Shown here: positions 1-41,408 of the stretch, in pieces
How positions within the stretch are numbered: the first letter of the stretch is position 1
Layout: the number at the start of each line of letters is the position of its first letter
Source: a virus
Direction: 5' to 3' (one strand)
Length of the DNA: 41,408 nucleotides
Virus record (IMG/VR): IMGVR_UViG_3300044615_001394
Coordinates: 1 to 41,408 of that record
Position numbers and translations under genes: made by a program
The notes under the pieces: generated by a model
Seen by the model: the letters and a program-made list of their open reading frames with translations, nothing else
The model's database searches: none
Told to the model about the DNA's origin: nothing

Positions 1-52
1 CGAATTGGCGGAGGCGGCGGGGATTGCGGAGAAGATCGGAGAGGCCGGGCAT
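1..52 (-). CDS. partial CDS, N-terminus of a protein running off the left edge
   Basis: An ATG at 52 opens 17 codons (MPGLSDLLRNPRRLRQF) with no stop before the edge. It lies about 7 bp from the -10 of a strong minus-strand promoter (59-87), so the transcript would be nearly leaderless. If the molecule is circular, the frame continues exactly into the partial gene at the right end (40684-41408), giving one protein of about 260 residues. The function is unknown. Confidence 0.5.
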   Translation of the reverse strand, partial: MPGLSDLLRNPRRLRQF

Positions 53-58
53 TCCGCA

Positions 59-87
59 TTTTTAGGCGATGCGGGCGCGTGTGTCAA
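59..87 (-). promoter_or_regulatory. promoter of the late minus-strand operon
   Basis: Read on the minus strand, a perfect -35 TTGACA (82-87) is followed by a 17-bp spacer and TAAAAA (59-64). The predicted start falls at about 52, the first base of the downstream ATG. It sits just past the terminator of the preceding operon, where a new promoter is expected. Confidence 0.6.
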
Positions 88-157
88 TACAACGTCTCCA
101 CTGCACACGCACGAACCGGCCCAAAGCTCGCGGCCCCAGCTATTCCAGCACGTCTCA

Positions 158-192
158 CAGAAAAGCCGGGCCGTCATGCCAAGCCCGGCTTT
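158..192 (-). terminator. Rho-independent terminator of the TerL operon
   Basis: A 10-bp stem (162-171 with 183-192, AAAGCCGGGC type) is followed on the minus strand by TTTTCTG. The stem overlaps the last codons and the stop of the 174-446 gene. A-runs on one side and T-runs on the other make it potentially bidirectional. Confidence 0.75.
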
Positions 193-446
193 GGTTTGGC
201 GTGGATTGGTGACAACTGGCGTGGATTCGCGTCTTTTCTGGCGGCTTCCTCTTCTTTCCGCACTTCTTCGCGGGTTTCCTTTTTGAGGCGTTGCTTGGTT
301 TTTAGCATATCCTCCAAACTTACCTCGCCTTCGATTCCTTTGAGATGGCGGCGAATATCTCGATTCGTCTCGTATAGATCACGCATCAAACTACCCTTTG
401 GGGCGTTTTTCTTGCGCGCTTTCTTGTAATCGTCAGGGAGTGGCAT
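174..446 (-). CDS. hypothetical charged protein, last gene of the TerL operon
   Basis: This 90-residue protein is rich in Lys, Arg and Glu, with a predicted helical middle (MLKTKQRLKKETREEVRKEE). It follows the 458 gene by 11 bp and ends inside the terminator stem. There is no recognisable domain. Its position beside small A/P/Q-rich genes downstream of TerL suggests a minor virion or packaging accessory protein, but that is inference. Confidence 0.6.
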   Translation of the reverse strand: MPLPDDYKKARKKNAPKGSLMRDLYETNRDIRRHLKGIEGEVSLEDMLKTKQRLKKETREEVRKEEEAARKDANPRQLSPIHAKPKPGLA

Positions 447-457
447 TGCGGTGTTGG

Positions 458-1051
458 CTACTTGGCGGCAGCTAGGCGGCGGCGACGGACGCCAAGCGGG
501 TCACTGATCCACGAATCAGGATCATTAGCGTTTAGAGCCTTGGCTAGGCCGCTGCCCGCTTTTTTCAAGGTCTTGGAAAACTCGCCCATCTGTGAATCGG
601 CGATTGATGCCTTGGGCGTGTACTTGGTGGGTTCCTTGTAACTAGTTACTTTCCGCGCCTCGTTTTGAGCTTTGTGCAGGCTTGATTCTGCCCGCGCCCG
701 CCTATCTGGCATGTTGGCTTTAGCACGCTGTTTAGCGTCCCATATTTTGAAATTATGTCCATGTTCTGAACCTCGCTCGTCCACCTTTGGTGTGGGTCTT
801 ACTGGCTTTTTGGTGGCGCGGGCCTTGGTGATCTGCTCTTGGGTGGAGCGTATCAGCGTGTCCAAGTCCTTCTTGGGCTCGGCAGCCTTTGCCGGGCTGG
901 CATGGCTGGCAGGCTTGGGCATGGCCGCCGTTTGCCGGGCGGGCTCGGGCTTGGCTGGCTCCTCGTACTTGGCGTAGGCGTTGGAGCGTTTCTGGCGCTG
1001 GGCAGCGTCTTTGAACCATTCTGCGGAGGATTTGCCTTCAATAGTAGCCAT
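458..1051 (-). CDS. hypothetical A/P/K-rich protein, likely virion-associated
   Basis: This protein has 197 residues and low complexity (Ala, Pro, Lys), beginning MATIEGKSSAEWFKDAAQRQ. The start is preceded by the C/A-rich leader CTAATCACACCACA and no Shine-Dalgarno site, as for its neighbours. Composition and position between TerL and the operon end fit an internal or head-associated protein. No catalytic motif is visible. Confidence 0.65.
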   Translation of the reverse strand: MATIEGKSSAEWFKDAAQRQKRSNAYAKYEEPAKPEPARQTAAMPKPASHASPAKAAEPKKDLDTLIRSTQEQITKARATKKPVRPTPKVDERGSEHGHNFKIWDAKQRAKANMPDRRARAESSLHKAQNEARKVTSYKEPTKYTPKASIADSQMGEFSKTLKKAGSGLAKALNANDPDSWISDPLGVRRRRLAAAK

Positions 1052-1061
1052 TGTGGTGTGA

Positions 1062-1544
1062 TTAGCGGATTACGAGAGTTCCTTTGCGGCGGGCCTTGCG
1101 GGCCATGTCCAGAAGCCCGGCGGGCTCGGTCATGGCGACAGTCTCGGCCACCTTCTGGCCTGCCGGGCGGGCCATGCTCATAGGCGTAGAGCGGGCGGGC
1201 TTCTTTGGCGTGTAGGCGGTGGGGGCGGTGTAATCGGCGCGCTTTTTCCGAGTGATTGTTCCGGCATTATCCATTGCAACATCGGAGCCCATGTCTGCGG
1301 CCTCTTCGTTGTAGGTGTCCTTGGTTTCCTCAAAAGTGCCCTCATGCTTGGCGCGGGCCACACGCTGGGCGCGCTGCCGGGCGGCCTGAATGCTGCGACC
1401 GTCCTCGTAAAGGTGGTCTTGGGATTCATAAACGCGCTGGTTGGCGCGGGCTCTAGCAGCATCCGCGCCGCCTTGGGCTAGGCGTGAGTAGCCAAGGATC
1501 TGGCGACGGCCTTTGGAGTTGTAGCCTTCGGAATCTGTTTTCAT
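1062..1544 (-). CDS. hypothetical protein downstream of TerL
   Basis: This 160-residue protein has an Arg/Ala-rich helical N-terminal half and a basic, Pro-rich C-terminal half. Its ATG overlaps the stop of the preceding gene (TAATG at 1544), so the two are probably translationally coupled. No domain was recognised. A structural or packaging-associated role is inferred from position only. Confidence 0.65.
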   Translation of the reverse strand: MKTDSEGYNSKGRRQILGYSRLAQGGADAARARANQRVYESQDHLYEDGRSIQAARQRAQRVARAKHEGTFEETKDTYNEEAADMGSDVAMDNAGTITRKKRADYTAPTAYTPKKPARSTPMSMARPAGQKVAETVAMTEPAGLLDMARKARRKGTLVIR

Positions 1545-2107
1545 TAGCGTCCAATTTTTGGGGCTGAGATTGGTTTGCGGGCTGATCCTGCCGCCGGGTT
1601 GCGAGCAAGGCTGGCTTGGCTGGCGGCAATCTGCTGCTGTAGGCGGAGGTTTTCTGGATCGGCAGCCACGCGGGCCTGCGCCAAGCCCATCTGGGCCTTT
1701 TTGCGGGCTGCGGCGTTGGCGGCGGCAAGGCCTCCTGTGGCTTGGTTAAGCGTCATGCCGCGACGGCCTGAACCGCCTCGGGCGATGCCTCCGCCGGGCT
1801 GGCGCTTGCTCCCGGCTTGGCTGAGGGCGTACTGAAATGCCTGCTGGCCTGCCTCGCGGTTTTGCTCGGCCTCAAAATCTTGAGCGTCTGCCTCGACTTC
1901 GGCTGTAGCGAGATTGGTTTGCGCCCCAAGCGTTTTTTTGGCGGCAGATAAACGATTCTGTTGCTGTTGGGCAAGGAATTGCTGCCCTTCGGGCGAGTTA
2001 CTTGAAAAGGAGCGTCCGCCCACATTGATAATTGTGCCGCCACCGCTGCCGCCGGAGCTGCCACGGTTGACGTTTGCTTGGTATCCGGTGCTGGTATAAT
2101 CGGCCAT
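1544..2107 (-). CDS. hypothetical G/S- and Q-rich protein
   Basis: This 187-residue protein has a glycine/serine-rich N-terminus (GSSGGSGGGTIINVGG), then a long Ala/Gln-rich stretch likely to form coiled coil (about residues 45-150). The start lies 17 bp after the TerL stop behind the leader CTAACTCTCACTCTCACCACA. The composition resembles small phage internal virion proteins, but no family was recognised. Confidence 0.65.
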   Translation of the reverse strand: MADYTSTGYQANVNRGSSGGSGGGTIINVGGRSFSSNSPEGQQFLAQQQQNRLSAAKKTLGAQTNLATAEVEADAQDFEAEQNREAGQQAFQYALSQAGSKRQPGGGIARGGSGRRGMTLNQATGGLAAANAAARKKAQMGLAQARVAADPENLRLQQQIAASQASLARNPAAGSARKPISAPKIGR

Positions 2108-2124
2108 TGTGGTGAGAGTGAGAG

Positions 2125-4509
2125 TTAGAAGAGTTTTCGCCTCTGCCTCTCAAAAGGCAAGCCCGTATTTTCGTCCCCTCGATACCCTTCCCCGCTGTGC
2201 TCTGGTGCCAGCCTGCCCGCCTGCATGGCCGGGGCGGCTAAGCCTAGCGTCCAGACGCCAAGGGCGGCCACGTCTAGCCAGTGCTGGGCATAGCCGGAGA
2301 GGACTTCAAAGCCGCCTTGCTCGGTGGCGGTGATGCCGCCCATCTGCCTAAGCACATTCGGGCACCACATCTCCACCGCCCCGTCACGCCAAAGCTCCTG
2401 CAAGACGGCGTAGGCTTGCGCCCGCTCATCGGCCTTGAACTCATGCCCGGGCTTGCGGATGGCCGTGGCCTGCCCCACCCGGCGCTCGGCTAGGCTTTGC
2501 TGCCGGGCTGCCACGCCCACGCCCTGCTCGCGCAGCTTCTCCACCGCGCCGGGGATGCTCACGACATCGGCCACGACTGGCACCATTCCGTAGTAAGTCG
2601 AGGCCATACTTGCCCACGATAAGAGCTTGTCCTGGTTGATGCCCGCCTCATCTACGCAGGCTGCCACCAGCCGGGCTGGCCTTTCGGCTGAGGCGTTTCT
2701 GTCCCAGCCTGCCGCCCGCCACACGGCCACGGCTCCGTTGATGACGGCCACGATGTAGCGCGGGCCTTGCAATGGCGTTTCCCACACTCTTAGCCAGCCT
2801 CCGGCGTCGTGCCGGGCTGCTACATGCACCCAGGTAACACCTGCCCGGTCCAAGGCCATGAGGGTAGGCGGGTGCTCGGGCAGGCTGGCCGTGGCGGCCT
2901 GGAGGCGGGTTGGGTCGAAGAAGAGGTTAGCCATGATGCCGTTGGAGGTGTGGGGGAGGTGGCCTTGCAATGCGCTTTCAGCGAGATAACGAAACGTGTC
3001 GGCCGCGTGATTAGTCCAATCGCTTAGGACTTCGGATAAAAATACAGGGTTTTCAGGGTCGTTGCTGGTGGGGTCTGGCTTGCGGCGGAAGAGGGAAGCG
3101 GCTTCAAGGAACTGTTTGCACTTCGTTTCGTCAATTTCAACCACGGTTGAGAGTAGTAGGTTGGCATGGTTTATGCCAGTCCATTCAGTCGAGCAGCGCG
3201 GCAGCACAACCACACGCCCTGTTACGCCCTGGCGTATCAGCTCGTCCATGAACTCGCGTTGGAAACTCACGCCGTTCTTTTGGCGGGCCGCCCCGTCGTG
3301 TGGCAGGTAGTGCGTGCCGAATCGGTAGCCTTTTGTCACCATGTGGCGCACGCGGTCGGGCAAGTCGAGATTCAGGCCGCCGTCGAAGTCGATCAGGCGG
3401 CGTGTCTTGTTGTCGTGCTGGCAGTAGAGCGTGGCCGTGTTGTCGGGTGCGCCGAGATCCCAGAACGTATCCACTTCCAGCCTGTCGTCGTGCGGGAAGC
3501 TGCCAATCCGCCCGGCTGTCTTGGCCTTGGCAAGGGCCTCAGCCCAGATGGCCCCCTTGATGGGCGCTTGGAAGCACTCGCGCAGGGTTGCCGGATACTG
3601 ACCTAGCACGAAATGGCCGAGCGTGTCGGCTTGGCCTTGATACCAGAGCTTTTGAGCGTCATCAAACTTGTGTGGCACCTGCTTTTCCAAGTCGGCAAAG
3701 TAGGTGTGCGTTTCCGGCCTGATAAGGCTGGCACTGCCGTTGACTCGATACGCCTTCTTTTTCCACCACGGGAAGAACATTACCACGGGCGTTTGGCCTG
3801 TGCGCAGGTGGCGGGGCAAGATGTTGTCTTGCATGTCGAGGCCCTGCTTGGTGATCTGCCAGCACTCGCCATGCTTGCCGCCATGTACGGTCGTCTCAAT
3901 GACGCGCACGCCCTGCTCGCCCGCAGGCCAGCCAGCCGTCAGGATGTCGGAGGAGCGTTGCGGAAATCGGGCGGAGATTTCCCACCACTCCGAGTAATGG
4001 TTGAACTGGAATGTGCCGCCTCGGGGCGTCTCGCCCGCCATGTAGGTCGAGAAAGGCTTGGCCTCCGGGTCGTCGGGGCTGGGCACGGCGTTGGCCGGGC
4101 CTATGCTGAACTCGCCTTTTTGCAGGCTTTTGGCGTAAACGGTGAACTGTGACTTAATGAGCGGGTGCAGGCGGTCCCATGCGTAAATGACCTTTTCGCG
4201 GAGCTTCTTTTTGGCGTTGATGGAGTTGAAATCAATTAAGCAGGCTTCAACAGAGGTTCCCCACATAATGGTATCCAACGCAATGAGGCAGAGTAGCGTG
4301 GACATCCCGAGCTGCCTTGCTTTTACCAGCACTAAAACGGTTGCGCCATATTCGTAAATCTCTCGAATCACCTCCATCTGCTCCTCGTTTGGCTCAAAGC
4401 GTATAGGCTTACCCTCCTCTGATCGGATGGTGTAGATGTTGCATAGCCGCCAGATAGGGTCGGCTAAATGTTTTTCATCTAAGGGGAATTGTTCTTGCTC
4501 CTCTTCCAT
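2125..4509 (-). CDS. terL: terminase large subunit with an extra C-terminal nuclease-like domain
   Basis: This is the DNA-packaging motor ATPase and nuclease. A Walker-A-like KARQLGMST (residues about 63-71), the Walker-B-like segment HYSEWWEI (171-178) and the coupling motif ETTVHGG mark the ATPase. The nuclease follows: DLG (351), PHDG (404-407) and DWTNHAADTFRY (497-508). A typical TerL would end near residue 520, but this one continues for about 270 residues with what looks like a second RNase-H-like fold. The ATG at 4509 was chosen because the alternative TTG at 4581 would overlap the HNH gene on the other strand. Five small genes or gene-sized units follow in the same operon direction. 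Confidence 0.9.
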   Translation of the reverse strand: MEEEQEQFPLDEKHLADPIWRLCNIYTIRSEEGKPIRFEPNEEQMEVIREIYEYGATVLVLVKARQLGMSTLLCLIALDTIMWGTSVEACLIDFNSINAKKKLREKVIYAWDRLHPLIKSQFTVYAKSLQKGEFSIGPANAVPSPDDPEAKPFSTYMAGETPRGGTFQFNHYSEWWEISARFPQRSSDILTAGWPAGEQGVRVIETTVHGGKHGECWQITKQGLDMQDNILPRHLRTGQTPVVMFFPWWKKKAYRVNGSASLIRPETHTYFADLEKQVPHKFDDAQKLWYQGQADTLGHFVLGQYPATLRECFQAPIKGAIWAEALAKAKTAGRIGSFPHDDRLEVDTFWDLGAPDNTATLYCQHDNKTRRLIDFDGGLNLDLPDRVRHMVTKGYRFGTHYLPHDGAARQKNGVSFQREFMDELIRQGVTGRVVVLPRCSTEWTGINHANLLLSTVVEIDETKCKQFLEAASLFRRKPDPTSNDPENPVFLSEVLSDWTNHAADTFRYLAESALQGHLPHTSNGIMANLFFDPTRLQAATASLPEHPPTLMALDRAGVTWVHVAARHDAGGWLRVWETPLQGPRYIVAVINGAVAVWRAAGWDRNASAERPARLVAACVDEAGINQDKLLSWASMASTYYGMVPVVADVVSIPGAVEKLREQGVGVAARQQSLAERRVGQATAIRKPGHEFKADERAQAYAVLQELWRDGAVEMWCPNVLRQMGGITATEQGGFEVLSGYAQHWLDVAALGVWTLGLAAPAMQAGRLAPEHSGEGYRGDENTGLPFERQRRKLF

Positions 4510-4534
4510 TATTCGGTTATCTTGAGCGGTATAT

Positions 4535-5155
4535 ATGCCTACTTCTGCCAAATCTTTAGCTTCGTTCACTGATAAAGACAAGGCTCGTTTTTACTCTCGC
4601 ATCGGCCCGCCTGATTGCAATGGATGCACTCATTGGCTTTTATCACGAAACCCAAAGGGGTATGGTGTGATGTTTTGCCAAGAGCAATTAACACATCGTA
4701 TTGCGTGGATTTTGAAGAACGGGGAGATTCCAGCGGGCAAAATTATCTGCCACCATTGCGATACGACATCGTGCTGTAACGTGGACCATATGTACGTTGG
4801 CACTCACAAAGACAATGCGCGTGACAAGGTTGTGCGTGGTCGATGCAATGCAGCGACAGGCCAAAGGCACGGCAGTAAAACAAAGCCTGACCGCGTCCCA
4901 CGGGGAGCGAAAAGCGGGCGTTATACCAAGCCAGAGCGCACGGCTAGAGGCGACCGTCATGGTAGTAAAACAAAACCCGATTCCATACCAAAGGGCGAGC
5001 GTAATGGCCGTGCCATTGTGACCCCTGAGCAAGTGGTGGCTATCAGGGCAATGAAAGGCAGCCTATCCCAGGCTGAGATTGGTAAGCTCTATGGTCTATG
5101 CCAGACGACTATCAGCGCCATCATGCGCCGCGTGATCTGGCCTGACGTGGCATAG
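4535..5155 (+). CDS. free-standing HNH homing endonuclease, paralogue 1
   Basis: This 206-residue protein has an N-terminal segment ending ARFYSRI, then the zinc-type HNH core (THRIAW, ICHHCDTTSCC, HMYVGTHKDN), three tandem 15-residue modules of the type RHGSKTKPDxxPRG, and a C-terminal helix-turn-helix (SQAEIGKLYGLCQTTISAI). It probably nicks or cuts DNA to spread itself. It is inserted head-to-head against TerL and lacks the hairpin leader seen at its four paralogues. No other in-frame ATG is available upstream of the core. Confidence 0.85.
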   Translation: MPTSAKSLASFTDKDKARFYSRIGPPDCNGCTHWLLSRNPKGYGVMFCQEQLTHRIAWILKNGEIPAGKIICHHCDTTSCCNVDHMYVGTHKDNARDKVVRGRCNAATGQRHGSKTKPDRVPRGAKSGRYTKPERTARGDRHGSKTKPDSIPKGERNGRAIVTPEQVVAIRAMKGSLSQAEIGKLYGLCQTTISAIMRRVIWPDVA

Positions 5156-5159
5156 CCCC

Positions 5160-5230
5160 AGGCCAGCCGCCAGCCCGGCAAGGTCCGGCCCGGCGGGCGC
5201 TTGGCTGGCTGGGGCGGGCGGGCGGGCGGG
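5160..5230. terminator. large imperfect hairpin with a G-quadruplex motif between convergent genes
   Basis: GCCCCAGGCCAGCC pairs with GGCTGGCTGGGGC (one bulge) around a GC-rich loop. Five G-runs separated by single C residues follow (5211-5230). It lies between the convergent HNH gene and the minus-strand gene ending at 5233. There is no U-run, so termination is an inference. Confidence 0.45.
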
Positions 5231-5232
5231 CA

Positions 5233-6447
5233 TTAGGCTTGCTTGGCAGGCTTTGGCGGGCGGTTATCAACCAACGTCCCGCAGTGCTTGGCGTCGATCA
5301 GAATGTTGGCGGAGGCGATGACGTTGGCTAGGTGGCTGATAGGCTGGCCTGCATGGGCTGAGGTTTCAGCGTCGTTGTCCTCACCGTCAAGGTACAGGGC
5401 GATGTGGCGCATCATGGCGGAAATGTAGGTGGTTACTTCTACCTTGTTTTCCCGCCAGTTATACGGCCCATACTTAGCCGCCCCCGTGGCATGAGCCCAG
5501 GCCGCCTGCCTCAGAGCCTCTGGCGGCAGCAGGGCTAGCGGTGGCTTGGCGGCCCCGGCTTGGCCTTTGGGGTCGGTGCCAGCTTTCATGCTGGCGTGTG
5601 GGTTTTTACCTTCAAAAACAAGCGGATTGCCGCTAAATATCGGGTTGTTGGCCTGCGAAACGGCCTCCTTGGCCTTGGCCTCTGCCAAGACTGCCTGCCA
5701 GTCGCCTTGGGCAGGCTCGCTGGCTGGCAGGGGGCGGCGGGTGCGGCAGTGGGCGGTATTTTCATAAGTTGGTCCAAACCAATCGTGTACTGAATTACCA
5801 CCAACTTCCCAACCGCCTGATCTCTTAATCTCATCACCTCTCCCCCATCGCTCGCCAAATAACAGCGGCCTACAGCCCTCTGGCAGCATCTCCGCCGTCC
5901 AGTCCCGCCTGTGCCAAGCCTGCCCGGCGGGCGGGGCTGGCAGGCTCCAGGGCTGGGGCTCTGGCTCGGATGGCCTGACTTGTGGCAGTATAGCGTATTT
6001 CTCTTCATCCGTTGGCGTTCTCACCCATTCGACTTGGATTAGGGTAGCACCATGCACTTCGCTGGCTTTCTGAATGTACTTACCATCGCCGCTTTCAAAC
6101 GTCACAAATGCCAACGGCGGCAAATCCTTCGGCTGGGCGGCCTGCTTTGATGGGCTGGCGGGCGGCTTGATGGGCAGGGCGTAGGCGTATTTCCTCCGTT
6201 CCCCATCGCTTACCTTGCTGCCTTCGCTTCTGATAGAGCCATACCACTTTAGCTCTCCATATTCGATATTGTAAATCATCGGGACTGTTGGCAGGCAGTC
6301 TAGACGGGCGTCATCGGCGGGCACGATGGCCCAGCCGGGCGGTGGGGGCGGGATGTCTGCCAAGATAGCCTCGGCTTTGACTGGCTCGGCAGGCTGGGGC
6401 CAGGAGGCTTGGCCGGGCTTGGGCATGGTGATGGGGTCGGATGTCAT
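5233..6447 (-). CDS. dATP/dGTP diphosphohydrolase-domain protein (MazZ-like, DUF5664)
   Basis: This 404-residue protein ends in a domain of about 100 residues containing AAKYGPYNWRENKV, MMRHIALYLDGEDND and ISHLANVIASANILID, the pattern of phage dATP/dGTP diphosphohydrolase N-domain proteins (PF18909). These remove pyrophosphate from dATP/dGTP or alter the nucleotide pool. The first 300 residues are Pro/Trp-rich and unrecognised. The ATG at 6447 is preferred over longer versions because the extension reads into the neighbouring gene in a shadow frame. No PurZ was found, so 2-aminoadenine DNA is not supported. Confidence 0.75.
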   Translation of the reverse strand: MTSDPITMPKPGQASWPQPAEPVKAEAILADIPPPPPGWAIVPADDARLDCLPTVPMIYNIEYGELKWYGSIRSEGSKVSDGERRKYAYALPIKPPASPSKQAAQPKDLPPLAFVTFESGDGKYIQKASEVHGATLIQVEWVRTPTDEEKYAILPQVRPSEPEPQPWSLPAPPAGQAWHRRDWTAEMLPEGCRPLLFGERWGRGDEIKRSGGWEVGGNSVHDWFGPTYENTAHCRTRRPLPASEPAQGDWQAVLAEAKAKEAVSQANNPIFSGNPLVFEGKNPHASMKAGTDPKGQAGAAKPPLALLPPEALRQAAWAHATGAAKYGPYNWRENKVEVTTYISAMMRHIALYLDGEDNDAETSAHAGQPISHLANVIASANILIDAKHCGTLVDNRPPKPAKQA

Positions 6448-6466
6448 AGGCCAAAAGATAGCACAC

Positions 6467-7306
6467 TCACGCGCCCGTTTCAAGCCCCATTGGGGTGGCG
6501 GCCAGCACAAAGAAGCCCGGCTTGTATGGGTGCGGCCCATACTCAGCCAAGGCCTTGAACCGCTCGGCAAAGGCTGCTTGGAACTTGGCGACGATCTCGG
6601 GCGAAAGCTCGCCGTCGAACTCCATGCCGTACACGCCCTTCTTGGCTAGCTCGGCCTGAATAAGCCCGGCGTGTTCCTCCAGTCCGGCCTCAATCGTGGC
6701 CCAGGCCAAGGCCGGGTCGTCTGGCAGGGCCTCGGGCTCTGACTGGGCGGCCATGACCAGGGGGCGGGCTCGTTCGTGCTGGCCTATGACGGCCTGGAAG
6801 ACAGGGGCCGGGTGGCGCTTGGCGTGGTCGTGGCAGAAGGCCAAGATGCGGCGGGTAAGCTGGGGGATGCGTGCGCCTTCGCCTTTGTCCCAGAGCAGGC
6901 GGGAGAACGGGCAGGCCGCGTAAACCGGATGCTCCTCAAAGCCCTCGTTGGCGGCGTAGCGTGGCAAGGGCCGAGTCCATGCGGCGGCCAGGGGGCTAGG
7001 CATGTCGATAGCGATCACGGGGATAGCCGGGCCGTCGGGCTCCACGGGCACGGCTAGGAGCAGGGCAGGGATTCGGCCATCAAGACAGGCGCGGGCGAAG
7101 TCGTCCTCCACGATGGTCATCTTAGCCTCGGCCCTCTCGCCAGCCAATGGCAAGGCCAGTTTTCGTGGGATGGCAAAGAAGGCGGCAGGCTTGCCCGTCT
7201 TGGCCCGGCACTGGCGGGCCATGTAGGCTAGGACTTCGAGCAGGGGCGTTTCGGGGGGCAGGGGGACGAACTCTTCAACGGGCTGGGTGTCTGGTGTGTC
7301 GGGCAT
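6467..7306 (-). CDS. hypothetical protein
   Basis: This 279-residue protein has no recognised family. The middle contains hydrophobic beta-like segments (IPALLLAVPVEPDGPAIPVIAIDMP). The start ATG at 7306 follows CCACT, and the coding start carries the CCGACAC word common to many genes here. It ends 19 bp before the diphosphohydrolase start, so the two are likely co-transcribed, downstream of the terminator at 7346-7384. Confidence 0.65.
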   Translation of the reverse strand: MPDTPDTQPVEEFVPLPPETPLLEVLAYMARQCRAKTGKPAAFFAIPRKLALPLAGERAEAKMTIVEDDFARACLDGRIPALLLAVPVEPDGPAIPVIAIDMPSPLAAAWTRPLPRYAANEGFEEHPVYAACPFSRLLWDKGEGARIPQLTRRILAFCHDHAKRHPAPVFQAVIGQHERARPLVMAAQSEPEALPDDPALAWATIEAGLEEHAGLIQAELAKKGVYGMEFDGELSPEIVAKFQAAFAERFKALAEYGPHPYKPGFFVLAATPMGLETGA

Positions 7307-7345
7307 AGTGGCGCATAGCCTAGCCTCGGCTGCCAGCCTTGGCAA

Positions 7346-7384
7346 CAAAAAGCCCGCGCCAGTCGGGAGAGGCTGGGCGGGCTA
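7346..7384 (-). terminator. Rho-independent terminator after the tRNA-like genes
   Basis: On the minus strand a 7-bp GC stem, AGCCCGC/GCGGGCT (7377-7383 with 7351-7357), is followed by TTTTTG. It separates the tRNA-like transcript from the 7306 gene. The 160 bp between it and 7549 hold a further GC-rich inverted repeat (GGCCCGG/CCGGGCC) and no gene. Confidence 0.7.
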
Positions 7385-7548
7385 GGGCGATCCAAGGCCA
7401 GTTTTGGCAGGGCACCGCCGTGGATCTCGGTCGGCGAGTAGGGCACATGCGAGGCCCGGCCCCTGGGCGGACAAGGCTGGCTGGTCCGGGCCGCCGTCTT
7501 GGCTGGCCTGCCTGCTCAGAAACACAAAAAGAGCGGGCACCGTAAATT

Positions 7549-7658
7549 TGGATCGCGTATGGGATTGGAACCCATGGGACCACAACATTGCCCAACAGCG
7601 GCTCTATCGTTAATGGTCTCTTGCTGTTGTCATCCTTAAACCTCTCAGACAACGCGAA
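7549..7658 (-). tRNA. class II tRNA-like gene (Ser/Leu type), atypical
   Basis: Minus strand. A 6-bp acceptor (TCGCGT/ACGCGA) ends in an encoded CCA. The D arm carries GAGAGGTTTAAGG, typical of Ser/Leu tRNAs. The T arm is ATGGG-TTCCAAT-CCCAT. Between D and T arms there are about 57 nt instead of the usual 31-37, and the anticodon stem appears as CAACAGC/GCTGTTG around a 23-nt loop. The anticodon cannot be assigned. It may be a decayed or unusual tRNA. It starts 3 nt after the CCA of the next tRNA-like gene. Confidence 0.45.
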
Positions 7659-7661
7659 ATT

Positions 7662-7735
7662 TGGCGAGCGCGGCAGGATTCGATACCTGCAATAAGACCT
7701 TTTATGGGACCGGTGTTCTTTTACACTACGCGCTC
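7662..7735 (-). tRNA. tRNA-like gene, 74 nt, anticodon uncertain
   Basis: Minus strand. The acceptor is a perfect 7-bp GAGCGCG/CGCGCTC with discriminator G and encoded CCA. The T stem GCAGG/CCTGC encloses an 8-nt loop (TATCGAAT). The D stem GTGT/ACAC has a 6-nt loop without GG. The 22 nt between D and T arms fit standard spacing, with stem GGTCC/GGTCT (one mismatch) and loop CATAAAA, which lacks U33. It may be a degenerate phage tRNA. Confidence 0.5.
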
Positions 7736-7742
7736 AAATTCG

Positions 7743-8009
7743 TTACTTCGTCGCCGTCTCAGCCATCGGGGCCGGGCTGGGCGTCAGAACGAGCTTGCCA
7801 GCCTCGCGGGCCAAGGCCGCATCCTCTGGGCTAATCTTGCCGGTGCGCTCGGCGTAGGCCAAGGCCACGTCGCCAATGCGGGCAAGGCGGGCAAGGCGGG
7901 CCTCGTTAATCTGACCGCCTGACTGGCAGCTTGGCAGGCAGAGGGCAACAGCAAAGAAGGCGGCGTGGAAGCCGAGAATGGAGAGAAGGGCGATGGAGCG
8001 GTTTTTCAT
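7743..8009 (-). CDS. small predicted lipoprotein
   Basis: This 88-residue protein has a basic MKNRS start, a hydrophobic segment (about residues 6-24) and a lipobox LPSC, followed by SGGQ. It is probably exported and lipid-anchored at the cell envelope. The remainder is helical and Ala-rich. The leader GCTAACCGATCCACCACT precedes the ATG. A lysis (o-spanin-like) or exclusion role is possible but not shown. Confidence 0.65.
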   Translation of the reverse strand: MKNRSIALLSILGFHAAFFAVALCLPSCQSGGQINEARLARLARIGDVALAYAERTGKISPEDAALAREAGKLVLTPSPAPMAETATK

Positions 8010-8070
8010 AGTGGTGGATCGGTTAGCGGCCCAAGCCTAGCCCAGTTTTGCCCGGCTGGCAAGGGCGGGA

Positions 8071-8424
8071 TCAGGCTTTGCGCCACTCAGCTTTCGTCAC
8101 GCCTTCGGGGCGGCGACCTTTGCTGGCAAGAAGTTTGGCGTAGAGGGCGGGCTTGATCTCCCTGCCAAGCAGGCGGGACCGCCAGCCGGACTTTGGCGGC
8201 CACTTGAGGCCAAGTAGGCTAAGCTGCCGGGCGTTGATGGCTCCTAGCGCCTCGATGCCTTCGCGGGTGAGAATCAGGCTAGGCTGGCTGGACTCGGCCT
8301 CACGGCGGGCCAGTTCAGCCAAGGCGGCCTGCCTGAAGGCCGGGCTGATTTCCTCCTCGCGCAGGAGCCAGTGAATGATATGGTCGGACCATGTTGTGAG
8401 TTCGGTTGTGGTGTCGGATGTCAT
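8071..8424 (-). CDS. hypothetical small protein
   Basis: This 117-residue protein starts MTSDTTTELTTWSD, with a start region carrying GACATCCGACACC. The C-terminal half (INARQLSLLGLKWPPKSGWRSR) is basic. No domain was recognised. Longer starts read through a structured non-coding leader and were not used. Confidence 0.55.
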   Translation of the reverse strand: MTSDTTTELTTWSDHIIHWLLREEEISPAFRQAALAELARREAESSQPSLILTREGIEALGAINARQLSLLGLKWPPKSGWRSRLLGREIKPALYAKLLASKGRRPEGVTKAEWRKA

Positions 8425-8476
8425 GGCAGGCTGGCTGGCCTTGTGAGTGTATCGGGTATGGTGGGATAAGAAACGG

Positions 8477-8512
8477 GCACAGATTTCCCACAAAGGAAAC
8501 CTGTGCTTTTTT
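8477..8512 (+). terminator. hairpin with T6 tract (plus-strand terminator or leader hairpin)
   Basis: GCACAG-A-TTTCC pairs with GGAAA-C-CTGTGC (one A-C mismatch, 6-nt loop) and is followed on the plus strand by six T. No plus-strand gene precedes it, so it may block antisense transcription, or act as a hairpin in the minus-strand leader of the 8424 gene. Confidence 0.5.
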
Positions 8513-8732
8513 GAGGGTCTATCGGTATAAGGAGCCGATGAAGTTTCCAAGCACCCCTTGCGGGACCGGCTGCCTACGACGGGCCTTCCAAGGACTAGCG
8601 TAGCGTTTGTTTCCGGTAGTATCACTATTTGCTCCCGCCTGTTTTGCAGTCCGGCGGGTCCGTTATCTGACTGCCTTAACCAAGTGACCGCCTTTTCAGG
8701 GGCGAGTATGTGGCGCTAGAACGGCAAGCCAA
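8513..8732 (-). other. structured non-coding leader upstream of the 8424 gene
   Basis: This stretch has no convincing gene. On the minus strand it contains CCCGCC/GGCGGG, the hairpin TCCCGCAAGGGG with a GNRA loop (also found in the capsid gene leader) and ATCGG/CCGAT. It lies between the terminator at 8733-8775 and the 8424 start and may be a long 5' untranslated region or a small RNA. Confidence 0.3.
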
Positions 8733-8775
8733 GAAAAAGCCCGGAACTCGGGGTGGAAACGAGTAACCGGGCTTT
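8733..8775 (-). terminator. Rho-independent terminator after the 9231 gene
   Basis: A 9-bp stem AAAGCCCGG/CCGGGCTTT (8736-8744, 8767-8775) with an inner ACTCG/CGAGT stem is followed on the minus strand by TTTTTC. It lies 66 bp past the stop at 8842. Confidence 0.8.
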
Positions 8776-8841
8776 GTGCTTCGAGTAACTTGGATTGCTC
8801 CAGTTCCACCCGAAGCGTGGGCCATCTCTGGCCGCCCGAGG

Positions 8842-9231
8842 CTAGGCCAAGCCCGGCGGGCGGTCAAGGGCCAGTCTCAGTTTTTTTGCAGCATGAGTGA
8901 CCACGCCCCCAGCCGCCAGCCACTCAGCCGAGCCACTGGCAGGCAGCCCGGCGGCCTTGCGGAGCTGCCGTATGCGCTCCCGGCAGACGCCGTGGGCCTT
9001 GCTAAGCGCCGTGTCTTGGCGGGTCCAGTCTAGGCTTGCTGGGTCAAGGCGGCCTGCCCTGGTCCAGCGAGTGCCTTTGGGCGTGCCTCGCGGGCCAATA
9101 GGCAGGCCGTTACGGCGCATCCATCGTATTACCGTAGCTGTAGTCACCCCGCACTCTTTGGCGATGTGCAGGGCTGGCCTCGTCCAGTCGATTTCCATGC
9201 CCTCTGGGGGCTGCCAGAATGGGCGGCTCAT
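8842..9231 (-). CDS. HTH DNA-binding protein
   Basis: This 129-residue protein has two helix-turn-helix-like segments: HIAKECGVTTATVIRWMRRN (about residues 22-41) and TALSKAHGVCRERIRQLRKA (about 73-92). It is likely a small transcription regulator or DNA-recognition protein. Its ATG overlaps the stop of the 28-codon ORF upstream (ATGA), and the promoter at 9324-9352 serves both. Confidence 0.7.
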   Translation of the reverse strand: MSRPFWQPPEGMEIDWTRPALHIAKECGVTTATVIRWMRRNGLPIGPRGTPKGTRWTRAGRLDPASLDWTRQDTALSKAHGVCRERIRQLRKAAGLPASGSAEWLAAGGVVTHAAKKLRLALDRPPGLA

Positions 9232-9314
9232 GGCTGGGCCTCCTTGGCTGGGGTAAGGCAGGCGGCTTGAAGGATGGCGCTGGGGATCTGTCGGGTGTCT
9301 GGTTTGGTGCTCAT
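9228..9314 (-). CDS. 28-residue leader ORF coupled to the HTH gene
   Basis: ATG at 9314 encodes MSTKPDTRQIPSAILQ and continues to a TGA that overlaps the ATG of the HTH gene. The start lies about 3 nt from the predicted transcription start, so it would be nearly leaderless. It may be a short real gene or a coupling ORF. A TTG start in the HTH frame (9324) is the alternative. Confidence 0.4.
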   Translation of the reverse strand: MSTKPDTRQIPSAILQAACLTPAKEAQP

Positions 9315-9323
9315 GGCGGGCCA

Positions 9324-9352
9324 AATATAACCCTTGACCGTCAAAACATCAA
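9324..9352 (-). promoter_or_regulatory. minus-strand promoter
   Basis: -35 TTGATG (9347-9352), 17-bp spacer, -10 TATATT (9324-9329). The predicted start is at about 9317, a few bases before the ATG at 9314. Confidence 0.6.
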
Positions 9353-9423
9353 CCGCTTGTCACTTTAATACGCTACTTTTTTGGCTAAAGCCGATTTTCT
9401 GGCACTTCCACACCACAAAAGTA

Positions 9424-10065
9424 TCACCCAGCCTGCCTGCCAGCCTCCAAACGCCGGGCAATCGGGCTACCCGGCCTGACTAGGGCGGCCATCAAGTCGC
9501 GCACCGTTGGCGTGCCCGTGCCCAGCTCCTCGTCGGGCTTGGCTGGCTTGGCCTCTAGGCCGGTCTGCTTGGCGATGGCCTGGAGCGTGGCTAGGGGGCA
9601 GGGCTTTTCGACTTCAATGGTGGTCTTTGGCCCGGCGTCCGTCATCGTCTCAGTGATGCGATACTTCTTACAGAACCGGCTCTCCGCGTCGATCTTGGCA
9701 AGCGGCGTTTCAAACATCTCCTTCATGTTCCCCACCAGCCAAGCCACGGTAACGCCATGCGCCTGCCCGGCAGCCTGGGCGGCGGCCTCTTTGAGGGCGG
9801 CGATCTCGGCGGCCATGTCGGCATCCCAGCGGGTGCCTTGGCTGGCGCAGCCGTCGCGGGTTGTCTCTGGGCGGCATAGCCTGTAGGCCTCGGCGGCGGG
9901 CGTGCCCGTTGCCCTCAAGGCGCAGTACTGGGCCTTCTCGGCGGGCGTGGCCCATGCCTGCCTGCGGGGCATGACTTCGGCCTGGGCTGGCCTGCTAGGC
10001 GAGGCTGGGCGGCGTTTGGCCTTGGCTTTCTTGGCGGCAGGCTTGGGCATTGTGTCGGATTTCAT
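9424..10065 (-). CDS. probable terminase small subunit
   Basis: This 213-residue protein has a basic N-terminus (KKAKAKRRPASPSRP), then a region resembling terminase small subunits: AQYCALRATGTPAAEAYRLC, followed by DMAAEIAALKEAAAQ and the C-terminal PLATLQAIAKQTGLEAK. Such proteins bind viral DNA and direct TerL. It is about 5 kb from TerL, which is unusual. An unrelated HTH DNA-binding protein is the alternative. Start MKSDTMPK was chosen, as its first codons carry the CCGACAC word. Confidence 0.5.
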   Translation of the reverse strand: MKSDTMPKPAAKKAKAKRRPASPSRPAQAEVMPRRQAWATPAEKAQYCALRATGTPAAEAYRLCRPETTRDGCASQGTRWDADMAAEIAALKEAAAQAAGQAHGVTVAWLVGNMKEMFETPLAKIDAESRFCKKYRITETMTDAGPKTTIEVEKPCPLATLQAIAKQTGLEAKPAKPDEELGTGTPTVRDLMAALVRPGSPIARRLEAGRQAG

Positions 10066-10126
10066 GGATTGTTTGTAGTTAATGCCCATTTACGCAGGAG
10101 AAAAGTGATCTTCGTGAAATTATTCG

Positions 10127-10190
10127 TTGATATATTTTAATTCGTGTGCGTTTATACTGCTGTTCAGCGGGCGCGTTTGCCTGCTGCAAA
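10127..10190 (+). promoter_or_regulatory. weak promoter and 5' hairpin of the 10217 gene
   Basis: -10 TATACT (10153-10158) has TTGATA 20 bp upstream, which is a long spacer. The predicted transcript starts beside a hairpin, CAGC-G-GGC/GCC-T-GCTG, followed by a CTAAAA-containing leader. Confidence 0.35.
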
Positions 10191-10216
10191 ACTAAAAGAC
10201 ATCCAACTAAAACATT

Positions 10217-10792
10217 ATGGCTACTCGCTCCTTCATCGCTCAAAAACTCCCATCTGGCTCCTTTCGTGCTATTTACTGCCATTGGGACGGGCACCCAGAC
10301 ACCGCTGGGCTTACCCTTCATCGTCATTACAGTTCCGACAGTGCCGTGGATGGCCTTTTGGCTCTTGGTAATTTATCAGAGCTTGGGGTGACTTCTGAAT
10401 CCTGCGTGGCCTACCACCGCGATAAAGGCGAGGATCTGGCCCCTGCCACCGAATACGCACACTACCCTGATATGACCAAGGCGTGCTTTAACGAGTCCGG
10501 CGGTGAGTTCCTTTATGTGTGGGAAGATGGCGCTTGGCTGTGCAACTCCAAGCCGCTCACCCCTATTCTCGCCAAGGCTGGCCTCTTGCCTGCCGTGGAG
10601 CAGCCCGCCAGCCCTGAGCCAGACTGGGCGGTGCTTGGCCCGAGGCTGGCGGCGGCCCTCAAAGGCGCTCAGCAGGCCTTGCGTAAAGCTCTGCCACATT
10701 GCCCGGCTGATGAGGAGCATAACGGCGATTCGGTGTTTGTGGGCGAGTGGCTGGACGAAGTAAATGAAGTTGTTGCCCTTCTCCCCGCCTGA
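10217..10792 (+). CDS. conserved phage protein of the 'MATRS...YCHWDG' type
   Basis: This 191-residue protein begins MATRSFIAQKLPSGSFRAI and continues YCHWDGHP, a widespread phage family of unknown function. Typical family features include TEYAHYPDM and YVWEDGAW. It opens the plus-strand cluster of small accessory genes. The start follows CCAACTAAAACATT. Confidence 0.75.
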   Translation: MATRSFIAQKLPSGSFRAIYCHWDGHPDTAGLTLHRHYSSDSAVDGLLALGNLSELGVTSESCVAYHRDKGEDLAPATEYAHYPDMTKACFNESGGEFLYVWEDGAWLCNSKPLTPILAKAGLLPAVEQPASPEPDWAVLGPRLAAALKGAQQALRKALPHCPADEEHNGDSVFVGEWLDEVNEVVALLPA

Positions 10793-10847
10793 GCCCGCCC
10801 CGGCCTGCCAGTCTAGGCCTTGGCCTTGGCTGGCAGTGGGGGCGGGC
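10793..10847 (+). terminator. long GC hairpin after the 10217 gene
   Basis: GCCCGCCCC plus CTGCCAG pair with CTGGCAG plus GGGGCGGGC around a loop of about 18 nt, directly after the TGA. The tail TTGGC is not a clear U-run, so it may terminate weakly or stabilise the transcript. Confidence 0.45.
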
Positions 10848-10896
10848 TTGGCACTCTGCCGGGCCTTCCTGAATAACCGATAACGACTAAAACACT

Positions 10897-11238
10897 ATGA
10901 ATGCAATCTTTGATCTCTTATCCCCGGCCCGCGTGGCTGGCTTTGTGCGGGCCAATGGCTTGTTGGGTTTTGAGGCCCGGCAGTTTGGGCCGCGTGACTT
11001 CCGCGTTGTGGAGCACCGCTTGGACGCCATGGGGCGCACAGAGACGCCCTATCAGGCACCCGGCCAAGCCGAGGCCTGCCAAGCGGCGACAAGGTGGGCC
11101 ACGATCACCGATACAGAGGTCTTGGCTATCGGGGCCGCCCGGTGCCGTATGGCGGCCTTGGCCGAGGCCATCCGGGCTATGCGGCCTACCAAGCCTGTGG
11201 TGCAAGCGGAACTCTGCTTTGGGGAGGTGGCGGCGTGA
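10897..11238 (+). CDS. hypothetical protein
   Basis: This 113-residue protein has no recognised domain. It is first in a run of five genes joined by 4-bp overlaps (GTGA or ATGA), so it is probably translated with them. The leader CGACTAAAACACT precedes the ATG. The helical C-terminus ends AIRAMRPTKPVVQAELCFGE. Confidence 0.6.
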   Translation: MNAIFDLLSPARVAGFVRANGLLGFEARQFGPRDFRVVEHRLDAMGRTETPYQAPGQAEACQAATRWATITDTEVLAIGAARCRMAALAEAIRAMRPTKPVVQAELCFGEVAA

Positions 11239-11525
11239 AATATCCCCGCACACATGCGGCTTTGGTGCCCGTATCCAGCCTCAACGCCTTTTCTGAGGTC
11301 GTCCCGGCGGCTTTTGCCCAAGGCCTTGAGGCCGAGCTTACCAAGCTAGCCCGCCTAGACTGGCGGCCTGTGGCGGCAGGGCTGCCTACGGAGGAGGATG
11401 CGGACGAGTTCGGTGACGTTGAGTGGTCGGACGGCCACGACATCTGGCAGGCTGGCTGGGCGCGTTCACCTCACCAGCCTACCCACTGGCGGACTATCAG
11501 CCTTCCTTCCCTTATCAAGCCATGA
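11235..11525 (+). CDS. DUF551-like small protein
   Basis: This 96-residue protein has a GTG start overlapping the previous stop (GTGA). The C-terminal half matches the DUF551 pattern: DWRPVAAGLPTEEDADEF, then WSDGHDIWQAGW, then PTHWRTISLP. DUF551 proteins are common in phages and have no known function. Confidence 0.65.
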   Translation: MKYPRTHAALVPVSSLNAFSEVVPAAFAQGLEAELTKLARLDWRPVAAGLPTEEDADEFGDVEWSDGHDIWQAGWARSPHQPTHWRTISLPSLIKP

Positions 11526-11686
11526 ACCGCCCTCTATCCTCCATCGACCCTCCTCCCACATGGCCCGCCCGCCTAGCTGAGCCTGCCCGGCCTAGCTTGG
11601 CGGCCCTGGGCCTAGACTTGGCCTGCCTGCTGGTGGGGCTGGCCCTACTCTTGTTCGTCGTTTACAATCTCAAAATGCACCCATGA
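11522..11686 (+). CDS. small single-pass membrane protein
   Basis: This 54-residue protein has one transmembrane segment (LDLACLLVGLALLLFVVYNL) near the C-terminus, preceded by a Pro-rich N-terminus. ATGA overlaps join it to both neighbours. A holin or membrane accessory role is possible, but no lysin gene was recognised nearby. Confidence 0.55.
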   Translation: MNRPLSSIDPPPTWPARLAEPARPSLAALGLDLACLLVGLALLLFVVYNLKMHP

Positions 11687-11853
11687 AAAACCCATTCCTT
11701 CCCCATCGCTCTCACCCCCGCCTTTACGCCCGCGAATACCTCCGCCAGCGCAGCCTCTACGACGGCCTAGCCTTCCTGGCCTGCCTGTTCGTGGGCGTGC
11801 CGGTGGCCGGGCTGGCCTTGCTGTGGATCTGCCGCTTTGTTTTTGCGCTATGA
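11683..11853 (+). CDS. small membrane protein
   Basis: This 56-residue protein has a basic N-terminus (HRSHPRLYAREYLRQR) and one membrane segment (LAFLACLFVGVPVAGLALLW). It overlaps the genes before and after by ATGA. The arrangement with the preceding membrane protein resembles small phage lysis gene pairs, but this is inference. Confidence 0.5.
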   Translation: MKNPFLPHRSHPRLYAREYLRQRSLYDGLAFLACLFVGVPVAGLALLWICRFVFAL

Positions 11854-12401
11854 GCCTGCCTCCAGAAGTCGTGGCGCAAATGCAAGACGACGCCAGTTTT
11901 CCGCGCCCTCACAAACCCAAGCCGGGCCGCCCCCGTGGCAGGCCGCCGGGCTCTAGGCCGAAGAAGGGCGGAGGCTCGAAGAGGGCTTTCCTCAACTCGG
12001 CGCTCTACGTCACGCAGTCAGGCGAGCGTGTGCCTGTCTTGCGCCTGCTTATCACCCTCCCTAATAGCACAGCAGCCAAGGCAGACGGGCTGGCCGCCCA
12101 GCTTGGAACGTCCGTTAGTGGGCTGATTTGCGCCCTTGTGGACGAGTTGCCCGAGCCTAAGAGCGTGCCTCCTGCGCCTAGCCTTGTGCCGCCTGAGCCC
12201 GAGGGCGGGGCGGGCCAGTGGCGGCCACTTTGGCTGCCTAGCGCACTCGCTGGGAAGCTGGCCCGGCATCTGGCGCGGGTGGGCTGGGATTTGCACCAAT
12301 TTATCGGGCACATGGTCCAGGTTATGCCTGATCCTGATCTGATGGCAAAGGCTAAGCCGCTGTTTGCTGGGTGGGAGGATGAACAAAGGCCGCCTGGATA
12401 G
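11850..12401 (+). CDS. AT-hook protein, putative DNA-binding
   Basis: This 183-residue protein has a canonical AT-hook (KPGRPRGRPPGSRPKKG, about residues 19-36), which binds the minor groove of A/T tracts. It is followed by a region resembling a ribbon-helix-helix (AAQLGTSVSGLICALVDEL) and a Pro-rich linker. The start at 11850 overlaps the previous stop. It may be a regulator or nucleoid-type protein. Confidence 0.65.
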   Translation: MSLPPEVVAQMQDDASFPRPHKPKPGRPRGRPPGSRPKKGGGSKRAFLNSALYVTQSGERVPVLRLLITLPNSTAAKADGLAAQLGTSVSGLICALVDELPEPKSVPPAPSLVPPEPEGGAGQWRPLWLPSALAGKLARHLARVGWDLHQFIGHMVQVMPDPDLMAKAKPLFAGWEDEQRPPG

Positions 12402-12404
12402 TTG

Positions 12405-12475
12405 TTGCGATGTACTTGGATAGTGTTTAAATGAACGCGCCCGCCACCTGTAATCAGCAGGATGCGGGCGCTAAC
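12405..12475 (+). promoter_or_regulatory. HNH expression cassette A: promoter plus 5' hairpin
   Basis: -35 TTGCGA (12405-12410), 16-bp spacer, -10 TTAAAT (12427-12432). The predicted mRNA begins with a hairpin: P1 GCGCCCGC/GCGGGCGC (12437-12444, 12464-12471), internal loop, P2 CCTG/CAGG with a 7-nt loop. CTAAC follows (12471-12475), with the ATG at 12494. Three other HNH genes have the same layout. Confidence 0.7.
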
Positions 12476-12493
12476 TTTATCCATAATACCTCT

Positions 12494-13021
12494 ATGAACA
12501 AAGCTACCTCAAGCCTGCCATTTGCCACAAAAGAAATCAAGCTGACTCCCGCTGAAATGACGCGATTTTGGAGCAAGGTCGATAAAAACGGCCCGATACA
12601 GCCACACATGGAAAGCTCTTGTTGGGTGTGGATGGGTTGTAAACGAGGTAAATACGGGGCATTCAGCTTAGATCGTAAATTAGTCAGCTCCCACCGAGTT
12701 GCTCTGACTCTAACATGCGGACCTCTACCAGAACGTGTTTTTGTTTTACATAAATGTGACGCTCCGTCATGTTGTCGCCCTGATCATCTGTTTTTAGGGG
12801 ATGCCGCAGATAATATGCGTGATATGGCGTCTAAAGGCAGAAAGGTTGTAGCCCTTGGCGAGTCTCACGGCATTTCTAAACTTACTGAGCCTGATATAAT
12901 CGAAATCCGCGCCCTTTATGCTGCTGGAGGCATTAGTTTAATGAAACTAAGTCGTCGCTTTGGTGTTCAGCATAGCGTTATTCGCCGAATTGTCCGGCGC
13001 GAGCTTTGGAAACACGTTTAA
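12494..13021 (+). CDS. free-standing HNH homing endonuclease, paralogue 2
   Basis: This 175-residue protein has the family core SSHRVALT, VLHKCDAPSCC, PDHLFLGDAADNMRDM and a C-terminal HTH (LMKLSRRFGVQHSVIRRIV). It has no 15-residue linker module: the HNH core passes almost directly to SKLT. The start ATG at 12494 lies 18 bp after CTAAC; an upstream ATG falls inside the -10/hairpin and was not used. Its stop overlaps the stop of the convergent minus gene. Confidence 0.85.
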   Translation: MNKATSSLPFATKEIKLTPAEMTRFWSKVDKNGPIQPHMESSCWVWMGCKRGKYGAFSLDRKLVSSHRVALTLTCGPLPERVFVLHKCDAPSCCRPDHLFLGDAADNMRDMASKGRKVVALGESHGISKLTEPDIIEIRALYAAGGISLMKLSRRFGVQHSVIRRIVRRELWKHV

Positions 13022-13386
13022 CATGGTTCTCCATCCAACATTCTTTGGATCACCATGTCCGCAAAGTAAAGCTTTGCAGCGACGAGATGCTTACAAACCG
13101 CTTTTGGCGGCGTTTCTCCGCGATCACGATGCGGGCCTATCGTAAAGCACCAATTAGGACACGAACACTGGCCTTTGCCATGATAGGCTAGCAAGTCGCA
13201 AAGGTATTTACCCGTCCCGCTCTGACTCGCCACAAAAAGGCGGCCAACAGCATCCCCCTGTTGAACCAGCCATGTGTCCGGCTCAGGCGTGGACGATGCC
13301 GCCGGGCTTGAGTCTGATTTTGAAGATGGAGCCTTGGGCGCGGGCGGCGTTGTAGGCCCATGTTTCGAGGGCTGAGTGGTCGGCAT
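13018..13386 (-). CDS. SWIM-type zinc-finger protein
   Basis: The C-terminal half contains CSCPNWCFTIG, then CKHLVAAKLYF, the CxC...CxH arrangement of SWIM zinc fingers, which bind DNA or protein. The preceding YLCDLLAYHGKGQ fits the usual lead-in. The start is uncertain: ATG 13386 overlaps the KH gene by 104 bp, while GTG 13233 (71 residues) would not overlap. The last four bases overlap the convergent HNH gene. Confidence 0.6.
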   Translation of the reverse strand: MPTTQPSKHGPTTPPAPKAPSSKSDSSPAASSTPEPDTWLVQQGDAVGRLFVASQSGTGKYLCDLLAYHGKGQCSCPNWCFTIGPHRDRGETPPKAVCKHLVAAKLYFADMVIQRMLDGEPC

Positions 13387-13810
13387 GGTCGTAGTGGTCG
13401 GGGTGAACGTAGATTTCCCAGTGGCTGCCCTCGGCCTCGCCAGCCAGCCGGTAGGCCTCTGGGCCGTAGCGGCTGTCGAGCCAGCCCACGGCCAGTTCGC
13501 GTACCTCGGGCATAGGCTCGATGGGTGGAGTGTTGAGGTCGTAGCGGGCGTTGCTTGGCACCTGCAAACTCCAGCCAAACGGTTTAAGGAGCTGGCGGAG
13601 GGCTGCCACCATCGCCCCTCCTTTGCCGATGATTATACCCATATTACGGGTCGAAGCTAAAAGTATCACCTCACGACGTTTGACCATGATGGCAACTCCT
13701 GTTGGATCTGGTGGCGGGTTGCAGGCAATGGAAGGATTAATGAGCGGCATGATCAGCGCATGAATGAAGTCATGGGCTGTGCTGGCGTCTTTGTCAGTGT
13801 CGGGTGTCAT
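13283..13810 (-). CDS. KH-domain protein, putative RNA-binding
   Basis: This 175-residue protein has a KH signature GIIIGKGGAMVAALRQLL (about residues 58-75), preceded by a beta strand REVILLAS. KH domains bind single-stranded RNA or DNA; they are uncommon in phages. The remainder has no known motif. The start ATGACACCCGACAC carries the start-associated word. It lies directly downstream of the SSB gene. Confidence 0.65.
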   Translation of the reverse strand: MTPDTDKDASTAHDFIHALIMPLINPSIACNPPPDPTGVAIMVKRREVILLASTRNMGIIIGKGGAMVAALRQLLKPFGWSLQVPSNARYDLNTPPIEPMPEVRELAVGWLDSRYGPEAYRLAGEAEGSHWEIYVHPDHYDHADHSALETWAYNAARAQGSIFKIRLKPGGIVHA

Positions 13811-13883
13811 TGTTGTGAACCCCTACGCGACAAGGCCGAGCCCGTCAAGGCCCGGCCTGTGCTTGGCGGCTGGCTGGCGGAGG

Positions 13884-14261
13884 TCAAAAAGGAATATCGT
13901 CCTCCGTGCCATCATCTGGCGGCGGTGGTGCGTGCTGGATGGTCCGGCTAGGCCGGGCCGCCTGGGCTGGCCTGCCGTAGCCTGCCTGCTGGGCCGTGGC
14001 TGGCCTTTGGGCGGGGGCTTGGCGTGAGGCTGGGGCGGCTCCTACGTTCATCCATTTGCCGTTTCCAAGGATCACGGGCTTTTCGCCTTGTGCGCGGAGT
14101 TCTTTGGATGGCGACTGTTTAACAACGTGGCTGTTGCCATACGGGTCTTCGTTGTCGTTCTCGTAAACTACCAAGTCGAGGTAGGTTCCTTTTTGGCCTT
14201 TGAAAAGCCAGTCTTTGACGATCTTTGTAACGTCAAGTTTGATGATGATGTGTTGTGGCAT
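13884..14261 (-). CDS. single-stranded DNA-binding-like protein
   Basis: This 125-residue protein has an N-terminal beta-rich half (IIIKLDVTKIVKD, GTYLDLVVYENDNEDPYG) followed by an A/P/Q-rich linker and an acidic tail ending DGTEDDIPF. That tail is the classic SSB protein-recruiting tip. It probably coats ssDNA during replication and recombination. Confidence 0.75.
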   Translation of the reverse strand: MPQHIIIKLDVTKIVKDWLFKGQKGTYLDLVVYENDNEDPYGNSHVVKQSPSKELRAQGEKPVILGNGKWMNVGAAPASRQAPAQRPATAQQAGYGRPAQAARPSRTIQHAPPPPDDGTEDDIPF

Positions 14262-14301
14262 AAAAAGCGTAAAAGCTAGATTAATGAGGGCGCTAGACTA
14301 C

Positions 14302-14688
14302 TTAGCGCCGGAGGTTCTGCAAGGTCGTAATAAGTTCTTCATGCCTCCGTTCCTCGTCCCATTTCTTGTGGAGTTCCGCATCCGCCCTCCGCCTCTGCTC
14401 CACGGCGGCCAAGCCTGCCTGCCTGCCTTGGCTGGCGGCGGCCTCAAGGATGGCGTAGAGGCTGGCGGAAATGGCCTTTCGCTCGGCATCGGTGGAGGCC
14501 TTGGCTAGGGCGAAGCGCAGGCGTATCACGTCTGGCCTTTGGCGGGCCTTGCTGATGGCTTCAGCCTCGTAGGCGGCCACGGTCATGGCCTCAGAAGGGC
14601 GGCGGCTGTCCTGGGCCTGGGCGGGCTGTAGGCAGGCTAGGGCGAGGAGGAGGGCAAACGTCAGGAGGGCGTAGGTGATGGTTTTCAT
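14302..14688 (-). CDS. secreted or periplasmic helical protein
   Basis: This 128-residue protein has a signal peptide (MKTITYALLTFALLLALACL) and a good cleavage site after AQA. The mature part is strongly helical and charged (EQRRRADAELHKKWDEERRH). A spanin-like or envelope role is possible. No enzymatic motif is visible. Confidence 0.6.
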   Translation of the reverse strand: MKTITYALLTFALLLALACLQPAQAQDSRRPSEAMTVAAYEAEAISKARQRPDVIRLRFALAKASTDAERKAISASLYAILEAAASQGRQAGLAAVEQRRRADAELHKKWDEERRHEELITTLQNLRR

Positions 14689-14727
14689 TGTGGGGGTATT
14701 TTACTGGTGGGTGGGTGGTTGGCAAGC

Positions 14728-14784
14728 GCCGAACTGACTCTGAACCGAACCGGCTAGGGCCGGTCGGTTAGCTCTTTGTTATGC
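14728..14784. other. attC-like recombination-site fold at the end of the GNAT gene
   Basis: The 57-bp segment has outer boxes GCCGAAC (14728-14734) and GTTATGC (14778-14784), keeping the AAC...GTT ends of integron attC sites. Between them is an imperfect hairpin: AACCG-A-ACCGGC/GCCGGT-CGGTT with a bulged A and an extrahelical G. Each box differs from RYYYAAC/GTTRRRY at one position. On the minus strand it sits at the 3' end of the acetyltransferase gene, as in a gene cassette. No integrase is present. Confidence 0.35.
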
Positions 14785-15446
14785 GAAGAATCAGAGGCGG
14801 GAGTTCCATCCGCTTTAACGATCATAGCCCGGTAGTCTCGCATCGCCTTTCCGCGCACGAATTGAGTCACCAGCCCCGTTTGCTTGTTCTTGCGCCATAC
14901 GGACGCATCAGCTTTCCCGATTGCGGGTTCCATGACGGTATCCTCGAACAGTTCCACTTGCAGCGACTTGCGCCACACGTTGATTTTCCTCATACGCCGG
15001 ATACCGCCGTCTTGTATCCCCACACATTCGTATCCCATTTCCGCCCAGAACGTGTTCGCGTCGAGATCGAAGCCACAGCGGAGCGTGAGGGTGAATGCGC
15101 CCTGGGCGTAGTCTTCCATCGCTTGCACCAGCGCAGCCCCGTAGAGTCGCCGCCTTGCGTCGTATTCGATGCAGACTTGATGGCACTTCACGTCGTTTCC
15201 CCTTGCCCCCACGTAGAGGTATCCAGCGGGTTCCCCGTTCAGCAGTCCAAGCAGTATCCTTCCATTTTCTGCCTCACGCTCAAAGACGCATTTCGGGTAG
15301 AAGCTCAAGGCTTCCGCGTTCTTTTTCTGGAGGCTGTCCACGTAGGTGATGAGGCTCGGATGCACCTTCACGATTTGGAAGTCACTCCCAACGCATAACA
15401 AGTCGGTGGAGAGCAACGGGCGGGCGGTTTGTGTCGAAGTTTCCAT
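14754..15446 (-). CDS. GNAT-family acetyltransferase
   Basis: This 230-residue protein has a GNAT fold signature: LLGLLNGEPAGYLYVGAR, then VCIEYDARRRLYGAALVQAM (acetyl-CoA-binding helix, degenerate Q/RxxGxG/A), then AEMGYECVG. The substrate is unknown. Its base composition lacks the GCCTTGGC-rich style of neighbouring genes, and its 3' end overlaps an attC-like structure. Both features suggest acquisition. The ATG at 15446 was chosen as it precedes the conserved part. Confidence 0.75.
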   Translation of the reverse strand: METSTQTARPLLSTDLLCVGSDFQIVKVHPSLITYVDSLQKKNAEALSFYPKCVFEREAENGRILLGLLNGEPAGYLYVGARGNDVKCHQVCIEYDARRRLYGAALVQAMEDYAQGAFTLTLRCGFDLDANTFWAEMGYECVGIQDGGIRRMRKINVWRKSLQVELFEDTVMEPAIGKADASVWRKNKQTGLVTQFVRGKAMRDYRAMIVKADGTPASDSSHNKELTDRP

Positions 15447-15514
15447 GTGATTAGAGAGTTTGATTTTGCGGCGGAGCGGCGTTGTCCGCCCGTGCCTCAC
15501 CTATTGCGTTCGGC

Positions 15515-16996
15515 TTAAAGTTTCCCCACAATACCCGCCATTTCGCTTTCCGTCCAGCCCCGGCCATGCAGGCTGGGCCGCCGCCGTGAGCAGGTGATGG
15601 TGAGGCTATCGCGGGCGCGTGTGACGCCAACGTAGAAAAGACGCAGCATCTCGGCAGTGTCAGGCCATGAGGCTTGCTCCATGCCTGCCAGCAGAACGTG
15701 TTCAGCCTCCAGACCTTTGTAGCCGTGGAAAGTGCCGATGAACAGCCCGCCGTAGTCGTAGCTGGCGGCCTGCTCGGCTTGGGCTAGGGCCTCGGCCAGG
15801 GCTGGCAACAGGGCCTCTGTTTCGGCAGAGCCGCAGAGATCTATGAAATGCTTGATGTAGGGCAAGGCGTGGTGGTTTTCGTGGCTGGCTGTTCTGAGCC
15901 CTCCCTGAATGGAGGCCATAGCCTGCCGGATCATGGCCGGGTCAAGGGCCAAGGCCGGGCTTGGCGGCAAGGCGTCGGCCAGGGCCAGCCGTAGGCGCTC
16001 GGCCAGGGCGTTGTGGCGGCAGAGAATGGCGCGGGAGCCGGTGGGGTGGGCGGCCAGCCACTCGCGGATATGGGCAAACTCGGCGGCCTCGGTGCCTGCA
16101 TTGCAGATAGTGGGGGCAAGGTCGGCCATACTGCTACGCTCGCTCAACTCTGGGTAGTCGCGCACGGCCCGCATGGCGATAGCCCCGGCCTGCCCAGCGG
16201 TGAGGCGGTTGGCTGCATCGACTATGGCGGCGTTGCTCCGGTAGTTGTCAGCAAGCGTGAGTTGCTGCCAGTCTGCGGAGGCGGCGAGATGCTTGAAATA
16301 ATCTGGCGATGAGCCACGGAAGCCGAAGATTGATTGCATTTCGTCGCCCACAACGGTCTTGGACTTGGCCTTAATCTGCTCCAGTAGCGCGAAGTCACCG
16401 GGGGCAGAGTCCTGAAACTCGTCCCAGTACAGCGCATCCAACTCCCCAAGGCAGCCCGGTAAGTAGGCCACGGCCTCCCCTAGCAAAAGATCCATGCTGG
16501 CTTGTCCTGCCTCCACCATGGTCCGGCGGACGGCCTTAGCGGGGCCGTAAGCGCGATTGGAAACGGTAGGCTTGGCCTTGTCGGCGGCGAAGACTGATAA
16601 CGTGGCGGCGACATCGCGGATAGAGACGGCCTTATCGAGGCGAAGGCGGGTAAGCTCGGCCTTGATCATGGCGGCTTGCTGCTCCTCGTCTATGATGAGC
16701 GGGCGGCGGCCCTGCCAAGTTGGGAACTTGTGAGCCTCGGCCAAGGCTAAGGCGTGCAGCGTGCCAACGTGCCGCAGTCCGGTAATGCCAAGGGAGGCCA
16801 GCCTATCGGCCAAGATGCGGCCAGCCTGGACGGTGAAGCTGATGGCGACGACTTTGGCCGGGTCGGCTCCGGCCTGGATGGTGGCGGCGATGCGGTGCGT
16901 TAGAACGTGCGTCTTGCCGCTCCCGGCTGAACTGCGTATTAGCAGGCGTGGAGCGTTGGAGTAAACGGCGGCGGATTGCTCAGGTGATAGGCTCAT
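15515..16996 (-). CDS. UvrD/PcrA-like superfamily 1 DNA helicase
   Basis: This 493-residue protein has all main SF1A motifs: Walker A SSAGSGKT (22-29), DEFQD (192-196), VVGDEMQSIFGFRG (215-228), LADNYRS, GTFHGYKGLEAEHVLLAG and RLFYVGVTRARDSL. It likely unwinds DNA 3' to 5' in replication or recombination. It is shorter than cellular UvrD (about 720 residues), consistent with phage versions. The ATG overlaps the end of the NUMOD4-HNH gene. Confidence 0.9.
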   Translation of the reverse strand: MSLSPEQSAAVYSNAPRLLIRSSAGSGKTHVLTHRIAATIQAGADPAKVVAISFTVQAGRILADRLASLGITGLRHVGTLHALALAEAHKFPTWQGRRPLIIDEEQQAAMIKAELTRLRLDKAVSIRDVAATLSVFAADKAKPTVSNRAYGPAKAVRRTMVEAGQASMDLLLGEAVAYLPGCLGELDALYWDEFQDSAPGDFALLEQIKAKSKTVVGDEMQSIFGFRGSSPDYFKHLAASADWQQLTLADNYRSNAAIVDAANRLTAGQAGAIAMRAVRDYPELSERSSMADLAPTICNAGTEAAEFAHIREWLAAHPTGSRAILCRHNALAERLRLALADALPPSPALALDPAMIRQAMASIQGGLRTASHENHHALPYIKHFIDLCGSAETEALLPALAEALAQAEQAASYDYGGLFIGTFHGYKGLEAEHVLLAGMEQASWPDTAEMLRLFYVGVTRARDSLTITCSRRRPSLHGRGWTESEMAGIVGKL

Positions 16997-17676
16997 ATTG
17001 ATTTCCAGTATTCTTTTCTAGCTGCTCGGAGAATAGCGGACACGCTTACTTTGAACATGTCTGCTAACAGTTTGGCGTTGCCCTTAATTTTCGGCTTTGT
17101 TATGATGTTGCTTCTGATGTAGCGCACATTTTCAGCGGTGAGTTTTGATGTGCCTATTTTTTCTCCATTTAATCCTGACTCTCGCTGTTTGAGTCCAGTA
17201 TCGAATGCGTGCTGATTGTTTGCTGAGTAAGTTGTCCACTCAAGGTTAATTGGTCGGTTGTCTTTTTTGACGCCATTTTTGTGGTTTACACATTCGGCAT
17301 TAACTGGGCGTGAGTGGAAGGCCGAGCACACCAAAACATGAACTGTCACTTTCTTTACTCGCCCTAATTTTGACAGGCTTACATAGTAGTATCCATAAGT
17401 GCTGGTTTGGAGTTTTAGAAGTCGCTCTTTCAAATGCCTTTGCGCTCCATAACAACCGTGAGGCTGCACTCGCTGCATAGAACGCACGCGCCCAAATGAT
17501 GACACTTGGTATAAGCCTTCATAATCGGCTATTTCTGCCCACTTTTCCGCTTCTCCTCCCGTGCCCTGACCATCGCCTTGGCCTGTTCCGGTGAGAGACT
17601 GCGTTTGGACTTTTTCCCGCCCTTCTTCCCGATCTGAGAAAGGTATTGCTTGATGTCTGGATTCATTGGAGTTCAT
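16993..17676 (-). CDS. NUMOD4-HNH homing endonuclease
   Basis: The NUMOD4 motif EKWAEIADYEGLYQVSSFGR (about residues 44-63) is followed by an HNH_3 core (HVLVCSAFHSRPV, NHKNGVKKDNRPINLEW) and a C-terminal HTH (LLADMFKVSVSAILRAAR). The first 45 residues are an out-of-frame reading of a small conserved phage ORF (17529-17666), so the true start or expression mode is uncertain. No good internal ATG precedes the NUMOD4 motif. It belongs to a different family from the five plus-strand HNH genes. Confidence 0.8.
   Translation of the reverse strand: MNSNESRHQAIPFSDREEGREKVQTQSLTGTGQGDGQGTGGEAEKWAEIADYEGLYQVSSFGRVRSMQRVQPHGCYGAQRHLKERLLKLQTSTYGYYYVSLSKLGRVKKVTVHVLVCSAFHSRPVNAECVNHKNGVKKDNRPINLEWTTYSANNQHAFDTGLKQRESGLNGEKIGTSKLTAENVRYIRSNIITKPKIKGNAKLLADMFKVSVSAILRAARKEYWKSI
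17529..17666 (-). CDS. small conserved phage protein nested in the HNH gene
   Basis: This 45-residue protein begins MNPDIKQYLSQIGKKGGKK and continues SLSPEQAKAMVRAREEKRK. Short basic proteins with the YLxxIGKKGGK pattern are common in phages and plasmids, with unknown function. It lies in the frame +1 relative to the HNH frame and ends exactly where the NUMOD4 domain begins. It is probably the original gene, the HNH having landed at its 3' end. Confidence 0.65.
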   Translation of the reverse strand: MNPDIKQYLSQIGKKGGKKSKRSLSPEQAKAMVRAREEKRKSGQK

Positions 17677-17704
17677 CCCGGCTACTTTATCGTAGCCGGG
17701 TTTT
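17677..17704. terminator. 9-bp hairpin in front of the NUMOD4-HNH start
   Basis: CCCGGCTAC/GTAGCCGGG (17677-17685, 17692-17700), 6-nt loop. On the plus strand it is followed by TTTTGTT, terminator-like. On the minus strand it abuts the ATG at 17676 directly and could control translation of the HNH or nested gene. Confidence 0.55.
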
Positions 17705-17717
17705 GTTGCAAGTTGTA

Positions 17718-19733
17718 TTACAGCCTGATCTGATTTACCTCGGCTGGCACGCCGTCGATGTCGCGGTTATCAAGGACAATGACCTGATCCACAAGCCCGG
17801 CCTCCACGGCGGCGGCCAGATTCGCCAAGACGGCAGGCTTGCGGCTTGGATCAACAACGCCAAATTCGTCCACAATAACGAGCTTAAATCCTTGGTGATT
17901 GGCAGCCAAGGCGGCCTGGATGGCGGCGGTGGCAATGCGCTTGTCGCTGCCTGAGAAGCTGTCAAAAGGCACCCACACACTGCCCTCGTATCTGCCGAGC
18001 TGCAAATCATGCACGGTAAGCGGGGCGGCGAACAGCCCTTCCGTGAACGTCTGGCACACGTCCAACACGCCCCGCAAAGCGTGGTCCATAATGGCCTTCA
18101 CCCCGGCATCCCAAGCCAGCCGGGCCGCCTTGAAGGCCGCCTCGTCCTTCTCCAGCCCGGCCAGCCGTTCCTCGGCCTGCCGCCGGGTGGACTGCCGGGC
18201 CTCGGCCTGGGCCTGGGCGGCTTGGCGGGCCTCGGCGGTAGCGAGGGCACCACGGGCGGCGTCAAGTTGCTCGGAGAGTTCGGTGACGTTTTCGGCAATA
18301 CGGTCGGCGCGGAGGCTTGCCACAAGGCGGCCTTCGTCGGCCTTGGCGTAGGCGTCCCAAGCCCTAGCTCGGCGGGCCTCGGCGGTGAGGGCGTCGGCGG
18401 ACTCGGTGAGGTCGGCGAAAGCGTCTTGTAGGCCTTGGATGTCGGCCTCTGTGATGCCTGCGCCTTGGTCGGGGGCTGGGGCGATGTGGTCGAGGGTGGC
18501 CTGATTGGCGCGGAGCACGGCTTCGGAGGCGCGGGTGACGGCGGCGGCTTGGCGAATAAGGCTGTGAAGAGTTTGGAGGCGGTCGGCATTTTGCTTCATC
18601 GCTTCCTCCCATCCTGCAACGTCTGACTCTTCGGCTGCTTCGCGGTTCCAATGCACTGCCAAAGCTCCGCAACAAGGGCAAGTGCCTTTGCCGGTAAGCT
18701 CGTCGTTGTTGGCGGCATTGAGCTTGGTTTGCAGGCGGTCAGACTGAATCAGCAACTCGTCAATGTCAGCCTTGAACTTTGCCTCGTCCAAAGGCTCCCA
18801 CCCGTCCGCCACCACCTGATAGGCGGCCTGGGCCTCTGCCAGCTTGGCCTCAAGCCTGCCGTGCTCGGCCTGCCAGCGGTCCCATGCCTGCCGGTCTGCC
18901 TGGGCCTGGGCAAGGTCGGCCTGGGCGGTGCGGAGCTTGGCTTGCACGTCGGCTAACTGGGCCTCGAATGCTTCCGCTGTGCCGTTGGGGCGCTCGCCTG
19001 GGGGCTGGACGGGGGCCGGGCGGCTGGCAATGGCGTTGGCCTCGCCGGTCAGGGTGGCAATCTCGCGCTCTAGGCGGGAGACGTTGGCGCGGAGTTCGGA
19101 GATGGGCGGGCCGGTGTGGACGGGCGCGGAGGTGTCGAGGATCTCCATGCCTGCCAGGGTGCCGCGCATGTCCTTCATGCTGGCGGTGTAGCCGGTGGCG
19201 GTGGCCTTGGCGATGTCTTCCACGCTGGCTAGCCACTCCTGCACATCGTCAAACGCCTTGAGTGTGCCGGTGAGCTTTTCCAGCCCTGTCTCCGCCAGCA
19301 AGGCGCGGAGCTTGGCGGGCACGTCGTCGCCGCAGGCTCCAAGGATCATGCCTGCCCGGACTTTGGGCGAGGCGGCCAAGAAAGGCTCAAGGTCGAGCAT
19401 GACGGGGGGCAGGAGGTCGGCAGGGGCAGGGCTTTTGGCCTCGCCTTTAACCGACTTGCCTGAGCGGGTGAGGCTGCGGTCGTAGGTCTTGCCGCCAATG
19501 TCGAGGCTGGCCCCCATGCGCAGGCCGGAGCCGAGGGCGTCCATGATGCCACCGTTGGTCTTGGGCAGGCCGGGCACTTTGCCGGAGAGGACGAAGGACA
19601 AGGCGTTGGCGATGGTGGTTTTGCCCGCGCCATTGGCTCCGATAACGAGATTCGTGCCGGGTTTGAAGTCGTGGCGGCGGGTGCGGCCAGCGAAGGAGTC
19701 GAGAGAGGTGGAGGAGATGTATGTATTTTTCAT
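17718..19733 (-). CDS. SbcC/Rad50-like SMC-type ATPase
   Basis: This 671-residue protein has Walker A GANGAGKT (32-39), long helical coiled-coil arms (about 210-340 and 380-560), a zinc-hook CPCC (352-355), ABC signature FSGSDKR and Walker B KLVIVDEF near the C-terminus. Rad50-type proteins hold DNA ends for a nuclease partner. No SbcD/Mre11-like gene was seen in the window, so it may use a host partner or act as a recombination ATPase alone. Confidence 0.85.
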   Translation of the reverse strand: MKNTYISSTSLDSFAGRTRRHDFKPGTNLVIGANGAGKTTIANALSFVLSGKVPGLPKTNGGIMDALGSGLRMGASLDIGGKTYDRSLTRSGKSVKGEAKSPAPADLLPPVMLDLEPFLAASPKVRAGMILGACGDDVPAKLRALLAETGLEKLTGTLKAFDDVQEWLASVEDIAKATATGYTASMKDMRGTLAGMEILDTSAPVHTGPPISELRANVSRLEREIATLTGEANAIASRPAPVQPPGERPNGTAEAFEAQLADVQAKLRTAQADLAQAQADRQAWDRWQAEHGRLEAKLAEAQAAYQVVADGWEPLDEAKFKADIDELLIQSDRLQTKLNAANNDELTGKGTCPCCGALAVHWNREAAEESDVAGWEEAMKQNADRLQTLHSLIRQAAAVTRASEAVLRANQATLDHIAPAPDQGAGITEADIQGLQDAFADLTESADALTAEARRARAWDAYAKADEGRLVASLRADRIAENVTELSEQLDAARGALATAEARQAAQAQAEARQSTRRQAEERLAGLEKDEAAFKAARLAWDAGVKAIMDHALRGVLDVCQTFTEGLFAAPLTVHDLQLGRYEGSVWVPFDSFSGSDKRIATAAIQAALAANHQGFKLVIVDEFGVVDPSRKPAVLANLAAAVEAGLVDQVIVLDNRDIDGVPAEVNQIRL

Positions 19734-19745
19734 GGTGGTGTGGTG

Positions 19746-19988
19746 TTAGAAGTCAATATCAGCATATAGATGCTCGTCGGTAGCCGCTGGAAGTAGAATG
19801 CGGTGAACTCGGGAACAGTTGCCCCTACGTTCGGTTACTTGTTTGGCGAAAGTCGCGGCGTCCTTTCGGTTCATTGAAATGAACACGGTGCTAGGACGAC
19901 GATAGGCCAACGTCCAGATTTCGCTTCCTGGGGGGCGCTCAAAACAGACGTAGTATGCTTTGAATGCGGACTCATCTTTAAGTATCAT
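19746..19988 (-). CDS. hypothetical small protein
   Basis: This 80-residue protein has mixed alpha/beta composition. It overlaps the HTH gene upstream by 4 bp (ATGA) and ends 12 bp before the SbcC-like start. No domain was recognised. Confidence 0.6.
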   Translation of the reverse strand: MILKDESAFKAYYVCFERPPGSEIWTLAYRRPSTVFISMNRKDAATFAKQVTERRGNCSRVHRILLPAATDEHLYADIDF

Positions 19989-20197
19989 AGGCGTGGCAGT
20001 TTAGTGCGTTTCTGGTGGAGTTTGCGAAGCAGTTGTTGCAAGCCGTAACCTTGAATCATTGCGCGCTCTTGCTCCCAATTCTCCAACGTGCGTTTGTTTA
20101 TGCCGAGGACTTGAGCTGCATCACGCTGGCTAAACTCGTTATCGGAGCGCCAAGCACGCAACAAATCGGCAAATTCTTTACTGGTGGGTGGTGTCAT
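19985..20197 (-). CDS. XRE-type HTH regulator
   Basis: This 70-residue protein is an almost entire helix-turn-helix of the Cro/CI class: NEFSQRDAAQVLGINKRTLENWEQER (shown here by its key residues, about 19-45). It is likely a repressor or activator of early genes. It overlaps both neighbours by 4 bp. Confidence 0.75.
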   Translation of the reverse strand: MTPPTSKEFADLLRAWRSDNEFSQRDAAQVLGINKRTLENWEQERAMIQGYGLQQLLRKLHQKRTKLPRL

Positions 20198-20607
20198 GGC
20201 TTGATGAAGGTGAGAGTGGCCGTCCCTGAATAAGCCGGGCAGCCCTCGGCCTTGGCCTCAAAGCGGGCCTTGCCCCGCCTAACGACGGCATGGCCCTGCA
20301 AGACATGGCGGCGGCCCCGCTTGCCGAGCTTGTGGCCGGGCAGGCTAAGCCAAGTGGCCGAGTCTTGGCGCTTGGCCTCGATCTGCCCGGCGGCCACAAG
20401 GGCGCGGAGGCGGGCGTAGATGTTCGGCGAGTGGGCGGGCCTGCCTGCCTCCTTGCGGCGGGCGACCATGGCGGCCACCAACTCGGGCTTGGTCATCTGC
20501 CCGCACACGGCTAGCGTTACCAGGGCTAGCTGGCTGAGGCTGGACTGGCGGCGGGCGGGCTTGGCCGGGCGGGGGCTGGCGGTGGGGATGAGGTGGAAGT
20601 CATTCAT
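20194..20607 (-). CDS. winged-helix-like DNA-binding protein
   Basis: This 137-residue protein has a central winged-helix-like region: MTKPELVAAMVARRKEAG, then NIYARLRALVAAGQIEAKRQ, as in proteins that read DNA through a recognition helix and wing. The start MNDFHLIP follows the preceding gene with a 4-bp overlap; longer starts lie inside that gene. Confidence 0.6.
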   Translation of the reverse strand: MNDFHLIPTASPRPAKPARRQSSLSQLALVTLAVCGQMTKPELVAAMVARRKEAGRPAHSPNIYARLRALVAAGQIEAKRQDSATWLSLPGHKLGKRGRRHVLQGHAVVRRGKARFEAKAEGCPAYSGTATLTFIKP

Positions 20608-20873
20608 GGGGTAGAGATGGTAACAATGTTGGCGCTTTCTGAAGTAGCCGAAACTTGCCGGTTCTTCCCTGTTTTGATGTTGTATCCATAAATCATGGAT
20701 GGGTCGGGATCCCACCAAGGACGCTCTACCTTTAGAGTTGTTGAAACACCTTTAAGAAGGCAGGTTATAATAGTCCCAGGAGGGTATTTTTTAGACACCT
20801 CAAAACGAAGATTCTGCTCTGCTAATTTGTAGAGTTGTTGAGCTTGGGTGATTGCGAGATGCTCCAGTGGCAT
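20604..20873 (-). CDS. hypothetical small protein
   Basis: This 89-residue protein has a helical N-terminus (AITQAQQLYKLAEQNLRFEV) followed by a beta-rich part (GTIITCLLKGVSTTLKVERP) that may fold as a small barrel. It is in the minus-strand operon between the OB-like and winged-helix genes. No family was recognised. Confidence 0.6.
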   Translation of the reverse strand: MPLEHLAITQAQQLYKLAEQNLRFEVSKKYPPGTIITCLLKGVSTTLKVERPWWDPDPSMIYGYNIKTGKNRQVSATSESANIVTISTP

Positions 20874-20879
20874 AATTGT

Positions 20880-21689
20880 TTATTCGGGCCAAGGTTCATC
20901 TTGTGCGGCAGCTTCCTCGGCTGGATAGTCCGGCAAAGCGGCGGTTACGATGCTGGGGGCGATGTCGCCAGACTCCAAAGCCTTGCAAACGTGCAAGATT
21001 TCGGAGGCGCACTGGTGGACATCCTGCCAGAACACGCGGTTGCGCACCTCGTCGGCGATGGCCTCGGGCCTCACGCCCTTAACGAGCGCCGTGAACGCCT
21101 CCTTGACGGCCATCCCCACCGTAGCGCCATGCGGACCGGCAGGCACAGGCGGCCTGCTAGGCTGGGTTGGTGGCTGCTGCGGAAGGCGGGCGGCTTGGGG
21201 TGGCGGGCCTGACTGGCGCGGTGGCGGCCCCATGGCTGGCCGGGCGGGCTGCTGGGGGTGGTTGTCGTACACAATATCCGTCCTGTGGGCTGGCGGGCCT
21301 TGGCGGGCTGGCGGGGCCGCCTGGGCTGGGGCGGCAGGAACGCCTTCGAGCCATTCAATCACGGTGCGTGGGCGGCCATGCTGGTCGACTCCTTTTGCGT
21401 TGATACGCTTCCTCCCATTATACGAGTCAACGGTAAGGCCAGTGAGTTCGTTTTTGCCGTTGCGGGTGGCAGAAATGCGAGCCCACGGACCTACCCAATC
21501 TTGAGTCAACGGCTCGTAATCCACAAAACGCAGGCTAGCCTTGTGGCCTGCGGCGTCCTCGGCGTAGGCGCTTTGAATGGTGCCTTGCCCAAAGGGCTTT
21601 GGTGGGTCCAGTTTGAGAAGCCTCACTTCGACGGCCTCCAAGTCGTTATTATCTGGGATAAGCTCCAGCGCGCTGAGTGGTGTAATCAT
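20880..21689 (-). CDS. putative OB-fold DNA-metabolism protein
   Basis: This 269-residue protein has a beta-rich N-terminal half (VEVRLLKLDPP, GTIQSAYAEDAAGHKASLRF, WARISATRNGKNELTGLTVD) resembling an OB fold, a long Pro/Gln linker (about 115-185), and a helical C-terminal domain. Domain order resembles phage ssDNA-binding or recombination mediators, but no family can be assigned. It is first in the minus-strand operon, reading away from the promoter at 21724-21751. Confidence 0.6.
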   Translation of the reverse strand: MITPLSALELIPDNNDLEAVEVRLLKLDPPKPFGQGTIQSAYAEDAAGHKASLRFVDYEPLTQDWVGPWARISATRNGKNELTGLTVDSYNGRKRINAKGVDQHGRPRTVIEWLEGVPAAPAQAAPPARQGPPAHRTDIVYDNHPQQPARPAMGPPPRQSGPPPQAARLPQQPPTQPSRPPVPAGPHGATVGMAVKEAFTALVKGVRPEAIADEVRNRVFWQDVHQCASEILHVCKALESGDIAPSIVTAALPDYPAEEAAAQDEPWPE

Positions 21690-21751
21690 AGGATGTCTGG
21701 CCGCTGTTGCGCGGTTGACTCCAACTCTAACGCATACCGTTTAGTTTGCAA
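21690..21751 (-). promoter_or_regulatory. minus-strand promoter and leader of the OB-like gene
   Basis: -35 TTGCAA (21746-21751), 16-bp spacer, -10 TAGAGT (21724-21729). The leader contains a small hairpin CCGC/GCGG and CCAGACATCC just before the ATG. It is divergent from the HNH promoter at 21776. Confidence 0.45.
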
Positions 21752-21775
21752 ATGGTATCGTCGCGCTAATTCTCT

Positions 21776-21845
21776 TTGAGGATTGGCGGTAATGTGTTAT
21801 TATGAACACGCCGCCGGAAGCTAGACACTTCACGACGGCGCTAAC
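21776..21845 (+). promoter_or_regulatory. HNH expression cassette B: promoter plus 5' hairpin
   Basis: -35 TTGAGG (21776-21781), 16-bp spacer, -10 TATTAT (21798-21803). The hairpin has P1 CGCCG/CGGCG (21809-21813, 21836-21840), internal loop, and P2 GAAG/CTTC with a 7-nt loop. CTAAC is at 21841-21845 and the ATG at 21865. Confidence 0.7.
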
Positions 21846-21864
21846 TCCAATCCATATTATCGCT

Positions 21865-22449
21865 ATGAACGAAGCTACTACAACCGTGCCACTGGCACAT
21901 GACGAAATCAACCCCACACCCGCAGATGAGGCGAGATTCTGGGCGAAGGTCAATAGAAATGGCCCAACAATGCCGCACATGGATAGCCCGTGCTGGATAT
22001 GGACGGCGGGAACACAGGGTGGTTATGGGCGAGCTTGGGCAGGCGGAAAACACAACCTTGCTCACAGGTTAGCGTGGCTCTTCACAAATGGCCCCATACC
22101 GCGAGATGGTCATAATGGAATCTGCGTATTGCATAAGTGCGACACGCCAGCCTGCGTAAATCCTCATCATCTTTTCATTGGCACGAATGCTGACAACGTA
22201 CGCGACATGCTGAACAAGGGGCGAGGAAATAAAGCTTGTGGAGATCGGCATAGCTCACGTACTAAGCCTGAATGCGTTCCGCGTGGCGAGTCGGCAAGCA
22301 ATGTTAAACTCACCGCTGCTGATGTTTTAGAGATCCGCAGACTCTACGCTAACGGAATGTCACAAAGTCGCCTTACCTCGCTGTTCGGCGTGACACAAGC
22401 AGCCATCAGCCTTATTGTCCTACGCAGAAACTGGAAACACCTCCCATGA
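21865..22449 (+). CDS. free-standing HNH homing endonuclease, paralogue 3
   Basis: This 194-residue protein has the core LAHRLAWLF, CVLHKCDTPACVNPHHLFIG, NADNVRDMLNKGR, one 15-residue module (DRHSSRTKPECVPRG) and an HTH (SQSRLTSLFGVTQAAISLIV). It sits between the OB-like gene and rusA; its TGA overlaps the rusA ATG. The start is 20 bp after CTAAC. An ATG at 21802 lies in the -10 and was rejected. Confidence 0.85.
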   Translation: MNEATTTVPLAHDEINPTPADEARFWAKVNRNGPTMPHMDSPCWIWTAGTQGGYGRAWAGGKHNLAHRLAWLFTNGPIPRDGHNGICVLHKCDTPACVNPHHLFIGTNADNVRDMLNKGRGNKACGDRHSSRTKPECVPRGESASNVKLTAADVLEIRRLYANGMSQSRLTSLFGVTQAAISLIVLRRNWKHLP

Positions 22450-22820
22450 CCAGCCTGACCATCACTGTCCCCATTCCTTCACCCAAACTTGCCCATAACG
22501 GAAGAGTTTATTGGAGGCAGCGGGCCGCCCTCGTCAAAGCCTGCCGGGCCTCGTCCTGCCTGCTAGCCAAGGAGGCCTTGGCTGGCAAGCCTGCGCCGGG
22601 CTGGGGCAAGGCCAGCGTGAAGGTGGTGGCGTATTTCCCGACTCTGAGTTTTCCCGATCCCATGAACTTGCTGGACAGGTGCAAGGCGGTGCTGGATGGT
22701 TTCGAGGATGCCAAGATTATCTTGGATGACAAAGACCTCTGGCCGGAGCGCCCCGAGATGCACAAGGACAAGGACCGGCCACGGCTGGAAGTTACAATCA
22801 CGCCGGAGTTGCGCGATTAG
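22446..22820 (+). CDS. rusA: RusA-like Holliday-junction resolvase
   Basis: This 124-residue protein matches RusA in length and motifs: PIPSPKLAHNGR near the N-terminus and the acidic site FPDPMNLLDRCKAVLDGFED followed by DDKDLW (about residues 69-99). RusA dimers cut four-way DNA junctions. It probably resolves recombination or replication intermediates before packaging. It overlaps the HNH gene by 4 bp. Confidence 0.85.
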   Translation: MTSLTITVPIPSPKLAHNGRVYWRQRAALVKACRASSCLLAKEALAGKPAPGWGKASVKVVAYFPTLSFPDPMNLLDRCKAVLDGFEDAKIILDDKDLWPERPEMHKDKDRPRLEVTITPELRD

Positions 22821-22837
22821 ACGTTTACTGTTATAAT
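22809..22837 (+). promoter_or_regulatory. strong plus-strand promoter of the 22860 operon
   Basis: -35 TTGCGC (22809-22814), 17-bp spacer and perfect -10 TATAAT (22832-22837), overlapping the end of rusA. The predicted start is about 22844, so the mRNA begins with CCAGACATCCGACACC before the ATG at 22860. Confidence 0.7.
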
Positions 22838-22859
22838 TGCATTCCAGACATCCGACACC

Positions 22860-23102
22860 ATGACAACACCACACCCATACCGGCTCCGCGCCTATCATAA
22901 CCCGCAGCGCGCCGACGAGTCACTTGTCCCCGATGGCTGGACAATGCTTTATGCTGACGAGTTCCCGCTGAGTCGCAAGGTTCCTTGCCGGTTATTTGTA
23001 AAGCCGATTTATTGCGGATCAATGACGCCTCACTTTGGCTTTAGCTGGAACGCCAGCGGGCGGGTTCTTGACATCACCTACATCGTCCCCGTCGCCCCAT
23101 GA
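22860..23102 (+). CDS. hypothetical small protein
   Basis: This 80-residue protein has several aromatic residues and a short beta-rich core (CRLFVKPIYCGS). No family was recognised. It is first in the operon behind the TATAAT promoter, with the CCAGACATCCGACAC leader. It overlaps the next gene by ATGA. Confidence 0.6.
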   Translation: MTTPHPYRLRAYHNPQRADESLVPDGWTMLYADEFPLSRKVPCRLFVKPIYCGSMTPHFGFSWNASGRVLDITYIVPVAP

Positions 23103-23263
23103 CCACGCACCCCCTCAAGACCTGCCCGGCCTGCCTGGGCCGAGGCCAGCGGCTCGCCAACTCGGGCACAGGCCTTTTAAAGCCATGCCCGGCCAAGGGC
23201 TGCACCGCCAAGGCTAAGGCGGCGGAGATCAAACACAACGGCCATGAAGCGAAGCTACCTTAA
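23099..23263 (+). CDS. small zinc-ribbon-like protein
   Basis: This 54-residue protein has two Cys pairs, CPACLGRGQ and CPAKGC, about 18 residues apart, resembling a zinc ribbon. The rest is Lys-rich. The start overlaps the previous stop (ATGA); the end overlaps the HNH gene start by 20 bp. Confidence 0.55.
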   Translation: MTTHPLKTCPACLGRGQRLANSGTGLLKPCPAKGCTAKAKAAEIKHNGHEAKLP

Positions 23264-23597
23264 ACGCAAAGCCCGGCTGGCCCCGGTAAGCGCCAAGCAG
23301 GCCGATAGGCTGGCGCGTTATCACGCCATGGTGGACGGCTGGCAGGGCAGGCGGGTTTGCGCCAAGTGCGGGCACAAGGCTGGCCTAGAGCCTCACCATC
23401 CATGGGGCAGGGGGCGCGAGAACTTGTTTCGAGTCGTCTTGCTTTGCCACGCCTGCCATGAGGGCTGCCACGCCCAGCCGGATCTAGCCTTTGAACTTGG
23501 CTGGCTCCAATGCAGCTATCGAGGCATCCCAGAAAAACCGAATCACCCGATACCCTGGCATCCCGCCAGCCTCATCACCGACACCCCGACACCATGA
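23244..23597 (+). CDS. HNH-type nuclease or zinc-binding protein
   Basis: This 117-residue protein has Cys pair CAKCG, then EPHHPWGRGRENLFRVVLLC and CHACHEGCH, the order of a zinc-stabilised HNH domain. Unlike the homing HNH family here it has no linker modules or HTH and sits inside the replication operon, so a role in DNA processing (NinG-like) is likelier than homing. Confidence 0.7.
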   Translation: MKRSYLKRKARLAPVSAKQADRLARYHAMVDGWQGRRVCAKCGHKAGLEPHHPWGRGRENLFRVVLLCHACHEGCHAQPDLAFELGWLQCSYRGIPEKPNHPIPWHPASLITDTPTP

Positions 23598-23914
23598 CAC
23601 CCGCCGCCCTACTTATCGAGGCCATCACCGCCGCCAAAGCCGCCGAGGCCTCCGCCCGCCTGAACCGTTTAGCCGCCGTCCGGGCCTTTGCTGGGCACAT
23701 CAAGGGCAAGATGGCCCGCCACAAGCTCGACCGGGGCACGCTCCGCCGCCGCCTTGGCTGGCCTGATAGCCGAATCGGCAACTTTCTACACCTTGATTAC
23801 TGCCTCACACCCGAGTGGATGGCCCAGCTTGCCGAGGCCGTTGGGCCGATGACGGCAGCCGAAAAGAAGGCGGCCAAGCGGCAGCCTAAACGCATTAAAG
23901 CACTCAACTCCTAA
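23594..23914 (+). CDS. hypothetical helical protein
   Basis: This 106-residue protein is helix-rich with a basic C-terminus (AAEKKAAKRQPKRIKALNS) and a possible HTH (LDRGTLRRRLGWPDSRIGNF). The ATG overlaps the previous stop (ATGA). DNA binding is inferred from charge and the HTH-like pattern. Confidence 0.55.
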   Translation: MTPAALLIEAITAAKAAEASARLNRLAAVRAFAGHIKGKMARHKLDRGTLRRRLGWPDSRIGNFLHLDYCLTPEWMAQLAEAVGPMTAAEKKAAKRQPKRIKALNS

Positions 23915-23920
23915 ACACCT

Positions 23921-24448
23921 ATGAAGCACTCACCAGAATACATGCAGAAATTGCTACAAGACTGCGAACGCGAGCTAGCCGCCAGCCAAGCAGCTTACGC
24001 CACGGCCCGCAGCCAGCTTGTCGGCTTTGAGGCCGCTAACGCGGGGCTCCGAGCTGATAATGATGAACTTCTGGCCCGGCTCGAAGAGGCCCGCACGTCG
24101 CACCTTCACGCAGCCGCCAGAGATGTGCAGACAATCCAGCAGCAAGCGGTGGAGCTTGCCAAGATCAAACAGGAGCGTGTAGAACTATGGCAAGAAATTG
24201 CGGCAGTGAAGCATGGGGACTCGGGTTTCGCGGTCTTGCAGGAACTCCACGACAAGGAGCTAGCCAAGTGGCAGGCCTTGGCGGAGGGGCTGGCAAGGGC
24301 GCTAACTGATTGCAAAAATCGAGCGATGGATAAAAGCATCGAAACTAACGCTGACGACCATGCCAAAGGCTGTGTTGATGACATCTGGGAATGGTCTGAG
24401 GCCGCTCTCGCCGCCTACGAGGCAGCCAAATCCGCAAACCATGACTAA
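23921..24448 (+). CDS. hypothetical coiled-coil protein
   Basis: This 175-residue protein is predicted coiled coil for most of its length (RELAASQAAYATARSQLVGF, then LLARLEEARTSH onward). The leader CTCCTAAACACCT precedes the ATG. A structural or accessory role in replication is possible, and no family was recognised. Confidence 0.6.
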   Translation: MKHSPEYMQKLLQDCERELAASQAAYATARSQLVGFEAANAGLRADNDELLARLEEARTSHLHAAARDVQTIQQQAVELAKIKQERVELWQEIAAVKHGDSGFAVLQELHDKELAKWQALAEGLARALTDCKNRAMDKSIETNADDHAKGCVDDIWEWSEAALAAYEAAKSANHD

Positions 24449-24462
24449 CGAAGCTCAACGCT

Positions 24463-25083
24463 ATGCCTTTCATTCTCTCCGACACTCCACAAGTCATCCG
24501 GTGCCTAGTCCGCGCCGAGTTCACTCAGAACCACCAACGCCACCAAGGCCAATACCTCCGCGCCCACATTCTCGGGGTCCGCTGCCAGGAAGCGGCAAGC
24601 CTTCAATTTCAGGTGAGGTTTGACGAGCCTAAGCTGGCTGGTGCCATGTTTTGCCTGCCGATTCAGGCTTTGTGCTGGAAGCCTTGCCCGGTGCCAGACG
24701 CCGAGCTTGTCCAGCCGTGGGACACGTTTTCGCCCACGTTTGCCGTGCATGAGTTTGCCTTGTGGCGGCGGGGCAATGCCCAGCTTCTCAACGTGCGGGG
24801 GATCGAAGGCCACCCCGAACGCCTGCCCGCCCGCTACCTGTTCACCCTCGACTTCGCCGGCAACGCCTTGGCGGATGATTTCGAGCAGCACAAGCAGCTC
24901 CACGTTTTACAGGTTGAGGCGGGCTGGTTTGCCGCCGTTCCCAACAACCGCGTCTTGAGCGTAGATTCAGCCTTTGCCAAGCCCTGCGAGGCCTTGCCGC
25001 GCTTTGAGTCGCTAGATTACCTCTACACCGCCGAGTGCAGAATAGGCGAGCCCAGCCTTGACGCCGGGCCGGGCTTGGCGTAG
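24463..25083 (+). CDS. hypothetical protein
   Basis: This 206-residue protein has no recognised domain and alternating beta-like stretches. It is in the replication operon after the coiled-coil gene. A frame-shifted ATG (24441) gives a shorter, less protein-like reading and was not used. Confidence 0.55.
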   Translation: MPFILSDTPQVIRCLVRAEFTQNHQRHQGQYLRAHILGVRCQEAASLQFQVRFDEPKLAGAMFCLPIQALCWKPCPVPDAELVQPWDTFSPTFAVHEFALWRRGNAQLLNVRGIEGHPERLPARYLFTLDFAGNALADDFEQHKQLHVLQVEAGWFAAVPNNRVLSVDSAFAKPCEALPRFESLDYLYTAECRIGEPSLDAGPGLA

Positions 25084-25246
25084 GCTTGGCCTGCCGCTGG
25101 CCTTATCGGGCTGGTGGCGAAGTGGGTTCTAACTGAAACTAGAGCCTTTGTTGGAAGCGAATTATCAAATCCCTCCCCTCTTTGTGAGCCGCATTTAGTG
25201 TGTGCCGTGTTTCAGCACAGAGAGCGAGGAGGGGCCTTCTAACATT

Positions 25247-25732
25247 ATGGCTAAAAGCTACTCCGAAAAATTACGCGATCCACGTTGGCAAAAAAAACGC
25301 CTGAAAGTCATGGAGCGCGATGGGTTTCTTTGCACTCACTGCAAAATTGAGGGCGATACCCTCAATGTGCATCATTCGTATTATAGGTCTGGCCGAGATC
25401 CTTGGGACTATCCCGACGAATCGTTGATTACGGTTTGTGAGAAGTGCCACACCAAGATTGAAGCTATGCGTGTGAGCTTTGGGATTGCTACAGCCTCTTC
25501 AGTTAAGCGGTGTGCGCTGTTCCATGAGTTGCTTTGTTCAGAAAAGCTCATTTCTCTTGTTTCTGAACTTGATGATTGGAATGATGCCTTGATGCGTATT
25601 CGCTCTGAATCGGCCAAAGGTTCGGATGTGGCTAATCTTCGCCTTTCCACTCTTAGCTTAGTTCGTTTATTGATGGGAACGCTGGATGCAGCAGAGGCCA
25701 AATCTTTAGAACAGGGACTTGAACTTGAATGA
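25247..25732 (+). CDS. HNH-type protein of the 'DPRWQKKRLKVMERD' family
   Basis: This 161-residue protein begins SYSEKLRDPRWQKKRLKVME, then CTHCKIEGDTLNVHHSYY and CEKCHTKIEA, a common phage HNH family with a zinc knuckle and HH pair. It has no linker modules or HTH. A GC-rich inverted repeat and CTAACATT precede the start. Its stop overlaps the initiator gene by 4 bp, so the two are coupled. Confidence 0.75.
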   Translation: MAKSYSEKLRDPRWQKKRLKVMERDGFLCTHCKIEGDTLNVHHSYYRSGRDPWDYPDESLITVCEKCHTKIEAMRVSFGIATASSVKRCALFHELLCSEKLISLVSELDDWNDALMRIRSESAKGSDVANLRLSTLSLVRLLMGTLDAAEAKSLEQGLELE

Positions 25733-26703
25733 GAATCCGCACCATAAAACCGGAGTTCTTTTTGCATGAAGAACTGTTCAACGCAGAGAAGGAAACGAAA
25801 CTGCCGTTACGTTTAGCGTTTGTTGGCTTATGGTGTGCCGCCGACCGTGAGGGACGTTTTAAATGGGAGCCTCGTCGCCTTGGGATTCAGATCTTGCCAT
25901 ACGATGGCGTTGATTTTTCACGCGTTCTTGACGCGTTGATCACGCGTGGTTTTATCGTTCGCTACACGTCGGGCACGGGTGTTTTTGGCTTTATTCCTTC
26001 GTTTGTAAAGCATCAGGTCATCAATAATCGCGAGCGTGAGTCAGATTTACCTGATCCGTCACAATGCGTTACGAATGAAGGGGTTGACGCGTCAACCACG
26101 CGTGCTCCACGCGATGATGACGCGGGGAAAGCGGAAGGGAAGGGAAGGGAACAAGGAAAGGAAGGGAACAGGGAACAAGGAGATTTGACAATCCTCCCTT
26201 TCCCATCGCTGGAGTTTTCCCAAGCTTGGCGGGATTGGGTGAACCATCGCAAAGAGATTCGCAAGCCGCTCAAGCCTACCCAGATCCAAAAGCAACTTGA
26301 CGGGTTGAAAGCGATTGGTGAACGCCGAGCTGTTGCCATGATAAACCACACGATCACAAAAGGCTGGCAAGGCCTACGCGAGCCCGATACGGAAACCAGC
26401 CTTTTCCCAGATGAGCGCACAGATGACTTTTTAGCGGTGTTTTCGGAGATTTACAAAGACTTCACCGAATCCGTTTACCCGACACAAGATGATGACCATC
26501 TTGCACTACAACGTTTACTTCATTCGCTTCCAGACCTCACCGCCGAGGCATGGCGCGACGGCATCCAGTGGTCTTGGAAAACTGCTCGCCAAGACGCCTT
26601 CGCCAACGCCTGCGTCCGCCAGACCGGCAGCCTAGCCGCCTTCTGCTCGGCCTGGAGCCGCCTTGTGGCCTACCACTCAACCTACCAAGCCCCACGCCGA
26701 TGA
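25729..26703 (+). CDS. phage replication initiator (DnaD/replisome-organiser-like)
   Basis: This 324-residue protein has the N-terminal family motif MRIRTIKPEFFLHEELF, then RLAFVGLWCAADREGRF and GIQILPYDG, a winged helix that binds the origin. A Lys/Arg/Glu-rich linker (about 125-160) is followed by a helical C-terminal domain that would recruit the helicase. It overlaps the DnaB-like gene by ATGA, the usual initiator-loader-helicase order. No candidate origin was identified. Confidence 0.8.
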   Translation: MRIRTIKPEFFLHEELFNAEKETKLPLRLAFVGLWCAADREGRFKWEPRRLGIQILPYDGVDFSRVLDALITRGFIVRYTSGTGVFGFIPSFVKHQVINNRERESDLPDPSQCVTNEGVDASTTRAPRDDDAGKAEGKGREQGKEGNREQGDLTILPFPSLEFSQAWRDWVNHRKEIRKPLKPTQIQKQLDGLKAIGERRAVAMINHTITKGWQGLREPDTETSLFPDERTDDFLAVFSEIYKDFTESVYPTQDDDHLALQRLLHSLPDLTAEAWRDGIQWSWKTARQDAFANACVRQTGSLAAFCSAWSRLVAYHSTYQAPRR

Positions 26704-28175
26704 TGCCCGAGCCAGCCCGCCGCCCAAAACCAGACGCCAAGCCCGAAGAGATCCTTGGCGCTCTCAACCAGCCCTTACCATGGAGTGACGAGAGCGAAAA
26801 AAGCGTGCTCTCAGCCCTCATGCAGGAGCCCGCCCGCCTCCGCCATGCCCGGCAGCGCATGAGGCCGGATGCGTTTTATCAGGAGGTCAACCGCATCGTG
26901 TATGTGGAGCTTTTGACGATGGAAGAGGCAGGCTTGCCTATTGACCCTGTGTTGCTCACCAATCGGCTACGAGATCAGAAGAAACTGGAAACCGTTGGAG
27001 GCCCAGCAGCGATGATGGATTTGTTTACTTACATCCCCTCCGCTACCCACTTTGAGCACTATCTCACCGACCTCGTAGGCCGTTGGAAGCTCCGCCAAGC
27101 CATTCACGGCTACGCCAAGGCCCTCCACGGCATCCAGGCCGCCTTTGCCGAGGGCCGGGCAGACACCACGGCAGACGGCGTGCGGGGCAGCCTGAACTTG
27201 GCCGGGCAGACGGTGCAGGCGTTCCTTGGCGATTACGCGGACTCGGGCGACACCACGGCCAGCCTGAAAGAGTGCTTGATGGAGCACATGGACTACATGG
27301 GCAAGCTCACGGAGCGGTTACAGTCGGGGGAGAATCCGCTGATACCGACCGGCATTCCGACTCTGGACAAGGTTTGTGGCGGGATTGGCTCGGATGAGTA
27401 CTGGCTTGTCACCGGACCTACCAAGTCAGGTAAATCGGTGCTCACCGGCAATATGGCCGTTCATGCCGCCCGCCGTGGAGTCCGCACGAAGGTTTACACG
27501 AACGAAGTCGGTAGGCGGTCTTATGCGGGGCGCATCTTATCATCGGCTATTGTAAAACAAGACTCTCATCCGAGCTGCATCACGGGCTCAATGGACCGGC
27601 ATGGCCTTAAAGAGAGGTGGCAGCAGGAGCAGTATGCGGAAGCCCAGAAGCGGCTTGTGGCCGATATTGGCAAGGTGCTCCTTATCGACAATGCCGCAGG
27701 GAAGTATGTCGAGGACATCGTTGCCGACATCCGCATGGAGGTGGAGCGCGGGGCCGGGTTGTTCGTGGTGGACTTAATTGGCAAGATCCGCAGTCGTGAG
27801 CGATTTGGCAGCCGGGAACAAGAGCTAGCTCACATCTCCGGCAGCCTGTGCAACGCCACCAAGACCTACTCCGTGCCCATTATCGTAGTCTCCCAGGAGA
27901 ACGACGAGGGCCAAGTTAGGGAAAGCCGCAGCCTAGCCTTTGACTGCGAGTGCTGGCTTCGCCTCCAGCACTTCACGCCGCCCGCCGAGAAGGGCCGGGG
28001 AGGCTTTGGCAAGTCGGCCACGCCGCCCGAGATCGTGCAGGACCGGCGCATTCTGCGGGTAGAGCTGGCCCGAGGCTTTGCGGCAGGCGAAAAAATCCCG
28101 TGCATTTTTGACGGCCCGAGGTACACTATAAGGGAGTTGAGCCCAGACGAATCCCATTGGACTGACAGCATGTAA
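26700..28175 (+). CDS. DnaB-type replicative DNA helicase
   Basis: This 491-residue protein has a DnaB N-domain (SALMQEPARLRHARQRMRPD) and a RecA-like core with Walker A TGPTKSGKS (238-246), Walker B LFVVDLIGKI and the IIVVSQEN motif. It probably forms the hexameric replicative helicase. The ATG at 26700 overlaps the initiator stop. The C-terminal end DESHWTDSM is complete. Confidence 0.9.
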   Translation: MMPEPARRPKPDAKPEEILGALNQPLPWSDESEKSVLSALMQEPARLRHARQRMRPDAFYQEVNRIVYVELLTMEEAGLPIDPVLLTNRLRDQKKLETVGGPAAMMDLFTYIPSATHFEHYLTDLVGRWKLRQAIHGYAKALHGIQAAFAEGRADTTADGVRGSLNLAGQTVQAFLGDYADSGDTTASLKECLMEHMDYMGKLTERLQSGENPLIPTGIPTLDKVCGGIGSDEYWLVTGPTKSGKSVLTGNMAVHAARRGVRTKVYTNEVGRRSYAGRILSSAIVKQDSHPSCITGSMDRHGLKERWQQEQYAEAQKRLVADIGKVLLIDNAAGKYVEDIVADIRMEVERGAGLFVVDLIGKIRSRERFGSREQELAHISGSLCNATKTYSVPIIVVSQENDEGQVRESRSLAFDCECWLRLQHFTPPAEKGRGGFGKSATPPEIVQDRRILRVELARGFAAGEKIPCIFDGPRYTIRELSPDESHWTDSM

Positions 28176-28193
28176 CCCCAGACATCCGACACT

Positions 28194-28472
28194 ATGACCA
28201 CCGAAGACGCCCTCTTTCCCTTGCCCGCCAGCCCGCCGCCCGCCCTGGCCCGCCTCCGGGCAGAATACGCCGAGGCCGTGGCGGCATGGCGCGCCGCAGA
28301 CGAGCACGAAGACGAAAGCGGCGAGGCCGTGCCCCGTGACGTGATACGCCGCCGCAACCAAGCTAGGGCAGCCTTGCAGGCCGAAGAGGCCCGGCTGGCG
28401 GCCCAAAAAGCCACCAGCCATTGCGACGAGCTAGGCTGTTCTTTTGATGAACTTCCGCACGCGCTTCCATGA
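28194..28472 (+). CDS. hypothetical Ala/Glu-rich small protein
   Basis: This 92-residue protein is strongly helical (LARLRAEYAEAVAAWRAADE) with a C-terminal Cys pair (HCDELGC). Its leader is CCAGACATCCGACACT, the same as in the 22860 gene. No function is assigned. It overlaps the next gene by ATGA. Confidence 0.6.
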   Translation: MTTEDALFPLPASPPPALARLRAEYAEAVAAWRAADEHEDESGEAVPRDVIRRRNQARAALQAEEARLAAQKATSHCDELGCSFDELPHALP

Positions 28473-28636
28473 CCACCCCCAAGCCCTGCCCCATCGCCCG
28501 AGCCGAGGCTGGCTTAGCCGCCATCTTCGCCGCCTGCCAAGCCAACAAGGCCCGCGCTGCCGCCGCCCGGCAGGCCAAGGCCGACGCCCGGCTCGCCCAG
28601 GGCGGGCTCTGGTGGCGGGAGGAGGGGAACGATTGA
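28469..28636 (+). CDS. hypothetical small helical protein
   Basis: This 55-residue protein is Ala/Arg-rich and helical (AACQANKARAAAARQAKADA), starting MTTPKPCPIA. The start overlaps the previous stop by ATGA and the stop is 3 bp before the methyltransferase start. Confidence 0.5.
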   Translation: MTTPKPCPIARAEAGLAAIFAACQANKARAAAARQAKADARLAQGGLWWREEGND

Positions 28637-28639
28637 CCT

Positions 28640-29395
28640 ATGGCACGGCGCAAACAGACTCCGAATGCAGGCAACGGCTTATCGCCGTTGCCATCAGGTC
28701 CTTGTTACACATCTTTGTGCGGCCGGGTGACTCTGTATCTCGGGGACTCTTTGGCCATTGCGCCGACACTGGAAAGCGTGGACGCAGTAATCTCAGATCC
28801 GCCCTACGGAATGAGCTGGGATACTGACTCTCGCCGCTTCTCTCACCCTACAATCACAACTGGGCCGGGGCGCGATCATCCAAAAATCATCGGCGACACG
28901 GAACCATTCGACCCCGCGCCGTGGCTGAAATATCCCAAGGTGGTTCTCTTCGGCTGCAACCACTACGCGGAGCGCCTGCCAGTGGGGACGACGCTGGTGT
29001 GGATCAAGCGCCTCGATCCCGCCTTTGGGAAGTTCCTGAGTGTCGCGGAACTCGCGTGGATGAAAGGCGGATACGGGGTGTATGCATATCGCAAATGCTT
29101 CCCGCCCGCATCGCGCATCAACGAAGCTGGTGACTCGGTGCATCCATCGCTCAAGCCCATCGAAGTGATGGCATGGTGCATGGAACGCGCCGCAGTCGCA
29201 ACCGGTGCGGTGGTGCTTGATCCGTTCATGGGCAGCGGCACCACGGGCATCGCCGCCATCCGCACTGGACGCCGCTTCGTGGGCATCGAAAAAGATCCGG
29301 TGCACTACGCCACGGCACTGGACCGCATCCAGAGAGAACTCGCCCAGGGGGATCTATTCCTTGGGTGTAACAGTACGGATCATCCAACGAATTGA
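28640..29395 (+). CDS. DNA (N4 or N6) methyltransferase
   Basis: This 251-residue protein has the catalytic DPPYGMSW (53-60) and SAM-binding LDPFMGSGTTG near the C-terminus, with HPSLKP between, the beta order of amino-methyltransferases. It methylates adenine N6 or cytosine N4 in a short target, probably protecting phage DNA from host restriction or controlling packaging. Its style lacks the GCCTTGGC-rich words of neighbours, suggesting acquisition. Confidence 0.85.
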   Translation: MARRKQTPNAGNGLSPLPSGPCYTSLCGRVTLYLGDSLAIAPTLESVDAVISDPPYGMSWDTDSRRFSHPTITTGPGRDHPKIIGDTEPFDPAPWLKYPKVVLFGCNHYAERLPVGTTLVWIKRLDPAFGKFLSVAELAWMKGGYGVYAYRKCFPPASRINEAGDSVHPSLKPIEVMAWCMERAAVATGAVVLDPFMGSGTTGIAAIRTGRRFVGIEKDPVHYATALDRIQRELAQGDLFLGCNSTDHPTN

Positions 29396-29419
29396 CGACA
29401 TATCACTCACCCGTATGGT
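29392..29419 (+). promoter_or_regulatory. possible promoter of the 29438 gene
   Basis: -35 TTGACG (29392-29397), 16-bp spacer, -10 TATGGT (29414-29419), 18 bp before the ATG. The -10 is weak. Confidence 0.35.
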
Positions 29420-29437
29420 GTAAACCCACACAACCCC

Positions 29438-29686
29438 ATGACTGACCCCACCACCACCGACACTGCCTTCTCCGCCGTAGCCGCCGCCTTAGCCCCGCTC
29501 CAGCCTGCCGAGGCCGAGGGCCTTCTTGCCTACATGCTCGCCCTCGTCGCCACCAAATACCGCACCGGCCTCCCCGCCTCCGGCATCAAGGCCGAGCTGG
29601 CCGCCAAGGTAGGCCTCGCCGTGGACGGGCAGATTGGCGACGGCACCGGCTGGGCGGGATTTGCCGACTCGCAGGTGGCGGGCTAG
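29438..29686 (+). CDS. hypothetical small protein
   Basis: This 82-residue protein has a helical N-terminal half (VAAALAPLQPAEAEGLLAYM) and a Gly-rich C-terminus. It is in the downstream end of the replication operon. No domain was recognised. Confidence 0.55.
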   Translation: MTDPTTTDTAFSAVAAALAPLQPAEAEGLLAYMLALVATKYRTGLPASGIKAELAAKVGLAVDGQIGDGTGWAGFADSQVAG

Positions 29687-29689
29687 GCT

Positions 29690-29920
29690 ATGAATGCGCT
29701 CGTCCATCACTGCACGCCAGTAAATCGGGATGCAGCGTTTATCCTACGTCCATCCACTCTGCAAGGCCAGCCAAGCGTGCCGATTGAACGGCAGGGCGCT
29801 ATCAGCAAATGCCCGTACTGCGGCGGGCGGGCCTACCGGGGCGGCTGGTGCTTTGGCTGTGGAGCCTCACTGCCTAGAGTTGCCCTGCGCTGCGGTAAAG
29901 CAGGGACAGATTGCGAATAA
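29690..29920 (+). CDS. zinc-ribbon protein
   Basis: This 76-residue protein contains CPYCGGRAYRGGWCFGCG, two Cys pairs of a zinc ribbon, near the C-terminus. The last 47 bp overlap the 3' end of the convergent tail gene. Downstream Cys residues after the overlap may be artefacts of the convergent arrangement. Confidence 0.6.
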   Translation: MNALVHHCTPVNRDAAFILRPSTLQGQPSVPIERQGAISKCPYCGGRAYRGGWCFGCGASLPRVALRCGKAGTDCE

Positions 29921-32858
29921 CCCACGGGCTTTGTTCTGCTGAGGTAATGGTAAAGCGGATTTTTACTGCTTCGCCTCCAAGTTGAGCCATTACTTTCCTA
30001 AGTTGCTGTGTTCCTGTTGAATACAGGTCGTTTACGGTTCTCGAAACAGTAAACCCGCTTTTATTAACAAGTTCAATGTCGAGGAATGCACGGCTATTTT
30101 TGACGGTGCTAAGGATCAACCCTGTGAACTGTTTGAAGCTGGACAAGCGCCCGAGGTCAATAAAACCTGTTTCGATTACCGCCTGATAGGCTTGGTAATA
30201 GCGGAAACCGCCACGGTCAACGTAGCCGTATCCGGCTAAGCCAACGGGTATTGGATCGGCGATGGCGTGCGGAGTGTAAGCAGAGCTAGTGCTAAGCTCA
30301 TCCCCACTGTCATTTTGTTGGCGCGAGTCCATAAAAAACAGGTTTCCGTCCTCATCGCAGAAAACAGTTTCAGGGCGCTCTGCCTCCATCTTTGCCACGC
30401 AAAAGACTTTAGGGTATGTGAACTCGCCAACGACTCCGTTGTTTTGGAAATCAAACGCAAAGCTAGTCAACGTGTTGTCTTGTCCAGGGAACGAATACCA
30501 GTAGATCTCCGAGCGGAGGTCAATATATGTATTAACCCTATCAGGTTGCTGCCCAATACGGTCGATGTTGGCAATATCGAGGATGTACTCAATGGCATCT
30601 TTGGTGCTAGCGGCAATGTTTCGGCGTCCGTAGCGGGCACCGCTAAACTCATAGATTTGCAGGTCAGATCCCAAAAAGAAGATTTTGGAGTTCTCATAAT
30701 CTGTGATGCACGCCGGATTGAGCGCCCCCACCGTAACCTGCGGGATATGCTTGTCGGCTGTCGGATCGGACGGGTTCAGTAGAATCACGCCGTTGTTGGT
30801 GTGGACGTGGAGCCGGTAATCATCCGTATAAAGCGCCGTCACTCGTAGGCGGCTGGTCTGGCGGGCTAAACTGACAAGCTCTGGTTCCTGCGAATATGCG
30901 CCTTCTGGGCAAATCTCGTCGTCGGTTGCGGTCTTGGAGACATAAAGCAGGTCGGGATTATCAAGACCGCCACCGAACCAAGTCTGGCCGCCCACCATCA
31001 CAACATCCTTGTACGGCAAAGGCCTATTTTGGTCCACTGACATTGCGGAACCGATTTCTGTATTCGTGCCGACCTGCAATGTCTTTGTGCCAGACGTATT
31101 TGCCACCTCGCCTACAAATGACCACACGGCGGCGGTGCCTTCTCCAAACTGGAAATACACCCTGATCAAATCAAACCGCCCGCCCTCGGCAGCCGGGTCT
31201 GGCGTGATAGTCACTAGGATGTCAGAGCGGGTGGACTCGTCCAAGATGATCGTGTTGGAGATGTCGGAGCTGATGCCCTCGTAGCCCAGCCGCTCCGTGC
31301 CTGAGTCGAAATAGCGCAGATACACCGTGCAAGTCTGCGATGTCAGCCCCTCCGACGTGCCTGCCCCCAGGCCGCCCGACAAGAAGGCCGGGCCGTAGCT
31401 GCCCGTATCGCTTGTGGCATCGGCGGCGGACTTGGCGGCCTCCAGAATGCCCACAACGCGGGTGTCGGCGTTGACATAGGCCACCACGGCGTCGGTGGAG
31501 TTGATGGGCGCGGAACTGCCCGTGATGATGGTGTAGAGGTACGGGTTGCTCGTCGTGCCGCTGCCGGAGAGGGTGGAGCTGATCGATGTGGCGTAGGCTG
31601 ACTGCTGGATGGCGACTTGAATGCGGTTGTTGCCGGACGCCCCTGGATAAAGCGTGCCGTCTGCCGTGAACGTAAGCGTGGCCGTGCCCGCCCTGACCGC
31701 TGTTCCTGTCGGCACAATGCTTTGCGTGCCGCTGCCAGCCGTCGTGAGGTTGATCGCCGCGCCGCCAGCCGTGGCCGCCAGTTTGAAGAAAAAGACGTTG
31801 GTGCCCACATCCCGCATGTAATAGGTCGTGGCCGTGGCAAGCGGGCTTGGCAGCGTGCCCGAGGTCGTGAGTGTGACGGCCTGGGCGTCGGAGTAGCCGT
31901 GGCCGAAAAGCTGGTAGAGCACCACGCCAGAGCCAGCGTTGGTGATGTCGATGGCAGCCCCGCCAGCCGTGGCGGCTAGGCTTGTCGTCGTGCCAGACAC
32001 GGACTTGCAATAGTAGAGCGTGTTGTTGGTGAGGCCAGCCGGGGCCGAGGTCGCCACAAGCAAAACAGCCATGCCCTCCGTGGGCAGGAAGCCCGACACG
32101 GCCAGCGTGTTGGCCGAGGCCGAGACAACGCACGTCGCCGACGCTGTGTAGCTGTAAACGTAGTCCGTCGCCACCACGGGCATGAACATGAAGGCCGCCG
32201 AGCCAGCCGAGCCCGGCAAGGCCCACTTGGCCTGCACGTTGCTGGTGCCCGCAGGCGTAGCCCGGCTGATGACTGGCGTGGCTGGCTGGACGTTGCTGCC
32301 TGCCGAGCGCCACTTGCCCGGCGTGGCCGTCCGGCCTAGCTGGAAGATGCCGGGCGTGTCCACGTTGTTGGAGAGCATCAATTGTGTCGCCGTTCTTTTG
32401 CCATAAAAGCGGGCGTTGGCGTCGAAGCCCACGGCCAGCACTTCCCAGGTGGGCGGCCCGGCGGCGAAGTCGTAGTTGCCGGAGGTGAAACTGCCGTCAT
32501 CGCCGCCATAAAAGAGGCCGCGTGCCTTGCTCTGGGTGAGGTCGTAGAAGAGGATAAAGTTCTTGCCCTGGCGATAGACGCGCACCAGCACTGTCTTATT
32601 GGCCGTCCTGGCCGCCCCGTCCACGCCCACGCCGGACGGGTAGCCAGTGAAGGGCAGGCTGCGGATCTTAGTAGCGGCGGTTTCGCTGGAGAACGTGGCC
32701 CAGAGTCGGGTGTACTTGGGAATGCCTTTTATTGCGCCAGTTGGGCGGAGCAGTGTGTTGATGGCGCGTTGTAGCCGCCCTCCCATGTCGGTTGACTCAA
32801 TTGAACTCGCCAGAGTACCAAACTCGCGGACATCGTGTGTGTAAAGTTGCGCTCCCAT
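29874..32858 (-). CDS. large propeller/tail-like virion protein
   Basis: This 994-residue protein has an N-terminal region starting MGAQLYTHDVREFGTLASSI, then two related modules (about 255-313 and 318-380) ending LAATAGGAAI(D/N)...AGSG, then a C-terminal part with repeated beta blades (LLYVSKTATDD, LHVHTNNGVILLN, KIFFLGSDLQIYEFSG, GNLFFMDSR). The blade pattern resembles stabilisation, nozzle or upper-tail proteins of podoviruses. It begins at a TAATG overlap with the adaptor gene. A precise name cannot be given. Confidence 0.7.
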   Translation of the reverse strand: MGAQLYTHDVREFGTLASSIESTDMGGRLQRAINTLLRPTGAIKGIPKYTRLWATFSSETAATKIRSLPFTGYPSGVGVDGAARTANKTVLVRVYRQGKNFILFYDLTQSKARGLFYGGDDGSFTSGNYDFAAGPPTWEVLAVGFDANARFYGKRTATQLMLSNNVDTPGIFQLGRTATPGKWRSAGSNVQPATPVISRATPAGTSNVQAKWALPGSAGSAAFMFMPVVATDYVYSYTASATCVVSASANTLAVSGFLPTEGMAVLLVATSAPAGLTNNTLYYCKSVSGTTTSLAATAGGAAIDITNAGSGVVLYQLFGHGYSDAQAVTLTTSGTLPSPLATATTYYMRDVGTNVFFFKLAATAGGAAINLTTAGSGTQSIVPTGTAVRAGTATLTFTADGTLYPGASGNNRIQVAIQQSAYATSISSTLSGSGTTSNPYLYTIITGSSAPINSTDAVVAYVNADTRVVGILEAAKSAADATSDTGSYGPAFLSGGLGAGTSEGLTSQTCTVYLRYFDSGTERLGYEGISSDISNTIILDESTRSDILVTITPDPAAEGGRFDLIRVYFQFGEGTAAVWSFVGEVANTSGTKTLQVGTNTEIGSAMSVDQNRPLPYKDVVMVGGQTWFGGGLDNPDLLYVSKTATDDEICPEGAYSQEPELVSLARQTSRLRVTALYTDDYRLHVHTNNGVILLNPSDPTADKHIPQVTVGALNPACITDYENSKIFFLGSDLQIYEFSGARYGRRNIAASTKDAIEYILDIANIDRIGQQPDRVNTYIDLRSEIYWYSFPGQDNTLTSFAFDFQNNGVVGEFTYPKVFCVAKMEAERPETVFCDEDGNLFFMDSRQQNDSGDELSTSSAYTPHAIADPIPVGLAGYGYVDRGGFRYYQAYQAVIETGFIDLGRLSSFKQFTGLILSTVKNSRAFLDIELVNKSGFTVSRTVNDLYSTGTQQLRKVMAQLGGEAVKIRFTITSAEQSPWVIRNLSLLYRSAGQL

Positions 32859-33793
32859 TATCTCTGTTGGCTGTAGCGGTAGCGTTTCTGGATGTTCCCG
32901 GCAATCGTAAGCTGGGCGGCCTTGGTCATGGCTAGGGTGTAGTCGTCTTGGAGTTCCGTCTTTGGAATGCTGCAAAACTGATAACTGGCGAAAAACCACC
33001 GAACCACGGGCAAAAGGATCTCAACGTCCTTGTTTTGGGGCATTAGGGTTGCCCGCGTGTCTGCCAGCGTCGTGACCGGGGCGAACACAAGTTTCTTGGC
33101 GTCATAGACGAGCTTGTGCGCCTCGCCCGGCAGCGTGTCTAGCATGAGGCCGCCGCGAAGCGTGCCGAGCACCATCTGGGCGTAGGGCCAGTATCGGGAG
33201 GCTAGCTGCACCTGCTTTTGCAAGGCCAGCACTAGCCCAGCGTAGCGGCGGTCAAAGTCCATGCTGTAGTTCATCCAGCCCATATTCAAGTCGGACGCAC
33301 CTTGGGCGGGCAGAAGGATAGTTTGCTTGTCGAGAGAAACGGGGTCCATGACCGTTCTAACTCCAACAGGAACAGAGATCCAATCGTGGTACACTACTGC
33401 TTGCACCGTGCCCGATGCTCCCATGTATGGCTGAGAAAGTGAAGGTGCCGATGGGCTTGATTCGTCCTCAATGCGGTTAAGAGTACTATCGCCATTAATG
33501 AGGATTGCGCAGCCCGGCATGAATGCACTATTGTAACCAGATGTAAACGTGACAGCTTTACTGTATTGAGTGCAGGTCAACGATACCGTGGTGGGTGGGC
33601 GAATTACCTCAGCTTGATCTGGTCGCACCTGATAGTAAACGGCTGGATTTGACTCTCCAACATGTTCGAGTCCTCTATTCAGGTCAGACAAGATTCGGGC
33701 CTCTAAGTTGGGAGGTCCATGCGACACATCCTCAAGGCCGCACATGCCAAGTAGTTCGTTTGTAATTGTTTGGACAATCGCCATTGGTTCCAT
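32858..33793 (-). CDS. putative head-tail adaptor
   Basis: This 311-residue protein begins MEPMAIVQTITNELLGMCG. The N-terminal LNRGLEHVGESNPA and a C-terminal helical end (MTKAAQLTIAGNIQKRYRYS) fit adaptor-type phage connector proteins that join portal and tail. Position between the capsid and tail genes supports this. Start MAIVQ at 33784 is also possible, being nearer a TTGCCG-16-TAACAT promoter. Confidence 0.55.
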   Translation of the reverse strand: MEPMAIVQTITNELLGMCGLEDVSHGPPNLEARILSDLNRGLEHVGESNPAVYYQVRPDQAEVIRPPTTVSLTCTQYSKAVTFTSGYNSAFMPGCAILINGDSTLNRIEDESSPSAPSLSQPYMGASGTVQAVVYHDWISVPVGVRTVMDPVSLDKQTILLPAQGASDLNMGWMNYSMDFDRRYAGLVLALQKQVQLASRYWPYAQMVLGTLRGGLMLDTLPGEAHKLVYDAKKLVFAPVTTLADTRATLMPQNKDVEILLPVVRWFFASYQFCSIPKTELQDDYTLAMTKAAQLTIAGNIQKRYRYSQQR

Positions 33794-33831
33794 GTTACTC
33801 GCTCGCTTCTTGACGGCAAGAGGCAATTCGC

Positions 33832-33899
33832 TTGCGTTGGCTGTGCTGTTGGCTAGAATGTCGCGCCGATTGGAGGTAGAAACTCCGCACGGCGCTAAC
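33832..33899 (+). promoter_or_regulatory. HNH expression cassette C: promoter plus 5' hairpin
   Basis: -35 TTGCGT (33832-33837), 16-bp spacer, -10 TAGAAT (33854-33859). The hairpin has P1 GCGCCG/CGGCGC (33863-33868, 33890-33895), internal loop, and P2 GGAG/CTCC with a 7-nt loop. CTAAC is at 33895-33899 and the ATG at 33918. Confidence 0.7.
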
Positions 33900-33917
33900 C
33901 TCAAACACACCCTTGAT

Positions 33918-34502
33918 ATGATTGAAGCTACTCAAACAGTGCCGTGCACACGCAAAGAAATCAAGCTCACTACCACCGACGAGGCGAGATTTTGGAGCAA
34001 GATCAACAAAGCTGGCCCCACAATGCCGCACATGGAGAGTCCGTGCTGGCTCTGGACAGCTTATAAAGATCAGCACGGATATGGGCAATTTCATTTGCGG
34101 GGACGCATTCGCAAACCTCACCAAATTGCATGGACTATTGCCAATGGTCAGATCCAGAGGAATGACAGCCACCACGGGACTTGCGTCTGCCATCGGTGCG
34201 ATAATCCGGCCTGCTGCCGCGCTGATCATCTTTTTATCGGCACACAGGCAGATAATATGCAAGACAAGACCACTAAAGGAAGACAAACGCGTGGAGCCAA
34301 TCACTATGCACGCCTTAACCCTGAATTAATTGCACGCGGGGCTAAAAGAGGTCATGCCAAACTTACTGACGCCAAGGTTATTGAAATCCGCGCCCGATAT
34401 GCAGCTGGCGGTATTAGCCAGAGCCGCCTTGCTGCACAGTTTGGAGTGGTTCAACCAGTCATCTGTGCGATTATTAACCGTAAAACTTGGACGCACATCT
34501 AG
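33918..34502 (+). CDS. free-standing HNH homing endonuclease, paralogue 4
   Basis: This 194-residue protein has the core KPHQIAWTI, CVCHRCDNPACCRADHLFIG, QADNMQDKTTKGR, one 15-residue module (ANHYARLNPELIARG) and an HTH (SQSRLAAQFGVVQPVICAI). It is divergent from the adaptor gene, with the shared intergenic region holding its promoter and hairpin. Longer starts run through the promoter and were rejected. Confidence 0.85.
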   Translation: MIEATQTVPCTRKEIKLTTTDEARFWSKINKAGPTMPHMESPCWLWTAYKDQHGYGQFHLRGRIRKPHQIAWTIANGQIQRNDSHHGTCVCHRCDNPACCRADHLFIGTQADNMQDKTTKGRQTRGANHYARLNPELIARGAKRGHAKLTDAKVIEIRARYAAGGISQSRLAAQFGVVQPVICAIINRKTWTHI

Positions 34503-34553
34503 CCACGCCAGCCGTGGGCAAGCCCTTTTCAGCCAGCCCGGCGCTTGGCCTTT

Positions 34554-34778
34554 TCAGAGCGCGTAAACCAGCCCGCCACGCTCGGCAAAAGCCTTTGGCT
34601 GGCTCCTGACCGCCGAGGCCGTGACGGGGAAGCTGTGCCCGGCCTTGGCGGCGAGGGCGGCTAGGCTGAGGGGGCCGGAGGCTAGGGCGGCCTTGAGGGA
34701 TGGCGTGATGCTGGGGGCGATGTCGCGGAGACTGGCGGCATAGGCTCCGGCGGTGAGCTTGGGGCGGTGGGTGGACAT
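34554..34778 (-). CDS. small HTH-like protein, paralogous to the C-terminus of the 34791 gene
   Basis: This 74-residue protein has a winged-helix-like region (LSLAALAAKAGHSFPVTASA) and a C-terminal hairpin AFAERGGLVYAL. The same architecture occurs at the C-terminus of the neighbouring upstream protein (VAEAAKATGLTPAQVRATAK, ending FATNGGRVFLVS), which suggests a local duplication. It starts 13 bp after that gene's stop. Confidence 0.6.
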   Translation of the reverse strand: MSTHRPKLTAGAYAASLRDIAPSITPSLKAALASGPLSLAALAAKAGHSFPVTASAVRSQPKAFAERGGLVYAL

Positions 34779-34790
34779 GGCGGGAAGCGG

Positions 34791-35474
34791 TTAACTGACA
34801 AGGAACACCCGCCCGCCGTTCGTGGCGAACTGGCCCGGCAGGCTCTTGGCCGTGGCGCGCACCTGGGCTGGCGTCAGGCCGGTGGCCTTGGCTGCCTCGG
34901 CTACTTTGAGGCCGCGCTGGCTGACGGCGGAGGCTAGGAGGCGGGCGGCCTCTGCGGGGCTGGGAGAGTTGCCGTCTGCCCCGCTCGCGAGTTCGGGGCT
35001 TGCTGTGTTGTGCGACGGCGGCACCGGGCCACTGGGGGCGATTGTTTCAGGGACGCCTGAGAATGGCGGGTTCCCATTTTTGTCGTAAAGGGCGGCCTCG
35101 ACATCGCCCACCGTGAGCTTGGCTTTGTTGGCAATGGCCTTCATCTGGGCCTCCACCTCATCCAACGTCTCCACGCCAAAGCGCGTGCGCAGTTCATGGG
35201 CAAGGCAGGCCTCCGCCGTCGGGTGCAGGCTGCCGTCCTCGGCCTCAAAGTCCACGTCTGGCACAGGCCGCATGGGCTGGTAGGCGGCCAAGTACGGCCC
35301 GGCTGGCTTGTTCTGGTCGTCCCACTCGGCGCGGGTCAAGATGCGGATGGGGTAGCCTTTGCCTTTGCGCACGTCGGAGCGGGCGCGGACGGGCAGGGTT
35401 AGGCCGTTGCTGGCGGCGATGGGGAAGGCTTGGCCGGGGTGTTGCGGGAATGTTATCTGCCAACAAGTTCTCAT
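34791..35474 (-). CDS. hypothetical protein with a C-terminal winged-helix-like domain
   Basis: This 227-residue protein starts MRTCWQITFPQH; the N-terminal half is unrecognised. The C-terminal 55 residues form a helix-turn-helix/wing pattern ending FATNGGRVFLVS. Being inside the late block between adaptor and capsid genes is unusual for a regulator, so it may act late. The ATG at 35474 follows a CCAGACATCAGACACC leader. Confidence 0.55.
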   Translation of the reverse strand: MRTCWQITFPQHPGQAFPIAASNGLTLPVRARSDVRKGKGYPIRILTRAEWDDQNKPAGPYLAAYQPMRPVPDVDFEAEDGSLHPTAEACLAHELRTRFGVETLDEVEAQMKAIANKAKLTVGDVEAALYDKNGNPPFSGVPETIAPSGPVPPSHNTASPELASGADGNSPSPAEAARLLASAVSQRGLKVAEAAKATGLTPAQVRATAKSLPGQFATNGGRVFLVS

Positions 35475-35481
35475 ATATTTT

Positions 35482-35528
35482 GGTGTCTGATGTCTGGTGA
35501 ACAGTACATATTTTTTGGGGTTTAGCAA
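35482..35528 (-). promoter_or_regulatory. minus-strand promoter and leader of the 35474 gene
   Basis: -35 TTGCTA (35523-35528), 16-bp spacer, -10 TACTGT (35501-35506). The CCAGACATCAGACACC leader word is at 35482-35497. It is divergent from HNH cassette D. Confidence 0.4.
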
Positions 35529-35535
35529 GAAGCCT

Positions 35536-35604
35536 TTGATGGCTTGTTGGCATCTGTTACAATACGACGCCGGACACCTTTTGCGAGGTAATCCGGCGTC
35601 TAAC
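35536..35604 (+). promoter_or_regulatory. HNH expression cassette D: promoter plus 5' hairpin
   Basis: -35 TTGATG (35536-35541), 16-bp spacer, -10 TACAAT (35558-35563). The hairpin has P1 GACGCCGGA/TCCGGCGTC (35566-35574, 35592-35600), internal loop, and P2 ACCT/AGGT with a 6-nt loop. CTAAC is at 35600-35604 and the ATG at 35622. Confidence 0.75.
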
Positions 35605-35621
35605 CCCACCCATATTGTGCT

Positions 35622-36260
35622 ATGAATGAAGCGTTACCCATACAAGCAGACATCTGTCCCGAAGTCAACTTTACAGACAAAGAGCGAAATCATTTTTGGT
35701 CTAAAGTTCAGAAATCTAATGACTGTTGGCTATGGCAAGGAGGCAAACCTGGAAGAAAATACGGCCAGTATTTTTTACGCCAAAAGCGTGTGGGAACTCA
35801 TCGGGTAGCTTGGATGATGTCTCGGAATCGAGAAATACCTCCAGGTATGTTTATCTGCCACCACTGCGATAATCCTCAGTGCGTACGCCCAGACCATTTA
35901 TTTCTTGGCTCAATCCAGGATAATTCCGATGATAAATGCAGAAAAGGAAGGCAGGCTAAAGGTGATAGTCAAGGTTTGCGCAAACATCCAGGGGCGGCTG
36001 CACGCGGATTACGGCACGGCTGGCACACCCACCCTGAAAGCGTTCCTCGCGGCGATAATCACCACTCAAGAAAACGTCCTGAAAGGATGGCTAGAGGTGT
36101 GAGGCATGGATTAGCCAAGTTCACCAATGATGACATAATAGAAATCAGGCGATTACGCAAAGACGGGATGCTGTTACGCCTTATCGCTGAACGATTCAAA
36201 TGCAGCCGTCCATGTATAGGCTTCATTATTAAAGGCGCAACTTGGGGTCATGTGATCTAA
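35622..36260 (+). CDS. free-standing HNH homing endonuclease, paralogue 5
   Basis: This 212-residue protein has the core GTHRVAWMM, ICHHCDNPQCVRPDHLFLG, IQDNSDDKCRKGR, three 15-residue modules (for example LRHGWHTHPESVPRG and DNHHSRKRPERMARG) and a C-terminal HTH (LLRLIAERFKCSRPCIGFII). It lies antiparallel to the late genes, with the terminator at 36266-36301 just beyond its stop. Confidence 0.85.
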   Translation: MNEALPIQADICPEVNFTDKERNHFWSKVQKSNDCWLWQGGKPGRKYGQYFLRQKRVGTHRVAWMMSRNREIPPGMFICHHCDNPQCVRPDHLFLGSIQDNSDDKCRKGRQAKGDSQGLRKHPGAAARGLRHGWHTHPESVPRGDNHHSRKRPERMARGVRHGLAKFTNDDIIEIRRLRKDGMLLRLIAERFKCSRPCIGFIIKGATWGHVI

Positions 36261-36265
36261 TAAAT

Positions 36266-36301
36266 GAAAAGCCCGGCCCGCCAAAAAGGCAAGGCCGGGC
36301 T
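36266..36301 (-). terminator. Rho-independent terminator after the 36325 gene
   Basis: An 8-bp stem GCCCGGCC/GGCCGGGC (36271-36278, 36293-36300) is followed on the minus strand by TTTTC. It separates the virion gene from the antiparallel HNH gene. Confidence 0.75.
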
Positions 36302-36324
36302 GCTGGATTGTTTGGCTGGGCGGC

Positions 36325-36867
36325 TTAGGCTGCGGCTTCAATCTTGGCAAGGTCGCCGTCGGCATCCATGAACCAGCCTTTCCATGCAGTCGAGGAGACG
36401 CATGTGAGGTAGCATGTGGAGTTGGCGGCGATGGCGGACTCTGCGCTAGCGCCTGTGCCGCCGTTGATGGCGATACTGGCGGGCGTGGAGCTGCGAAGCT
36501 CGAAGCCAGTTGCGGCGACGTTGATCACAAGCTGTTTGCCTACCACGGGGGCGGGCAAGATGACGATGTGATCAGCGTTGGAGCTGGTGACAGTGACATG
36601 GCTGGAGGCTGCCGCGATTGCAGCGCCGCCAACGGTTGCCGTGACGGTTTCCACAACATCGGAGCGCGGGCCGCTGATCGTGCCCGCGTTGACGAGGGCA
36701 TTCACGCCGCTGAAAAACTCAGCCAAGGTCATGTCGGCACAGATCCGAGGATCGCCGGATGGCTTGGATGAGTCGTAAACAAAAACGCGGTGGTTGGTGG
36801 ACAGGCTGGCCCCGAGAAGGGCTGGCAGGTCCGCCGGATTCGTTGGAATTGGAGTAATCTGGAGCAT
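36325..36867 (-). CDS. putative head decoration or minor virion protein
   Basis: This 180-residue protein has a beta-rich C-terminal half with repeated Thr/Ala/Val stretches (VVETVTATVGGAAIAA, HVTVTSSNADHIVILP), the look of a decoration or fibre-like virion protein. It is directly downstream of the capsid gene. No enzyme motif was found. Confidence 0.55.
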   Translation of the reverse strand: MLQITPIPTNPADLPALLGASLSTNHRVFVYDSSKPSGDPRICADMTLAEFFSGVNALVNAGTISGPRSDVVETVTATVGGAAIAAASSHVTVTSSNADHIVILPAPVVGKQLVINVAATGFELRSSTPASIAINGGTGASAESAIAANSTCYLTCVSSTAWKGWFMDADGDLAKIEAAA

Positions 36868-36903
36868 TAGAGTAGGTAGCTAGAGGGTTGCGTTGAGTTT
36901 GCC

Positions 36904-36937
36904 AAAAGGGCCGCCCGGCGGGTGGGCTAGGCGGCCC
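36904..36937 (-). terminator. Rho-independent terminator after the capsid gene
   Basis: A 7-bp stem GGGCCGC/GCGGCCC (36908-36914, 36931-36937) is followed on the minus strand by TTTTGG. It lies 14 bp past the capsid stop and could limit expression of the genes that follow. Confidence 0.7.
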
Positions 36938-36950
36938 CAAGGCGTGACCG

Positions 36951-38495
36951 TTAGCTCACCTCCGGCATACCGGGGGCGTTCCAGGCACCGTAAACGACGA
37001 TGTAGCCGTTTTTGATGAGGGCTGCGTTTTTGTAGGCGGTGGCACCCCAGACCATCTGGACACCGATACCGAAACGGTTGGTGTAGTCGTTCTCCTGGGT
37101 GACACGCTGGCCCATGGCGGTTGAGGCCTTGCCGTTGACCGTGCCGTAGCCGCAATACACGGCGTTGTTGCCGAGGAAGTAGCCGCAGACGTATGGCTGG
37201 CCCTTGCTGTTGACTGGGATCATCAGCGAGCCCACGGGGATGACGCCCTCAGTGAGGTAGCCACTCGTCCAAGGAGCAGTGCCCCAAGTGATGGTGGAGC
37301 CAGTGAGCGTGGTTTCATAGTCGCCGGAGGCTGTGGAGCCAAGGCGGGTCAGGTCGCTTCCGCCCACATCGCCGAGGGTGAAACCGTCGGAGGTCGTGTA
37401 GTGGAAAAAGCTGTATTTGCCAGCATCCGCGCCAGAACCATTGATCACCATGAGGTACTTGTCAGTGACCGTGGCGGCGATGAAAGTCTGCTCAAACGCC
37501 GTGAACGGAGCGCCGGGCCAGTAGCGGAAGTAGTCGTTAGCTGTCTTCGCAATGGCGTTGGTCGTAAGCACCGTGGAGCCGTTAAAGCCGCCGCCTTTGA
37601 GGACGGTAAGCGCCGTGGAGGTGCCTTTGGCTGGGATGGCTTCGCCGAGGTAGGCGCGGGGAGCGCAGAACGCACCCTGAGCAGCATCGGCGGCGGTGTT
37701 GGAGACTGCCCAATTGTTGAGCATGACGCCATCATACTCTGGCAGGTTGCCTGCGAAGAGGTAGTTGGTGGGGCCGCGTGTGCCAGCAGTGGCGAGCAGG
37801 CTTTCCCAAGTCGAGTTTTCGCGGAGGCCCTGAAACAGGTAGTCGTTGCCCTGGAAGAAGTACTTCAGGATGCGCTGGCCGTTGGGGCCACGGGCGATCT
37901 CGATTTCCTGCATCTTGATGCCGTTTGCCATGATCTTCGCTTGGGAGATCGTGGCTTTGGTGACGACATCAGTCGAGGTAAGGGCGTTGATGCTCGCCTT
38001 GTTGCCAGCATAGAGCGTGTTGTACGTCTCAAGGCTGCCAAGCATGACGGCTTCGATACAGTCGCACTTAAGGCGCTGCACCCATTCGTTGAGGCCACGG
38101 CGGGCCGATTGGTCGAACGTGGTGCCGATGAATGTCAGGTCTTTAGTCGTGACGGTTTCAGCGACGGCGTGACGGTGCAGGCCGATAGTCAGCGTAAACT
38201 GGCTGTACTTGCGCACTTCTTCCGCACCAACAAGGTTGGTGTTACCCTGGACGCCTTTGCCGCCGAGGCCAGCTTCGGAGCTGAACACGATGGTGTTGCC
38301 GCGTACTTTGGAGGTGTCGAGCACTTCTTTGACAGGCTTGACAGAGCCAAGGCCGCCCATGAGTTCGGAGAACGGGTTGTAACGCTCGTTGTCGAAAGCA
38401 ATGCTCGACACCCAGAGAATCTGGCGGGCGTAGGTGGGGGACTGCGCAACAAGCTCAGCGACTGTCTGCGCGTTAATTTCTTCGTATGAGGCCAT
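36951..38495 (-). CDS. major capsid protein (DUF4043/N4-gp56-like)
   Basis: This 514-residue protein has an N-terminal helix-rich region, then the family pattern VRGNTIVFSSEAGLGGKGVQ, EEVRKYSQFTLTIGLHRHAV and DQSARRGLNEWVQRL, the E-loop and P-domain strands of an HK97-type capsid of the N4-gp56/DUF4043 group. The C-terminal part is longer and beta-rich. It is preceded by the scaffold gene and a structured leader (38496-38606). Confidence 0.8.
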   Translation of the reverse strand: MASYEEINAQTVAELVAQSPTYARQILWVSSIAFDNERYNPFSELMGGLGSVKPVKEVLDTSKVRGNTIVFSSEAGLGGKGVQGNTNLVGAEEVRKYSQFTLTIGLHRHAVAETVTTKDLTFIGTTFDQSARRGLNEWVQRLKCDCIEAVMLGSLETYNTLYAGNKASINALTSTDVVTKATISQAKIMANGIKMQEIEIARGPNGQRILKYFFQGNDYLFQGLRENSTWESLLATAGTRGPTNYLFAGNLPEYDGVMLNNWAVSNTAADAAQGAFCAPRAYLGEAIPAKGTSTALTVLKGGGFNGSTVLTTNAIAKTANDYFRYWPGAPFTAFEQTFIAATVTDKYLMVINGSGADAGKYSFFHYTTSDGFTLGDVGGSDLTRLGSTASGDYETTLTGSTITWGTAPWTSGYLTEGVIPVGSLMIPVNSKGQPYVCGYFLGNNAVYCGYGTVNGKASTAMGQRVTQENDYTNRFGIGVQMVWGATAYKNAALIKNGYIVVYGAWNAPGMPEVS

Positions 38496-38606
38496 TAGAG
38501 TAGTGTGGTGGTGATTTTTGAACAGATTGATCCGCAGGGCTTCATGGACCCTGTTAATCTGTCGTCACGCCACACAGGCGTCGGCCCCTTGCGGGAACCG
38601 CTATCT
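38496..38606 (-). promoter_or_regulatory. structured 5' leader of the capsid gene
   Basis: On the minus strand three hairpins follow one another: TCCCGCAAGGGG with a GNRA loop, ACGCC/GGCGT, and ACAGATT...CAGGG/CCCTG...AATCTGT (38522-38564). The leader ends in CACCACCACACTACTCTA before the ATG. It may set capsid mRNA stability or translation. No promoter was recognised. Confidence 0.5.
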
Positions 38607-39521
38607 CTAAGACATTCGTATCGCGTTACTGCCAGCGCCAAGAACAGCGCCGAAAATATCCGCTAGGCTCCCGCCCTTGGCAGCCGCCATTGTCTGGGCC
38701 ACAATGTCAGGCGTGGCTGGCTGGCCGGGCGCGGGGCGCTGGGCCATAGCTACGCTGGACGAGGCCGGGGCTGCCGGGGCCTTGGCTGGCACGGGGCCAG
38801 GGGCGGGCTGAGGCTGGCTGACTGGCACGGTGGGAGATTTTGGGGCGTTGGCGCGCATCTGGGCGGCCAAGTTGGCGGCGTACTCGGCCACGGCGGTTGG
38901 GGAAGTGCTGGCGAACTCGGGATTGACGGCAAGCAGGCTTTTCACAGCCAAGGTGGCGGGATGGTTGTCGTCGCGCAGTTCTGGGTACTGGCTCATTGCC
39001 AGTTCAAGGGAGTCATCGCCGATTTCCTCAAAGGCTTTTTCGGCGGCTGCTTGGGCCTTCATCTTGGCCTCCATGGCGTCGGCCATCTCAGGCGTAAACT
39101 CAGCGATGCCCTCGGCGTTGTTCTGGAGATCGGCTAACGTCTGCGCGGCCTCTTGGGCTGCTTGGGCGGCGGCGTTATAATCTTCGAGGGCTTGCGTAAA
39201 GACAGGAGCCAAGTCAACCGGCTCGGCGGCTTGGGCAGGCTGGCCCGCCTCGGCCTCGGCGGATGGGGCTGGGGCGGCCTCTTCGGGGGCAGTCACAGCC
39301 GAGTCTGGCTGAAGTTCGTAGGCTCCTGGGTCAGTGGCTGGCACAGGGTTGGCAGGATCTTGGCCGCCTGCCTCGTCCGGGTCGGCCATAAGGGCGGCAT
39401 TCACGGGCGCGGGCTTAGCGGCCCCGGCGGAGAAACTGGCGGCAAACGTTTCCGGGGACTTATCTAGGCTGCCATACAAAAGTGAGGCAGGATCAAAAGG
39501 CGCTGTCGTGGTGTCGGACAT
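38607..39521 (-). CDS. putative capsid scaffold/assembly protein
   Basis: This 304-residue protein is acidic and Ala/Pro-rich, with helical coiled stretches (QALEDYNAAAQAAQEAAQTL) and a Pro/Ala-rich C-terminus, typical of scaffolding proteins. It is immediately upstream of the capsid gene in the same direction. A head protease was not seen. The start MSDTTTAPFDPAS was chosen over the upstream in-frame ATG because its first codons carry CCGACACC. Confidence 0.65.
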   Translation of the reverse strand: MSDTTTAPFDPASLLYGSLDKSPETFAASFSAGAAKPAPVNAALMADPDEAGGQDPANPVPATDPGAYELQPDSAVTAPEEAAPAPSAEAEAGQPAQAAEPVDLAPVFTQALEDYNAAAQAAQEAAQTLADLQNNAEGIAEFTPEMADAMEAKMKAQAAAEKAFEEIGDDSLELAMSQYPELRDDNHPATLAVKSLLAVNPEFASTSPTAVAEYAANLAAQMRANAPKSPTVPVSQPQPAPGPVPAKAPAAPASSSVAMAQRPAPGQPATPDIVAQTMAAAKGGSLADIFGAVLGAGSNAIRMS

Positions 39522-39526
39522 ATTGG

Positions 39527-39560
39527 TTCTAGTATTGTGTGTAGTTAAGAAACTGGCAAG
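39527..39560 (-). promoter_or_regulatory. possible promoter of the scaffold-capsid genes
   Basis: On the minus strand TTGCCA is followed, 17 bp later, by AATACT (and, 19 bp later, TACTAG), directly after the terminator at 39576-39608. The match is weak, but the position after a terminator is what a restart would need. Confidence 0.3.
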
Positions 39561-39575
39561 AGGAAGTTTTGGCAA

Positions 39576-39608
39576 GAAAAAGCCCGCCGGGCGTTGGCCG
39601 GGCGGGCT
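39576..39608 (-). terminator. Rho-independent terminator after the DUF2829 gene
   Basis: An 8-bp stem AGCCCGCC/GGCGGGCT (39581-39588, 39601-39608) is followed on the minus strand by TTTTTC. It lies just past the stop at 39615. Confidence 0.75.
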
Positions 39609-39614
39609 GTGGCA

Positions 39615-39962
39615 TTACAGCGGTGTGGCAGTGCCGACCGTCTCGCTAGCCACAATGTAGCCGTCGTGGATCTCCCAGTCGGTCGCCAAGGCGTCAGAGC
39701 CGGAAGGCTGCCAGCCGTGGAGGGAGTTGTCAGGATACACAATGCAGAACTGATTCTGATAGGTGATCGGAAGGCAAGTTCTGCCAAGCCTGTCTTTCGC
39801 CGCCTGCGGGAGGCTAGTCATTTTTGGAATAATCTCAGCGGGCACCGATGAAGGCACCTGCCGGAACACGAACAGCCCTTTGCCGTTCCAGCCTGCACGG
39901 CTGACGATTTTGCCCTCTTTGAGGGCTTCGATTGCTTGCCCGAAGTTTTGATTTGGGATCAT
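39615..39962 (-). CDS. DUF2829 protein
   Basis: This 115-residue protein matches DUF2829: FGQAIEALKEGKIVSRAGWN, then LFVFRQVP, then a Trp-rich end (GWQPSGSDALATDWE). These small phage proteins have no known function. The start ATG at 39962 follows ACATCACTACCT, a usual leader here; an ATG at 40019 that overlaps the previous stop is the alternative. Confidence 0.75.
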   Translation of the reverse strand: MIPNQNFGQAIEALKEGKIVSRAGWNGKGLFVFRQVPSSVPAEIIPKMTSLPQAAKDRLGRTCLPITYQNQFCIVYPDNSLHGWQPSGSDALATDWEIHDGYIVASETVGTATPL

Positions 39963-40015
39963 AGGTAGTGATGTTGATTTGCGCTCAGCAATACCGGCCA
40001 AGCTCGGGTGTGAGG

Positions 40016-40687
40016 TCATGCCTCGAAAACTGCGCGGTGCCTCTCCAGAAAGGCGGCCTTCTCGGCCAAGGGCACTCCGGCGGCATGGATGCAGTACGGC
40101 TCCATGGGAAGGCGGTCGTAAAACTTGTGCTTCCAGGCCATCGGCCAGAAGTTCCACTCATCCGGCAGAAAGTGCATGTCCACGCCAGAGCGGTAGAAGG
40201 CGGCGTTTAAAAGCGATTGCTCCGTTGTGTCCAGAGTCTTTATCTCGCCAGCCCGGCGCTGGGCCATCAGGGCGGAGGCCAGCCTGAATGCCTCGGCCAC
40301 GGCTGGTAGGCGCGGATTGATGACCATAAAGCCAGTGTTGACGTAGCGGTCTGGCGGCATATCGAGGCCGAGGGCGTCTTGGAGGCAGAATGTGCCGTGG
40401 AAACTGTGGCGGGTGGGGTCTTGGACGGCAGCTATTCCATTCAAGTTAGCGAAGCGGGCAAAGCTGACTTGGCGGATGAACCAGAGATCTGCATCGAAGA
40501 AGATTAGTGTACGCGTGCCCAGCAACGGCAAGATGTACTTCATGTCGTAGCTATCGTTGCGGTCGGTGGTGATAACCAAGGCGTCGAGGCTAGAGTATTT
40601 GCGGAAACGGGCAGCGGCCTCGTTGGCTAGCTCAAAGTAGCCAGGGCTGGCGATGGTGACGCCTAGGATGTCGGAAATCTCGCTCAT
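40016..40687 (-). CDS. GT-A type glycosyltransferase-like protein
   Basis: This 223-residue protein has the pattern of a GT8-like glycosyltransferase: ALVITTDRNDSYD, then LIFFDADLWFI with the metal-binding DAD (65-67), then VNTGFMVINPRLPAV and TTEQSLLNAAFY. It may add sugars to virion proteins or to the host surface. Its ATG overlaps the preceding stop. Confidence 0.7.
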   Translation of the reverse strand: MSEISDILGVTIASPGYFELANEAAARFRKYSSLDALVITTDRNDSYDMKYILPLLGTRTLIFFDADLWFIRQVSFARFANLNGIAAVQDPTRHSFHGTFCLQDALGLDMPPDRYVNTGFMVINPRLPAVAEAFRLASALMAQRRAGEIKTLDTTEQSLLNAAFYRSGVDMHFLPDEWNFWPMAWKHKFYDRLPMEPYCIHAAGVPLAEKAAFLERHRAVFEA

Positions 40688-41408
40688 TTGAATAAGGCGT
40701 TTGGGTTGCCTTCACCAAGTTTGATAAGGCATCGGTGAAAAATCTCTTTGTTGCCGACAAGGTTTTTTGGTGCCAGCCAAGGGGCGCTTTCTCGTTTGTG
40801 GGAAATGGCGGCGAGAACGTTGAGAGCGCGAATGTCGTGAATCATCTCGTCAACACGCATAGGCCATTTGTCCCAGTCGTATTTGTGGGCGATGCCGCGC
40901 CAGATTTCCACAATGCGGGCGGCTGAATCGTCTATACGAATACCCTCAACATAGAGGGCGTATTGGTTGAGAACAGCGCACCGTAGCCAATTTAGCACAC
41001 AAGGCGGCCATAGCTCGGCCCCGTCGGCGTAAACAATGTCATTCACGGCGGCAATCCGTAATCGTGCCTCATGCAATTTGCCGTTGAGGATCATAAGGTA
41101 CACCTCTGCCGTCAACTGGCTAACCTGCCAGCGCACGCCAAGCGGCGTATAGGGATAGTCGTTTGCCACGTTTTGAACGTGAGTACGCCAATCCTCCATT
41201 GTGATTTCGCCGTCAATCGTTCGGTAAGTAAGCCAACACTTGGCATTATGGCGGCGACTCAAAGACGCCTCACCATCGCCCAAGACTCCCCACGCAAAAT
41301 GATACTGCGTGGCCTTGTGTGCAACGGAACTTGGCGCTAGCAGGTGGTAGGCCGAGGAGTCACCCTCCTGCATGAAGGCTCGATACATCCGGCCTGCCCA
41401 CGTCCCAG
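40684..41408 (-). CDS. partial CDS, C-terminal part of a protein entering from the right edge
   Basis: The open frame continues without stop to the edge (codons before the internal ATG at 41388 read GTWAGRM). No family was recognised; an aromatic- and Leu-rich helical protein (WLRCAVLNQYALYVEGIRID, MILNGKLHEARLRIAAVN). It overlaps the glycosyltransferase gene by 4 bp, so a related role is possible. Joined to 1-52 in frame, the protein would begin MPGLSDLL. Confidence 0.55.
   Translation of the reverse strand, partial: GTWAGRMYRAFMQEGDSSAYHLLAPSSVAHKATQYHFAWGVLGDGEASLSRRHNAKCWLTYRTIDGEITMEDWRTHVQNVANDYPYTPLGVRWQVSQLTAEVYLMILNGKLHEARLRIAAVNDIVYADGAELWPPCVLNWLRCAVLNQYALYVEGIRIDDSAARIVEIWRGIAHKYDWDKWPMRVDEMIHDIRALNVLAAISHKRESAPWLAPKNLVGNKEIFHRCLIKLGEGNPNALFK

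Follow-up and report, generated by a model that had tools for sequence, protein, structure and literature searches.

The ompA leader is an example of a stabilising 5′ secondary structure. Structures of this type stabilise mRNA, since RppH and RNase E both require a single-stranded 5′ end (PMC3997798), and the described cases are individual host or engineered mRNAs with a stem-loop at or near the transcript 5′ end. Phage homing endonuclease genes that have a promoter of their own and a hairpin in the leader include the T-even genes I-TevI, I-TevII, I-TevIII and segB, as well as Aeh1 mobE; in early transcripts the hairpin hides the Shine-Dalgarno (SD) sequence, while late RNAs lack the length needed to form it (PMC2988022). 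The same source describes a very stable hairpin with a free ribosome site upstream of the endonuclease gene seg43(25) of Aeromonas phage 25. That gene is a single segD-like example with its RBS directly at the stem, and the passage on it presents no mobile family with covariation (PMC2988022).

The cassette described here is a variant among the phage HNH endonuclease genes that are free-standing and preceded by a leader hairpin. Unlike the T-even genes, it has its hairpin right at the predicted +1 of its own transcript, carries no SD and leaves its start codon unhidden. In contrast to the individual stabilised mRNAs, the leader is repeated in a mobile family, with an invariant clamp and tail. 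We give an even chance to the reading, a function we infer, that it is a 5′-terminal element that protects or insulates the mRNA within a self-contained mobile HNH (PF13392) homing cassette.

The window, meaning the whole stretch of DNA analysed, is a 41.4-kb record of an uncultured virus of bacteria whose other genes encode a DnaB helicase, a RusA-like resolvase, a UvrD helicase and the capsid. PF13392 (HNH_3) is present in five window genes, all above the Pfam cut-off of 24.8 bits, and the cassette precedes four of the five. These four, named S1 to S4 in coordinate order and all on the plus strand, have their ATG at 12494, 21865, 33918 and 35622. S1 encodes an endonuclease of 175 aa (12494..13021; PF13392 E 3.5e-10, scanned as ORF 12431-13021; phrog_1872), S2 and S3 encode 194 aa each (21865..22449, and 33918..34502 with PF13392/PF05551), and S4 encodes 212 aa (35622..36260); the S3 and S4 genes are antisense to their flanking genes. 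The fifth HNH_3 gene (4535..5155, plus strand) provides an internal contrast, as the promoter-hairpin cassette was looked for there and is absent. A sixth HNH-type gene, of a different family (25202-25732; phrog_119, weak PF01844), gave no match to the leader covariance model.

The order of elements is a sigma70-like promoter, a two-storey hairpin, CTAAC and the ATG. Promoters were scored with a sigma70 weight matrix (PWM), and the percentages that follow are the share of random window positions scoring as well. S1 has the −35 TTGCGA (12405-12410) and the −10 TTAAAT (12427-12432; 0.9%), S2 has TTGAGG (21776) and TATTAT (21798; 21776..21803; 0.37%), S3 has TTGCGT (33832) and TAGAAT (33854; 33832..33859; 0.65%), and S4 has TTGATG (35536) and TACAAT (35558; 35536..35563; 0.23%). 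A 16-bp spacer is the PWM-best choice in all four. The −10 ends 4-5 nt before the CGCC that forms the hairpin base, so the predicted +1 falls on that base and the stem would lie within a few nucleotides of the transcript 5′ end. When the cassettes of other phages are included, this distance is 4-5 nt in nearly all and 6 nt in one (L364), and the spacer is 16 bp except in two cassettes with 17.

The S1 hairpin (GCGCCCGC..CCTG/CAGG..GCGGGCGC, 12437-12471) is followed by TAAC (ending at 12475), with a fold z-score against dinucleotide shuffles of −5.3 and a covariance model (CM) score of 39.4 bits. The corresponding values are about −2.4 (−2.35) and 50.0 bits for S2 (P2 GAAG/CTTC, then CTAAC; 21809..21845), the weakest fold of the four, −3.3 and 50.7 bits for S3 (P2 GGAG/CTCC, then TAAC; 33863..33899), and −4.4 and 33 bits for S4 (P2 ACCT/AGGT, then TAAC; 35566..35604). 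From CTAAC to the ATG there are 17-19 nt, and from CGCC to the ATG 56 nt in S1 and S2 and 54 nt in S3 and S4. The initial annotation had placed this same layout at all four loci, with a TTG-type −35 and exactly 16 bp, about 17-20 nt between CTAAC and ATG, and a P2 that changes completely yet pairs; the four layouts were confirmed at those coordinates, the stems and P2 being as described. In most cassettes CATA (CATG in L370) also occurs 12 nt before the ATG, 6-7 nt ahead of the TATG/CATG of the start codon; this CATA-N6/7-TATG arrangement is possibly a weak 4-bp mini-stem or a sequence motif, and is too weak to build on.

No Shine-Dalgarno sequence was found in the cassette leaders. C/A-rich, SD-less starts are common among the genes of this phage, so the missing SD is not special to the cassette. 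Examples such as TCTCACTCTCACCACA-ATG occur at 458-1051, 1544-2107, 17718-19733 and 36951-38495, all on the minus strand and including the capsid gene, and the sequences suggest a host that is not reliant on SD pairing.

T4-style timing, in which long transcripts have their ribosome landing site hidden by the hairpin and short ones have it free, is known for I-TevI, I-TevII, I-TevIII, segB and mobE (PMC2988022), and in several copies of the present cassette the start region is computed to be somewhat less open in readthrough RNA. The hairpin, though, neither includes nor hides an RBS or the start codon. The computed accessibility of the ATG region is the same with and without it (0.59-0.82 in each case), a result that argues against occlusion of translation, and an SD that could be hidden is absent. 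Nor is there a late promoter that would give short, hairpin-free transcripts; with the −10 only 4-5 nt upstream of the hairpin, both transcripts carry it. Since the computed openness of the start is unaltered and the SD is missing, the mode of action differs from that of the hairpins of T4 endonuclease genes, and we judge such timing to be very improbable.

All 11 distinct hairpins collected from the window and other phages have the same outer CGCC/GGCG pairs and the same YTAA tail (11/11), and only the inner P1, P2 and the loop vary; the apical parts of the four window hairpins are each different. The covariation score is 0.392, against 0.091 ± 0.031 in shuffles, with none of 500 shuffles reaching it, and falls to 0.093 or less when the pairings are slid. 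The underlying alignment misaligns the S4-type P2, an error that works against the result; the shuffle control leaves relatedness in, and the slid control and single cases weigh more. The best such case is the comparison of the S2 and L364 leaders, which are identical at 44 of 44 positions outside the 15-nt apical stem-loop and at 2 of 15 inside it, and which both pair (chance pairing of such apical segments is 6-11% each). Another is the homologue at the S4 site (L366), where an outer pair is A-U in place of the window's G-C, a compensated change. Relatives thus retain the fold even where stretches of the sequence that forms it have been exchanged completely. The initial annotation's proposal of structure kept despite sequence change is upheld by the covariation present in this larger homologue set and by the whole apical swaps, and its placement of the hairpin at the predicted 5′ end of the transcript is upheld as well, while its statement that the stems drift but pair holds for the inner P1, P2 and loop and not for the invariant CGCC/GGCG base and YTAA tail.

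The leader is a previously undescribed RNA feature: Rfam gave no match at the gathering threshold and only two sub-threshold chance matches, and a limited search of the open-access literature returned no description of it. HEARO RNA and the omega RNA of IsrB/IscB are long guide-type RNAs next to an HNH-domain mobile gene; the present cassette differs in its hairpin of about 35 nt, its HNH_3 endonucleases and its lack of an Rfam match. Three other identities were rejected on sequence grounds, namely an intrinsic terminator (there is no U-tract, and what comes after the stem is CTAAC and C/A-rich leader sequence), an integron attC-like site (the TAAC tail has no pairing partner) and a hairpin that is itself translated (S1 and S2 alone have the ATG at the −10 in frame with the gene).

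Relatives were gathered by pattern searches, protein searches and a capsid search. The cassette is also found in contigs G001, G002, G004, G005, G007, G008, G010, G012 and G017, as well as in G009, which has almost nothing else in common with the window; in total the 11 hairpins occupy about 8 insertion sites. Between S3 and L365, which comes from a phage that is otherwise almost unshared, the leader is 89% and the protein 48% identical. A covariance model built from the 11 hairpins matched related contigs at E ≤ 4e-5 exclusively before HNH genes. These matches are the model's own training set or near copies, and they consequently show absence elsewhere in these phages rather than independent discovery. 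A strict two-gap scan of the viral collection yielded 30 stretches, with cassette folds only upstream of HNH genes, and the completed scans of the viral collection and of 84,980 species' genomes gave no further true members. Several candidates were set aside: the first pattern scan was mostly chance, among the matches listed; the sole match in the 84,980 genomes, at an antiporter-like gene, was chance; the chance copy of GGCGCTAAC at 24298 (one further exact copy) lacks the cassette hairpin; and L224 (20.6 bits) was picked by the pattern itself, in a record without an HNH match.

The HNH genes are inserted between genes and are missing at the same place in relatives. The S1 site is empty in L389, L391 and L395, the S2 site in L392, the S3 site in L344, L353 and L383, and the site of the L363 cassette in L383; for the L370 cassette the empty site is the window itself (14283-14299), and at the S4 site a relative (G003) has about 270 nt of other DNA instead. 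Inserts are intergenic and of both orientations, their ends coincide with the HNH stop or lie no more than a few tens of nucleotides from it, and at the empty sites promoter, leader and HNH gene were inserted together. These sites, along with the same cassette in a different phage, agree with the earlier proposal that the leader travels with the endonuclease. L364 and L367 have different preceding genes and an identical 50 nt upstream of the hairpin, which indicates that the promoter is usually inside the insert. In the L370 cassette the −35 seems, from its sequence, to lie in the resident upstream gene, in which case the promoter would not always be part of the inserted unit. The S2 HNH stop overlaps the ATG of the RusA-like resolvase gene (22446-22820; phrog_34), and because the insert abuts and overlaps this start codon, the cassette promoter probably now drives that gene. 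The empty relative L392 has a promoter-like TTGCAA-17-TACATT a few nucleotides before the RusA-like ATG, and the S2 insert may have replaced the promoter of this gene. Compared with window positions 34785-34804, L345 has an additional 1.3 kb or so (about 5584-6933) without an HNH profile match, which is another insertion in this mosaic region.

In a DNA-level role, the palindrome would serve homing or insertion as a nick site, recombination anchor or extruded hairpin. G-U pairs number 8 of 123, and a DNA-level palindrome is therefore formally compatible with the data; furthermore, cassettes that otherwise diverge are most alike in the leader and the first 150 nt or so of the ORF, and S2/L361 and L364/L367 resemble ORF replacement behind a fixed 5′ module. 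A DNA role, on the other hand, needs no fixed distance to promoter and ATG, the hairpin is not shared by the empty sites, and at several sites the insert extends tens of nucleotides upstream of it. We consider a DNA-level role improbable.

An identity profile of eight site-independent cassettes with shuffled baselines shows where constraint lies. Mean identity is at baseline from −100 to −50 upstream (0.464; shuffled 0.471), 0.555 in the promoter stretch (baseline 0.509) and 0.673 in the leader (baseline 0.513), which is the best conserved segment. Across the ORF it declines from 0.65 to 0.54, reaching the shuffled baseline at ORF positions 351-540, the C-terminal third of the proteins. Per-position conservation begins at the CGCC, and the leader is 54-56 nt long in all eight. 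Mere descent, that is, a leader copied with its gene and kept through recent common ancestry, would fit the restriction of all members to one phage group and one other phage, and the 80-89% identity of several leaders. It is highly unlikely given that the leader is conserved above the coding sequence with the upstream region at baseline, and that apical parts are replaced by compensatory or wholesale changes with pairing kept.

The main rival to end protection arises from the constant sequence of clamp and tail: the hairpin base and YTAAC could be a binding site for a trans-acting protein, either a phage or host RNA-binding protein or a DNA-acting repressor, that times or limits endonuclease expression, with the apical stem-loop as a spacer or second specificity element. 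We regard this as possible but doubtful. The CGCC/GGCG and YTAA are invariant in sequence and not just in pairing, like a recognised motif; T4 I-TevI is documented to autorepress at an operator overlapping its own promoter (PMC2988022); and the ends of the HNH proteins are helix-turn-helix-like (HTH_38, E 1.3e-4, below the Pfam cut-off). Against this, the motif is constant and the C-terminal third of the protein is not, which makes it unlikely that the protein binds its own leader through this part; conservation starts at +1 rather than around the −10, and no candidate regulator emerged from the analysis.

Under the preferred explanation, 5′-end protection, the unit would comprise a sigma70-type promoter, a 54-56-nt SD-less leader and the endonuclease gene up to its stop codon. 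As such a unit lands intergenically in either orientation, it has to carry along the signals for its expression. The two-storey stem-loop would open the leader at the predicted +1 and most likely act at the RNA level, where the G+C clamp CGCC/GGCG, by pairing the 5′ end, would shield the message from 5′-end-dependent decay of the pyrophosphohydrolase/RNase E type, by analogy with the stabilised mRNAs above. The hairpin may at the same time insulate the open, C/A-rich ribosome landing region, resulting in an equally stable message at whatever insertion site. For a putative homing gene that may land in either orientation, a stable message independent of its surroundings would plausibly be of benefit. 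Pure end protection leaves unexplained the invariant YTAA(C) tail, the clamp sequence beyond its pairing, and the differing apical stem-loop of each window copy.

A broad sample of about 157 HNH genes includes 9 that are preceded by a −10 and, 2-7 nt later, a strong hairpin; among 1173 other genes there are 28 (p = 0.024). Since the related group contributes one of the nine (L145), the independent support is weaker, and the enrichment in unrelated phages is modest. The isolated HNH genes at L167 (2300-2393), L500 (about 1750-1824) and L177 (about 2390-2459) also combine a −10 with a strong hairpin where transcription is predicted to start, and in L167 CTAACC comes after the hairpin. Three HNH leaders on unrelated contigs (L147, L153, L158) share a second signature, GAG...CTC-TGRYCAC, just after a −10-like element, and this is suggestive of a wider pattern. 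In ten cultured-phage HNH loci, most genes lie inside operons without a separate leader. We tentatively propose, at well under an even chance, a recurrent class of leader RNAs for phage homing endonucleases that arose independently in several lineages, a portable expression or regulation tag moving with the HNH_3 gene. Such a class would have a promoter and a 5′-terminal two-storey hairpin whose basal clamp is invariant and whose apical stem-loop can be exchanged, together with a single-stranded tail that is conserved.

A mobile endonuclease gene needs to be expressed at any landing place without harm to the phage. The way these inserts have evolved suggests that the RNA leader, and not the protein, is the most constrained part of the cassette; this RNA is compact (~56 nt) and defined in sequence, and compensatory variants of it occur naturally. 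Should the second, unrelated signature prove true, homing cassettes of phages would generally include a portable 5′ leader, a component so far overlooked.
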